A stretch of DNA of 47,845 bases from Sulfuritalea sp. (GTDB lineage: Bacteria > Pseudomonadota > Gammaproteobacteria > Burkholderiales > Rhodocyclaceae). The stretch is taken from the NCBI RefSeq assembly GCF_017302275.1, contig NZ_JAFLDR010000031.1, positions 1-47,845 on the forward strand. The letters run 5' to 3'. How positions within the stretch are numbered: the stretch's first letter is position 1; the number at the start of each line of letters is the position of its first letter. This document shows, piece after piece, positions 1-47,845 of this stretch. Made by a program: the position numbers and the translations under genes. The notes under the pieces were generated by a model that was given only the letters and a program-made list of their open reading frames with translations, made no database searches and had not been told where the DNA came from.

Positions 1-1
1 G

Positions 2-535
2 GCCGCCAAGGCGCAAAAACCCCCTGCCGCGCCGGTGACAGCGGCGCCCGCCACGCCGGTGGCCGCCGCGCCGGCCGTTGCACCCGCCGCACCACCTGCG
101 GTTGCCGCCCCGGCCAAGCCCGCCGAGGTCGCCAAACCGGTCGAACCCGCCAAACCCGCCGCCGCAAAACCCGCCGCCGCAAAACCCGCAGGTGACGCGA
201 ACGCAGAAATCACCCGGGCAATCGAGCTGTGGGCCGCCGCCTGGTCGCGCAAGGACGTCAGGGCCTACCTCGCGGCCTACGCCCGCGATTTCAAGACGCC
301 GGCCGGTGAATCGCGCGCGGCCTGGGATGCCGAACGACAGAAGCGCATCGAAAAGCCGGGCGCCATCGTGGTCAGCTACGAGAACCTGCGCGTCAGCATC
401 GACGGTGACACTGCCACCGCGAAGTTCCGTCAGCACTACAAGTCGGCGTCGCTGAAGACCTCAAGCAACAAGGTCCTTCAGTTGGGCAAGCGTGACGGCA
501 AGTGGCAGATCCTGCAGGAGCGGGTCGGCAGTTGA
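2..535 (+). CDS. C-terminal part of NTF2/Cds6-like protein (5' truncated by window edge)
   Basis: The frame is open from base 2, so the real start lies outside the window. The visible part begins with an Ala/Pro/Lys-rich low-complexity linker (PAKPAEVAKP-type repeats, about 50 residues). About 105 residues of a compact alpha+beta domain follow, beginning near NAEITRAIELWAAAWSRKD and ending GKWQILQERVGS. That pattern is typical of SnoaL/NTF2-like domains found at the C terminus of Cds6-type envelope proteins; in this family they follow a TPR or transpeptidase part, which is off-window here. The stop overlaps the next start (TGATG), so the two genes are translationally coupled. The next protein ends in a similar domain, which points to a shared cell-wall role. 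No enzymatic residues are visible. The family call is moderately certain; the function is unknown. Confidence 0.65.
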   Translation, partial: AAKAQKPPAAPVTAAPATPVAAAPAVAPAAPPAVAAPAKPAEVAKPVEPAKPAAAKPAAAKPAGDANAEITRAIELWAAAWSRKDVRAYLAAYARDFKTPAGESRAAWDAERQKRIEKPGAIVVSYENLRVSIDGDTATAKFRQHYKSASLKTSSNKVLQLGKRDGKWQILQERVGS

Positions 536-1779
536 TGAAGCGCGCGCTGCGTTCACGCACCGTCATTGCTGGATGCAGCCTGCTGCTCGCGGGAGGTCTG
601 GCCTTTGCGGCCGGCAAGGCACCCAGCCACATCAAGAAGAACCCGGCCGCTTCGGCGGTCGAGCCGCGCTACACGGACTCCGGTCCGGAGCCATTGCTGG
701 CGCAAGTGTTCGATGCCATCGAGGCCAACCGGCTCGACGTGGCCATGCAGCAGAGCGAAATGCTGGTCAAGGCCTATCCCAATTTCCGCCTGGCGCACCT
801 GGTCAAGGGTGACCTGCTGCTGGCACGCGCACGGCCGCTGATGGCCTTCGGCGAGGGCGGTGGAGCGGAGGCCGGCGAAAAGGTGGCCGACCTGCGCGAC
901 GAGGCCATCGTTCGCTTGAAGGGCTACCGCAGCAAACCGCCGGCCAACTACGTGCCGCGCTACCTGTTGCAGATGCATCCGGAACAGAAGCACGCGGTCG
1001 TCGTCGATACGCAGAAGTCCAGGCTCTACCTTTACCAGAACGACAATGGCACGCCGCGGTTCGTAGCCGACTACTACATCTCGCAGGGCAAGCTCGGCGC
1101 CGAGAAATTTCGCGAAGGCGACAAGAAAACCCCGATCGGGGTGTATCACGTCACCTCCAGCCTGCCGCGCCAGAAGCTGACGGATTTCTACGGCAGTGGC
1201 GCCTTCCCCATCAACTATCCGAACGAATGGGACAAGCGCCAGGGACGCAACGGCCACGGCATCTGGCTGCACGGCACGCCGTCCGACACCTTTTCGCGGC
1301 CGCCAAAAGCCTCCGACGGCTGCGTGGTGCTGGCCAACCAGGACCTCGACTCGCTGTCCAAAAGCCTGCAGGTCGGGCTGACCCCGGTGATCATCAGCAA
1401 CAGCATCGAATGGCTTTCGCTCGACGACTGGCAGACCGAGCGTACTTCCCTGCTGCAGATGATCGAAGAATGGCGGCAGGACTGGGAGAGCCGCAGCATC
1501 GAACAGTACGCCAGGCACTATTCGCACAAGTTCAACGCCGACGGCCAGGGCTACCGCGAGTGGGTGGAGCACAAGCGCAGGGTCAATGCCGGCAAGAGCT
1601 GGATCAAGGTCGTCACCGGCGACATCAGCATGTTCCGCAACCCCGGCAAGGAAGAATACGTCGTCGTCACCTTCGAGCAGGACTATCGCTCCAGCAACCT
1701 TTCCAACCAGATGAAAAAGCGCCAGTACTGGATCAAGGAAAGCGGCCGCTGGAAGATCGTCTTCGAAGGCGCCGTGTAA
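535..1779 (+). CDS. L,D-transpeptidase (YkuD domain) with C-terminal Cds6/NTF2-like domain
   Basis: Predicted 414-residue exported murein L,D-transpeptidase. The start at 535 was chosen because it overlaps the previous stop and gives a signal sequence (MKRALRSRT then a hydrophobic run to FAAGKA); a longer frame from 502 lacks this. The YkuD catalytic domain spans roughly residues 150-290. It contains the HG of IWLHGTPSD (about 246-247) and the signature SDGCVVL with the catalytic Cys near residue 263. The last about 110 residues form an NTF2/Cds6-like domain ending [10 protein letters not shown], similar in layout to the end of the preceding protein. YkuD enzymes make 3-3 peptidoglycan crosslinks or attach proteins to meso-diaminopimelate; which one applies cannot be read from the sequence. 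Family assignment is firm. Confidence 0.9.
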
Positions 1780-1825
1780 CAGTCCGTTTTTCACAATCCC
1801 CTTTTTCGCCAGCTCCGGAGGTCAC

Positions 1826-2389
1826 ATGCATCGCCTGCTTGTCGTCGTTTTCGCATTCCTTTTCAGCCTTGCCGCGCACGCCGCGAACCCGCAACTCGAG
1901 GTCAAGACCTCGCAGGGCATGGTGGTCATCGAGCTCTTCCAGGACAAGGCGCCGAAGACGGTGGAAAATTTCCTGCAATATGCAAAGGACGGCTTTTTCA
2001 ACGGCACCGTGTTCCACCGCGTGATTCCCGGGTTCATGATCCAGGGCGGCGGCTTCACTCCGGACCTGAAGCAGAAGGAAACCCGAGCGCCGATCCAGAA
2101 CGAGGCCAAGAACGGGCTGAAGAATGAAACCGGGACGCTGGCCATGGCGCGCACCGGCGATCCGCACTCGGCCAGCGCACAGTTCTTCATCAACCTGAAG
2201 GGCAACAGCTTCCTCGATTACCCGAGTCGCGACGGCTGGGGCTACGCGGTATTCGGCAAGGTGGTGCAAGGCATGGACGTGGTCCAGAAGATCGCCCTCG
2301 TGCCCACCGGCAATGCGGGCCCGCACCAGAACGTACCGACCACCCCGGTCCTCATCGAATCCGTCAAGTTGCTGCCGGCCAAGAAATAA
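1826..2389 (+). CDS. ppiA: Periplasmic peptidyl-prolyl cis-trans isomerase, cyclophilin type (PpiA-like)
   Basis: 187 residues. An N-terminal signal peptide ([20 protein letters not shown]) precedes a compact bacterial cyclophilin. Core motifs are visible: [15 protein letters not shown] with the catalytic Arg, then the [20 protein letters not shown] stretch. Cyclophilins catalyse prolyl cis-trans isomerisation; the signal peptide places this one in the periplasm. A strong ribosome site (GGAGG, 1817-1821) precedes the ATG. It is followed 17 bases later by a second cyclophilin without a signal peptide. The pair probably arose by duplication, because the two proteins are very similar through the core. 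The chance that this is not a cyclophilin is negligible; the symbol rests on the export signal. Confidence 0.93.
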
Positions 2390-2406
2390 ATCCGAAGGAA
2401 ATCGCA

Positions 2407-2895
2407 ATGATAAAGCTCACCACCAATCACGGCACCATCACCCTCGAACTCGACGCGGAGAAGGCACCGATCAGCGCCGCCAACTTCCTCGCCTACGTCG
2501 AATCCGGCCATTACGACAACACCGTGTTCCATCGCGTGATCGACGGCTTCATGATCCAGGGCGGCGGCTTTGCCCCCGGCATGGACCAGAAGCCGGTCCG
2601 CGACCCGATCCAGAACGAGGCCAAGAACGGCCTCAAGAACGCCTGCTACACGGTTGCCATGGCGCGCACCAGCGACCCGCATTCCGCCACCGCACAGTTC
2701 TTCATCAATGTCGGCGACAACGACTTCCTCGACAACGACAAGTGCCAGGATGGCTGGGGCTACTGCGTCTTCGGCCGCGTCGTCGAAGGTCAGGACGTGG
2801 TGGACAAGATCAAGGCCGTCAAGACCGGCAACAAGGGTTTCCACCAGAACGTGCCGAAGGAAGACGTCATCATCGAGCGCGCCGAAGTCGTATAA
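2407..2895 (+). CDS. ppiB: Cytoplasmic peptidyl-prolyl cis-trans isomerase, cyclophilin type (PpiB)
   Basis: 162 residues, the usual size of bacterial PpiB, with no signal peptide ([15 protein letters not shown]). The active-site stretch [15 protein letters not shown] and the downstream [18 protein letters not shown] are intact. It acts in the cytoplasm as a prolyl isomerase and folding helper. The start has a purine-rich ribosome site (GAAGGAAATCGC) in the gap behind ppiA, and lpxH begins 15 bases after its stop. A ppiB-lpxH neighbourhood is common in beta- and gammaproteobacteria, which supports the call. Confidence 0.95.
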
Positions 2896-2909
2896 GCACC
2901 CGCGGTTCC

Positions 2910-3656
2910 ATGTTGACCATCACTGGAACCGCGCGCTTCGTCTCCGACCTGCACTTGCGGTCGGAAAGGCCCGACCTGACGCAGCGCTTCGCCAGCTTCC
3001 TCGCCGATACCGCCGCCTCCAATGTCGAGGTGCTGTATATCCTCGGCGACCTGTTCGAGTACTGGATCGGCGACGACGATCTGCAGGATGAATTCAACGC
3101 GGAGGTCTGCGACCTGCTGCGCAGCGCGGCCGACATGGGGCCACGCCTGTGCTTCATCGCCGGCAATCGCGATTTCCTGATCGGTGCGGGGTTTGCCGCC
3201 GCGGCAGGCATTACCTTGCTCGACGAGGTCGAAAAAGTCGGCGCTGGCGGTACGGCGATCCTGCTGATGCACGGCGACACGGTGTGCACGGATGACCTGC
3301 CCTACCAGGAGTTCCGCCGCATGGTGCGCTCGCCACAATGGCAGCGCCAATTCCTGGCGCGGCCGCTGTCCGAGCGCCGCGCCGAAGTCGCCAGCCTGCG
3401 CCGCCGCAGCACCGAGGCGATGCTGGGCAAAACCGCCGAAATCATGGATGCCAACGCAGACGCGATCAAGGCCGCGCTGACGGCGCACGGTTGCACCCGG
3501 CTGATCCACGGCCACACCCATCGGCCGGGCCGCGAAGCTATTGCACTCGCTTCCGGCAGTGCCGAGCGCTGGGTGCTTTCCGACTGGGATACCGGACGCG
3601 GCGACGCGCTGGAAATCGGCCCGGCCGGCGTGCGCCGGCTCGACCTGTCGCGCTAG
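2910..3656 (+). CDS. lpxH: UDP-2,3-diacylglucosamine diphosphatase
   Basis: 248 residues. LpxH hydrolyses UDP-2,3-diacylglucosamine to lipid X and UMP in lipid A synthesis, at the inner face of the inner membrane. The calcineurin-type metal ligands are all visible: VSDLHL, GDLFEYW, GNRDFLIG, LMHGDTVCTDD and HGHTHRP. The start at 2910 was chosen because it puts the SDLHL motif about ten residues from the N terminus, as usual; a longer frame reads back into ppiB. The residues EKVGAGGTAI before LLMHGD are coded by DNA closely resembling the short repeat dispersed elsewhere in this window (3234-3258), in a loop where E. coli LpxH is shorter. The 3' end overlaps the convergent metZ by 4 bases. Confidence 0.95.
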   Translation: MLTITGTARFVSDLHLRSERPDLTQRFASFLADTAASNVEVLYILGDLFEYWIGDDDLQDEFNAEVCDLLRSAADMGPRLCFIAGNRDFLIGAGFAAAAGITLLDEVEKVGAGGTAILLMHGDTVCTDDLPYQEFRRMVRSPQWQRQFLARPLSERRAEVASLRRRSTEAMLGKTAEIMDANADAIKAALTAHGCTRLIHGHTHRPGREAIALASGSAERWVLSDWDTGRGDALEIGPAGVRRLDLSR

Positions 3657-4843
3657 CCCAGGCCCCGCGCCAGGTCCGCCTTCAGGTCGGCCGGCGCTTC
3701 CAGTCCGACCGCGATCCGCAGCAGGCCCTCGCCGATGCCCGAAGCGGTCCGCGCCTCGGCGCTGATGCGGCCATGCGTGGTCGATGCAGGATGGGTGATG
3801 GTGGTCTTGGTGTCGCCGAGGTTGGCGGTGATCGACAGCAGGCGGCAGTGGTCCACCACGCGCCATGCCGCTTCCCGTCCGCCCTTGACTTCGAAGGAGA
3901 CGATGGCGCCCCCGCTGGCCTGCTGGCGCATCGCCAGCGCGTGCTGCGGATGCGAAGCAAGCCCGGGATAGAACACGCGCGTCACGTCTGCCTGCGCTTC
4001 CAGCCATTGCGCCAGTTCGAGCGCATTTGCCGACTGCGCCTTCATGCGCACGGAAAGCGTCTCAAGCCCCTTGAGGATGACCCATGCATTGAATGGAGAC
4101 AGGGTCGGCCCGGCGGTGCGCAGGAACTTGAAGACCTCCTCCGTCAGCGCCTTCGATCCGCAGACGGCGCCGCCGAGCACGCGCCCCTGACCGTCCAGGT
4201 ACTTGGTCGCGGAATGGATCACCAGGTCGGCGCCCAGGGTCAGCGGCCGCTGCAGGGCCGGCGAGCAAAAACAATTGTCCACCACCAGCAGCGCCCCGCC
4301 CTCGTGCGCCACCTGGGCCAGCGAGGCGATGTCGAACACCTCCGTCAGCGGATTGGACGGGGTTTCGATGAACACCAGGCGGGTGGTCGGTCGCATCGCG
4401 GCGCGAAATGCCGCCACCGAGCCCTGGTCTACGAAGTCGGTGTCGACGCCGAAGCGGGGCAGGATGGTGCCGAACAGTTGCTGCGTGGCGCCGAAGATGC
4501 TGCGCGAGGAGACGATGTGTTCGCCGGACTTCATCAGCGACATCACGGTCGCCAGGATCGCCGCCATGCCGGTCGCGGTGGCGATGCAGGTTTCGGCGCC
4601 CTCAAGGGCCGCCAGCCGCTCCTGCATGGTGCTTACGGTGGGATTGGAGAAGCGGGCGTAGACGTTGCCCGGCTCGGTTCCCGAGAAGCGGGCGGCGGCC
4701 TGCGCCGCGTTCTCGAAGACGAAGCTGGACGTGAGATAGAGCGCCTCGGAATGCTCGTTGAACTGGCTGCGCTCCTGGCCGGCGCGTACCGCGAGCGTAT
4801 CGAAGGACCAGGCGGCGTCCGCTTGTTCGTCGGCCAGGCTCAT
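3653..4843 (-). CDS. metZ: O-succinylhomoserine sulfhydrylase
   Basis: 396-residue PLP enzyme of the Cys/Met metabolism (gamma) family. The PLP lysine lies in VIHSATKYLDGQG; other family marks are ALYLTSSFVFE, NVYARFSNPTV, GMAAILATV and FIETPSNPL. In the MetZ branch the enzyme makes homocysteine directly from O-succinylhomoserine and sulfide. The purF-metZ order is typical of beta- and gammaproteobacteria and favours MetZ over MetB or cystathionine lyases, although substrate choice cannot be proven from motifs. The ATG overlaps the purF stop (ATGA, 4840-4843), so it is the last gene of the long operon and probably coupled to purF. Confidence 0.9.
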   Translation of the reverse strand: MSLADEQADAAWSFDTLAVRAGQERSQFNEHSEALYLTSSFVFENAAQAAARFSGTEPGNVYARFSNPTVSTMQERLAALEGAETCIATATGMAAILATVMSLMKSGEHIVSSRSIFGATQQLFGTILPRFGVDTDFVDQGSVAAFRAAMRPTTRLVFIETPSNPLTEVFDIASLAQVAHEGGALLVVDNCFCSPALQRPLTLGADLVIHSATKYLDGQGRVLGGAVCGSKALTEEVFKFLRTAGPTLSPFNAWVILKGLETLSVRMKAQSANALELAQWLEAQADVTRVFYPGLASHPQHALAMRQQASGGAIVSFEVKGGREAAWRVVDHCRLLSITANLGDTKTTITHPASTTHGRISAEARTASGIGEGLLRIAVGLEAPADLKADLARGLG

Positions 4844-6381
4844 CCGGCCTGCACCAGATTCAAGTCCAACTGCTCGCCGTCGGCGCCGTCGAAACCGTCG
4901 TTATCCTCGGGTTTCGCCGACGGAGGCAGATTGCGCCTGTCTTCCATGCTTTGGAGGTAGATGGCCGAAACATCGCCGGTGATGTACTGGCCGTCGAAAC
5001 ACGAGGTCTCGAACTGCGTCACGGTGGGATTGACCGAACGCACTGCGGCCTTCAGGGCGTCGAGGTCCTGGTAGATCAGCGCGTCGGCGCCGATCTCGCG
5101 GCAGATTTCCTCGTCGCTGCGGTAGGCGGCGATCAGTTCGCTGCGCGTCGGCATGTCGATGCCATAGACGTTGGCGAAGCGCACCGGCGGCGAGGCGGAG
5201 GCGAAATAGACCTTCTTCGCGCCGGCTTCGCGCGCCATCATGATGATCTCGCGGCTGGTGGTGCCGCGCACGATGGAATCGTCGACCAGGAGCACGTTGC
5301 GACCCCTGAATTCCTGGCTGATGGCATTCAGCTTCTGGCGCACCGATTTGCGCCGCGTGGCCTGTCCCGGCATGATGAAGGTACGGCCGATGTAGCGGTT
5401 CTTGACGAAGCCCTCGCGATACGGCAGGTTCAGGCGCGCCGCGAGTTCCATCGCCGAATGCCGGCTGGAATCGGGAATCGGGATCACCGCGTCGATCGCC
5501 AGGTGCGGCATGGTCAGGCGAATCTTGTCGGCCAGGTAATCGCCCATCTTGGCTCGCGTTTCGTACACCGAAATCCCGTCCATCACGGAGTCGGGCCGCG
5601 CCAGATAGACGAACTCGAACATGCAGGGCGCATGGAGGGTGGCTTCGGCGCACTGGCGGCTGACGAAGTTGCCGCGCATGTCCACCAGCACCGCCTCGCC
5701 GGGCTCGACGTCGCGCAACATCTTGAAGCCGAGCGTGTCGATCGCCACGCTCTCGGAAGCCACCAGGTACTCGGTGCCCTCGGCCGTCTCGTTCTTGCCG
5801 ATCACCAGCGGGCGAATTCCCCAGGGATCGCGGAAGGCCAGCAGGCCGTAGCCGGCGATCATCGCGACCACGGCATAAGCACCCTTGACCCGGCGATGCA
5901 CCCCGGCCACCGCCTTGAAGATGGTTTCGGCATCGACTTGGTATTTGGTCGAGGCGGCCTGCAGTTCGTGCGCCAGCACGTTGAGCAGCACCTCCGAATC
6001 GGAGTTGGTGTTCATGTGGCGCAGGTCCTGCAGGAACATGTCCTGCTTCAACGGGTCGGCATTGGTCAGGTTGCCGTTGTGCGCCAGCATCAGGCCGAAG
6101 GGCGAATTGACGTAGAAGGGCTGTGCCTCGGCGGCGTTGTCGGCGGAACCAGCGGTCGGGTAGCGGCAGTGGCCGATGCCCCAGTTGCCCAGCAGGCTGC
6201 GCATGTTGCGGGTGCGGAAGACGTCGCGCACCAGTCCCGAGCCCTTGTGCATGTGGAAGCGCCCGCCTTCCGCCGTGGCAATGCCGGCGGCATCCTGGCC
6301 GCGGTGCTGGAGCACCTGCAGGCCGTCGTAGAGCAACTGGTTCACCGGTGTGGTCGCCACCACACCCAGAATTCCGCACAT
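4840..6381 (-). CDS. purF: Amidophosphoribosyltransferase
   Basis: 513 residues. PurF catalyses the first committed step of purine synthesis, PRPP + glutamine to phosphoribosylamine. The start is fixed by MCGILGVV: the class II glutamine amidotransferase nucleophile must be Cys2, exposed after Met removal, so the upstream in-frame ATG at 6450 is rejected. The N-terminal Ntn domain (residues 1 to about 230) includes HRGQDAAGI and IGHCRYPTAG. The PRPP-binding phosphoribosyltransferase loop is VLLVDDSIVRGTT. The start and its upstream purine-rich stretch (GGAGATGGACC) lie inside an intergenic repeat also found before accD. cvpA lies upstream, as in E. coli and many relatives. Confidence 0.97.
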   Translation of the reverse strand: MCGILGVVATTPVNQLLYDGLQVLQHRGQDAAGIATAEGGRFHMHKGSGLVRDVFRTRNMRSLLGNWGIGHCRYPTAGSADNAAEAQPFYVNSPFGLMLAHNGNLTNADPLKQDMFLQDLRHMNTNSDSEVLLNVLAHELQAASTKYQVDAETIFKAVAGVHRRVKGAYAVVAMIAGYGLLAFRDPWGIRPLVIGKNETAEGTEYLVASESVAIDTLGFKMLRDVEPGEAVLVDMRGNFVSRQCAEATLHAPCMFEFVYLARPDSVMDGISVYETRAKMGDYLADKIRLTMPHLAIDAVIPIPDSSRHSAMELAARLNLPYREGFVKNRYIGRTFIMPGQATRRKSVRQKLNAISQEFRGRNVLLVDDSIVRGTTSREIIMMAREAGAKKVYFASASPPVRFANVYGIDMPTRSELIAAYRSDEEICREIGADALIYQDLDALKAAVRSVNPTVTQFETSCFDGQYITGDVSAIYLQSMEDRRNLPPSAKPEDNDGFDGADGEQLDLNLVQAG

Positions 6382-6485
6382 GGTCCATCTCCGCAGGGCC
6401 GCCCCGGGGAGCAGCGGCCAGAACATGAAGCGAGCGACGCCCGCAAGCAATTATCACCCCCTTCCCCGGGAAGGGGGAAGGGAGG
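6379..6485. repeat. Intergenic repeat upstream of purF, with GC-rich palindrome
   Basis: The stretch starting CATGGTCC and containing CCGCAGGGCCGCCCC is shared with the gap before accD (9787-9811). In both places the gene start and ribosome-site purines are part of the repeat. Further along is a near-perfect palindrome, CCCCCTTCCC (6457-6466), one base, GGGAAGGGGG (6468-6477). Related purine/pyrimidine GC-rich stretches occur at 9853-9888 and 46956-46995. No T-run follows, so it is not an obvious terminator. It is probably a dispersed REP-like family. Confidence 0.55.
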
Positions 6486-6499
6486 ACTGTCATCTTCAG

Positions 6500-6991
6500 C
6501 TATCGAAACCGAATCCGTTTTGCCGCTTCCGGCGGCAACCAGGGTTTTGCCGCGATCACCGCCGTTTCGAGAGGCTGCGCCAGCATTGCTTCGCGCCACC
6601 AGTCCGCTTTAGGCAACGGCGTCATGCCCGCCACCATGACCGCCAACAATACCACCACTACGCCGCGCAGAACGCCAAATGCGAGGCCGAGCAGACGATC
6701 CAGCAATCCCAGGCCGACCGCCTTGACCATCAGCGAAACAACCAGGCGCGCGACGGCGAAACTTAGCAACACGCCAAGAAATACCAGCACATAGGCCGCC
6801 GCCAGACGCATCCCCGGTTCGGCCACCTGCCCCGCCAGCCACTCCGACACCTGCGGCGCTTGCGCACGGGCCACCAGGAAGGCCACCACCCAGGCCACCA
6901 GGGCCAGTATTTCACTCACCACACCGCGCCACAAACCGAGCAGCGCCGACGCAAACACCAGCGCCAGCACGGCGTAATCGAAAGCAGTCAT
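6500..6991 (-). CDS. cvpA: CvpA family inner-membrane protein
   Basis: 163 residues with four hydrophobic membrane segments: YAVLALVFASALLGLW, ILALVAWVVAFLVA, AAYVLVFLGVLLSFAVARLV and FGVLRGVVVVLLAVMVAG. Size, topology, the LLDRLLGLAFGVLRG turn and the position directly upstream of purF identify CvpA. In E. coli CvpA is linked to colicin V production and, more generally, to envelope stress and purine-operon expression; its molecular activity is not settled. The ATG at 6991 sits 5 bases after the stop of the SPOR gene. The family call is safe. Confidence 0.9.
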   Translation of the reverse strand: MTAFDYAVLALVFASALLGLWRGVVSEILALVAWVVAFLVARAQAPQVSEWLAGQVAEPGMRLAAAYVLVFLGVLLSFAVARLVVSLMVKAVGLGLLDRLLGLAFGVLRGVVVVLLAVMVAGMTPLPKADWWREAMLAQPLETAVIAAKPWLPPEAAKRIRFR

Positions 6992-6995
6992 CGCC

Positions 6996-7634
6996 CTACT
7001 TTTGCGCTACCGGGCCGTCGACACCGATGATCTTGATCCTCGTGCGGGCTTTCTCGGCCGCTTCCTGGCTTGGGAAGGGGCCGGCGCGGACACGGGTGCG
7101 CTGTCCCTGCGCCGATTCGAACTGTTCGGAATACGCCGGCACGCCGATCCCCTTCAATTTGCCCAACAGCAGCTTGACGTTGCCGGCCTCCTTGTAGGCA
7201 CCGAGTTGCACGATCCACTGCCCGGAGCCATCTGCCGCCGGCTTGGGTGCGGATGCCTTGGCAGGCGCAGGGGGCCTTTCGGATGCCTTCTCCGGCGGCG
7301 CAGCGGGTGCGGGCTTGGCAGCGGTCGCGGCGGCGACCGGGGCAGGACCGGCAGCATCCGCTTTCGGCGCCGGATCGGCGGCAGGGCGGGGTTCCGGTGC
7401 CGGCATCGGCGACGCCGCAGGCTTGCCCGGCAAAACCTTCGAAGCCAGACCCGTCGCGTCCTGGCTGGGGATGCGCACCTGGATGTCCTGACTTGCCGGA
7501 CGCGGCTCGCGATCCATGACCATCGGCAGCACGATGACGGCCAACAACGCCAGCGCAACGGCGCCGACCAGTCGGCGGCGAGCACGCTTCTTCAGCTGCA
7601 AATCTGCGTCAGGCGATGTGTCTGTTTCCGCCAT
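6996..7634 (-). CDS. SPOR-domain envelope protein (DedD-like)
   Basis: 212 residues with the layout of DedD/FtsN-type division proteins. A short charged cytoplasmic N terminus (LKKRARRRLVG) comes first, then one membrane anchor (AVALALLAVIVLPMVM). A long Ala/Pro/Lys-rich linker (about residues 60-135) follows, and a C-terminal SPOR domain starts at SGQWIVQLGAYKEAGNV and runs to the end. SPOR domains bind denuded glycan strands at the division septum. The folC-SPOR-cvpA-purF order matches the dedD locus of proteobacteria, so DedD is the likely orthologue. The linker is low in complexity and its length should not be over-read. Confidence 0.85.
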   Translation of the reverse strand: MAETDTSPDADLQLKKRARRRLVGAVALALLAVIVLPMVMDREPRPASQDIQVRIPSQDATGLASKVLPGKPAASPMPAPEPRPAADPAPKADAAGPAPVAAATAAKPAPAAPPEKASERPPAPAKASAPKPAADGSGQWIVQLGAYKEAGNVKLLLGKLKGIGVPAYSEQFESAQGQRTRVRAGPFPSQEAAEKARTRIKIIGVDGPVAQK

Positions 7635-7639
7635 CGTGG

Positions 7640-8929
7640 TTACGCCGGCCGGCCAAGCGCTTGCAGGGCCGCGGCGACAGTGAGGAAGGATCCGAAGGCG
7701 AGAATTCTATCATCTTCACCCGCGTTCTCTTGCGCATAAGCCAGCGCCGCCGCGGGCGTCGCGAAGCGCGCGGCGACCTTCATGCCGCGCGATTCCAGCC
7801 GCGTCGACAAGAAGTCGGCGCTGGCGGCACGGCGTCCATCGAGAGTGCATGGCAGCCAATGCGTCACCCGCTCGCCCAGCGCGTCGATCACGCCCTCGAC
7901 GTCCTTGTCGGCGAGCATGCCGAACACGGCCCAGGTATTGCGGTGGAAACCCTGGTCGCCGAGATTGCTCGCCAGCACGCGCGCCGCCTGCGGGTTATGG
8001 GCGACATCGAGCACGATCGGCGGCCGGCCCGGCAGTACCTGGAAGCGCCCCGCCAATTCGACCTCGCCCAAGCCCCGGCGGATATCCTTCATGGCCACCG
8101 GCAGCTCCCGATGCAGCGCATCGAGAGCCGCCAGCGCGCAGGCCGCGTTCGCCAACTGGCGTTCGCCGCGCAGCGCGGGAAAGGCCAGCCCGCCGCGGCG
8201 CAGGATTCCGCCGGCGCCTGGCGCCGGCCCCCAGTACAACCATTGCTGCTCCTGCCGCTGGTAGCCGAAATCGCGCCCCATGACCTGCAGCCCGGCGCCG
8301 ACCCTGGCGGCATGATCCAGCAGGGATTGCGGCGGCCGCGCATCGCCGCAGATCGCAGCAACGCGGGCGCGAAAGATCCCCGCCTTTTCCCGCCCGATGG
8401 CTTCGCGATCCGCGCCGAGGAATTCCATGTGATCGAGGTCGACGCCGGTGACGACCGTGCAGGCTGGTTCGTAGATGTTGGTGGCATCGAGCCGGCCGCC
8501 GAGGCCCACTTCGAGGATCACGACATCGGTGGCGGCCGCGGCAAACACTTCCCAGGCCGCCAGGGTACCGAATTCGAAGTAGGTCAGCGCAACCTCGCCG
8601 CGCGCGTGCTCGACGCGCTCGAACGCACCGCACAGACTGGCGTCGGACGCCGCCACGCCGTCGATGCGGACGCGTTCGTTGTAATGCAGCAGGTGGGGCG
8701 AGGTGTAGAGCCCTACGCGGTAGCCGGCAGCGAGCAGGATGCGCTCCAGCATGGCGCAGGTCGAGCCTTTGCCGTTGGTGCCACCGACCAGGATGACCGG
8801 GCAGGATTCGTGCTGGCCGAGATGCAGCTTGACGGCCGCGACCCGCTCCAGCCCCAGTTCGATGCCCGCGCTGCCGCGCGGATGCCGCGCTTCGATCCGC
8901 GCCAGCCAGCCGTCGAGCCGCAATGGCAT
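7640..8929 (-). CDS. folC: Bifunctional dihydrofolate/folylpolyglutamate synthase
   Basis: 429 residues, Mur-ligase family. The ATP P-loop is VGGTNGKGSTCAML (about residues 47-60); TSPHLLHYNERVRIDG, AHNPQAARVLA and VFGMLADKD are further FolC motifs. The enzyme adds L-glutamate to dihydropteroate and to folates. The ATG overlaps the accD stop (ATGA, 8929-8931), continuing the accD-folC coupling known in many proteobacteria. Near the C terminus the codons for RAASADF overlap a stretch (7812-7834) only one base off the dispersed short repeat. The residues fit the family, so this may be coincidence. Confidence 0.96.
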   Translation of the reverse strand: MPLRLDGWLARIEARHPRGSAGIELGLERVAAVKLHLGQHESCPVILVGGTNGKGSTCAMLERILLAAGYRVGLYTSPHLLHYNERVRIDGVAASDASLCGAFERVEHARGEVALTYFEFGTLAAWEVFAAAATDVVILEVGLGGRLDATNIYEPACTVVTGVDLDHMEFLGADREAIGREKAGIFRARVAAICGDARPPQSLLDHAARVGAGLQVMGRDFGYQRQEQQWLYWGPAPGAGGILRRGGLAFPALRGERQLANAACALAALDALHRELPVAMKDIRRGLGEVELAGRFQVLPGRPPIVLDVAHNPQAARVLASNLGDQGFHRNTWAVFGMLADKDVEGVIDALGERVTHWLPCTLDGRRAASADFLSTRLESRGMKVAARFATPAAALAYAQENAGEDDRILAFGSFLTVAAALQALGRPA

Positions 8930-9789
8930 CAGACGGCAGGAACGCGTTGCAGCAGGGTCAGCAGCGAGGCCAGTCGATCCCTCAGTTCGCGGCGATCGAC
9001 GATCATGTCGATGGCGCCCTTTTCCAGCAGGAACTCGGCACGCTGGAAACCTTCGGGCAGGGTTTCACGCACCGTCTGTTCGATCACGCGCGGGCCGGCG
9101 AAACCGATCAGGGCACCGGGCTCGGCAATGACGACGTCACCGACGAAGGCGAACGAAGCAGAAACGCCACCCATGGTCGGATCCGTCAGCAGCGTGATGA
9201 AAGGCAACTGGTGGTGTGCCAGTTGCGTCACGGCCGCCGTGGTCTTGGCCATCTGCATCAGGGAGAACAGGCCTTCCTGCATGCGCGCGCCGCCCGAAGC
9301 GGTGATGCAGATGAAGGGTGACTGCAATTCGATTGCCGCCTTGACCCCGCGCACGAAGCGCTCGCCGACCACCGCGCCCATGGAGCCGCCGAGGAACTCG
9401 AATTCGAAGCAGGCGATCACCACCGGCACGGTCTTGATCGCGCCCTGCATGACCACCATCGCGTCGGCCTCGTCCGTATCCTCGTTCGCCGCGGCCAGGC
9501 GATCGACATAGCGCCGGCTGTCCTTGAACTTGAGCGGGTCCATTGGCAGCACTTCGGCGCCGATTTCGAAGCGCCCCTCGGGATCGAGCAGCGCATCGAG
9601 CCGCACCCTGGCGCGCAGGCGCAAGTGATGCGAGCACTTGGGGCAGACATTCTGGTTGTTTTCCAGGTCGGAGCTGTAGAGCACGGCTTCGCAGGCCGGG
9701 CACTTGGCCCACAGGCCCTCGGGAATGGATTTGCGCACGCCCTCCGAACGCTTGATCTTCGGCGGCAAAAGTTTCTGGAGCCAGCTCAT
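8929..9789 (-). CDS. accD: Acetyl-CoA carboxylase carboxyltransferase subunit beta
   Basis: 286 residues. AccD pairs with AccA to move the carboxyl group from biotin to acetyl-CoA in fatty-acid synthesis. The start [12 protein letters not shown] at 9789 is the family N terminus; an upstream extension to 9903 reads through an intergenic repeat and is rejected. The four-Cys zinc finger (CPAC ... CPKC, about residues 31-53) and crotonase-fold motifs ([39 protein letters not shown]) are present. The ribosome site (GGAGGGACC) lies within the repeat shared with the purF leader. Position between trpA and folC is conserved in many proteobacteria. Confidence 0.97.
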
Positions 9790-9888
9790 GGTCCCTCCGC
9801 AGGGCCGCCCCAAGGAGGGACAGCAAAAAAGTATGGAGCGCAGCGAACCCGTGTCACCCCCTGCCACGGCGAGGGGGAAGGGGGGAAG
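9787..9888. repeat. Intergenic repeat between trpA and accD
   Basis: The gap begins CATGGTCC and contains TCCGCAGGGCCGCCCC, matching the purF leader at 6379-6405. It then carries a TCACCCCCTG...CGAGGGGGAAGGGG stretch that resembles the second half of that leader. Two copies in one operon, each ending exactly at a start codon, suggest a dispersed element that has become the ribosome site of the downstream gene. Confidence 0.55.
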
Positions 9889-9892
9889 GCCG

Positions 9893-10714
9893 TCACAGGG
9901 CAACTCCCTGTTTGGTGGCGGTATCCATCGCCGCGCGTATGCCGGAAAGGAATCCCTGGACGCGTGGCGCAGCCTCGCCAGCCGGGGAATTCTCGATCTC
10001 TTCGATGATGCGACTGCCGATCACCACGGCGTCGGCCACCGTCGCGATGCGCGCCGCGGTGGCGCCATCACGAATGCCGAAACCGACGCCGACCGGCATG
10101 CCGACCTGTTCGCGGATCAGCGGAATGCGTCGCGCGACTTCATCGAGGTCGAGCGTGGCGGAACCCGTCACGCCCTTGAGCGACACGTAATAGATGTAGC
10201 CGGCACCGAACTGCGCCACCTCGCCGAAGCGCTTCGCGGTCGATGTCGGCGCCAGCAGGAAGATCGGATCGATCTGCACGCGCTTCATCGCCGCGGCGAA
10301 TCCGGCGCATTCCTCCGGCGGATAGTCGACCACCAGCACGCCGTCGACGCCGGCCTCATGCGCATCGCGCGCGAAGGCGTCGATGCCATAGGCTTCGACC
10401 GGATTGGCATAGCCCATCAGCACGATCGGCGTCGCGTCGTTCTCGCGGCGAAAGTCGCGTACCAGTGCCAGTACCCGGCGCAGGCTCATGCCGTGCACCA
10501 GCGCCCGCTCCGAGGCACGCTGGATGGTCGGGCCGTCGGCCATCGGATCCGAAAACGGCGCGCCAAGCTCGATGATGTCGGCGCCGCCGGCCACCAGCGC
10601 CCGCATCAGCGGCAAAGTCTGGTCGGGCTGCGGATCGCCCGCGGTGATGAAGGGAATCAGTGCCTTGCGGCCTTGCGCGGCAAGCGAAGCAAACGTAGTG
10701 GAGATGCGCGACAT
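9893..10714 (-). CDS. trpA: Tryptophan synthase alpha subunit
   Basis: 273 residues, TIM barrel. TrpA cleaves indole-3-glycerol phosphate to indole, which is channelled to TrpB. Key motifs are intact: the catalytic Glu in [23 protein letters not shown] for the second acid, and the phosphate site GVGFGIRD. The start [11 protein letters not shown] at 10714 follows the trpB stop after one base; longer in-frame starts read back into trpB and are rejected. The trpF-trpB-trpA order without trpEDC is typical of beta/gammaproteobacteria with a split trp pathway. Confidence 0.97.
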
Positions 10715-10715
10715 G

Positions 10716-11927
10716 TCAGAACCGGATGCCGGATTTTTCGGCGACGGTGTGCATGTCCTTGTCGCCGCGTCCGGACAGGTTGACCAGCAATATCTTGTCG
10801 GACGAAAGCGTCGGCGCCATTTTGGCGGCATGGGCCAGCGCGTGGCTGGATTCCAGCGCCGGGATGATGCCTTCGAAATGGCACAGGTCATGGAAAGCCT
10901 GCAAAGCTTCGGCATCGGTGATGGTGGCGTATTCGGCGCGACCCGAATCCTTGAGCCAGGCGTGTTCCGGACCGACCCCGGGATAATCGAGGCCCGCCGA
11001 GATCGAGTGCGTCTCGATCACCTGGCCGTCTTCGTCCTGCAGCAGGTAGGTACGGTTGCCGTGCAGCACGCCGGAGCGGCCCGCCGTCAGCGATGCCGAG
11101 TGCTTGCCGGTGTCGAGCCCATGGCCGGCCGCCTCGACGCCGATCAGCCTGACCCCGGCCACCGGGATGTAGGGATAAAAGATCCCCATCGCGTTGGAGC
11201 CGCCGCCGACGCAGGCGATCACCGCGTCCGGCTGGCGCCCCGCAAGTTCCGGTATCTGGGTCTTGCATTCCTCGCCGATCACCGCCTGAAAATCGCGCAC
11301 CATCATCGGATACGGATGCGGCCCGGCGACGGTGCCGATGATGTAGAAGGTGTTGCCGATGTTGGTCACCCAGTCGCGCATGGCCTCATTCAAGGCGTCC
11401 TTCAGCGTCTTCGAGCCCGATTCGACCGGCACCACCGTGGCGCCAAGCAGCTTCATGCGGTAGACGTTCGCCACCTGGCGCCTGACATCCTCGGAGCCCA
11501 TGTAGACCACACATTCCATGCCGTAGCGCGCGGCCACGGTGGCGGTCGCCACACCATGCTGTCCGGCGCCGGTTTCGGCGATCACGCGCGGCTTGCCCAT
11601 GCGCCGCGCCAGCAGGGCCTGACCGATGCAGTTGTTGATCTTGTGCGCGCCGGTGTGGTTGAGGTCTTCGCGCTTGAGGTAGATCTGCGCGCCGCCCAGC
11701 AGCCCGGACCAGCGCTTGGCGTGGTAGATCGGGCTCGGCCGCCCGACATAGTGCTTCAGGTCGTATTCGTACTCGGCGCGAAACTCGGGATCGGCCTGTG
11801 CCGCGGCATAGGCCTCGCGCAGTTCCGCCAGCGCCGGCATCAGCGTTTCGGCAACGAAGATACCGCCGTAGGGGCCGAAATGACCCGCGGCGTCGGGCAT
11901 GCTATAGGGAAGGTCCTGCATCTGCAT
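10716..11927 (-). CDS. trpB: Tryptophan synthase beta subunit
   Basis: 403-residue PLP enzyme that condenses indole with serine. The PLP lysine is in HTGAHKINN, the TrpB motif is [17 protein letters not shown], and the phosphate loop is GGGSNAMG. The start at 11927 ([12 protein letters not shown]) was chosen because GGAG lies six bases upstream. It makes trpB overlap the end of trpF by about 26 bases, which suggests coupling. A second ATG two codons later (11921) is also possible. An upstream ATG at 12005 would overlap trpF much further and is unlikely. Confidence 0.97.
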
Positions 11928-12546
11928 TTCGCACTCCGGCAACAAAATCGGTGATCTTTTGCGCATCCTTGATGCCTCGGGCGGATTCCACGCCGCTGCT
12001 GACATCCACCGCCCACGGTTTTACGACACGCACCGCCTCGGCAACATTGCCCGGATGCAGGCCTCCCGACAGGATCACCGGTAGCGGCAGGGACCCCGGA
12101 ATCAGTGACCAGTCAAAGGTCTTGCCACCACCGCCGTAGCCTTCGACATGGGCATCCAGCAACAGGCCGGCGATTCCCTCGGCGCCAGCGAACGCGGCCG
12201 CGTATTCTAACAAATCGAAACCTGGCCTGACCCGCGCCGCCTTGATCCAGGGCCGGCCGAATTGGGCGCAGTAAGGTACATCCTCGTCGCCGTGAAACTG
12301 CAACAGGTCGAGCGGCACCGTCGCGAGGACATCGCGCACCGCCTGCTCCGTTTCATTGACGAAAAGGCCAACCCGGGTCACAAAAGCCGGCACCTGTGCC
12401 ACAAGTTCCGCCGCTCGTTGGGCAGTGACATGGCGTGGACTGGGTGCATAGAAGACGAACCCGAGTGCGTCGGCGCCCGCGGCAACGGCCACGGCAAGGT
12501 CCTGCTCGCGGGTGATGCCGCAAATCTTGATTCGGGTGCGCGTCAT
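11902..12546 (-). CDS. trpF: Phosphoribosylanthranilate isomerase
   Basis: 214 residues, TIM barrel. TrpF converts phosphoribosylanthranilate to the carboxyphenylamino-deoxyribulose phosphate. It begins [12 protein letters not shown], the usual start with the catalytic Cys in KICGIT. The catalytic Asp lies in [19 protein letters not shown], and SGGLHPGNV and DVSSGVE complete the phosphate site. It sits 11 bases after the truA stop. The truA-trpF-trpB arrangement is the standard one in this bacterial group. Confidence 0.97.
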
Positions 12547-12557
12547 GGGATCCGGCT

Positions 12558-13343
12558 TCAGGGCAGGACCAGCGCCGTGTCGCCAGCGCCGACTGTCAAC
12601 CGCCAGACCGGATCATAGTCGACTCCGGCGAAATACAGTCCGCAGGCCTCGAAGGTCGGCGCCGCGCGGGCGCGGTTGCGGCCGGCCAGAACTTCGCCGA
12701 CCCAAGCCGGTGGATGGGTGCCCTTGCCCACGTAAACCAGCGCGCCGACGATGTTGCGCACCATGTGGTGGAGGAAGGCTCCGGCCTCGAAATCGAATAC
12801 CAGCACGTCACCATGGCGAGCCACGTCGGCGCGACGTAGCGTCTTGATCGGTGACTTGGCCTGGCACTCCGCCGCGCGGAAGGCCGAAAAATCATGCTCT
12901 CCGAGCATGAATCCCGCTGCCTCGCGCATCGCATCGGCCTCGAGCGGCCGGTGAAACCAGCCTACGCGGCCCGCCATCAGGCCCGGACGCTCAGGACGAT
13001 TGAGCAGGATGTAACGATAGCGCCGACCACGCGCAGAAAAGCGCGCGTGAAATTCATCCGCTACCGGTTGTGCCCAGCGCACGGCGACGGCGGCCGGCAA
13101 GTGCGCATTGACGCCGCGCACCCAGGCGCTATCGGGACGTACGGCAGTTGTATCGAAATGGACCACTTGGGCCAGCGCATGCACCCCGGCATCGGTGCGC
13201 CCGGCGCATACCACCCGCGTCGCGGCGTCCGCTACCCGGGAAATTGCGGCCTCCACGGCATCCTGCACGGCCCCGCCCCCTGCCTGCGACTGCCAGCCGC
13301 AAAACCCGGCGCCTTCATACTCGAGCCCGAGCGCGATCCTCAT
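12558..13343 (-). CDS. truA: tRNA pseudouridine(38-40) synthase
   Basis: 261 residues. TruA makes pseudouridine at positions 38-40 of the anticodon arm. The catalytic Asp is in CAGRTDAGVHALAQ; RRYRYILLNRP, FLHHMVRNIVG and GLYFAGVDY are further family marks. The start MRIALGLEYEG at 13343 overlaps the preceding stop (ATGA). TruA proteins usually end soon after the VDYD-like strand. Here about 15 extra residues follow, including TVGAGDTAL, coded by a copy of the dispersed short repeat (about 12572-12595). The repeat has therefore probably extended the C terminus; the catalytic body is complete. Confidence 0.96.
   Translation of the reverse strand: MRIALGLEYEGAGFCGWQSQAGGGAVQDAVEAAISRVADAATRVVCAGRTDAGVHALAQVVHFDTTAVRPDSAWVRGVNAHLPAAVAVRWAQPVADEFHARFSARGRRYRYILLNRPERPGLMAGRVGWFHRPLEADAMREAAGFMLGEHDFSAFRAAECQAKSPIKTLRRADVARHGDVLVFDFEAGAFLHHMVRNIVGALVYVGKGTHPPAWVGEVLAGRNRARAAPTFEACGLYFAGVDYDPVWRLTVGAGDTALVLP
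12572..12595 (-). repeat. Short dispersed repeat copy inside the 3' end of truA
   Basis: On the minus strand the bases read CAGTCGGCGCTGGCGACACG then GCGC, matching the core GTCGGCGCYGGCGACACGGC found between the toxin-antitoxin modules. It codes the terminal VGAGDTAL of TruA, beyond the usual end of the family. This is one of the clearest copies inside a housekeeping gene. Confidence 0.65.
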
Positions 13344-13999
13344 GCAAACCACGCGACCATGAACAAGGTGCCGGCCAACCCTCCCGCAAGCACATCGACC
13401 AATCCCCAGGTTGCGGTCGGCAGGGTCAGCGTAGTCACCGCGCCGTCTGCCGTGCCTCCCTCCCCGCGTCGCGACGCTTCAACCTGTTCCAGCGTTAGCG
13501 CGAGTCGAACCGCAACACGGTCCGGGGAAATATTGAACGGGGACAACGGCGCCAGCAAGGACCGCAAGCCAACTACCAGTTGTGGTGCTGACAGCGAGGC
13601 CAGCAGGCCCGCAACCACCGAAATCGCGATCAAGAGGTAGGCCAGGTTCCTTGCCGCGAGATGCACGCCCTCGATGGTGGCGCCAGGCAACACAGCCACG
13701 GGGGTTCCCGGCGTCAGCCAACCGAACAGGATCACGATGGTCAGCAACAACCATCTACTGCGCCGAACCATCGCTAGGAAATGCGCCCTGGCGGCAACCA
13801 GCGCCAGTACCATCAGGAGCGAACAGGCAACAGCGAGTTCCCCGCCTTCGCGCGACGAAGCCGCGACGATCATCGCGATGCAAACCAGGATCAGGCTCGC
13901 GGAATGCGGCCTCCGGCCGACCCTTGACGGCAGGAAGGCGAGCGTCGGTATCGACTGGCCCGCACCCCCGGGTCTGACGGAAACATCGTCTCCCGGCAC
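13340..13999 (-). CDS. Probable ECF transporter T component, CbiQ/EcfT-like membrane protein
   Basis: About 219 residues if the GTG at 13999 is used. At least four or five hydrophobic segments are present, including SASLILVCIAMIVAASS, VACSLLMVLALVAA, WLLLTIVILFGWLTPG and LAYLLIAISVVAGLLA. A C-terminal stretch, DRVAVRLALTLEQVE, is typical of EcfT/CbiQ proteins. T components couple an ATPase pair to a substrate-binding membrane protein for vitamin or metal uptake. No EcfA or S component lies nearby, so partners must be elsewhere. The stop overlaps the truA ATG. The start is uncertain: no good ribosome site is seen, the GTG sits in the loop of a short hairpin, and longer frames run into fimV. 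The family call rests on pattern and remembered synteny. Confidence 0.6.
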   Translation of the reverse strand: MPGDDVSVRPGGAGQSIPTLAFLPSRVGRRPHSASLILVCIAMIVAASSREGGELAVACSLLMVLALVAARAHFLAMVRRSRWLLLTIVILFGWLTPGTPVAVLPGATIEGVHLAARNLAYLLIAISVVAGLLASLSAPQLVVGLRSLLAPLSPFNISPDRVAVRLALTLEQVEASRRGEGGTADGAVTTLTLPTATWGLVDVLAGGLAGTLFMVAWFA

Positions 14000-14012
14000 C
14001 TTGGGGCCGGGA
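13991..14012. promoter_or_regulatory. Short hairpin between fimV and the ecfT-like gene
   Basis: TCCCGGC (13991-13997) and GCCGGGA (14006-14012) can pair around an 8-base loop. The complement of the proposed GTG start (13997-13999) spans the stem-loop junction. It lies 10 to 31 bases past the fimV stop on the transcribed strand. It could slow translation starts or simply be an intercistronic stem; no T-run follows. Confidence 0.35.
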
Positions 14013-14021
14013 GCGCGCCGG

Positions 14022-16766
14022 TCAGCCGAGGCTGTCAAGTTTGGCGCGTGCCACCTGCTGCTGCGCCGGACTGCCTTCCGCAATGGCTTCCTGGAACAAC
14101 TCGCGCGCGCCGTCCCGGTCACCCATTTCGGCATACGCCGCCGCCAGTTCAAGCTTGGTGGCGACTTCGGGATTGTCCGGAACGTCAGCGCCGGCGGATG
14201 CAGCCGCCGGTGCATCGAGGTCAAGGCTGATGCCGCCGAGATCGAGCGGTTGTGGCTCCGCCACGGCCGGTGCAAGCGGAACGTCCAGCGTCAATTCCGG
14301 CGCCGGGGCGGTGATTGCTCCGCCACCGGAACCGAGGTCGAATTCGAAATCGATGCTGCCGGAATCGGCGGCGGCAACCGGGGTTTCCGGCACGGCTGCG
14401 GCCGGCGCGGTTTCGAGCGGGAAATCAATCGTGGACGGCGCGGCGACCGGCGTCGGCATGTCGAAATCGATATCCAATACCACGTCGTCGCTCTTGGCCT
14501 CAACCGGAGCCACGGCGGCGGCCGGCGCCGCCTCGGACGTGCCAAGATCAAGGTCGAAATCCAGGCCAGCGCCAATATCCGGCGCGGCTACGGCGGCACT
14601 TGCGTCCGCAGCGGGAGCAGTGCCGATGTCAAGGTCGAAATCGACCACGGCGGCATCGGCAACTTCCGCGACCGGAGCGGATGCCATGGGCACCGGCTCG
14701 ATTTCCGGCACGGGGCCGCGCAAAACCGTGGTCGACTCCATGCTCGGCTCACGAACCACTGTCGCATCGTGATCAACCGGCTTGGCAGACGAATAAAGCG
14801 GATTTTCCGGATCGATGGCGATACCCATCGTGGCGACCTTTTCCCAGGCATCACCGCTGCCACCGGTCAAGGCATGCATGTCCTGCGCGACTTCGCCAAA
14901 CCGGCCGGCATTCTTTTGCGCGGAATAGATATCCAGCAGTTTGAGGTGGATCGCCTGACGATTCGGTTCGGTCTTCAGCGCTTCAAGCAGGATTTCCTCG
15001 GCCTGGGCCTCACGGCCAAACGCAAGGAAAGTATCCGCCTCGACTACCGGATCAACGGTTTCGTTGCTGGCTACCATCCCGACGCCGGTAGTACTGAACT
15101 GACTGGCCTCCTGCTCGCTTGGGGGCGGCGCGACGGAGGTGGTGCTGAATACGGAATGCGCCGACAGGTCAGCCTCGGCGACCAGTGCATTGGCGCTGCT
15201 CGCCGCAGCCTTCTTTTTGCGATAGGCGGAGAATCCCAGCCAACCAAAGAGAGCGGCAAGCAGGGCGCCACCGCCGAACACCAGTGGCGCGTTCTCCTCG
15301 ATGAAGTCGGGTTCCGGTTCCGGCGGTGGTGGCGGAACAACCTTCTTCGGTGGCGGCTTGGGCGTCTCCGCAGGTTTGGCCGCGACGGCTGCGTCGGCAG
15401 GCTTTGCCGCTTCTGCCGGTTTCGGCGGTTCGGCCGGCTTTGCCGCTTCCGCCGGTTTCGGCGCTTCGGCGGGTTTGGCCACGTCCACAGGCTTCGCCGC
15501 AACCGCAGGCGCCGGGGCCGGTGTGTCCGGCTTCTTGGCTTCCGGCGCGGCGGGTTTGGCCGCCTGCGCCGACTTCTGCAGGTCTGCACCGGCCTGCGTC
15601 TTCAGTTCCGCAAGTTTCTTTAGATCGGTGAGGTTCTTTTCCAGTTCGACTATTCGGCTGCTGGCTTCCTTCAACGCCCGGTCGCGCGTCACCAGGTCCT
15701 CTTCGAGTGCCGCGATACGTCCCTGCAATGGCTTGCCCTTGGCATCGCGGGCGGCTTCGGTGCGCGAAACTTCCAGTTTGTCCTTGCCGGTCGCCACTGG
15801 CGCCTTGTCTTCCACCTTGGGCGCGATCTTGCCACTGACCGACTGCTTCGCCGCCTGGTCGCGCGCCGGCTCCGCCGCCGCCACCGAAGCGAGCCGTTGC
15901 CGGTACGCGTTGAAATCCGCCGCCTGGGCCACGATTTCCTTGCGTGCCTCGCCGGCGGACACCTGGCCCGCAGTCTCGGCATCGGGAATCGACAGGATCT
16001 TGCCGGCCTTCAGCCGATTCATGTTGTCGCCGATGAACGCATCCCGGTTGTTGCGGAACAACGCAACCAGCATCTGGTCAAGGCTGACGCCCTGCGGAAC
16101 CGTCTGCGCCGCAATCTTGCCCAGTGTGTCCCCCGCGACCACTTCGCGCGTCGCGCCGGCGGCGGGCTTGGCCGACGTTGCTGCGGCGGATCGCGCAGGT
16201 GCCTGGCTCTCGCCCACCGATTTGGCCTCCACCGGCGCAGGTGCGGCCTTTTCCGTGGGTTTGACCATTGGTGCAACGGCCCGCGCCTCCGGCGCCGCAA
16301 CGGGCACCGGCACAGCCTTCGCGGCAAGTTCCGGAGGGTCCAGCAGGAACGTGTATTCACGAACCAGTCGCCCTGACGCCCAGCTCAATTCGACCAGCAT
16401 GTCGATGAACGGCTCGTTGAGCGGACGGTCGGTGCTTATTTCGAGATAGCGCCGCCCGCCGCGTTCCTTGATGTCCCGCGAAAAGCGCAAGGTCGACAGT
16501 ACGGGCGTGTACTCGATGCCCGCCTGACGAAAAGCCTCTGCGGCCGCCAGCTTGGCGACCAGGGAGGTGGCTTCTTCTCGGCTCGCCGTGACTTCCAGTT
16601 CTGCCTTGAGTGGCTGTCCCAGCGCAGAGAGCACGGTGATCTTCCCCAGACCGGCCGCATGTGTCGTCAGCGGCAGGACGGCAATGGCCGCCGCTATGAC
16701 GGTGGCCTTGAAATGATTTCGCTTGGCAGTATTGGGCACTGTGACTCCCGACGGGCTTTTTGTCAT
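14022..16766 (-). CDS. fimV: FimV-family polar/pilus assembly protein
   Basis: 914 residues with FimV architecture. It has a signal sequence (IAAAIAVLPLTTHA) and the FimV N-terminal domain GLGKITVLSALGQPLKAELE. A LysM-type peptidoglycan-binding region lies about residues 205-265 (REVVAGDTLGKIA ... AGKILSIPD). Coiled-coil sequence follows around 330-385, then a long Ala/Pro/Lys repeat (AKPAEAPKPAE type, about 400-470). A membrane helix APLVFGGGALLAALFGWLGF leads into a Val/Ala/Asp-rich acidic cytoplasmic part, with a FimV C-terminal TPR-like motif (ELAAAYAEMGDRDGARELFQEA) at the end. FimV in Pseudomonas organises polar type IV pili and twitching. A position near truA is widely conserved. The 5' leader carries an unusual hairpin array. 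Confidence 0.93.
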   Translation of the reverse strand: MTKSPSGVTVPNTAKRNHFKATVIAAAIAVLPLTTHAAGLGKITVLSALGQPLKAELEVTASREEATSLVAKLAAAEAFRQAGIEYTPVLSTLRFSRDIKERGGRRYLEISTDRPLNEPFIDMLVELSWASGRLVREYTFLLDPPELAAKAVPVPVAAPEARAVAPMVKPTEKAAPAPVEAKSVGESQAPARSAAATSAKPAAGATREVVAGDTLGKIAAQTVPQGVSLDQMLVALFRNNRDAFIGDNMNRLKAGKILSIPDAETAGQVSAGEARKEIVAQAADFNAYRQRLASVAAAEPARDQAAKQSVSGKIAPKVEDKAPVATGKDKLEVSRTEAARDAKGKPLQGRIAALEEDLVTRDRALKEASSRIVELEKNLTDLKKLAELKTQAGADLQKSAQAAKPAAPEAKKPDTPAPAPAVAAKPVDVAKPAEAPKPAEAAKPAEPPKPAEAAKPADAAVAAKPAETPKPPPKKVVPPPPPEPEPDFIEENAPLVFGGGALLAALFGWLGFSAYRKKKAAASSANALVAEADLSAHSVFSTTSVAPPPSEQEASQFSTTGVGMVASNETVDPVVEADTFLAFGREAQAEEILLEALKTEPNRQAIHLKLLDIYSAQKNAGRFGEVAQDMHALTGGSGDAWEKVATMGIAIDPENPLYSSAKPVDHDATVVREPSMESTTVLRGPVPEIEPVPMASAPVAEVADAAVVDFDLDIGTAPAADASAAVAAPDIGAGLDFDLDLGTSEAAPAAAVAPVEAKSDDVVLDIDFDMPTPVAAPSTIDFPLETAPAAAVPETPVAAADSGSIDFEFDLGSGGGAITAPAPELTLDVPLAPAVAEPQPLDLGGISLDLDAPAAASAGADVPDNPEVATKLELAAAYAEMGDRDGARELFQEAIAEGSPAQQQVARAKLDSLG

Positions 16767-16780
16767 GTTATCAAAACGAA

Positions 16781-16960
16781 GTTTCAGTGGAGGCTAACGC
16801 TGGTTTCACTGGCGTTTGTGCCGAAACTAAAACCTCCTGTTTCAGTGGAGGCTGAACCTCCTGTTTCAGTGGAGGCTGAACCTCCTGTTTCAGTGGAGGC
16901 CAACGCCTGATTCATTGGCGTTTGTGCCGAAACCAAAACCTCCTGTTTCAGTAAGGGTTG
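16781..16960 (-). repeat. Hairpin repeat array in the fimV leader
   Basis: On the plus strand the 14-mer GTTTCAGTGGAGGC starts at 16781, 16839, 16863 and 16887, with a degenerate fifth start at 16945. The middle three are spaced 24 bases apart; the outer ones are 58 bases away on either side because each flank carries a related 44-base insert (about 38 of 44 positions the same). In fimV sense, each unit forms CCTCC-ACTGAAACA-GGAGG. The inserts form AACGCC-AATGAATCA-GGCGTT or a close variant, so the loop is conserved while the stem sequence changes. AGGAGG, an ideal ribosome-binding core, appears four times, paired with its complement CCTCC. Function is unknown. Confidence 0.75.
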
Positions 16961-17061
16961 ACGCCAGTCTTTTCGGCGCTTCGCGCATTGGTCATCGCCG
17001 AAAACCCGCCAGCGGCTCGACCCCTAGGTTCCCGGGACAACCCCGGCAACCGTAACTAAAA

Positions 17062-17077
17062 TAACATCATGATGTTA
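17062..17077. promoter_or_regulatory. Perfect 16-bp palindrome (possible operator) upstream of fimV
   Basis: TAACATCATGATGTTA is its own reverse complement and stands in an AT-rich patch within high-GC DNA, between asd and fimV. Perfect palindromes of this size usually bind dimeric regulators. No matching known operator was recognised. Confidence 0.4.
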
Positions 17078-17130
17078 GCGATGCAAGCTCAACCTTCCCA
17101 TCACATTCCGGCGGCACGGAGCTCGCAGCA

Positions 17131-18240
17131 TCAATGCAACAGGATGCGCAACATGCGTCGCAGGGGCTCGGCGGCTCCCCACAGCAGTTGATCACCCACG
17201 GTAAACGCCGACAGGTATTGCGGCCCCATGCTGAGCTTGCGCAGGCGACCGACGGGAATGCCCAAGGTTCCGGTCACCGCGGTGGGGGTCAACTCCTTCA
17301 GGGTAACGTCACGCTGGTTGGGGACAACCTTGACCCAGTCGTTGTGCGCCGCCAGCAGGCCATCGATTTCGTCAAGCGGAACATCGCGGGCAAGCTTGAT
17401 GGTCATCGCCTGCGAGTGGCAGCGCATTGCACCGATACGGACGCACAGGCCGTCGACCGGAATCGGCGCGGCGCCACGGCCGAGGATCTTGTTGGTCTCG
17501 GCCTGCCCCTTCCATTCCTCGCGGCTTTGCCCATTTCCGAGGTCCTTGTCGATCCAGGGAATCAGCGAGCCAGCCAGCGGCACGCCGAAGTTGGCGGTCG
17601 GGAAGCCGTCATCGCGCAGGATGCCCGCCACTTCGCGGTCGATGTCGAGAATCGCCGAGGCCGGATCGTCGAGCAGTCCCTTCACCACGCGGTGCGCCTC
17701 GCCCATCTGCGACAGCAGTTCGCGCATGTTCTGCGCCCCGGCGCCGGATGCCGCCTGATAGGTCATCGAGGTCATCCACTCGATCAGCCCGGCCTTGAAC
17801 AGGCCGCCCAGCGCCATCATCATCAGGCTGACCGTGCAGTTGCCGCCGATCCAGTTGCGGCCACCCTTGGCCAGCGCGTCCTTGATCACGTCCATGTTGA
17901 CCGGATCGAGGATGATCACGCAGTCGTCCTTCATGCGCAGGCTCGACGCGGCGTCGATCCAGTGGCCGTTCCAGCCCGCCGAGCGCAGCTTCGGGAAAAC
18001 CTCGGTGGTGTAGTCACCGCCCTGGCAGCTGATGATTATGTCCAGGTGCCGCAGCGCATCGATGTCCTTCGCATCCTTGAGCGGAGGCGCGCCATCGGCG
18101 AAAGCCGGGGCCTTGCCGCCGGGATTCGAGGTCGTGAAGAATACCGGTTCGATGAGGGCGAAATCGCCCTCCTCACGCATGCGCTGCATCAGGACCGAAC
18201 CCACCATGCCACGCCAACCCACCAGACCCACTCGCTTCAT
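17131..18240 (-). CDS. asd: Aspartate-semialdehyde dehydrogenase
   Basis: 369 residues, the length of the E. coli-type enzyme. It reduces aspartyl phosphate to aspartate semialdehyde on the way to lysine, methionine, threonine and diaminopimelate. The nucleotide-binding start [16 protein letters not shown], the active-site Cys in [10 protein letters not shown], and the C-terminal [12 protein letters not shown] (active-site His) are seen. An ATG two codons upstream (18246) is also possible; 18240 matches the family N terminus. It follows leuB by 21 bases and probably shares its transcript, a common beta/gammaproteobacterial arrangement. Confidence 0.96.
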
Positions 18241-18261
18241 GATCAATCTTTCATTATCGGA

Positions 18262-19326
18262 CTACAGCGCCGCGACCACCGCATCGCCCATTTCCCGGGT
18301 GCCGACCTTCCTGGTGCCGGGTTCAAAAATGTCGCCGGTGCGGAAACCCTGTGCAAGGACCTTCTTCACGGCGGCCTCGATGCGCCCGGCAGCGGCTTCG
18401 TTCGCGAAAGTGTAGCGCAGCATCATGGCGGCGGAAAGGATCGTCGCCAGAGGATTGGCCACGCCCTTGCCGGCAATGTCGGGCGCTGACCCGTGCGAGG
18501 GTTCGTAGAGACCCTTGTTGTTCGCGTCGAGAGAAGCCGAGGGCAGCATGCCGATCGAACCTGTCAGCATCGAGGCTTCGTCGGACAGGATGTCGCCGAA
18601 CATGTTGCCGGTGACCATGACGTCGAACTGCTTGGGATTCTTTACCAACTGCATGGCGGCATTGTCCACCAGCATGTGGGTGAGTTCGACGTCAGGGTAT
18701 TCCTTCGCCGTCTCGGTCGCCACATCGCGCCAGAGCTGGGTGCACTCGAGCACGTTCATCTTGTCCACCGAGCACAGTTTCTTGCGGCGCTTGCGCGCCG
18801 CCTCGAAGGCGACGCGCACGATGCGGCGGATCTCGCTCTCGGTGTAATGCATGGTGTTGAAGCCGAAGCGCTGGCTCTGGCCGTCAACATCGCGCACCTC
18901 GATGCCGCGCGGCTGGCCGAAATAGATGTCGCCGGTCAGTTCGCGCACAATCAGGATGTCGAGGCCGGCCACGACTTCGGGCTTGAGCGTCGAGGCATTG
19001 GCGAGTTCCGGATACAGGATCGCCGGGCGCAGGTTCGCGAACAGCCCGAGCTGCTTGCGAATGCCCAGCAGGCCGCGTTCAGGCCGCTGCTCGCGCGGGT
19101 TGTTGTCCCATTGCGGACCACCCACGGCCCCCAGCAGCACGGCGTCCGCCGCCAGCGCAAGCCGTTGCGTGGCTTCCGGATAGGGGTTGCCGGTGGCATC
19201 GACCGCGCAGCCGCCGAGCAGGGCTTCTTCCAGTTCCAGCCCGAGGTCCAGCGCCTTGAGGATGCGCACCGCCTCGGCCATGATTTCCGGGCCGATGCCG
19301 TCGCCGGGGAGAACGCAGATCTTCAT
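18262..19326 (-). CDS. leuB: 3-isopropylmalate dehydrogenase
   Basis: 354 residues. LeuB oxidatively decarboxylates 3-isopropylmalate with NAD in leucine synthesis. The start [15 protein letters not shown] is the family N terminus and has GGAAA upstream; the longer frame to 19344 is rejected. Other motifs: [10 protein letters not shown], the substrate arginines in [11 protein letters not shown] and [10 protein letters not shown], the [10 protein letters not shown] metal site, and [14 protein letters not shown]. It follows leuD by 10 bases in a leuC-lipoprotein-leuD-leuB run. No leuA is present in the window. Confidence 0.97.
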
Positions 19327-19336
19327 CGAATTTCCT

Positions 19337-19975
19337 TCAGGCAAAAAGCCAGGGTTGCTCGGTGCGGCGCCGTGCCTCGAATTCGCGAATCTTTTCGGCG
19401 TGCCGCAGGGTCAGGCCAACGTCATCCCAACCGTTGAGCATGCATTCCTTGCGAAACGCGTCGACCTCGAAAGGAATCGCATGCCCGTCGGGCCGCAACA
19501 CCAGTTGCGCGGGAAGATCGACCGTCAGGCGATAGCCCGGTGTGTGTTCCGTCAGGCCGAACAGGGCATCGATTTCAGCCTTGGGCAGGACCACCGGCAG
19601 GAGGCCGTTCTTGAAGGAATTGCTGAAAAAGATGTCGGCGAAGGATTCGCCGATGATGGCGCGAAAGCCGAAGTCGTGCAGCGCCCAGGGCGCATGCTCG
19701 CGCGACGAGCCGCAACCGAAATTGCTGCGCGCCAGAAGGATGGACGCACCCTGGTAGCGTTCCTGGTTGAGCACGAAATTAGGGTTCTTAGGCCGCTTCG
19801 CACAATCCTGGCCGGGTTCGCCATGATCCATGTAGCGCCATTCGTCGAACGCATTCGGACCGAAGCCGGATCGTTTGATCGACTTGAGGAACTGCTTGGG
19901 GATGATGGCATCGGTATCGACGTTGGCGCGATCGAGTGGCGCAACCAGGCCGTCGAGCTTGATGAACTTTTCCAT
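19337..19975 (-). CDS. leuD: 3-isopropylmalate dehydratase small subunit
   Basis: 212 residues, the standard size. With LeuC it isomerises 2- to 3-isopropylmalate. It starts [30 protein letters not shown], with IIPKQFL and [20 protein letters not shown] as family marks. The ATG shares a base with the TAA of the small lipoprotein gene upstream (TAATG), so the two are coupled. A much longer frame (to 20227) reads across that gene and is rejected. Confidence 0.96.
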
Positions 19976-20109
19976 TACTTGGCCGACTTCTCGATGGCTT
20001 CGCCACCCTTCTTGATATCCTTGCCGATGCCGGATACGGTATTGCAGGCGGACAGGGCAAGCGTCAATGCGATAGCAACCAGGATGCGGGACAGGGGCTT
20101 GTTGCTCAC
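19975..20109 (-). CDS. Entericidin-like small lipoprotein between leuC and leuD
   Basis: 44 residues from a GTG start with a good ribosome site (GGAG seven bases upstream). The N terminus [18 protein letters not shown] leads to a lipobox LSAC, predicting a lipid-anchored mature peptide of 23 residues ([20 protein letters not shown]...). The [16 protein letters not shown] pattern is that of the entericidin A/B family. Its role in E. coli is an antidote/bacteriolytic pair; why it sits inside a leucine operon is unclear, although I recall the same arrangement in other betaproteobacteria. The gene is too short for usual length cut-offs but fits exactly between its neighbours. Confidence 0.85.
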
Positions 20110-20120
20110 GAAAATTCTCC

Positions 20121-21527
20121 TTACGACAATTCACGAACATCGGCAAAACGGCCGGCGATCGCCGCCGCTGCCGCCATCGCCGGACTGACCAGGTGGGTGC
20201 GGCCGCCCGCACCCTGGCGGCCTTCAAAATTACGATTCGAGGTAGAGGCGCAACGCTCGCCCGGGTTCAGGCGATCGTCGTTCATGGCCAGGCACATCGA
20301 GCAGCCCGGCTGGCGCCACTCGAAGCCGGCGGCGGTGAGGACCTTGTCCAGGCCTTCTGCCTCCGCCTGCGCCTTGATCAGGCCGGAGCCCGGCACCACC
20401 AATGCGAGCTTCACATTGGCGGCGACGCGGCGACCCCGGGCCACGGCGGCGGCAGCACGCAGGTCTTCGATGCGGGAATTGGTGCAGGAACCGATGAAGA
20501 CCTTGTCGATGGCAATCTGGTCGATGCGCATGCGCGGCGTCAGGCCCATGTATTGCAGCGCGCGAGCCACGCCTTCGCTCTTCACCGGATCCTTGAAATC
20601 CTCGGGTGCCGGGACGGTACCGTCGATGCCGGTGACCATTTCGGGCGAGGTGCCCCAGGTCACTTGAGGCACGATGCGGCTTGCATCCATCTCGATCACC
20701 GCGTCGAAGCGCGCATCGGGGTCCGATACCAGGCCGCGCCAATGGGCCACGGCCTTGTCCCAGTCAGCGCCCCTGGGCGCGAAGCTGAGGCCCTTGAGAT
20801 AGGCGATGGTGGTGTCGTCCGCGGCAACGAAGCCAACCCGGGCGCCGGCCTCGATCGCCATGTTGCACACCGTCATGCGGCCCTCCATCGACAGCGCGCG
20901 GATCGCCGCGCCGCCGAATTCGATTGCATGGCCGGTACCGCCCGCCGTACCGATGCGGCCGATCAGCGCCAGCACGATGTCCTTCGCCGTGACGCCGGCG
21001 CCGACTTTTCCATCGACCCTCACCAGCATGGTCTTCGACTTCTTCTGCAGCAGGCATTGCGTCGCCAGCACATGTTCGACCTCCGAGGTGCCGATGCCGT
21101 GCGCGAGGCAGGCGAAGGCGCCATGCGTCGAGGTGTGCGAATCGCCGCAGACCACGGTCATGCCGGGCAGCGTGGCGCCGTTCTCCGGACCGACGACATG
21201 GACGATGCCCTGGCGCTTGTCCTTGAACGGGAAGTAGGCCAGCGCGCCGACTTCGCGGATATTGGCGTCGAGCGTTTCTACCTGCTGGCGCGAGATCGGA
21301 TCGGTGATGCCCTGTTCCCAGTGCGAGGTCGGCGTGTTGTGGTCGGCCGTGGCAACGATGGAACCCACGCGCCAGGGCTTGCGCCCGGCCAGTTTGAGGC
21401 CCTCGAAGGCCTGCGGGCTGGTGACTTCGTGCACCAGGTGGCGATCGATGTAGAGCAGCGCCGTGCCGTCGTCTTCGACATGGACCACGTGGCTGTCCCA
21501 AAGTTTTTCGTAAAGCGTTCTTGCCAT
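20121..21527 (-). CDS. leuC: 3-isopropylmalate dehydratase large subunit
   Basis: 468 residues, aconitase family. Iron-sulfur ligands are visible: the first Cys in [12 protein letters not shown] and the pair in [13 protein letters not shown]. Substrate motifs such as [20 protein letters not shown] and [12 protein letters not shown] are present. The start [15 protein letters not shown] is the family N terminus. It is the first gene of the leuC-lipoprotein-leuD-leuB-asd run. Codons for [11 protein letters not shown] resemble the short dispersed repeat (20986-21013), but these residues are close to the normal LeuC sequence. Confidence 0.97.
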
Positions 21528-21557
21528 GATGTCAGGTGGTGCGAACTGGACCGGCGA

Positions 21558-22715
21558 TTATCGCACAGGCTCCCGTGCCGATTCCGCCGGAACGCCGCGC
21601 CAGACCAGAATCAGGCCGATCAGGGCAAGCCCGGAAGCAGCGCTGAAAGTGATCGCCGCGCCGGCGCTGTCCCACAGGATGCCGGCCAGCAGCGCGCCAC
21701 CCAGGCCACCCGCACCATAGGCCACGCTGCCATACAGCGCCTGCGCCCGCGCCTGCTGGCCGGCGACGAACCAGCGGTTGAGCGCCGCCATGGTGGCCGC
21801 GTGGTGCGCGCCGAAACTGGCGCCGTGCAGCAGTTGCGCGATGAACAGCAGGACGACGAACTCGACAGCCCAGCCGATCACCAGGAAGCGCAGCACCGCG
21901 AGGATGAAGCAGGCAAGGAGGATGCGCCGCATCGAAATCCATCGCGCGATGCGCGGCATCGCAAGGAAAACCACGATTTCCGCCACTACGCCGAGGGTCC
22001 ACAACAAACCGACCAGCGTCTTTCCATAGCCCTGAGCCACCAGGTGGATCGAATAGAAAACGTAGAGCGCTCCATGGGCGGCGTTCATGAACAACCCGGC
22101 GGCCAGCAGGAATAGCACCTTGCGCTGGCGCAGCACGTCCATGATCTGGCCGGCAACTTGTCCTGCCACGCCGTTCACCTCGGTCAGGGTCAGTGCGCTG
22201 ACGGTGGCGCCCAGCAACAGCGCCCAACTGACCCAGAGCTGAGCGCTGATCGGCGCAAAGTCGAGGAGGAGCCCGACACCAAGTACGGTGACGATGAAGC
22301 CGACCGAACCCCACAGCCGGATGCGCCCGTAGCGTTCCGGATTGGGCGCCAGATGCGCCAGGGTCAGGGCTTCGACCAGCGGCAGCGAGGCGCTCCAGAA
22401 GAAATGCAGCAGTGCCAGGCCGAGCAGCAGGCCGACGAAATCCTGGGTCAGGAACACGGCGGAAAAGCTCGCCAGCGAGGCCGCCGACGACGCCACGACG
22501 ATGCGCACCCGCCGGCCGCTGCTGTCGGCCAGCCAGCTCCAGAGCAGGGGCGCCAGCAGCCGCATGAACTGGCCGAGCGACATCAGCACCGCGATGCGGC
22601 CGGCGGACAGCCCTATGGATTGCAGGTACAGCGCGAAGTACGGCAGGAAGGCCCCGATGAACGCGAAGTACCAGAAGTACCAGACGGCCAGCCGGCCGTG
22701 CGGCGGGAAAATCAA
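21558..22715 (-). CDS. MFS transporter, 3-phenylpropionate transporter (HcaT/YcaD)-like
   Basis: 385 residues with about twelve hydrophobic segments. The N terminus LAVWYFWYFAFIGAFLPYFALYLQ and the loop WSWLADSSGRRVRI are typical of the MFS_1-like group that includes E. coli HcaT. The substrate cannot be predicted. The start is a TTG at 22715 that overlaps the stop of the DUF465 gene (TTGA), implying coupled translation; no better start places the first helix correctly. The stop lies 30 bases before the leuC start. Confidence 0.8.
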   Translation of the reverse strand: MIFPPHGRLAVWYFWYFAFIGAFLPYFALYLQSIGLSAGRIAVLMSLGQFMRLLAPLLWSWLADSSGRRVRIVVASSAASLASFSAVFLTQDFVGLLLGLALLHFFWSASLPLVEALTLAHLAPNPERYGRIRLWGSVGFIVTVLGVGLLLDFAPISAQLWVSWALLLGATVSALTLTEVNGVAGQVAGQIMDVLRQRKVLFLLAAGLFMNAAHGALYVFYSIHLVAQGYGKTLVGLLWTLGVVAEIVVFLAMPRIARWISMRRILLACFILAVLRFLVIGWAVEFVVLLFIAQLLHGASFGAHHAATMAALNRWFVAGQQARAQALYGSVAYGAGGLGGALLAGILWDSAGAAITFSAASGLALIGLILVWRGVPAESAREPVR

Positions 22716-22975
22716 GCCGAGTGTTTCTGGCCGGCGCGGAAGGCCATCAGCAAATGGAAGATCTCGTCCTTGAGCTTGACCCGCGCCTTCTTCATGTCCT
22801 CGAGCGTGAAGTCGGCGACCGGCATGTCGTGCTCTTCGAGGTCCTCGACCTTGCCGGTGAGGCGGTTATAACGCCCGAACAGGCTGCCGATGTAGCCGCC
22901 CTGCGCCTTCAAGGCGTCGATGGCGTCGCGCATGTCGGGGAATTCGGTATAGAGATCGTGATGGTCAACGCGCAT
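22712..22975 (-). CDS. DUF465 / YdcH-family small protein
   Basis: 87 residues, charged and probably helical (MRVDHHDLYTEFPDMRDAI ... FTLEDMKKARVKLKDEI). The short helical layout with a HDLYTEFP-like start and a LKKxRLxLKDEI-like C-terminal helix is that of DUF465. Function is not established in the family. A longer in-frame start at 23083 would overlap the end of aroC and is rejected; 22975 is the natural one. The stop overlaps the TTG of the MFS transporter. Confidence 0.8.
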   Translation of the reverse strand: MRVDHHDLYTEFPDMRDAIDALKAQGGYIGSLFGRYNRLTGKVEDLEEHDMPVADFTLEDMKKARVKLKDEIFHLLMAFRAGQKHSA

Positions 22976-23022
22976 TATTTTTTCCCTGGATATAGTTTTC
23001 GATAAGGTTCTGAGAAATTCTA

Positions 23023-24132
23023 TCAGCCCTGCCCCGGGGCCCTGGCCGCGATCTTCGGCGTCGGGCAGTCGACGTCGGCGCACTGGGCGCGGTGGCGCAG
23101 CGCGGCATCGATCAGGACCAGACCCAGCATAGCCTCGGCGATCGGCGTGGCGCGAATGCCGACGCAGGGATCGTGGCGCCCGAGCGTGGCGATTTCGGTC
23201 GCTTCACCGACGACATTGATGGTCCGCCGCGGCAGGCGGATGCTGGAGGTCGGCTTGACCGCAATGCGCGCCACCACCTCCTGGCCGGTGGAAATCCCGC
23301 CCAACACGCCGCCGGCGTTGTTGCCGAGGAAGCCCTGTGGCGTCAGTTCATCGCCATGTTCGCTGCCCTTCTGCGTCACGGAGCGGAAACCCGCGCCGAT
23401 CTCGACGCCCTTGACGGCGTTGATGCCCATCATGGCGTAGGCGATGTCGGCGTCGAGTCGGTCATACACCGGATCACCCCAGCCCACCGGCATGCCGCGC
23501 GCAATGACCGTAACTTCGGCACCCACCGAATCCCCTGATTTGCGCAGTGCGTCCATGTAGGCTTCGAGCTCGGCAACGACCGCAAAATCGGGCGCAAAGA
23601 AAGGGTTGCCGTCGATTGCGGACTCGTCGGTGAAGGGAATGTCGATCTCGCCCAGGCGGCTCATCCATGCGCGCACCGTGACGCCGTAACGTTCATGCAG
23701 CCACTTGCGGGCGATGGCGCCGGCGGCGACTCGTACCGCGGTCTCGCGCGCCGACGAACGGCCGCCGCCACGATGGTCGCGGATGCCGTATTTCTGCCAG
23801 TAGGTATAGTCGGCGTGGCCGGGGCGAAACTTCTGCGCGATGTCACCGTAGTCCTTGCTGCGCTGGTCCTCATTGCGGATCAGGAGACCTATCGGAGTGC
23901 CCGTGGTGCGCCCTTCGAAGACGCCGGACAGGATTTCCACGGTATCGGACTCGCGGCGCTGCGTGACGTGGCGCGACGTGCCAGGCTTGCGCCGGTCGAG
24001 CTCATTCTGGATGTCGGCGGCGGTGAGTTCCATGCCCGGCGGGCAGCCGTCGACCACGCAGCCGATCGCCGGCCCGTGGGATTCACCGAAGGAGGTGACG
24101 CAGAACAGCGAACCGAAGGTATTGCCGGCCAT
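23023..24132 (-). CDS. aroC: Chorismate synthase
   Basis: 369 residues. AroC converts EPSP to chorismate, needing reduced FMN. Signature stretches are [16 protein letters not shown] at the N terminus, [14 protein letters not shown] and [19 protein letters not shown] in the middle, and [20 protein letters not shown] later. It begins [10 protein letters not shown], the usual start. It is read in the same direction as fdxA, whose stop is 43 bases upstream. Function is secure. Confidence 0.98.
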
Positions 24133-24175
24133 GGGATAAATCCAGACTACGAAAAAACCGCGTATCGGCGAAGGA

Positions 24176-24499
24176 TCAACGCTCCAGAAGGGCGAGCTTG
24201 CCGTCCTTCTTGAGCCATTCGTCGGCGTCGGCCGGCGGCTCCTTGCGCTCGATGATGACCGGCCACAGCTTGGTCAGCTCGGCATTCAGTGCGGTGAAGT
24301 GTTCCTGCCCCCTGGGCACGTCGTCCTCGGCGAAGATGGCTTCGGCCGGACACTCGGCCACGCACAGGGTGCAGTCGATGCATTCCTCGGGATCGATGAC
24401 TAGGAAGTTCGGTCCCTCGTGGAAGCAATCCACGGGGCAAACGTCCACGCAATCGGTGTATTTGCATTTGATGCAGGATTCGGTGACAACGTAGGTCAT
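24176..24499 (-). CDS. fdxA: 7Fe ferredoxin FdxA
   Basis: 107 residues. Two cluster motifs are visible: [17 protein letters not shown] at residues 9-25 and [12 protein letters not shown] at about 40-51, giving a [3Fe-4S]/[4Fe-4S] ferredoxin of the FdxA type with its usual C-terminal extension ([19 protein letters not shown]). It is a low-potential electron carrier; its partner is unknown. GGAG sits seven bases before the ATG. It is divergent from trxA across a 180-bp gap that should hold both promoters. Confidence 0.95.
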
Positions 24500-24680
24500 G
24501 TTCAGGCTCCGTATTCGCCGGACAATTTACCATTGCCGTGCCCGCTTGGCGCACGCGGCTGTTCGCCATGACGGGTTTTTTTTGCTAGCATTCATACCTG
24601 CAGGCGATGCAGGCCTTGCATCCCATCGCGCCATCCGGCATCCAATGCCCCACGCGGCGCGCAACCCCCCCGAGGAATTC

Positions 24681-25007
24681 ATGAGCGAACACATCCACCA
24701 CGTTACCGACAGTACTTTCAAGGCCGAGGTTCTCGACTCCGCCGTGCCGACCCTGGTCGACTTCTGGGCCGAATGGTGCGGCCCCTGCAAGATGATCGCC
24801 CCAATTCTCGACGATGTCGCGAAGGACTACGCCGGCAAGCTGCGCGTGGCCAAGCTCAACATCGACGACAACCCCAAGGTCCCTGGCGAGTTCGGCATCC
24901 GCGGCATTCCGACCCTGCTGCTGTTCAAGGGCGGCGCGGTCGAGGCGCAAAAAGTCGGCGCCCTTTCGAAGTCCCAACTGACGGCCTTCATTGACAGCAA
25001 TCTCTGA
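24681..25007 (+). CDS. trxA: Thioredoxin 1
   Basis: 108 residues. The redox centre is [16 protein letters not shown] (Cys32-Gly-Pro-Cys35 type), with the cis-Pro loop [14 protein letters not shown]. The start [13 protein letters not shown] was chosen for size and for a GAGGA ribosome site; an upstream frame to 24498 has no homology. Thioredoxin reduces cytoplasmic disulfides. It lies upstream of rho, as in E. coli and many proteobacteria. Confidence 0.97.
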
Positions 25008-25020
25008 TCCCGTTACATTT

Positions 25021-25045
25021 CGGCCCGGAGTCTGATTCCGGGCCG
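25021..25045 (+). terminator. GC-rich hairpin after trxA, possible terminator or rho leader structure
   Basis: CGGCCCGGA (25021-25029) pairs perfectly with TCCGGGCCG (25037-25045) around GTCTGAT, 13 bases after the trxA stop. No T-run follows, so it is not a classical intrinsic terminator; it could pause transcription or fold within the rho leader. Confidence 0.4.
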
Positions 25046-25142
25046 TCGCAGCAGCAGTATCCGGCGCCCAAGCCGTTCCACCGCCGGACCGACTCTTTTC
25101 CCGTCCGAATTCAGTCCTGAATTCACCCCCGCGATTCCCCTG

Positions 25143-25163
25143 TTCCGGCGTCCTACGCCGGAA
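25143..25163. repeat. Palindromic REP-like hairpin upstream of rho
   Basis: TTCCGGCGT (25143-25151) and ACGCCGGAA (25155-25163) pair around CCT. The ATTCCGGCG/CGCCGGAAT repeat at 45585-45604 is closely related, so this is probably a member of the common proteobacterial REP family with that core. Confidence 0.5.
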
Positions 25164-25181
25164 TCCCTGCGCAGGTAATCC

Positions 25182-26441
25182 ATGCATCTATCCGAGCTAA
25201 AAGCCCATCATGTCAGCCAGTTGCTGGAGATGGCGGCCACCAACAACATCGAGGGCGCCAACCGGCTGCGCAAGCAGGAATTGATCTACGCCCTGCTGAA
25301 GAACCAGGCCAAGAAAGGCGAGACCATCTTCGGCGATGGCGTCCTGGAAATCCTGCCCGACGGCTTCGGCTTCCTGCGCGCCCCCGAGGAGTCCTACCTC
25401 GCCAGCACCGACGACATCTACATCAGCCCGAGCCAGGTGCGGCGTTTCAACCTGCATTCCGGCGACACCATCGAAGGCGAAATCCGCACCCCCAAGGAAG
25501 GCGAACGCTACTTCGCCCTGGTCAAGGTAGATCGCGTCAACGGCGAATCGCCCGAGGCGGCCAAGCACAAGATCCTGTTCGAGAACCTGACGCCGCTGCA
25601 CCCGACGGTGCACCTGCTGCTGGAACGCGAAACCCGCAGCGAGGAAAACATCACCAGCCGCGTGATCGACATGATCGCGCCGATCGGCAAGGGTCAGCGC
25701 GGTCTCATCGTGTCGCCGCCCAAGGCCGGCAAGACGGTGCTGATGCAGCACGTGGCCCACGCCATCACCACCAACCATCCCGACGTCACGCTGATCGTGC
25801 TGCTGATCGACGAACGGCCCGAGGAAGTCACGGAAATGACCCGCACCGTCAAGGGCGAGGTGATCGCCTCGACCTTCGACGAACCGGCCACCCGCCACGT
25901 GCAGGTCGCCGAGATGGTGATCGAAAAGGCCAAGCGCCTGGTCGAACACAAGCGCGACGTAGTGATCCTGCTCGACTCCATCACCCGCCTGGCGCGCGCC
26001 TACAACACCGTGCAACCGGCCTCCGGCAAGGTGCTGACCGGCGGCGTGGACGCCAACGCCCTGCAAAAGCCCAAGCGCTTCTTCGGCGCCGCGCGCAACG
26101 TCGAGGAAGGCGGTTCGCTGACCATCATCGCCACCGCCCTGATCGAAACCGGCTCGCGCATGGACGACGTGATCTACGAGGAGTTCAAGGGCACCGGCAA
26201 CATGGAAATCCACCTCGACCGCAAGATGGCCGAAAAACGCGTCTACCCGGCGATCAACGTCAATCGCTCCGGCACCCGCCGCGAGGAGCTGCTGCTGATG
26301 CCCGCCGTGCTGCAGAAGATGTGGGTGCTGCGCAAGCTGCTGTACAACATGGACGACATGGAAGCGACCGAGTTCCTGCTGGACAAGGTCAAGGCCACCA
26401 AGAACAACGGCGAGTTCTTCGACGCGATGCGCCAGCGCTGA
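25182..26441 (+). CDS. rho: Transcription termination factor Rho
   Basis: 419 residues, full length. It has the Rho N-terminal helical domain ([18 protein letters not shown]), the RNA-binding cold-shock-like domain [16 protein letters not shown] ... [10 protein letters not shown] (about 55-90), and the RecA-type ATPase. Walker A is [12 protein letters not shown], the Q-loop region is [14 protein letters not shown], and [13 protein letters not shown] lies near the R-loop. The hexameric helicase releases untranslated transcripts. The 174-bp leader holds two hairpins; Rho leaders are often autoregulated, but that is not proven here. Confidence 0.98.
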
Positions 26442-26565
26442 CCTGTCCCCGCGGTAGGGGTGAGGCTGTCCGGACGATTGCGCATTGCGGCAAATTAGCG
26501 GATAATGCGCGGCTCTGTCGGTTCGCCAAACCCACGAATCGCGCTTGATCCTGAAAGGAAAATCC

Positions 26566-26775
26566 ATGAAAGCCGGCATCCACCCGAATTACGCCGAGAT
26601 TGAAGTCACCTGCAGTTGTGGCAACAAGTTCAGCACCCGCTCCACCAGCGGCAAGCCGCTGCACATCGAGGTCTGTTCCGCCTGCCATCCGTTCTACACC
26701 GGCAAGCAGAAGATCGTCGATACCGCGGGCCGCGTCGAGCGCTTCCGCCAGAAATACGGCAAGAAGGCAGCCTGA
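26566..26775 (+). CDS. rpmE: 50S ribosomal protein L31, zinc-binding form
   Basis: 69 residues. It starts [20 protein letters not shown] and carries four cysteines (C-S-C and CSACHPF) that mark the zinc-containing C+ form of L31. This form is typically replaced by a Cys-free paralogue under zinc starvation; no such paralogue is in the window. The ribosome site is GAAAGGAAAA. The short frame upstream (from 26545) is only the leader. A strong terminator follows. Confidence 0.97.
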
Positions 26776-26802
26776 GCCGGCACGGACCCGCGTTGCGCCA
26801 AG

Positions 26803-26831
26803 AAAAGGCAGCCCGTCGGGCTGCCTTTTTT
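26803..26831 (+). terminator. Intrinsic terminator after rpmE
   Basis: AAAAGGCAGCCC (26803-26814), loop GTC, and GGGCTGCCTTTT (26818-26829) followed by further Ts make a textbook Rho-independent terminator, 28 bases after the rpmE stop. It is the clearest terminator in the window. Confidence 0.93.
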
Positions 26832-26927
26832 GTGCCTCCACCCAAGCGGAGACGACATCCCCGCGATGTGTCCCCGCGCATGGCGCGGGGGCGACATCCT
26901 GCAATCGCGTGCTGGTAAGCTCCCATC

Positions 26928-28535
26928 GTGCATGACCTGATCGACCGCCATCCCGGCTCCGCACCGAAACCGGCGCGCTACGGTGCGCTGCTGCTGTGCG
27001 CCATCTGGCTGCTGGCGGGAACCGTCGGCCACGATCCCTGGAAGACCGATGACGCGCTGCACCTCGGCGTCGCCTTCGGCATGTCCGGCGGCGACTGGCT
27101 GGTGCCGCGCATCGCCGGCGATCCCTGGCTGGTCACGCCGCCGCTTTACCACTGGGTCGCCACCCTCTGCGGCAAGGCACTGGGTTGGTTGCTGCCCTGG
27201 CACGACGCGGCGCGCCTGGCGTCGGCGCTGTTCGGCGCGGTCATGTTGCTGGCACTGTCGCGCACCGCGCAAGCGCTGCATGGCGGCAGCGCCGCGCTCG
27301 CCGCACCGCTGCTGGCGATCGGTACGCTCGGCCTGCTGGTGCCGCTGCACGAGGCGCAGCCGGCGGTGGCCGGCATCACCGGCTTCGCCCTCAGCCTGTG
27401 GGGGCTGACGATCTGGCAGCGACAGGCGCAGGCCGGAGGCGCGCTGTTCGGCCTGGGGCTGGCCATGAGTTTCCTCGGCAGCGGCGTGAACGGCATGGCG
27501 ATCGGCCTCGTCACCGCCCTGCTGCTGCTGCTGCACCCGGCCTGGCGCACGCGCGACAGCCTGCTTGCCTGGCCGGCAGCGGCCGTCGCCGCCCTGGCGC
27601 TGAGCCTGCCCTGGCCGCTGCTGCTCTGGCAGCAAAGCCCGGCCCTGTTCGACATCTGGTGGAATGCCGAAGTGGCGAGTTTCACGCCGCCCGGCGGCTT
27701 CTCCCGCGACCACCTCGAACTGCTGGCCTGGGCCGCCTGGCCGGTGCTGCCGCTGGCGCTATGGAGCCTCTGGCTGGAACGCCGCCGTCCCTTCGCGGCG
27801 CATACATTCCTGCTGCTGGTGGCGACGCTGGCGGGTCTGGCGACCTATGCCATCGACACGCCCAAGCCGACCGCGCTGCTGCCGAGCCTGGTGCCGCTGA
27901 CCCTGCTCGGTGCCGCCTGCGCCGGACGCCTGCGGCGCGGCGCGGCGAACGCCTTCGACTGGTTCGGCATGATGACCTTCACCCTGGTCGCCGGCCTGAT
28001 CTGGCTGGGCGGCATCGCCATGCTGACCGGCGAACCGGAACGCGTGGCCAAGAATTTCAGCAAGCCCGCGCCCGGCTTCGTCGCCGACGCGTCGCCGCTG
28101 GTGATCCTGCTGGCGATCACCGTCAGCGTCGCCTGGATCGCCGTCATGCTGCGCACGCCGCGCTCGCCGTGGCGCGCCGCCGCGCGCTGGAGCGTGGGCC
28201 TGACCACCATGTGGGTGCTGCTGACGCTGCTCTGGCTGCCGTGGATCGACCATGGCAAGACCTACCGTAGCGTCAGCGCCGACTTTCGCCAGGTGCTGGG
28301 CAAGCATCCCGGCTGCATCGCGCGGCGCGGCCTCGGCCTGGCGCAGCGCGCCTCGCTCGATTACTTCGATGGCATCCGCACCGTGGGCGCCAGCCAGGCC
28401 GGCGGATGCCGCTACCTGATCGTGCAGGCCACGCCGCGCGCCGACAAGGGCGTCGACGGCTGGATTTTGTTGCGCGATGCCTCGCGCCCCGGCGACAAGG
28501 GCGAACGGCTGCGGCTGTACCGCCGCGCCGACTAG
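26928..28535 (+). CDS. PMT/ArnT-like membrane glycosyltransferase
   Basis: 535 residues with about a dozen hydrophobic segments in the first 430. A soluble C-terminal part starts near WIDHGKTYRSVSADF. The early motif HDPWKTDDALHLG includes the Asp-rich loop expected after the first helix of PMT_2/ArnT (GT83) enzymes, and GDWLVPRIAGDPWLVTPPLYHW matches their second loop. Such enzymes move sugars from undecaprenyl phosphate carriers at the periplasmic face; donor and acceptor cannot be read here. The start is a GTG at 26928. The stop abuts the convergent orn stop with no gap. I am fairly sure of the superfamily, not of ArnT activity. Confidence 0.75.
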   Translation: MHDLIDRHPGSAPKPARYGALLLCAIWLLAGTVGHDPWKTDDALHLGVAFGMSGGDWLVPRIAGDPWLVTPPLYHWVATLCGKALGWLLPWHDAARLASALFGAVMLLALSRTAQALHGGSAALAAPLLAIGTLGLLVPLHEAQPAVAGITGFALSLWGLTIWQRQAQAGGALFGLGLAMSFLGSGVNGMAIGLVTALLLLLHPAWRTRDSLLAWPAAAVAALALSLPWPLLLWQQSPALFDIWWNAEVASFTPPGGFSRDHLELLAWAAWPVLPLALWSLWLERRRPFAAHTFLLLVATLAGLATYAIDTPKPTALLPSLVPLTLLGAACAGRLRRGAANAFDWFGMMTFTLVAGLIWLGGIAMLTGEPERVAKNFSKPAPGFVADASPLVILLAITVSVAWIAVMLRTPRSPWRAAARWSVGLTTMWVLLTLLWLPWIDHGKTYRSVSADFRQVLGKHPGCIARRGLGLAQRASLDYFDGIRTVGASQAGGCRYLIVQATPRADKGVDGWILLRDASRPGDKGERLRLYRRAD

Positions 28536-29081
28536 TCAAAGCTTGAGGAAATGCTCGCGGTAATACTTCAGCTCCTCGATCGATTCGAGGATGTCCGCCA
28601 GCGCCTCGTGCTTGCCGTGCTTTTTCAGGCCTTTCGCGATTTCGGGTTTCCAGCGCTTGCACAGCTCCTTGAGCGTGGACACGTCGAGGTTGCGATAGTG
28701 GAACCAGTCTTCCAGCTTCGGCATGTACCTGGCGAGGAAGCGCCGGTCCTGGCAGATCGAGTTGCCGCACATCGGCGTCGTCGCCTTGGGCACGTGGCGA
28801 CGCAGGAACTCCAGCGCCTGTTCCTCGACCTGCGCCTCGCTCAGGATCGACGACTTGACCCGCGCCGTCAGGCCGGACTTGCCATGGGTGCCGCGATTCC
28901 ACTCGTCCATGCGATCCAGCACCTCGTCCGGCTGATGCACGACCCACACCGGCGCTTCGGCAACGATGTCGAGGTTGGAGTTGGTGACCACCAGCGCCAC
29001 CTCGATGATGCGATCGCTGTCGGGGAGCAGACCGGTCATTTCCATGTCCAGCCAGACGAGCGCGTTTTGATCCTGTGCCAT
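28536..29081 (-). CDS. orn: Oligoribonuclease
   Basis: 181 residues, DEDDh exonuclease. The acidic residues appear in [10 protein letters not shown] (Exo I) and [11 protein letters not shown] (Exo II); the final His-Asp region lies in the [22 protein letters not shown] stretch. Orn degrades two-nucleotide RNA, including pGpG from c-di-GMP breakdown, and is normally essential. The start [12 protein letters not shown] at 29081 was preferred over a longer frame at 29114. It diverges from the M48 protease gene. Confidence 0.97.
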
Positions 29082-29137
29082 AATTTTCCAATGCCATTGC
29101 CGGAATCGCGGCATTTTCGCACAGCCCCCGCCCGCCC

Positions 29138-30382
29138 ATGACTGCCTCCAATTTCACGCTGCTCTTCCTCGCCGCCCTTGCCCTGTCCACCGCCTTGCGC
29201 CTGTGGCTCGACGTCCGCCACATGCGCCACGTCGCCGCCCACCGCGACCAGGTGCCGGGGGATTTCTTCGGTCGCATCGAACTGGTCGACCACCGCAAGG
29301 CCGCGGACTACACGGCCGCCAAGCTGCGCCTGGGCTTTGTCGAGATCGCCGTCGATACCCTGCTGCTGCTCGCCTTCACCCTCGGCGGCGCGCTGGCACT
29401 GATCGACGCCGCGCTGCGCGACTTGCTCGGCGGCGGCCACCTGCAGGGACTGGCGCTGTTCGCCACGGTCGCCGTGGTCGGCTTCGTCATCGGCCTGCCG
29501 GCCAGCCTCTACCGCAGCTTCGTCATCGAAGAACGCTTCGGCTTCAACAAGCTGACCCTGCCGCTGTGGTTCGCCGACCTCGCCAAAGGCGCGGTACTCG
29601 CCGTGGTCATCGGCGGTCCGTTGCTCTACGCCGTGCTCTGGCTGATGAACGCCATGGGCCGCCACTGGTGGTTCTATGTCTGGCTGGTCTGGCTGGGCAC
29701 CAACCTGCTGCTGCTCGTTCTTTACCCGACCGTCATCGCGCCGCTGTTCAACAAGTTCACACCGCTCGAAGATGCCTCGCTCAAGCAGCGCATCGAAGCA
29801 CTGCTCGCGCGTTGCGGCTTTGCCAGTTCCGGCCTGTTCGTCATGGACGGCTCCAAGCGCTCGGCCCACGGCAACGCCTACTTCACCGGCTTCGGCGCTG
29901 CCCGCCGCATCGTCTTCTTCGACACCCTGCTGGAAAAGCTCGCGCCGCAGGAGATCGAGGCGGTACTGGCCCACGAACTCGGGCACTTCCGCCACAAGCA
30001 CGTGGTCAAGCGCATCGCGCTGATGTCCGCGATGAGCCTCGCCTTCCTCTGGCTGCTCGGCCAGTTGATCGACCAGCCCTGGTTCTATGCCGGGCTGGGA
30101 GTCGGCGCTGGCAGCACGGCGCTGGGCCTGTTGCTGTTCTCGATGGTGCTGCCGGTCTTCCTCTTTCCGCTGGCGCCGCTGACCTCGGCCCTGTCGCGCA
30201 AGCACGAATACGAGGCCGACGCCTATGCCGCGCAGCAGACCGCCGCCGCCGACCTGATCGCGGCACTGGTCAAGCTCTACCGCGACAACGCGGCGACGCT
30301 GACGCCCGACCCGCTGCATTCGCTGTTCCACGATTCCCACCCCCCCGCCAGCCAGCGCATCGCGCGGCTGCACCAGGCATAG
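29138..30382 (+). CDS. M48 family (Ste24/CAAX-type) membrane metalloprotease
   Basis: 414 residues. Membrane helices flank the catalytic region; zinc motif HELGH lies in [17 protein letters not shown], and the third ligand Glu probably lies in [13 protein letters not shown]. The N-terminal part, including [19 protein letters not shown], is the family signature of Ste24-type CAAX proteases (M48A). In bacteria these act in membrane-protein quality control rather than prenylation. The ATG is at 29138. A codon run for VGAGSTAL (30100-30121) resembles the short dispersed repeat. Confidence 0.92.
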
Positions 30383-30391
30383 GAAAACACG

Positions 30392-30730
30392 ATGAACACG
30401 GTCTGCGATCTATCCAAAGGCAGATGTAAGCCCTGCGAAGGCGGCGTGCCGCCGCTCTCCGACGCCGAAGCCGCCGCGATGCTGGCTACGCTGCCGGGCT
30501 GGCAGCGCACCGGCACGGTCATCAGCAAGAACTACACGTTCAAGAGCTATTACGAGACCATGGCCTTCGTCAATGCCACCGCCTGGATCTCGCACCGCGA
30601 GGACCACCATCCCGACCTCGCCGTCGGCTGGGGCCAATGCACGGTCAGCTACACCACGCACGCCATCGGCGGCCTGTCGGAAAACGACTTCATCTGCGCG
30701 GCCAAGATCGATGCCCTGCTCGACCTGTAA
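30392..30730 (+). CDS. phhB: Pterin-4a-carbinolamine dehydratase
   Basis: 112 residues. Motifs ISHREDHHPDLAVGWGQ and CTVSYTTHAIGGLSENDF hold the His-His and later His of the PCD/DCoH active site. The enzyme dehydrates 4a-hydroxytetrahydrobiopterin after phenylalanine hydroxylation. It lies 9 bases after the M48 protease stop and ends 6 bases before rsgA, suggesting one transcript. No phenylalanine hydroxylase is nearby, so the pterin role is inferred from the family. Confidence 0.94.
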   Translation: MNTVCDLSKGRCKPCEGGVPPLSDAEAAAMLATLPGWQRTGTVISKNYTFKSYYETMAFVNATAWISHREDHHPDLAVGWGQCTVSYTTHAIGGLSENDFICAAKIDALLDL

Positions 30731-30736
30731 TCCTCG

Positions 30737-31615
30737 TTGAACGCCGCCGGCACCATCGTCGCCGCCTTCGGCCGGCACTATGAAATAGAACTGGCCGACG
30801 GCCGCATCGCCACCGGCTATCCGAAAGGCAAGAAAAGCCTGCTGGCCGTCGGCGATGAAGTCCAGTTGAGTCCCGACGGCCAGATCATGGGCCACGCCGC
30901 GCGGCGCAGCCTGCTCTACCGCAGCGACGCCTACCGCCAGAAACTGATCGCCGCCAATGCCACGCAATTGCTGCTGGTGGTCGCCACCGATCCGTCATTC
31001 TCCGACATGCTGCTCTCCCGAGCGCTGGTCGCCGCCGAACATGAAGGCCTGACCACCACCATCGTGCTCAACAAGTGCGACCTGGCCCCCGCCCTGCCCG
31101 CCGCCAGAAAGCTGCTGGCGCCCTACATCGCGCTCGGCTGCCGCGTCGTCGAACTCTCGGCGAAATTCGATCCCTCGCCGCTGCTGCCGCTGCTGGCGGG
31201 CGAAAGCTCGGTGCTGGTCGGGCAATCCGGCATGGGCAAATCGACGCTGACCAATGCCCTGGTGCCCGGAGCCGCGGCGCCCACGCGCGAGCTTTCCACC
31301 GCGCTGGACAGCGGCAAGCACACCACCACCTACGCCCGCCTCTACAAGCTTCCCGGCGACACATGCCCGGGGGGCACGCTGATCGACAGCCCCGGCCTGC
31401 AGGAGTTCGGCTTGAAGCACCTCAGCGCCCAGGAAATCGAATATGGCTTCGCCGAGTTCCGCCCCTTCCTCGGCCAGTGCCGCTTTCGCGACTGCCAGCA
31501 CGATGCGGAACCCGGATGCGCCATCAAGCAAGGCCTTGCCGCAGGCATAATCCATCCACGACGCATCGAGCACTTCCATCAATTCATTTCGGAAAGCCGA
31601 CATGGATCGCACTGA
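30737..31615 (+). CDS. rsgA: Ribosome small-subunit-dependent GTPase A
   Basis: 292 residues, circularly permuted GTPase. An OB-fold N terminus (TIVAAFGRHYEIEL) is followed by the G4-like LNKCDL, the G1 P-loop GQSGMGKSTLTN, G3-like DSPGLQEF, and the zinc-binding CRFRDCQH...GCAIKQ. RsgA helps 30S subunit maturation. The start is a TTG at 30737 (NAAGTIVAAFG); no upstream ATG suits the family N terminus, so the start is likely right. Its end overlaps the WYL gene by 14 bases. Confidence 0.95.
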   Translation: MNAAGTIVAAFGRHYEIELADGRIATGYPKGKKSLLAVGDEVQLSPDGQIMGHAARRSLLYRSDAYRQKLIAANATQLLLVVATDPSFSDMLLSRALVAAEHEGLTTTIVLNKCDLAPALPAARKLLAPYIALGCRVVELSAKFDPSPLLPLLAGESSVLVGQSGMGKSTLTNALVPGAAAPTRELSTALDSGKHTTTYARLYKLPGDTCPGGTLIDSPGLQEFGLKHLSAQEIEYGFAEFRPFLGQCRFRDCQHDAEPGCAIKQGLAAGIIHPRRIEHFHQFISESRHGSH

Positions 31616-32609
31616 GCGCTTCTACAAGATCGACCAGATGATCCACGACCGCAAGCTCGTGCCCTTCGTCGACCTGATGGAAGCACTGGAGGTTTCGCGT
31701 GCCACGCTCAAGCGCGACCTCGAATACATGCGCAACCGGCTCAACGCGCCCATCGTTTGGGATCGGGATGCGGGCGGCTACCGCTTCGACACGCCGCATG
31801 CCGAGGCGGGCGCGCAGTACGAACTGCCCGGCCTCTGGTTCAACTCGGGCGAGGTCCATGCGTTGCTGACCATGCAGCATCTGCTGACCGACCTCGACCC
31901 TGGCGGCATCCTCACGCCGCACATCCAGCCGCTGATCGCGCGCCTCAACGGCCTGCTCGGCAGCGCCGAAAACACCGCCGAGGAAATCCGTCGCCGCGTG
32001 CTGATCGTCGGGCTTGGCAAGCGCGACATCAAGCTCGCGCATTTCGAGAAGGTCGGCGCCGCGCTGCTGCGCAGGAAGCGCCTGGCCATCACCTACTTCG
32101 CCCGCGGCAGCGGCCTCACCACCGAGCGCGAAGTCTCGCCGCAGCGCCTGGTGTATTACCGCGAGAACTGGTACCTGGACGCCTGGTGCCACCTGCGCAG
32201 TGACATCCGCAATTTCGCCCTCGATTCCATCCGCGAGGCCAACGTCATCGAAAGGAAGGCGCGCGAAGTCTCCCATCGCAGCATGGACGAGGTGCTCGGT
32301 CCCGGCTACGGCATCTTCTCCGGGCGCAGGCTGCAGCACGCGAAGCTGCGCTTCACGCCCGAGCGCGCGCGCTGGGTGGCGCAGGAGACCTGGCACCCGA
32401 AGCAGAAGGGGCAGTACGAGGCCGGTGGTTCCTGGCGGCTGGAATTCCCCTACGCCGACCACCGCGAGCTGATCATGGACATCCTCAAGTTCGGCGCCGA
32501 CGTCGAGGTGCTGGGCCCGGCCGACCTGCGGCAGCGCGTGGCCGAGGAAGCGGCGCGGCTGACCGCGCTGTATGCGGCAGCGCCCAAGGCCAAGGCCGCC
32601 ACGGTCTGA
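31602..32609 (+). CDS. WYL-domain transcriptional regulator
   Basis: 335 residues. An N-terminal winged helix-turn-helix (about residues 1-65, KLVPFVDLMEALEVSRATLKRDL) is followed by a WYL domain (about 130-225) and a C-terminal WCX region. WYL proteins sense nucleic acids or metabolites and regulate DNA-damage, phage-defence or metabolic genes; this one's targets are unknown. It overlaps the end of rsgA by 14 bases, so it may be cotranscribed with that gene. The next gene has its own leader of about 100 bases. Confidence 0.88.
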   Translation: MDRTERFYKIDQMIHDRKLVPFVDLMEALEVSRATLKRDLEYMRNRLNAPIVWDRDAGGYRFDTPHAEAGAQYELPGLWFNSGEVHALLTMQHLLTDLDPGGILTPHIQPLIARLNGLLGSAENTAEEIRRRVLIVGLGKRDIKLAHFEKVGAALLRRKRLAITYFARGSGLTTEREVSPQRLVYYRENWYLDAWCHLRSDIRNFALDSIREANVIERKAREVSHRSMDEVLGPGYGIFSGRRLQHAKLRFTPERARWVAQETWHPKQKGQYEAGGSWRLEFPYADHRELIMDILKFGADVEVLGPADLRQRVAEEAARLTALYAAAPKAKAATV

Positions 32610-32709
32610 GGCCCGCCTTTGCCGCGGCACGGCACTTGAGCGCCGCGATTCATGCTACCGTCTTGGCGCAGTCCAAAACATAACAGCCATCGCCCAACAG
32701 GAGAACCGC

Positions 32710-33672
32710 ATGAAAAACACATCATTGCTCGGCGCCTTCGCCGCCGGCATTTTGCTGGCCCAGCCCGCCCTCGCGCAGAACGTCAAGATCACTCCCCTGG
32801 GCGGCCAGGAAGGCGAGTTCTGCCCGCTCGATCGCGCCCTGATCTTCGAAGACCCCAGCGGCACGCGCGTGCTCTACGACCCGGGCCGCACCGTCGCCGG
32901 CGCCGACGATCCGCGCCTGGGCAAGATCGACGTGGTGCTGGTCAGCCACATGCATGGCGACCACGTCGGCGACCTGCATGCCAAGGCGCCGAATTCCGGC
33001 GCCTGCGACAAGCCCGATTTCTCGGTATCGGCCAAGCCGAATTCGAGCGCGGTGAACATCGCCGTCGCCAAGGGCGCCAAGATGGTCACCGGCTCCGAAA
33101 TGGCCGGCTTCTTCGGCAACAAGCTGAAGGCCGCCGGCGGCGACCCGAAGAACTCCGTCCTCGCCCGCTTCGGCGCCACGCAAAAGGTCGGCGGCGTCGC
33201 CATCTCCACCGTCACCGCGATCCACAGCAATGCGCTCGACCCCGACCTGATCGGCGGCGTGCTCGGCCAGTACCTCAAGGAAGCCGGCATCGGCGCCTAT
33301 GTCGGCGAGGCCACGGGCTACGTGCTGAAGTTCAGCAACGGCCTGGTGGCCTACCTTTCCGGCGACACCGGCATCACCGGCGACCAGGACAAGGTGGTGC
33401 GCGGCCACTACAACGCCAAGCTGGCGGTGATGAACATCGGCGACACCTTCACCACCGGCCCCACCGAGGCCGCCTACGTCATCAACGACCTGGTCAAGCC
33501 GAATGCCGTGATCGCCTCGCATGCCAATGAAGTCGGCACCGTCGGCGGCAAGGTCCGCGCCGGCTCGCGCACCGAGACCTTCATCAAGGCCAGCAAGGTG
33601 CCGGTGCATGTGCCGCTGTCGGGCAAGACCATGGAGTTCGATGCCGGCGGCAAGTGCGTCGGCGGCTGTTGA
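32710..33672 (+). CDS. Exported metallo-beta-lactamase-fold hydrolase (UlaG-like)
   Basis: 320 residues. A signal peptide (MKNTSLLGAFAAGILLAQPALA) is followed by an MBL-fold domain with VSHMHGDHVGDLH (metal site), then the Asp in LSGDTGITGD and a later HANE near residue 275. The substrate is not recognised; the UlaG/YcbL-type layout is only a loose guide. It has a small internal Lys/Ala-rich loop (KGAKMVTGSEMAGFFGN). The start at 32710 follows a GGAGAA site. It is the last core gene before the accessory stretch begins. Confidence 0.85.
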   Translation: MKNTSLLGAFAAGILLAQPALAQNVKITPLGGQEGEFCPLDRALIFEDPSGTRVLYDPGRTVAGADDPRLGKIDVVLVSHMHGDHVGDLHAKAPNSGACDKPDFSVSAKPNSSAVNIAVAKGAKMVTGSEMAGFFGNKLKAAGGDPKNSVLARFGATQKVGGVAISTVTAIHSNALDPDLIGGVLGQYLKEAGIGAYVGEATGYVLKFSNGLVAYLSGDTGITGDQDKVVRGHYNAKLAVMNIGDTFTTGPTEAAYVINDLVKPNAVIASHANEVGTVGGKVRAGSRTETFIKASKVPVHVPLSGKTMEFDAGGKCVGGC

Positions 33673-33762
33673 CCCGGTAAAGCGTGCAGGAGTCGTAGCC
33701 TGTGGCACGGCGTATGGCTTGACGAGGTAGGAGATGACCGGCAACATTCTTGCATGCAGCCG

Positions 33763-33989
33763 ATGACCGACTACTTCCGCAACGACGTCATGGAAAAGCG
33801 GCCGTACATTCGGTTGACTTGGTGTATCGAGGCGCTTCGAAGTCCGGTAAAGCGCGAGGTCCAAGCGGAAGACGGGCGTGTGCGCTACTGGTCTGGATTG
33901 AGGAACTCGGACGCTATCTGCGTGTCGTAACGCTGCCGGATGGTGTCACGCTGCACAATGCATTCCCCGACAGGAGATTCAAGCCATGA
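33763..33989 (+). pseudogene. Frameshifted small protein, partner of DUF2283
   Basis: From ATG at 33763 one frame reads MTDYFRNDVMEKRPYIRLTW and continues through CIEALRSPVKREVQAEDGRVRYW to base 33892. The next frame then continues as WIEELGRYLRVVTLPDGVTL and ends FPDRRFKP at 33989. Joined across a missing base near 33890-33894, the two halves make one about 75-residue protein of a family I recall beside DUF2283 genes. The ATG/TGA overlap with the DUF2283 start (33986) is intact. It is either a true frameshift mutation, a programmed shift or a sequencing error; the sequence alone cannot decide. Confidence 0.65.
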
Positions 33990-34201
33990 AACTCAACTAT
34001 GACGCGGCGACCGATTCGCTCTATATCCATCTGGCCGAACGGCCTTCGGTCGACTCCGACGAGGTTGCGGATGGCGTGGTACTGGATTACGACGCAGCAG
34101 GAGCCCTCGTCGGAATCGACGTACAGCATGCCTCGCAGCGTGCCGATATTCACCGGTTGGCAATCAACCACATGCCTCTGACTCATCTGAACGCGGCCTG
34201 A
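33986..34201 (+). CDS. DUF2283 family protein (toxin-antitoxin-like partner)
   Basis: 71 residues. The start MKLNYDAATDSLYIHLAERP, then SDEVADGVVLDYDAAGALVGID, is the DUF2283 pattern. Members are often next to a small companion gene, as here; a toxin-antitoxin role is suspected but not proven. It overlaps the end of the frameshifted companion by ATGA. If the companion is dead, this protein may be an orphan. Confidence 0.8.
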   Translation: MKLNYDAATDSLYIHLAERPSVDSDEVADGVVLDYDAAGALVGIDVQHASQRADIHRLAINHMPLTHLNAA

Positions 34202-34245
34202 ACGCGAGGACTGGGCAAGTAGGCCTGGTCGGGCGGTGATATAGG

Positions 34246-35148
34246 ATGCCTGCCAGCCTCGAAGGCCAGCTTGTCGTCGCGCTTTCCTCGCGCGCGCTGT
34301 TCGACTTCGAAGAGGAAAACCGCGTCTTCGAGGACCAGGACGATTCCGCCTACATGCGACTGCAACTGGATCGCATGGACCAGCCGGCGCGGCCCGGCGT
34401 CGCCTTCCCGCTGGTGCAAAAGCTGCTGGCCTTCAACACGCCCGAGCGCCAGCGCGTCGCCGTGGTGATCCTCTCGCGCAATGACCCGGTCTCGGGCCTG
34501 CGCATTTTCAAGTCCGCCGAGGCCGCCGGCATGCAACTCGAGCGCGGCGTGTTCACGCGCGGCCGGCCGCCCTTCGGCTACCTCAAGCCGCTCGGCGCCA
34601 ACCTCTTTCTTTCCGCCAACGAAACCGACGTGCGCGCCGCGCTGGAAGGCGGCTTCCCCGCCGCACGCGTGTATTCGACGACGCTGAGCGAAGCCGAGCA
34701 GCACCCGCAGGAAGTGCGCATCGCCTTCGACGGCGACGCCGTACTGTTTTCCGACGAAGCCGAGCGCGTGTACCAGGAGCAGGGCCTCGCCGCCTTCCAG
34801 GACCACGAAGAAAGCCGCGCGCTGCACCCGCTGCCGCCCGGCCCCTTCCTTCCCCTGCTCGAAGCCCTGCACCGCCTGCGCGCCGACAGCGCCGGCTGCC
34901 CGATGAAAATCCGCACCGCGCTGGTCACCGCACGCAGCGCCCCCGCCCACGAACGCGCCATCCGCACCCTGATGGAATGGAAGGTCGAAGTCGACGAAGC
35001 CATGTTCCTCGGCGGCCTGGAGAAGTCGCGCTTCCTGCGCGAATTCGAACCCGACTTCTTCTTCGACGACCAGACCCGGCACTGCGAGCCGGCGTCAAGG
35101 CTGGTGCCGACGGGGCATGTGGTGAGCGGGGTGGCGAACTCCGAGTAG
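34246..35148 (+). CDS. Cytosolic 5'-nucleotidase (NT5C1-like)
   Basis: 300 residues. The N terminus MPASLEGQLVVALSSRALFDFE resembles the cN-I type, with the acidic motif LSSRALFDFEEENRV where a HAD-like DxD is expected. The C terminus EPDFFFDDQTRHCEPASRLVPTGHVVSGVAN is that of the bacterial 5'-nucleotidase family. Family enzymes remove phosphate from nucleoside monophosphates. The last about 100 bases are repeated as gene fragments further right (41780-41829 and 43404-43527), so this 3' end may mark an insertion site. The ATG at 34246 is the only sensible start. Confidence 0.75.
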   Translation: MPASLEGQLVVALSSRALFDFEEENRVFEDQDDSAYMRLQLDRMDQPARPGVAFPLVQKLLAFNTPERQRVAVVILSRNDPVSGLRIFKSAEAAGMQLERGVFTRGRPPFGYLKPLGANLFLSANETDVRAALEGGFPAARVYSTTLSEAEQHPQEVRIAFDGDAVLFSDEAERVYQEQGLAAFQDHEESRALHPLPPGPFLPLLEALHRLRADSAGCPMKIRTALVTARSAPAHERAIRTLMEWKVEVDEAMFLGGLEKSRFLREFEPDFFFDDQTRHCEPASRLVPTGHVVSGVANSE

Positions 35149-35259
35149 CTTGCGGCCCGACAACCTCGCTTGCCGCGGACTTCTCTCTGCTTCCTTTCTT
35201 GCAAGTAAGGCTATTCTGCATTACCATCCAAGCGATCAGGAAACCATGAGGGCATCGCC

Positions 35260-35511
35260 ATGACAACCTTGACCGTTACCTCCCGGGGACAAGTGACGTT
35301 CAGAAAAGAAGTGTTGCAACACCTCGGCATCAGGCCGGGAGAAAAAATCGAGCTGGACTTGCTGCCGGACGGTCGGGGCATGCTCAAGGCGGCCAGGCCT
35401 GCCGGAAAGATAGATGGCTTCGTCGGATTGCTCGCCGGCCGGTCAAAGAAAGTCGCCACCATTGAAGAGATCAACGCGGCAAGCGCACAGGGCTGGGCCG
35501 GCGAGGAATGA
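35260..35511 (+). CDS. AbrB/SpoVT-family antitoxin (VapB-like)
   Basis: 83 residues. The swapped-hairpin DNA-binding fold is visible in LTVTSRGQVTFRKEVLQHLGIRPGEKIEL. The C-terminal tail (VATIEEINAASAQGWAGEE) is what would wrap the toxin. It overlaps the next gene (ATGAGG), the usual vapBC arrangement. It is expected to repress its own promoter and neutralise the PIN toxin that follows. Confidence 0.85.
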   Translation: MTTLTVTSRGQVTFRKEVLQHLGIRPGEKIELDLLPDGRGMLKAARPAGKIDGFVGLLAGRSKKVATIEEINAASAQGWAGEE

Positions 35512-35903
35512 GGATCGCCGTCGATACCAACGTGCTGATTCGTGCCGTCGTGCGCGATGACTCAGTGCAAGCGAAAGTCGCCGCCAAAATTCTGACCAAG
35601 GCCGAATTGATCGCGGTGGCATTGCCATGTCTATGCGAGTTTGTGTGGGTGCTGCGCAAAGTTTACGGCTTCACCGTCGCCGACGCAGCCAGCGCGATCC
35701 GGGCACTGCTTGCCGCGGCCAATGTGGAAGTCAACCGCCCCGCCGTCGAGGCCGGCCTGTCGGTACTCGAAGCCGGCGGGGATTTCGCCGATGGTGTCAT
35801 CGCCTACGAGGGCTGCTGGCTCGGCGGGGAAACCTTTGTTTCCTTCGACAAGAAGGCGGTTTCGCTGCTCACGGCGGCAGGCCAGTCGGCGCGCCTTTTG
35901 TAA
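35508..35903 (+). CDS. vapC: PIN-domain toxin (VapC)
   Basis: 131 residues, PIN nuclease. Acidic residues are visible in IAVDTNVLIRAVVRDD, in the middle LCEFVWVL, and in FADGVIAYEGCW and FVSFDKKA. VapC toxins cut specific tRNA or rRNA sites; the target is unknown here. It starts inside the end of the antitoxin gene. The pair looks intact. Confidence 0.88.
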   Translation: MRIAVDTNVLIRAVVRDDSVQAKVAAKILTKAELIAVALPCLCEFVWVLRKVYGFTVADAASAIRALLAAANVEVNRPAVEAGLSVLEAGGDFADGVIAYEGCWLGGETFVSFDKKAVSLLTAAGQSARLL

Positions 35904-36009
35904 TTAGGGACGGAATTTGCGGATGCATGCGTAGAAGTCTCATTCGAGGCACCGCGATAGAATCAACGCAATTCGCAATACGCGAAACAACCAGCACTCA
36001 GGTGACCCC

Positions 36010-36303
36010 ATGAAACCTTCCGTGGCCTTGCAGGCACATCGAGACCGGATTCGAAGCGTGGTGGAAAGCCACGGCGCGCGCAACCCGCGCGTATTCGGTT
36101 CCGTCGTCCATGGCACGGACGGGGAAACCAGCGACCTCGACCTGCTGGTCGATCCCATCGAAGGCCGAACCACGCTGTTGAGCCTGGTGCGCATCAAGCG
36201 CGACATCGAGGCGATCACCGGCGTCGCCACCGACGTCCTCACGCCGATGTCCCTGCACGAACGCTTCCGCCAGGCCGTGCTGGCCGAAGCGCTGCCCGTA
36301 TGA
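36010..36303 (+). CDS. mntA: MntA-type nucleotidyltransferase antitoxin
   Basis: 97 residues. The minimal nucleotidyltransferase motif GSVVHGTDGETSDLDLLVD (GSX10DXD type) is intact. In the MntA/HepT module this enzyme adds AMP to a Tyr of the HEPN toxin and thereby silences it. It overlaps HepT by ATGA (36300-36303). The residues needed for catalysis look complete, so the module may be functional. Confidence 0.88.
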   Translation: MKPSVALQAHRDRIRSVVESHGARNPRVFGSVVHGTDGETSDLDLLVDPIEGRTTLLSLVRIKRDIEAITGVATDVLTPMSLHERFRQAVLAEALPV

Positions 36304-36656
36304 AAGACAAGGCACGCCGCATCCCCGAGCGGCTGCAGGACATGCGCGAGGCGATTGCCAACGCCCGCGACGACCTTGGCGCCCTGACCAAAGAGGAATT
36401 CCTCGCTGACGGCAAGACCCAACGCGCCGTGCTCGAAAGTCTGATCGTCATCGGCGAAGCCGCCAACCGTGTCATGCGCCTCGATCCCGTGCTCGCACAG
36501 CGCAACCCCGATGCCTGGCAGCAGTTCCGCGACGCCTACGACATGCGCATCGTCCTGACCCACGAATACTTCCGCGTCGATGCCGCCGTGGTCTGGGAGA
36601 CGGTCAAGAACGATCTGCCGCAGCTGAACGCGCTGGTCGAATCTTTGTTGGGCTGA
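36300..36656 (+). CDS. hepT: HEPN-domain toxin HepT
   Basis: 118 residues, mostly helical. The HEPN active-site motif appears as RIVLTHEYF, that is R-x4-H-x-Y, including the Tyr that MntA-type partners modify. HepT acts as an RNase; the published example cuts tRNA. It follows mntA with a four-base overlap. The dispersed short repeat begins about 30 bases after the stop. Confidence 0.88.
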   Translation: MKDKARRIPERLQDMREAIANARDDLGALTKEEFLADGKTQRAVLESLIVIGEAANRVMRLDPVLAQRNPDAWQQFRDAYDMRIVLTHEYFRVDAAVVWETVKNDLPQLNALVESLLG

Positions 36657-36685
36657 TGAAATCGCGCGACAGCCCGATTGATTCA

Positions 36686-36713
36686 ATGAAAGTCGGCGCT
36701 GGCGAGACGGCGA
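36686..36713 (+). repeat. Short dispersed repeat copy after hepT
   Basis: The sequence ATGAAAGTCGGCGCTGGCGA then GACGGCGA matches the core of the other copies, with one base different. It lies between hepT and the convergent helicase gene. Another 21 bases on is AATTCGAAGCTGACCCC (36734-36750), matched in inverted orientation by GGGTCAGAGTGATTTGAATT (39671-39690) beyond the helicase gene's start. Confidence 0.7.
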
Positions 36714-36778
36714 TTCAGATGGGTTTGGAAAGTAATTCGAAGCTGACCCCAAATAGCTCATTAAGACGACATCGATTG

Positions 36779-39241
36779 CTAGACGGTATCAAATACACCC
36801 TTACCGACACGCGAAAGAAGTTTCTTTTGATAACAGGTCGAAACGGCGTTCGAGACGACGCTCTTCCAAGCTGCCTCCGTCATAGCGCCTTGGATCTCGC
36901 CGTATCTTTCGTACCATCCCTTTGCAAGACTCGCCGTTTCGATTCGTGTTCCAATCGGCACTAGTGCAATCTGCGACTGAACCAGAGCGAGCGCAGCACG
37001 GTAGATGATCCGCCCCCCAGGATGTCCCATGTCGGGTAACTCGCGGACACCGTTTTCTGCGACATATCTGCGTGCTCGGTACGCGGCTAGTGAGATGGGT
37101 AGTGCACCAAGCTGGGCGGGAGATGCCTTTCCTTTACTGCTCCTCTTAACGATTTCGTCCAACACGCCTAACCGCGTCAGAACTTCCGGTCCAGGCCGCT
37201 CGCTACGCACAGACTCGGCTTCTGAGCAGAATACGCATTTCGGTCGGGCGCTGTCATAGTGCGGGGAGAAGCCGCAGCATTCGCACGTACGCAACATGAC
37301 ACCGCCGATCCCGGACAAGTGTTCGGCCAAGCTCGCCACCGGCTTCAGGTGTGAAAAGGTGTCTCGTGCTTCAGTGTTCCAATAGAACACCGGCCAATCG
37401 TAATGAGTTGCCAGAAAGTCCAACCAAAGGTCACCTTGTCCAAAATCGGAAAACTCGGCTACCCAAGCACCCCATGAAGAACACCAACCCAGTGCAATTG
37501 TGCTAAGTGGCAGCCATTCAATGTCGACGTTCTTGCGAATCATGTTGCAGGCAAGAGATGCCGCTCTGGCACTCTCGGCGCGGGTTCGATTATCGTCGTC
37601 CTGCAAGACGAGCTCCTGAAAGCGCTCCATCGTCTTCTGCCATCCAAGGACCTCGGCAACATACAGAGCAACGAACGCAGTAGTCGCGCGCGAGTAGGCG
37701 CAAAATAACTGCCCCTCACCCATTTGTTCAGCCCCCAAAACAATGACGACGGGTGCCTCCAGGCCGCGGAAGCGCGCGACCACCTCATGACGTACGCCAA
37801 GATTGTTTACCGTCGCTTCGCACTTCTCTGTTAGACCAAACTTGCTCAATACGACGATGTCGTCGCCATCGACGCCATCCGCCTTAAATTGCTGGACAAG
37901 ATCGATCATCGCCTTCCAATCGTCTTCTACAACCAACTCCCGAACCGTATCGAGTTCTTCTGGCCGCGGGCATTGCAGCTGGTACGGAACCGGCTTCACC
38001 TCCAATAGCCGTTCTGTTACAGCTTTTGGCGTTCGCAGGGCGATGGTCAAAAGGAATGGCGCGTCTACGCCGATGAGCCGGCAGAGGTCCTTCAACGACG
38101 TACCCGTTTCAAATGGAAAGACCTGCGTCTCATCGCAGAAGGCCAGAATTTTGCTGTCGCGAAACCATTCAAGCAGAACGGCATACCACTCTGGTCGAAG
38201 AGCCTGCGCCTCATCGAGAATGAGGACATCGTAAGACTCAAGCTTCTTATCCTTCAGCGCTGTGCTGAGGTCATTTGCACACTCGGTTTTGTACCATGCC
38301 TCATTGCCGAAGTCTCCGGGCAACCCACGGCGTTTCCGGGCTTGCGCACACATGCCATGCCAAGTCGATACCTGGCCTTCAGCAGGAGAGAAGTTCAATT
38401 GTTTCGCAAGGTAGTCAGTCAAGAGGTTGTTGAAGGTCAGTACCAAAACGCGCTTCCGCTGATGGACCAATTTTCGGGCGAGTGCAATCCCAATCAGAGT
38501 CTTCCCGGTGCCTGGCCAGCCCGTAATCACCATACGAGACTGCCGCAACGCGCCAGCCACCACTCTTTGCTGCTCTGTGGTCAGTGGCAGCCAGATGTAC
38601 GAGTCATAGAGTACCCGTGTACCCCATGTTGGCGAACCATCGAACTTCGGACACAACGTCCGGACCAGCTTGCCAAAGACAGCCTCCGTGAGGTTGACTG
38701 TATTCAGCGTTGCCTTCCAATACTGCATCATCTCCACAATCCGAGCGCCCAATTTCGGGACTTGGCCCTTGTCCACAACTATGCACTGGGGTGGGGTCAC
38801 TGAGACGTCGACAAGCGCTGTGCTGATAATTTCATCTCCGAACTCGCTATCGGGAAAGACGAGCCCGTACCCCATACGCAGCCTAAGGCTCTTATCGGTT
38901 CCAAGCCAATGCGCGAGCCCGTGCAAATTCCGTCTCGCCTGATGCACTGGGGCAATGCACTTGCCCGACTTGAGATGAATGAATTCGAGGCCGTCGACTC
39001 GATACCTACCGCTTTTGACCTCAAGCGCGAGGACACCAAGCTCGCGGTGAATGATTAAGAAGTCGATTTCGCCCGTTGGGGCAAACGACTCCGAGACCTC
39101 CTTTACGGCAGCACACAGCCACGGCAAGCTGTGCACGACGGTGAAGTCGTCGGACAGCTGGTCCTTTATGACTTTGAACAGGACCTTCTCGCCATAGCTC
39201 TCAGTCTCTAACGGCCCGAAGGCAGGAATCATCGTCGCCAT
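36779..39241 (-). CDS. NERD nuclease-SF1 helicase-zinc-finger fusion protein
   Basis: 820 residues from the ATG at 39241; a start at 39280 would add 13 residues. Residues about 10-200 form a NERD-type PD-(D/E)xK nuclease domain: GEIDFLII (near 57) and ALEVKSG (near 72) carry the D and ExK metal residues. An SF1 helicase follows: Walker A GWPGTGKTLIG (about 241-248), Walker B VLILDEAQAL (about 340-346), and a UvrD_C-like ARFRGLEAPVVIVL...YSRAT. The C-terminal about 150 residues carry a CECC...CVFC zinc finger (about 653-672). Base composition is visibly poorer in GC than the surroundings, so transfer is likely. Both nuclease and ATPase residues look intact. It sits alone among toxin-antitoxin pairs, suggesting defence or DNA repair; no known system was recognised. 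Confidence 0.85.
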   Translation of the reverse strand: MATMIPAFGPLETESYGEKVLFKVIKDQLSDDFTVVHSLPWLCAAVKEVSESFAPTGEIDFLIIHRELGVLALEVKSGRYRVDGLEFIHLKSGKCIAPVHQARRNLHGLAHWLGTDKSLRLRMGYGLVFPDSEFGDEIISTALVDVSVTPPQCIVVDKGQVPKLGARIVEMMQYWKATLNTVNLTEAVFGKLVRTLCPKFDGSPTWGTRVLYDSYIWLPLTTEQQRVVAGALRQSRMVITGWPGTGKTLIGIALARKLVHQRKRVLVLTFNNLLTDYLAKQLNFSPAEGQVSTWHGMCAQARKRRGLPGDFGNEAWYKTECANDLSTALKDKKLESYDVLILDEAQALRPEWYAVLLEWFRDSKILAFCDETQVFPFETGTSLKDLCRLIGVDAPFLLTIALRTPKAVTERLLEVKPVPYQLQCPRPEELDTVRELVVEDDWKAMIDLVQQFKADGVDGDDIVVLSKFGLTEKCEATVNNLGVRHEVVARFRGLEAPVVIVLGAEQMGEGQLFCAYSRATTAFVALYVAEVLGWQKTMERFQELVLQDDDNRTRAESARAASLACNMIRKNVDIEWLPLSTIALGWCSSWGAWVAEFSDFGQGDLWLDFLATHYDWPVFYWNTEARDTFSHLKPVASLAEHLSGIGGVMLRTCECCGFSPHYDSARPKCVFCSEAESVRSERPGPEVLTRLGVLDEIVKRSSKGKASPAQLGALPISLAAYRARRYVAENGVRELPDMGHPGGRIIYRAALALVQSQIALVPIGTRIETASLAKGWYERYGEIQGAMTEAAWKSVVSNAVSTCYQKKLLSRVGKGVFDTV

Positions 39242-39581
39242 AGTGACCCGGAAATTTTTTGCCGACGACGACTTGCGCACCGTCGCTGCAAATTTTTCGC
39301 CTTCCTCAATAGTTGCCGGTACGAGCTCGAAGCGACGAACCAGAGCAAGGCGAGCCTAACTCAAATCCATCGACAACAATCACGCTGTAAGCATAGCGGC
39401 ATATTCTTGGAATGTCAGCAACTGCAAGTTAGAACAATGTTAGTTTCCTACTTGTAGCGTGAGTTCCTGATATAGCGGTGGTCGACAAAGATTCAACGTC
39501 TTGAGCGGCGGCAATCAGCCGCATACTTGCCGCAGCACGTCAACCGTTTCAATAGTGGCTTTGGCCGATGACCCGACACTC

Positions 39582-39604
39582 ACCGTCGCGCCAGCGCCGA
39601 CTCT
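39582..39604 (-). repeat. Short dispersed repeat copy, reverse orientation
   Basis: On the minus strand this reads AAGAGTCGGCGCTGGCGCGA then CGGTG, a match to the repeat core with differences toward its end. It lies beyond the helicase gene's 5' end, facing the copy at 36686-36713, so the helicase gene is framed by two opposite copies. Confidence 0.6.
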
Positions 39605-39646
39605 TCGTATCCCGCCAATGGATCAAGGTTCCGGTCTGCCCGGCAA

Positions 39647-39690
39647 GTACCAAAGGGTCAGAGTACCAAAGGGTCAGAGTGATTTGAATT
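39647..39690 (+). repeat. Tandem 16-bp repeat GTACCAAAGGGTCAGA
   Basis: Two exact copies (39647-39662 and 39663-39678) are followed by GTGATTTGAATT. The GGGTCAGAG...AATT pattern resembles tags I recall beside REP-associated Y1 transposase genes, but no transposase is present here. An inverted relative lies at 36734-36750. Confidence 0.6.
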
Positions 39691-39700
39691 CTCTGCTCGA

Positions 39701-39799
39701 AATGTCGGCGCCAGTGACACGGCGATAAAGCCGGCCCCGGCAGGCCCGGGGCGGAGGAATCTCTCTGACGGAGCCACGGGCCTGCCGGTGATGGCCGGG
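39701..39799 (+). repeat. Palindromic cassette-boundary element 1
   Basis: It starts with the short repeat (ATGTCGGCGCCAGTGACACG then GCGA) and continues into arms CCGGCAGGCCC (39737-39747) and GGGCCTGCCGG (39778-39788) around a 30-base loop that includes GGGGCGGAGGAAT and CTGACGGAGCCAC. The loop is the same as in the copies at 40549 and 41685 except for a four-base-shorter middle. It ends just before the vapC stop. Confidence 0.8.
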
Positions 39800-39807
39800 G
39801 CAATCCC

Positions 39808-40209
39808 CTACCGGAACGGATTCAGCACAGCCATACCGAAGCGCTTGAAGTCGCCGACGTTGCGCGTCACCACGGTCAGTTTGCGCACCAGCGCGGTGGC
39901 TGCGATCATCGCATCCTCATAGACGGTATCGGACTGGCGGTGCATCAGCTTCGCCCACAGGCGGAAGGTCGCGGCATCCATGTTCAGCACGTTGTAAGCG
40001 GCGGCGACCTGATCCGCCCAGGATTCGATCTCGGCGGCCTTGGCCGGGTCCTGCTCTCGGGTGATCTCGATGCCGGCCTGTATCTCGCCGAGCGTGACCA
40101 CGGATATGTGCAGGTCGGCGTCGTCGACAGCTTCGATCCACGCCAGCAAGCCGCCATGCGGCCTCGGCTTGCGCAGTTCGGAGACGACGTTGGTATCGAG
40201 CAGGTACAT
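39808..40209 (-). CDS. vapC: PIN-domain toxin (FitB/VapC type)
   Basis: 133 residues. PIN acidic residues are visible in YLLDTNVVSELRKPRP, in the Glu of TLGEIQAGI, in YEDAMIAATAL and in TRNVGDFKRF. The 'RKP' start and the 'TRN..DF' ending are typical of the FitB branch. It is read from the same strand as its Phd-type antitoxin, which ends 7 bases upstream. Targets are not known. Confidence 0.9.
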   Translation of the reverse strand: MYLLDTNVVSELRKPRPHGGLLAWIEAVDDADLHISVVTLGEIQAGIEITREQDPAKAAEIESWADQVAAAYNVLNMDAATFRLWAKLMHRQSDTVYEDAMIAATALVRKLTVVTRNVGDFKRFGMAVLNPFR

Positions 40210-40216
40210 CGCGCAA

Positions 40217-40471
40217 CTACAAGCCGGCCGGGGTTCGGCGCCTTGCCTTGCCGCGCGCCGGCAGCGTCAGGGCCGATCGCGCCTCGTCGGAAAGCAGCAA
40301 CTGCTTCAGCGTCGGACGCGCCGTGGCATGGAGTCGTTTCCACTCCGCAATGGGCACCAGCACAGCCGTTTCCGTGCCGCGCCGGGTAACCACCTGCGGG
40401 CCTTCGCTGACGCAGGCATCCAGCAATTCGCTGAATCGGGCTTTGGCATCTTGTACGGGCCAAGTGTTCAT
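40217..40471 (-). CDS. Phd/YefM-family antitoxin
   Basis: 84 residues. It begins MNTWPVQDAKARFSELLDAC, the Phd/YefM pattern (DAKARFSEL), with a middle strand GPQVVTRRGTETAVLVPIAEW. The basic C-terminal tail (LPARGKARRRTPAGL) would contact the toxin. It is first in the operon with the PIN toxin and probably autoregulates it. The next element upstream on this strand is palindromic element 2. Confidence 0.9.
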   Translation of the reverse strand: MNTWPVQDAKARFSELLDACVSEGPQVVTRRGTETAVLVPIAEWKRLHATARPTLKQLLLSDEARSALTLPARGKARRRTPAGL

Positions 40472-40548
40472 GGCGATCTCCGATGACTAGTTACCTGACT
40501 AGTCTAGCCTCTGCCGACAGCTTGCGCAATCGGGCGCGGCAGTCGGCA

Positions 40549-40652
40549 AAAAGTCGGCGCCGGCGACACGGCGAAGGCCGTCACCGGCAGGCCCGGGGCG
40601 GAGGAATGTGAAACCCTGACGGAGCCACGGGCCTGCCGGTGAGGGCCGGGGC
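40549..40652 (+). repeat. Palindromic cassette-boundary element 2
   Basis: It has the short repeat at its left end (AAAGTCGGCGCCGGCGACAC then GGCGA), then arms GGCCGTCACCGGCAGGCCC (40576-40594) and GGGCCTGCCGGTGAGGGCC (40629-40647), with one mismatch between arms. The 34-base loop carries GGGGCGGAGGAATGTG and AAACCCTGACGGAGCCAC. It lies between the phd promoter side and the orphan higA stop. Confidence 0.85.
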
Positions 40653-40658
40653 AGGCGA

Positions 40659-40964
40659 TCAAGCGGTTTCAGGCAGATCCAGCGGCTCGATCTTCGCAAT
40701 CACCTTCTTCAACGCCTTCTCCGACGCCGCGAGATCGTATTGCGCCTGCATGTGCAGCCAGGATTCCGCGCTGCCGCCGAGCGCGGCGGCGAGGCGCACC
40801 GCCATGTCGGCGCTGACGCCGTTCTTGCCGTTGAGGACATTCGACAACGTCACGCGGGTGACACCGATGCGCCGGGCAAAATCGGTCACGGTGATTTCGG
40901 TGCCGGTGAAAACGCCATCCCTCAGCACTTCCCCGGGATGGGGTGGATTGTGCATGCGGGTCAT
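40659..40964 (-). CDS. higA: HigA-family antitoxin, orphan
   Basis: 101 residues, XRE-type helix-turn-helix. It begins MTRMHNPPHPGEVLRDG (the HPGEVL stretch is diagnostic of HigA) with VTDFARRIGVTRVTLSNVLNG as the DNA-binding motif. HigA normally follows a HigB toxin; here the gene upstream is another antitoxin, so no HigB is present. It is the last gene of the run that starts with the RelE-type toxin. Confidence 0.88.
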   Translation of the reverse strand: MTRMHNPPHPGEVLRDGVFTGTEITVTDFARRIGVTRVTLSNVLNGKNGVSADMAVRLAAALGGSAESWLHMQAQYDLAASEKALKKVIAKIEPLDLPETA

Positions 40965-40991
40965 CTCGTCGCTCGTTGGCCGGGATAGCGT

Positions 40992-41282
40992 TCAGGCCGC
41001 TTCCAGCGCACGCAGGACGGTCTTCGGTTCTTTCGCAATGATGTTGAGCAGCACCAATGCCGTGCCGCGCGGCGTGCGATCGCCGCGTTCCCAATGGCGC
41101 AGCGTGCCCAGGCTGATCGCGAACCGGGCGGCAAATTCCACCTGGGTCAGGCCCGTGAGGCGACGCACTTCCTTTACGTCGACCTGTGGCGCTACATGGA
41201 GCTTGACGCCCGCCTGCCTGCCCCGCTGATGCGCTATGGCCTCCTGCAACCCCTGCTTGATGCTTGCAAATGCCTTGCTCAT
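40992..41282 (-). CDS. XRE-family antitoxin (NadS-like)
   Basis: 96 residues with a helix-turn-helix, LTQVEFAARFAISLGTLRHWERGDRTP. Antitoxins of this kind lie downstream of a RelE/HigB-like toxin, as here: the start overlaps the toxin stop (41279-41282). The orphan higA follows 28 bases later. It should neutralise the toxin and repress the operon. Confidence 0.88.
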   Translation of the reverse strand: MSKAFASIKQGLQEAIAHQRGRQAGVKLHVAPQVDVKEVRRLTGLTQVEFAARFAISLGTLRHWERGDRTPRGTALVLLNIIAKEPKTVLRALEAA

Positions 41283-41620
41283 TTTTCGCCTCCTGCCAGA
41301 TCCTTGAGCAGACCGACCAGTTCGGCCAACTCGTTACGTTCCGCCTTGCTCAGATTGTCCTTTTCACCCTTGCCGAACATCGTCAGCAAATAGAGTGGAA
41401 TGCGGTCGCTGTGAAAGTAGTAGATCACCCGCACGCCGCCACTCTTACCCTTGCCGCCGCGTGCCCAGCGCAGCTTGCGCACACCGCCGGTACCCTGCAT
41501 CAGTTCGCCCGCTTTCGGCTGCGCCGAGAGGTAATCGATCACGTCCTTGCGCTCGACCTCCGACAGCAGGCGCTCGGCGCAACGGATGTATTCGGGCAGT
41601 TCGGCAACGGTGACCTGCAT
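41279..41620 (-). CDS. RelE/HigB2-family toxin
   Basis: 113 residues. Signature stretches are GGVRKLRWARGGKGKSGGVRVIYYF and LYLLTMFGKGEKDNLSKAE, typical of RelE-like HigB-2/NadT toxins, with the basic residues of the RNase surface. These cut mRNA on the ribosome. It precedes its XRE antitoxin with a four-base overlap. Element 3 lies upstream of it. Confidence 0.9.
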   Translation of the reverse strand: MQVTVAELPEYIRCAERLLSEVERKDVIDYLSAQPKAGELMQGTGGVRKLRWARGGKGKSGGVRVIYYFHSDRIPLYLLTMFGKGEKDNLSKAERNELAELVGLLKDLAGGEK

Positions 41621-41684
41621 CTAGTTATACTAATCCATTGGATTAGCCGTGTCGACCCCGCTTCGGTAGATGGGCAACATCCGA

Positions 41685-41784
41685 AGAGTCGGCGCCGGCG
41701 ACACGGCGACGAGGCCGGCGCCGGCAGGCCCGCGGCGGAGGAATGTGAAACCCTGACGGAGCCACGGGCCTGCCGGTGACGGCC
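41685..41784 (+). repeat. Palindromic cassette-boundary element 3
   Basis: It starts AGAGTCGGCGCCGGCGACAC then GGCGA, followed by arms GGCCGGCGCCGGCAGGCCC (41713-41731) and GGGCCTGCCGGTGACGGCC (41766-41784) with two mismatches. The 34-base loop differs from element 2 at one base. It lies 64 bases beyond the toxin gene's start and runs directly into the nucleotidase fragment. Confidence 0.85.
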
Positions 41785-41829
41785 GGCGATGCTGGTACCG
41801 ACGGGGAATGTGGTCAGCGGCGTGGCGAA
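41780..41829 (+). pseudogene. Remnant of a 5'-nucleotidase gene 3' end (short copy)
   Basis: Bases reading CGGCCGGCGATGCTGGTACC then GACGGGGAATGTGGTCAGCG match the fragment at 43475-43527 almost base for base, and the 3' end of the intact gene (35094-35138) with a few changes. The reading frame is broken, so it is not expressed. Its presence next to element 3 and upstream of the HDOD gene suggests a boundary of an inserted segment. Confidence 0.65.
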
Positions 41830-41981
41830 TCAAGGCTAAGCCGCTCGCCGGTGGTTGGCATCGGCCGGACGCCTGATCGAACTGCCTTGAGCGGACCGAC
41901 ACGCCGGGTCGGTAGCCCCGGTCCGGCGGGGACGCCTTAGAATGATGGCGTCCCGATTGCGAAGGCGTTGATCGCCAAACC

Positions 41982-43406
41982 ATGCTGCGAGCCCTGTTCT
42001 CCAGATTAATGGGTGGCCGTCCATCGCCCGCACCCGCCAAGTCCGTATCCGAGATCGATACGGGGCGGCTGGATGCCGTTGCGCCGGAGCGTGTCGCCGC
42101 GCCCGCCGAGCAGGGCGCGCAATCGGCGCAGTCGTTTCTTTGCCGCGAGGTGGTGCTCGACGGCGATCAGGGCGTGGCCGGCTACGAATTCCAGTTGCGG
42201 CGGGGTGCCGGAAGCCGCTTGCTGGCGCAGAGCAGGCGGGTGCAACATCTGCAGAACGAGGTGCTGGTGCGCAATCTCGTCCAGCATGCCGTGCACAAAA
42301 TGCTGGGCCCGCGCGTTACCTTCGTGCCGGTGATTGACAGCTTCGCGGCCAGCCCGGTGCTGCGGCAGATGCCCCCCCACGGTGTCGTCATCGTCTTGCA
42401 GCAGGGGACGGGCGAGAAGCCGGATGGCACCGAGTTGCTGGACCAGGTGCGCGAACTCCGGCAGGCCGGCTTCTGCGTGGCTCTGGAAGAGTGCTTCGAC
42501 GCGCCCTATTTCGGCCAGCTGGCACCGACGGTCGACTATTTCGTGGTCGACGTGGCGGCGCGCAATCCGGTTTCGCTGCGCATGTTGATGGCTGGCCTGG
42601 CGAAGATCAACCCGGAAGCGACGACGGTCGCCAAGGGGGTGTCCGGCCCGGAAGATTTCGAGGTGGTACGCAAGCTCGGCTTCAAGCGCTTTCAGGGACC
42701 CTTCGTGACGCGCCGCGAGGACTGGAAGACGAACACGCTCGCGCCGGACGGCCTGAGGGTGTGCGAACTGCTCAACCGCCTGCGTCGCGACGCCGATACG
42801 GAAGACCTGGCGAACATCATCCGGCTTGATCCCCTGCTTTCCTTCCGCATGCTCCGCTACCTGAACTCCGCCGCCTTCGGCTTGCAGAAGAAGTCTGCGT
42901 CGGTCAAGGATGCCCTGCTGATGATGGGCCGCTCCCAGCTCTACCGCTGGCTGACGCTGCTGCTGTTCCACACGGGGAATAGCAGGGAGGGCGCGTCCGC
43001 GTTGATGGAGACCGCGCTGCTGCGGGGACGATTCATGGAGTTGGCCGGCCGGGGCCTCGCGAGCCCGGCGCTGCGCGAGGGACTGTTCGTGACCGGGCTG
43101 TTCTCGATGCTGGATCTGGTGCTGAAAGTGCCGTTGACCGAAGTCCTGCGCCAGGTCCAACTGGCGGAAGAGATTCCGGCCGCGCTGCTGCACAACGAGG
43201 GGATTTACGCGCCCTACGTGGAACTGGCGCTGGCCAGCGAGTCCTTCGACCAGGAACGTATCGCTGCAGCCGCCGCGGCATGCGGCCTTGACGCGGAGGC
43301 GGTCAACCGCTGCCAGGCCGAGGCCTTGCATTGGGCGCAGCAGGTCGAGACGTATCCCGGAAATCACGCCGCCGGAGCCGCGCCGACCATGGGATCCAGG
43401 CGGTAG
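41982..43406 (+). CDS. EAL-like/HDOD signalling protein (YuxH-like)
   Basis: 474 residues. After a linker of about 50 residues the region FLCREVVLDGDQGVAGYEFQLR to about residue 240 has an EAL-like fold. The catalytic acids of real EAL enzymes are not obvious, so it may be a degenerate c-di-GMP domain. From about residue 255 an HDOD domain follows: LANIIRLDPLLSFRMLRYLNSAAFGL and ALLMMGRSQLYRWLTLLLF. YuxH-like proteins act in nucleotide signalling. It is framed by two copies of the nucleotidase fragment in the same orientation, so it may have been inserted as a unit. The stop at 43404-43406 adjoins the second copy. Confidence 0.8.
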   Translation: MLRALFSRLMGGRPSPAPAKSVSEIDTGRLDAVAPERVAAPAEQGAQSAQSFLCREVVLDGDQGVAGYEFQLRRGAGSRLLAQSRRVQHLQNEVLVRNLVQHAVHKMLGPRVTFVPVIDSFAASPVLRQMPPHGVVIVLQQGTGEKPDGTELLDQVRELRQAGFCVALEECFDAPYFGQLAPTVDYFVVDVAARNPVSLRMLMAGLAKINPEATTVAKGVSGPEDFEVVRKLGFKRFQGPFVTRREDWKTNTLAPDGLRVCELLNRLRRDADTEDLANIIRLDPLLSFRMLRYLNSAAFGLQKKSASVKDALLMMGRSQLYRWLTLLLFHTGNSREGASALMETALLRGRFMELAGRGLASPALREGLFVTGLFSMLDLVLKVPLTEVLRQVQLAEEIPAALLHNEGIYAPYVELALASESFDQERIAAAAAACGLDAEAVNRCQAEALHWAQQVETYPGNHAAGAAPTMGSRR

Positions 43407-43527
43407 AAAAGCCTCACTTCCTGCTCGAGCCCGAACCCGACTTCCTCTTCGACGACCGGACCCGGCACTGCGAGACGGCCGGCGAGGCTGGTGCCGACGG
43501 GGAACGTGGTCAGCGGCGTGGCGAATC
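43404..43527 (+). pseudogene. Remnant of a 5'-nucleotidase gene 3' end (long copy)
   Basis: The frame reads EKPHFLLEPEPDFLFDDRTR then HCETAG, matching the intact enzyme's EKSRFLREFEPDFFFDDQTR and HCEPAS. It then shifts by one base and goes on matching at the DNA level through GCTGGTGCCGACGGGGAACG. It stops about 10 bases before the end of the barrel gene on the other strand. It is therefore a decayed third copy of that gene end, in the same orientation as the intact gene. Confidence 0.75.
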
Positions 43528-43533
43528 GCCAGC

Positions 43534-44823
43534 TCAGTACGACGCCGACAACGTGACGAAGGCCGCGCGCCGCTCCGGCAGCATGCCGAAGGCCGAGTCC
43601 ACCTTGCCGCCGTAGGCGCGCAATCCGGCATCCAGCCGCCACGTGTCGGCGGCATAGCCGGCGGACAGCGTCAGGTTGCGGCTGCCGTCGTCGAGTGAAG
43701 CCATCCAGTCGGCCGCGGCACTCCATTTGCCGGCCGGCTCGGTCCAGGCCAGGCGCGCCAGCAGCCCGCGCCGGGCGAGGTTGCCCTGCTCGAAGAGGCG
43801 CGTCGATGCCGCATTGGCACCGGCAATAGCGAGGTCCGGCACGCCCGGCAGGCCGCGCAAGGCGTTCCTCGCCACGGCGTTGGTCCGCAGCCGCCGCCAC
43901 TCGTCGGCCGAGTTGGCGCCGCCGTCCCACCACAGTTCGCCCATCGCCGAGAGGCCGCTCTCGGCGGTCCAGGTGGCGCCGAGCAGCGCCTTGCCAACCC
44001 GACCGTGGGATTCCACCTGCAGCGCCCGCCCGGCATTGAGCAATTGCGCCGCAGTTGCGCCGGCCGCCAGCGGCACGCGCCGCTCGCCGCGCTGCTGGAG
44101 CAGCAGCGAGCCGTGCAGCTCGACCGCGTCGTTGGGCACGGCGGCGAAACCCGCGCCGAGTTCCAGGCCATGGCGTGCCGACGCACGAGTGATGCCATGA
44201 AAGTCGGCGCTGGCGACACGGCGAAAAACGCGCAGCGCCAGCGAACTGTCGTCGCGCGCCGCCGCCGTGCTGCCCGCATTGCCCGGGCCGTGGCCGGGAT
44301 TGGCGAGGATCAGCGACCAGGCGCTGTCGGCGCCGAAGTTGTCCCAGGCGATCATCGGGATGCCGGTCAGCGGCGGCGGCGCCAGTTGCAGGCGCGATTC
44401 ACGCTGCAGCACGTCGAGCGGGCGAAAGGCGTAGCCGACGTCGCCCGACAGCACCTTGCGGCCGAGGCTGAAGCGCTCGCCGCCCAGGCTGAAGTCGACG
44501 TAGGTCTCGTGGGCGACGAACTTCGTCTCCGGCTTTGCGCCTTCCTGGCCGCTGGCCGTCACCGTCGCCAGCAGGTTCACCGGGCCGAGCCTGCCGCGCG
44601 CCTCCTGCTCGATGCGCGCGCGGTCGCGGCCGAAGCCGGTCAGCGCCAGGCCGGCGCCGAACACGCTGTCGTCGCGCTGGCTGCGCGCCTCGGCCACCGC
44701 ACGCGTGGTCCAGGCGATGTCGATGGCCGGCGCGTTCATCGCCAGGTCCTGCGCCACCGCCGGCCCCATCAACGCGGCGAGCAGCAGACCCAAGAGTCGG
44801 CGCTGGAGACACGGCGATTTCAT
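43534..44823 (-). CDS. Predicted outer-membrane beta-barrel protein
   Basis: 429 residues from the ATG at 44823, which overlaps the stop of the LolA-like gene. A signal peptide (LLGLLLAALMGPAVA) is followed by many alternating strands and a final aromatic residue (FVTLSASY), typical of barrels inserted by BAM. No specific porin family was recognised. Codons near the start overlap a short-repeat copy (44794-44817), as does a stretch near residue 203 (44199-44224), so repeats may have altered this gene. It probably works with the upstream ABC transporter and LolA-like protein. Confidence 0.75.
   Translation of the reverse strand: MKSPCLQRRLLGLLLAALMGPAVAQDLAMNAPAIDIAWTTRAVAEARSQRDDSVFGAGLALTGFGRDRARIEQEARGRLGPVNLLATVTASGQEGAKPETKFVAHETYVDFSLGGERFSLGRKVLSGDVGYAFRPLDVLQRESRLQLAPPPLTGIPMIAWDNFGADSAWSLILANPGHGPGNAGSTAAARDDSSLALRVFRRVASADFHGITRASARHGLELGAGFAAVPNDAVELHGSLLLQQRGERRVPLAAGATAAQLLNAGRALQVESHGRVGKALLGATWTAESGLSAMGELWWDGGANSADEWRRLRTNAVARNALRGLPGVPDLAIAGANAASTRLFEQGNLARRGLLARLAWTEPAGKWSAAADWMASLDDGSRNLTLSAGYAADTWRLDAGLRAYGGKVDSAFGMLPERRAAFVTLSASY
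44199..44224 (+). repeat. Short dispersed repeat copy inside the barrel gene
   Basis: TGAAAGTCGGCGCTGGCGAC then ACGGCG lies antisense within the barrel gene, coding RRVASADFH on the gene strand. It matches the repeat core exactly. Because the reading frame stays open across it, insertion, if it happened, was tolerated. Confidence 0.7.
44794..44817 (+). repeat. Short dispersed repeat copy at the barrel gene start
   Basis: AGAGTCGGCGCTGGAGACAC then GGCG lies over codons 3-10 of the barrel gene (SPCLQRRL on the gene strand). One base differs from the core. It sits directly after the start codon and the ATGA overlap with the LolA-like gene. Confidence 0.65.
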
Positions 44824-45554
44824 TGCGGCGATTCCGCGCGCACCAGGAAGGCCGGGTTGAACCACTCGTCGCCCAGTGTCTTCGGCGTGCGCGAAAGGTA
44901 ATGCACCTCGGTGCGGCGTTCCTTCTGCAGATGGTCGGTCAGCGTCATGGTCGTCACCTGGCGGCGGCCATCGACGTCGCCCAGCGCAAAGCTCGCCACC
45001 TTGGCCAGCTTGTCCGACGCGACGTAGAGCTCGGCCTGCACCGGCGCGTGGCCCTTCTTCGCCAGCCAGGCCACCACGCGCGGGTAGCTGACGCCCTTGC
45101 GCGTGGCGGTCAGTTCGAGCTTGATGCAGGCCTGGCCGGCGACAGTCTCCTCGCCCAGCGACGCGGCCTCGTAGTCCTCGCCCCAGGTCATGGTCGCGAT
45201 GTCGCCGCTCGAAGCTTCACCGAGCAGCTTCTGCATCGGCGTGATGCGCAGCGGGCGCTGGCTGCTGGGCATCATCAGCCAGAAGTCGTCGCCCTGCATC
45301 AGCAGCTTCTGGCCGCGCTCGGCGGGGCTGCGGAACAGCACCAGCGAGCGATGTCCGGGCTTCAGGTACACCGTGTAGTTGCGCGTCTTGTCGAGCTGGC
45401 CGGCCTTGAAGCTGCGGATCTCGGTCTCGACACGGCCGGCGTCCATCGCCAGGCGGTAGGCGTCGGCCTCCTTGACCATGGCCTGCAGTTTGGCGTCGGC
45501 GGCGAAAGTGGTCGTTGCGGAGAGGCCAATGGCAAGCAGCGCGACCAGCTTCAA
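44820..45554 (-). CDS. LolA-like outer-membrane lipoprotein-sorting protein
   Basis: 244 residues. A signal peptide (KLVALLAIGLSATTTFAADA) is followed by a LolA-like half-barrel (KPGHRSLVLFRSPAERGQKLL, SQRPLRITPMQKLLGE, RKGVSYPRVVAWL). The start was set at a TTG (45554) because AAGGA lies five bases upstream and the signal peptide begins there. The longer frame from 45674 adds about 40 residues translated from a REP-like repeat. Proteins of this type carry lipids or lipoproteins through the periplasm. It is coupled to the barrel gene by an ATGA overlap and lies downstream of the ABC permease. Confidence 0.8.
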   Translation of the reverse strand: MKLVALLAIGLSATTTFAADAKLQAMVKEADAYRLAMDAGRVETEIRSFKAGQLDKTRNYTVYLKPGHRSLVLFRSPAERGQKLLMQGDDFWLMMPSSQRPLRITPMQKLLGEASSGDIATMTWGEDYEAASLGEETVAGQACIKLELTATRKGVSYPRVVAWLAKKGHAPVQAELYVASDKLAKVASFALGDVDGRRQVTTMTLTDHLQKERRTEVHYLSRTPKTLGDEWFNPAFLVRAESPQ

Positions 45555-45584
45555 AGCATTCCTTGCGAAGCCTTCCGGTTCGTC

Positions 45585-45660
45585 ATTCCGGCGAACGCCG
45601 GAATCCAGCGGAAACACGGTACTGGACACCGGCGTGCGCCGGTGTGACGGTGAATTCAGT
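45585..45660. repeat. REP-type palindromic repeat between permease and LolA-like genes
   Basis: ATTCCGGCG/CGCCGGAAT (45585-45604) and CACCGGCG/CGCCGGTG (45627-45644) form two adjacent hairpins. This is the widespread proteobacterial repeat whose translation reads VIPANAGIQ or similar. It lies just upstream of the TTG start of the LolA-like gene. Confidence 0.8.
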
Positions 45661-45666
45661 GGATTC

Positions 45667-46878
45667 TCAAACATGTGCCAAGGCCTCCGTAATGGGTTTA
45701 TGTGCGGCGCGCCGGCTGACGAGCCAGGCGGCAGCCGCGGCGAGCGCCACCACCACCAGCGTCGCGCCGAGGTAGAGCGGAGCGGAAAAGGCGAGCAGCA
45801 GCGGGTAGCCGGCCGAGCGTCCCGGCGGAGGCGGCATTTCGAGGCCGGCGAACAGCAGTGCCAACGTGGTGGCGCCCGCCGCCAGCATGCCGATCGCCGC
45901 GCCCGCCGCGCCGATGGCCACGCCTTCGAGCACGAAGTTGCGCACCACCTCGCCCGGCTGGGTGCCGATCGCGCGCAGGGTGCCGATCTCGCGGGTGCGC
46001 TCGACCACCGCCATGCCCAGCGTGTTGCTCATGGCGAAGGCGACGATCACCACCATGATCAGGCCGAGGATGCCGAAGATGCGGTTGTAGAGCGCGCGCA
46101 CCGCCTGGTAGAAGACCGCCAGGTCGCCCCAGGTGCGCACCGCCAGTTCCGGGTGGGTGGCCTTCACCTGCGCCGCCATCGCCGCGGTCTGCGCCGTGTC
46201 CTTGAGGTAGATGGCCAGGCTACCGACCTTGTCCGTCAGCAGCAGGCGCTGCACGGCACGGATGTCGGTCATCACCAGGCGACGGTCGATGTCGGGCACG
46301 CCGGTCCTGACGATGCCGCGCACGATCACGTCCACCGCATTGAGGTTGCCCTCGGTGGTGGTGGCCAGCAGCGTCAGCGAGCCGCCCACCTTGGCCTTCA
46401 TCAGCTTGGCCAGTTCGTCGCCGATGGCGACTTCCGGCACCGCGTCCGAGGGCCCCGGCGCCTCGCCGGCGACGAAGCCGAGTTGCGGCCCGCGCAGGCG
46501 GAAATCCAGCGCCGGATCGACGCCGCTGCCGATGAACACCGCCGACTTGTCGCCATTCGATATCAGCCCCGAAAACTGGATGCGCGGCGCCACGGCGCGC
46601 ACCCCGGGCAGTGTGGCGTAGTGCGTCGCCAGCGCCGCCGCCCCGCTCAATCCATGCTGCAGCGGCACGTCCTCGTCGTTGTCGAAACCGCGCGCGGCGG
46701 CGAGCACCACGTGGCCGCTGTCACGCGCCGTCATCTCTTCCAGCGATTCGTAGGTGAACAACGCGAAGCCGCCGCCGATCAGCACCGCCGCCGTACCCAT
46801 GGCCGTGATCAGCATCGCGGTGAGCGAGCGGCGCTTGTTGCGCATCACGTTCTTCCAGGCAAACAGGATCCATTTCAT
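45667..46878 (-). CDS. ABC transporter permease, FtsX/MacB type
   Basis: 403 residues. It begins MKWILFAWKNVMRNKRRSLTAML (N-terminal helix of FtsX-like permeases). A large periplasmic domain with no sure function runs to about residue 255, then three C-terminal helices, including the family marker VERTREIGTLRAIGTQPGEV. These permeases work with a LolD/MacB-type ATPase in extrusion of lipids, lipoproteins or drugs. It overlaps the ATPase gene by four bases, so the two form a functional unit. Confidence 0.92.
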   Translation of the reverse strand: MKWILFAWKNVMRNKRRSLTAMLITAMGTAAVLIGGGFALFTYESLEEMTARDSGHVVLAAARGFDNDEDVPLQHGLSGAAALATHYATLPGVRAVAPRIQFSGLISNGDKSAVFIGSGVDPALDFRLRGPQLGFVAGEAPGPSDAVPEVAIGDELAKLMKAKVGGSLTLLATTTEGNLNAVDVIVRGIVRTGVPDIDRRLVMTDIRAVQRLLLTDKVGSLAIYLKDTAQTAAMAAQVKATHPELAVRTWGDLAVFYQAVRALYNRIFGILGLIMVVIVAFAMSNTLGMAVVERTREIGTLRAIGTQPGEVVRNFVLEGVAIGAAGAAIGMLAAGATTLALLFAGLEMPPPPGRSAGYPLLLAFSAPLYLGATLVVVALAAAAAWLVSRRAAHKPITEALAHV

Positions 46879-47750
46879 TGCCGCTCTCCCTTAACGGATG
46901 AAGTACCGGTTGCGGAGTCCCGGGTAACGGTCGAGCTTAGCGAGCCAGTCGGTCGCCCCCGCCCAGGGGCGGGGGTCAGGGGGTGGGGGGCGATCAATTC
47001 GCTTTTCGCCTGCTTCTCTTCCGCGGGTCCAGTCGGCGCTCCATGGGCGTCCACCAGTTCACCGTCCGCCAGGCGCAGCACGCGGTCGCAATGCGCGCTC
47101 ATGCGCTCGTCGTGGGTCGCCACCACCACGGCCGCACCGCGTTCGTGCGACAGCTCGCGCAGCAGGTCGACGATCTGCTGCGCGGTGTGCGAATCGAGGT
47201 TGGCGGTCGGCTCGTCGGCGATGACCAGGCTGGGCGACTTGACCAGGGCGCGGGCGATCGCCACGCGCTGGCGCTGGCCGCCCGAGAGCGCGTCCGGCAG
47301 GCGGCCGGCCAGCCCGGTCAGTCCGGTGCGCTCCAGTATCTCCGCCACCTTGCGGCGGCGTTCCGCCGGCGCGCGGCCGAGCAGCAGCAGCGGGTATTCC
47401 ACGTTGTCGGCCACGTTCATCACCGGCACCAGATTGAATCCCTGGAAGATGAAGCCCACCTGTTCGCGCCGCAGACTGGTCAGCGCGGCATCGTCGAGGC
47501 CATCCACCGGCCTGCCGGCGATCTCGCGCGTACCGGCGTCCTGCGTGTCGATCAGGCCGGCCAGGTTGAGCAGCGTGCTCTTGCCGCTGCCCGAAGGCCC
47601 GGTGAGCGCCACCATCTCGCCCGCCGCCGCCGTCAGGCTGACGCCCTTCAGCGCCTCGGCCCAGTCGTCGCCAACGCGGTAGCGCTTGCGCAAGTCGGTC
47701 AGGCGCACGGTGCTGGCTCGCGCTGCAAGCTCCAGGGTCGGCGCGTTCAT
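46875..47750 (-). CDS. ABC transporter ATPase, LolD/MacB type
   Basis: 291 residues. Walker A GPSGSGKSTLL (near residue 52), signature LSGGQRQRVAIARALVK, Walker B LVIADEPTANLDSHTAQQ and ATHDERMS (H-loop) are all intact. The last about 40 residues (HPLTPAPGRGRP and onward) are unlike the family and are coded by GC-rich repeat-like DNA, including CCCCCGCCC/GGGCGGGGG (46956-46975). The repeat has probably lengthened the C terminus. The start overlaps the stop of the gene at the window's right edge. Confidence 0.9.
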   Translation of the reverse strand: MNAPTLELAARASTVRLTDLRKRYRVGDDWAEALKGVSLTAAAGEMVALTGPSGSGKSTLLNLAGLIDTQDAGTREIAGRPVDGLDDAALTSLRREQVGFIFQGFNLVPVMNVADNVEYPLLLLGRAPAERRRKVAEILERTGLTGLAGRLPDALSGGQRQRVAIARALVKSPSLVIADEPTANLDSHTAQQIVDLLRELSHERGAAVVVATHDERMSAHCDRVLRLADGELVDAHGAPTGPAEEKQAKSELIAPHPLTPAPGRGRPTGSLSSTVTRDSATGTSSVKGERQ

Positions 47751-47845
47751 TTGGCCGACTCCGCGAGGCGCGCCTCGGCGGCCGCCACTTCTGCGCGGAA
47801 TGCCGCCGGCGCCGCCGCCAGCAGCGGATCGGCACGCAACGCGGC
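47747..47845 (-). CDS. C-terminal end of an unidentified gene (cut by window edge)
   Basis: The frame is open from the window edge and ends in a TGA that overlaps the ATPase start. The 32 visible residues are Ala- and Glu-rich and probably helical (PAAFRAEVAAAEARLAESAK). They could be part of a periplasmic adaptor or an outer-membrane factor coiled region, which would suit the downstream transporter, but this cannot be decided. No family call is made. Confidence 0.4.
   Translation of the reverse strand, partial: AALRADPLLAAAPAAFRAEVAAAEARLAESAK

Follow-up and report, generated by a model that had tools for sequence, protein, structure and literature searches.

The toxin–antitoxin (TA) island on this Sulfuritalea contig is punctuated by three copies of a composite repeat, a short REP-like palindrome fused to a long hairpin with a conserved loop, and these composites are best read as recombination points within the island and not as parts of an integron cassette. 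The repeat looks like a new form of the known repetitive palindromes, not a new gene cassette. Its composition, structure, position and orientation are evident, as is the reassortment of TA modules at its copies; for its history we lean towards spread of the REP–hairpin composite by a TnpA-REP-like enzyme, followed by module shuffling through homologous recombination.

Composite elements and genes of the island

The window, meaning the whole 47,845-nt stretch analysed here, holds three elements of 99–103 bp in the same orientation, E1 (39700–39798), E2 (40549–40649) and E3 (41684–41786), all on the plus strand, with start-to-start spacings of 849 and 1135 bp. Each opens with a common 26-nt left repeat (88% and 96% identity to the reference copy), a GTCG-tagged REP located at ~39700–39725 in E1, 40549–40574 in E2 and 41684–41709 in E3, and continues into a long hairpin (core 39731–39794 in E1) whose arms of 23–24 nt are 83–92% complementary around CCGGCAGGCCC/GGGCCTGCCGG. 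The loops, which the sequence-only reading had called nearly identical, are the same in E2 and E3 (variant GTGAAACC), but E1 carries a short variant, 4 nt shorter and different in the middle. RNA folding of both strands, a check proposed in that reading, found all three elements stable on either strand, with z-scores of −3.7, −4.9 and −5.1 (E1, E2, E3) on the plus strand and −3.4, −5.0 and −4.8 on the minus strand, and 0 of 200 shuffles equally stable. In the source genome, the complete element was found at these three sites only, and its left ~26 nt occurs at many others.

Coordinates and Pfam content bear out the earlier description of same-orientation elements of about 100 bp bracketing two TA modules. 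Module 1 comprises a PIN-domain toxin (39808–40209; PF01850, E = 2.4e-16) and a Phd/YefM antitoxin (40217–40471; PF02604, E = 3.6e-17); a HigA-like antitoxin follows (40659–40964; PF01381, HTH_3), and module 2 consists of an XRE-type antitoxin (40992–41282; PF01381, HTH_3) and a RelE-type toxin (41279–41620; PF06296, E = 6.6e-7). All five genes lie on the minus strand and are of the families previously named; gene calls throughout come from our own ORF scorer. The HigA-like gene stands here without a HigB partner, and in the relative L078 a HigB-like gene (PF05015) adjoins it; orphan Phd and HigA antitoxins are examples of lost partners. The right ends of E1 and E2 lie 9 nt before the stop codons of the PIN and HigA-like genes, respectively, while E3 starts 63 nt upstream of the start codon of RelE, and 222 nt separate its end from an HDOD gene beyond it (own ORF call).

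Further palindromes accompany the elements. A REP-like copy in the opposite orientation lies left of E1 (39579–39605, minus strand) and forms, with the left end of E3, an inverted pair (39580–39619 and 41670–41709; 40 nt, 78%) that encloses both modules; another REP-like copy is found at 36688–36714. Between HigA and XRE, the stretch 40978–40990 on the plus strand (GGCCGG at 40978–40983) is a possible relic of an element right end, as suggested by its position and by the junction table, where four relatives have a full element or a REP directly 3′ of XRE.

The region, plastic within the genus, opens with a 5′-nucleotidase gene (34246–35148, plus strand; PF06189, E = 2.1e-120) that was found in 24 of 31 Sulfuritalea genomes. 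Two further TA-like modules, MazE/PIN and nucleotidyltransferase/HepT (35260–36656, plus strand), are followed in the same island by a NERD and helicase protein (36779–39280, minus strand; PF08378, PF13245); the nucleotidyltransferase also matches PADLOC PDC-S09 and the NERD–helicase protein RTasNERD-Hel (5e-31). On the far side, tblastn detected a further, degenerate copy of the 3′ end of the nucleotidase (43403–43532, plus strand), covering residues 258–300 in two pieces of 67% and 76% identity.

The REP and hairpin halves

Roughly a quarter of the element is the 26-nt REP-like palindrome, whose GTCG tag follows purines, in most cases AAAA or AAGA. In the relative G002, this pattern gave 682 matches at ≤3 mismatches (342 + 340; reversed control 0 + 1), a copy number above the 100 per genome used to define 20–40-nt dispersed palindromes, which applies to the left part of the element only. 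According to Di Nocera 2013 (PMC3733652), REPs are short palindromes marked by a fixed tetranucleotide and present in many copies near the 3′ ends of genes; some lie within ORFs, and some are combined with other palindromes. The left part resembles the GTAG and CGTC superfamilies in having a tetranucleotide tag, a short palindrome and a high copy number, and the hot-spot elements lie mostly at gene 3′ ends (23 of 37 hits); it differs in that its tag is GTCG, neither GTAG nor CGTC, that no RAYT with this repeat on its flanks turned up, that 84 of 142 sampled copies lie within predicted ORFs, and that a long hairpin with a conserved loop is attached to it here. An explanation by REP sequences, which the sequence-only reading had named as a refutation of a mobile cassette, covers the dispersed left part and leaves out the long hairpin. 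Across 40 sampled 20-kb stretches of G002, REP copies showed no replichore orientation bias (36 plus/40 minus in one half, 29 plus/40 minus in the other); the bias that lagging-strand insertion could have produced was not seen, which counts against the preferred reading.

The hairpin of ~77 nt largely conserves its loop (GGAGGAAT...CTGACGGA, about 20–30 nt) and a single mismatch in the stem, whereas for most of the stem pairing is all that is kept. The arms change in concert, as the proposed covariation check revealed: 16 of 21 pairs were changed on both sides in a set of 14 hairpins drawn from several loci and three genera. This set is what was left of 20 hairpins once 6 near-duplicates were dropped, after a filter of ≥9 paired arm positions, a condition that favours pairing and creates no sequence change. 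The covariation score was 0.486 against 0.199 ± 0.022 in shuffles (0/500) and ≤0.117 on sliding. At ≤2 mismatches, 17 of 1508 loop hits were flanked by a stem, compared with 0 of 491 for the reversed and 0 of 1565 for the swapped loop. Two further genera (G582 and G118) have the same loop on different stems, so that on present evidence only the composite is genus-specific, and the hairpin alone is not.

Hairpins are also located inside an MmeI-like coding region, with the loop in sense polarity in five Sulfuritalea copies and in L233 and antisense in L226; this mixed polarity speaks for a role at the DNA level. The loop of G010 is inverted relative to its own REP when compared with the similar element of G025. 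Loop types, labelled by hand, were identical in 16 of 44 same-site pairs and followed the genome in 9 of 13 (P = 0.14), i.e., they track neither site nor, significantly, genome, which leaves gene conversion between copies without support; neither inheritance by site nor homogenisation within genomes found support. A kink-turn-like loop, considered by eye against the Kt-7 motif, was discarded because the required second helix is missing, and Rfam gave no match at E ≤ 1 for 39000–42500.

Distribution and module borders

The composite was present in 22 of 31 Sulfuritalea genomes (41 rows in the genus search, with the place G010:C181 counted on both strands) and in 4 of 150 genomes of the family, all Sulfuritalea (1 of 68 genera), mostly at the one plastic locus downstream of the 5′-nucleotidase gene. 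A search of the order for the loop, as the sequence-only reading had suggested, did find the pattern in 3 of 399 genomes, but outside the own genome its matches (L134 and L136, in G453 and G295) had no stem; two loop matches outside Rhodocyclales-type records (L094 and L097) were likewise stemless. Spread on plasmids or phages found no support: the plasmid collection contained no match to one relative hairpin or to element 2, and viral contigs contained none to a loop pattern that fits the L233 loop. Some elements stand beside non-TA genes, namely a SAM synthetase/beta-lactamase-fold pair, EamA and a 341-aa gene without a Pfam match.

Elements often lie 8–12 nt after a stop codon. Among 37 element hits (3 in ORFs), 21 end ≤30 nt from a stop codon, eight of them at exactly 9 nt, and 23 have the 3′ end of a gene to their right. 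Compared with the nucleotidase or EamA gene, 26 elements point the same way and 1 is opposite. These counts are not independent, since orthologous sites recur. Such a near-uniform orientation would also fit a site-specific system.

From species to species, the TA modules stay intact while their neighbours change at the elements. On its upstream side, Phd has eight partners in 13 copies, and 11 of the 13 junctions carry an element or REP, while PIN–Phd (7/7) and XRE–RelE (5/5) are constant pairs that are never separated. The same-partner rate was 75/376 for marked junction pairs and 1533/2138 for unmarked ones, the latter raised by the conserved backbone genes that they include; pairs marked on one side only had a rate of 54/759, lower still than that of marked pairs, which means that neighbours also change where a mark is lacking. 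Alignment ends fell ≤15 bp from an element or REP in 186 of 934 cases against 49 ± 20 when permuted, where neither alignment ends nor junction pairs are independent. This analysis covered 25 loci, of which two (L069 and L133) overlap and some consist of the nucleotidase only, with region limits set by simple rules. Some orthologous sites lack the hairpin, namely those 3′ of XRE in L073 and L090 and 3′ of the 341-aa gene in L084 and L114; by eye, the hairpin-less joints lie at short CGG repeats. In L081, an element and a REP stand in tandem with 4 bp between them. The varying content predicted between successive copies is thus seen, with module content and order differing between species and the changes coinciding with elements.

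Cassette-like appearance and competing explanations

Homologous recombination between element copies would make module borders coincide with elements, and on balance we regard the cassette look as a product of recombination at repeats, with no dedicated cassette system. The hairpin would be recognised as folded single-stranded DNA through its loop and mismatch, as substrates of TnpA-REP and IS200/IS605 are, and would have been spread by an enzyme of this kind. Near-identical copies in the same orientation would then accumulate in the TA island, where homologous recombination and slippage between them could delete, exchange and import modules; as 3′-end hairpins, the elements may in addition mark or protect the ends of TA transcripts. 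According to PMC8266576, TnpA-REP and IS200/IS605 enzymes recognise the loop and stem irregularities of folded ssDNA and a 5′ tetranucleotide. Loop and mismatch, so described, are the conserved parts here as well, whereas the stem is far longer, the loop larger, and no cognate transposase gene was found. Against this reading, the hairpin was found at none of 30 Y1_Tnp loci that were retrieved; 9 have a terminal repeat pair, made of GGGGTCAGAGT or GGGGACAGACCACG and not of the GTCG REP. GTCG REPs occur near many of these loci with no close inverted pair around the gene, and no cognate RAYT flanked by them was found among the 30.

The carriage of TA genes by a cassette or MITE family, as initially proposed, found no support so far. 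The attC boxes of integrons follow the consensus RYYYAAC and GTTRRRY. In agreement with the sequence-only reading, these boxes were present within 25 nt of both ends in 0 of 38 element hits, and attC sites were dismissed. No integrase was detected among the hot-spot proteins scanned, 22 of 41 unlabelled neighbours included, and the window had 0 matches to a 28-bp dif-like XerC/XerD consensus at ≤3 mismatches, by which dif modules were set aside. For a MITE, terminal inverted repeats around the cargo, together with target duplications, would be expected; the elements are direct repeats, and it is the opposite REP copy and E3 that enclose the modules as an inverted pair. As in integron cassettes (attC, CALIN), an operon is followed by a folded palindromic site in direct orientation, and TA modules occur in changing order. 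PMC13141974 describes shuffling dif modules on Acinetobacter plasmids, many of them with toxin–antitoxin genes, whose borders are repeated 28-bp XerC/XerD targets, to which the shuffling of TA-bearing modules between repeated sites compares, the XerC/XerD site apart. Rickettsia palindromic elements, likened by description only, are palindromes carried inside coding regions (PMC3733652), whereas the present family occurs within coding regions as well as at TA borders.

That the elements are terminators or 3′ mRNA end structures carried along with each TA operon, with borders that are simply operon ends, is the least improbable of the alternatives. It would account for the gene 3′ ends to the right of most hits, and on the minus strand the E2 REP is weakly terminator-like (5-bp stem, then CCGACTTTTT). 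Yet a terminator scan of the region found 4 sites against 2.5 ± 1.6 in shuffles, the long hairpin is followed by no T tract, EamA and HigB-like genes have elements on their upstream side, other copies lie inside coding regions (once antisense), and REP copies within predicted ORFs are frequent. A purely mutational history, in which old functionless palindromes have their arms matched by template-switch correction and the island rearranges for unrelated reasons, is improbable: arms do change in concert, solo forms resemble, by eye, slippage deletions between CGG repeats, and the G010 inversion would fit, but a loop kept across genera while the arms are not is the reverse of the neutral expectation, and alignment ends cluster at elements. 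Less probable again is a true cassette system, in which the hairpin is an ssDNA-folded site and a recombinase inserts and excises units of TA operon plus 3′ element, always the same way round, so that the units would work as attC cassettes or dif modules do. Seen along the gene strand, many modules are indeed an operon and then an element, orientation is almost single, modules reassort with element borders, the L081 tandem looks as after module loss, and the loop is conserved while the stem is free; the missing attC boxes, the lack of a dif-like site in the window and of an integrase among the neighbours scanned, hairpins lacking at some orthologous module ends, and others inside MmeI-like genes or beside non-TA genes argue against it.

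The stem or a short tag is the usual basis for describing REPs. In the present repeat, a loop conserved between genera on a stem that drifts in compensated steps points to a ligand or enzyme, for which the loop is a search handle. Least probable of the readings considered is that the hairpins form a family of ssDNA sites, set by loop and mismatch and tolerant of stem change, through which a recombinase or HUH-type transposase builds and rearranges TA cassette arrays in Sulfuritalea; if so, these arrays would be an integron-like cassette system of independent origin, and other members of the family would use the same loop within MmeI-like restriction enzyme genes. The locus is a natural record, in about two dozen genomes, of TA modules losing partners and changing neighbours at repeats, and it allows repeat-driven assembly of TA arrays to be told apart from the integrase-driven kind.

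Composite elements in Sulfuritalea genomes

Repeat analysis and folding of the window reproduced the three palindromic elements of the sequence-only reading, at 39700-39798 (E1), 40549-40649 (E2) and 41684-41786 (E3) on the plus strand. In the aligned copies, the left part is REP-like (AAAA-GTCG-GCGCYGGCGACACGGCGA) and the remainder is a long hairpin. In the source genome (4.41 Mb in 88 contigs, one of which is the window), the full element was found at this locus only, and its left ~26 nt had dozens of further matches. This REP is dispersed in the complete genome of a relative, G002, with 342 + 340 matches compared with 0 + 1 for the control. The flank showed no strong conservation across 122 genome-wide copies, and no replichore bias of the REP was seen. 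Predicted ORFs contain 84 of 142 GTCG REP copies sampled in G002 (stretches L168-L207) with a strong frame bias: 39 stand in the frame reading VGAGDTA, and 23 give an AVSPAPT-like reading in an other-strand frame. At loci of the source genome (L005, L011, L013 and others), 26 of 42 copies lie inside predicted ORFs. Some of the genes holding such copies resemble hslU and trpC. The GTCG REP is possibly an intragenic family that affects hundreds of genes in each genome.

A covariance model built from 29 element copies, which are among its own matches, matched 22 of 31 Sulfuritalea genomes (41 matches at 40 places). In the family scan 4 of 150 genomes matched, all Sulfuritalea and thus one of 68 genera. 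A pattern scan of named genomes yielded 19 stretches, of which 17 belong to records named Sulfuritalea sp., Rhodocyclaceae, Rhodocyclales bacterium or uncultured beta proteobacterium; the other two (L094, L097) showed no stem around the match. Most element matches fall in one region, which starts after a 5'-nucleotidase gene (34246..35148, plus strand; found in 24 of 31 genomes) and in many genomes extends as far as an EamA transporter gene (20 of 31; in the source genome on another contig). Outside this region, the element separates the SAM synthetase gene from one with a beta-lactamase fold in L070, accompanies a PIN/Phd pair with different surroundings in L071, and also occurs in an MmeI-like gene. 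The 5'-nucleotidase gene has additional, incomplete copies at 43403-43532 in the window and at loci L077, L081, L082, L116, L122 and L123, and several of these represent its 3' end.

Loop conservation on variable stems

Hairpin covariation within the genus is small (7 of 24 pairs; covariation term -0.01) because the copies are nearly identical. Sulfuritalea hairpins located within an MmeI-like gene of type IIL restriction-modification (PF20473 and others) combine the same loop with different stems, and two other genera carry this loop on yet other stems (L233 of G582; L226 of G118). When 14 hairpins were aligned, 91.8% of cells paired and both sides had changed in 16 of 21 pairs. Their covariation of 0.486 compares with 0.199 ± 0.022 after shuffling (none of 500 reached 0.486) and at most 0.117 when slid. 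Two G in the closing pairs are invariant, as are AG, AAT, CTG and CG within the loop. In 2.02 Mb of locus sequence, part of it from overlapping loci, the exact loop gave 25 distinct matches, of which 14 sat on a strong stem, while reversed and swapped controls gave 1 and 2, none stemmed. When as many as two mismatches were allowed, 17 of 1508 matches were stemmed versus 0/491 and 0/1565 in the controls.

Long hairpins are present in linkers of MmeI-like restriction enzymes from other genera (L216, L226, L229, L230, L233). Such genes also show a second type of loop, CCGACCGANGCATTCG...GCTAANGAGGGCGG, twice in L216 and also in L230; in one position the stems of L226 and L216 are similar but their loops differ. 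Of two similar elements, in L088 (G010) and L089 (G025), one has the loop inverted relative to the flanking REP remnant.

Module order in the toxin-antitoxin island

Gene clustering of 47 loci showed modules that stay intact while their order changes. PIN-Phd (39808-40471 in the window, minus strand) was never split (7/7), nor was XRE-RelE (5/5), which in the window lies at 40992-41620 on the minus strand, next to HigA (40659-40964, same strand). On the upstream side of 13 Phd copies there are eight different neighbours, with an element or REP at 11 junctions. Where two junctions of one gene end both carried an element or REP, they shared their partner in 75 of 376 cases; they did so in 54 of 759 when only one was marked, and in 1533 of 2138 when neither was, a class that takes in conserved backbone. 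Among pairwise alignments of 25 loci, 186 of 934 ends lay no more than 15 bp from an element or REP (permuted expectation 49 ± 20, largest 121 in 500 permutations); for intergenic ends alone, 186 of 835 compare with 112 expected.

The same gene end may carry different forms of the element. At the XRE 3' end, the element is complete in L074 and L084; L073 has the REP and the base of the arms without the hairpin, and L090 a short REP. On the 3' side of a 341-aa gene, the element is full in L075, L080, L090 and L092, while L084 and L114 have a solo form (REP without hairpin) that retains TGACGG of the right arm. Since the joints lie, by eye, at short CGG repeats, we read the solo forms as probable hairpin deletions. 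Orphan Phd genes (L084, L089, L090, L117) have a REP in place of PIN. HigA in the window lacks HigB, and the GGCCGG between HigA and XRE may mark where a fourth element, now lost, ended. The end of the 5'-nucleotidase gene looks as if it were an integration or duplication point around this plastic region. Among the neighbours scanned, no mobile-element gene turned up other than a DDE_3 transposase beside one element (L083). The NERD-helicase protein at 36779-39280 has its best PADLOC match in RTasNERD-Hel (5e-31), the NERD-helicase component of a defence system with a reverse transcriptase.

Three of 37 element matches lie within the MmeI-like ORF. The stop codon of the right-hand gene is at most 30 nt from the element end in 21 of the 37, and exactly 9 nt in eight. 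With the nucleotidase or EamA gene as reference, 26 elements point one way and 1 the other, the G010 element being entered in both orientations; matches of a REP-only model agree in 12 of 12. Pattern search found an opposite-orientation REP copy at 39579-39605; together with the left end of E3 it makes a 40-nt inverted pair (78%) that encloses both modules. Another repeat, GCTATTGGGGTCAGAGTGAATTGAATTC-like, stands in front of several elements (as in L079, L080, L081 and L083, among others) and is similar to the GGGGTCAGAGT ends that some RAYT (TnpA-REP-type transposase) genes of the genus have; at its place, window 39646-39677 has a tandem 16-bp AGTACCAAAGGGTCAG.

Known systems and a proposed route of spread

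PMC3733652 describes REPs that are fused to other palindromes, that lie close to 3' ends and that occur within ORFs. The element shares copy-number and structure features with REPs but not their tags, and no REP transposase was found for it. The sequence-only reading had suggested a possible mobile cassette family from the spacing and orientation of the elements. For dif modules, PMC13141974 describes how units bearing toxin-antitoxin genes shuffle between repeated sites. The element failed both the dif and the attC test. As to a MITE that carries the modules, the elements themselves are direct repeats, and the opposite REP copy with the left end of E3 supplies one inverted pair. A cassette system at the island, though possible, is the less likely reading. 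We conclude that the feature is real and partly new: a composite REP/palindrome, with a loop conserved more than its stem, that stands at recombination borders of a toxin-antitoxin island. Among titles and abstract openings on Sulfuritalea with toxin-antitoxin systems, REPs with such systems and genomic islands, cassettes without integrase, or a conserved loop with variable stem, we recognised no report as this combination.

The element possibly has a role at mRNA 3' ends; in E. coli, REPs near stop codons lower expression. The loop polarity in L226, opposite relative to the same kind of gene, argues against a role tied to one transcript strand. A conserved loop and mismatch on a free stem are the kind of features by which folded single-stranded DNA is recognised by transposases of the TnpA-REP and IS200/IS605 types (PMC8266576). 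A spreading enzyme was not found among 30 Y1_Tnp loci, none of which had the hairpin; nine had a pair of other terminal repeats. From the loop, mismatch and free stem together with the L226 polarity, we propose that the composite element's hairpin would have spread as single-stranded DNA and is perhaps still bound in that form. Homologous recombination or slippage between the many direct copies would then have driven loss, exchange and import of modules in the island.
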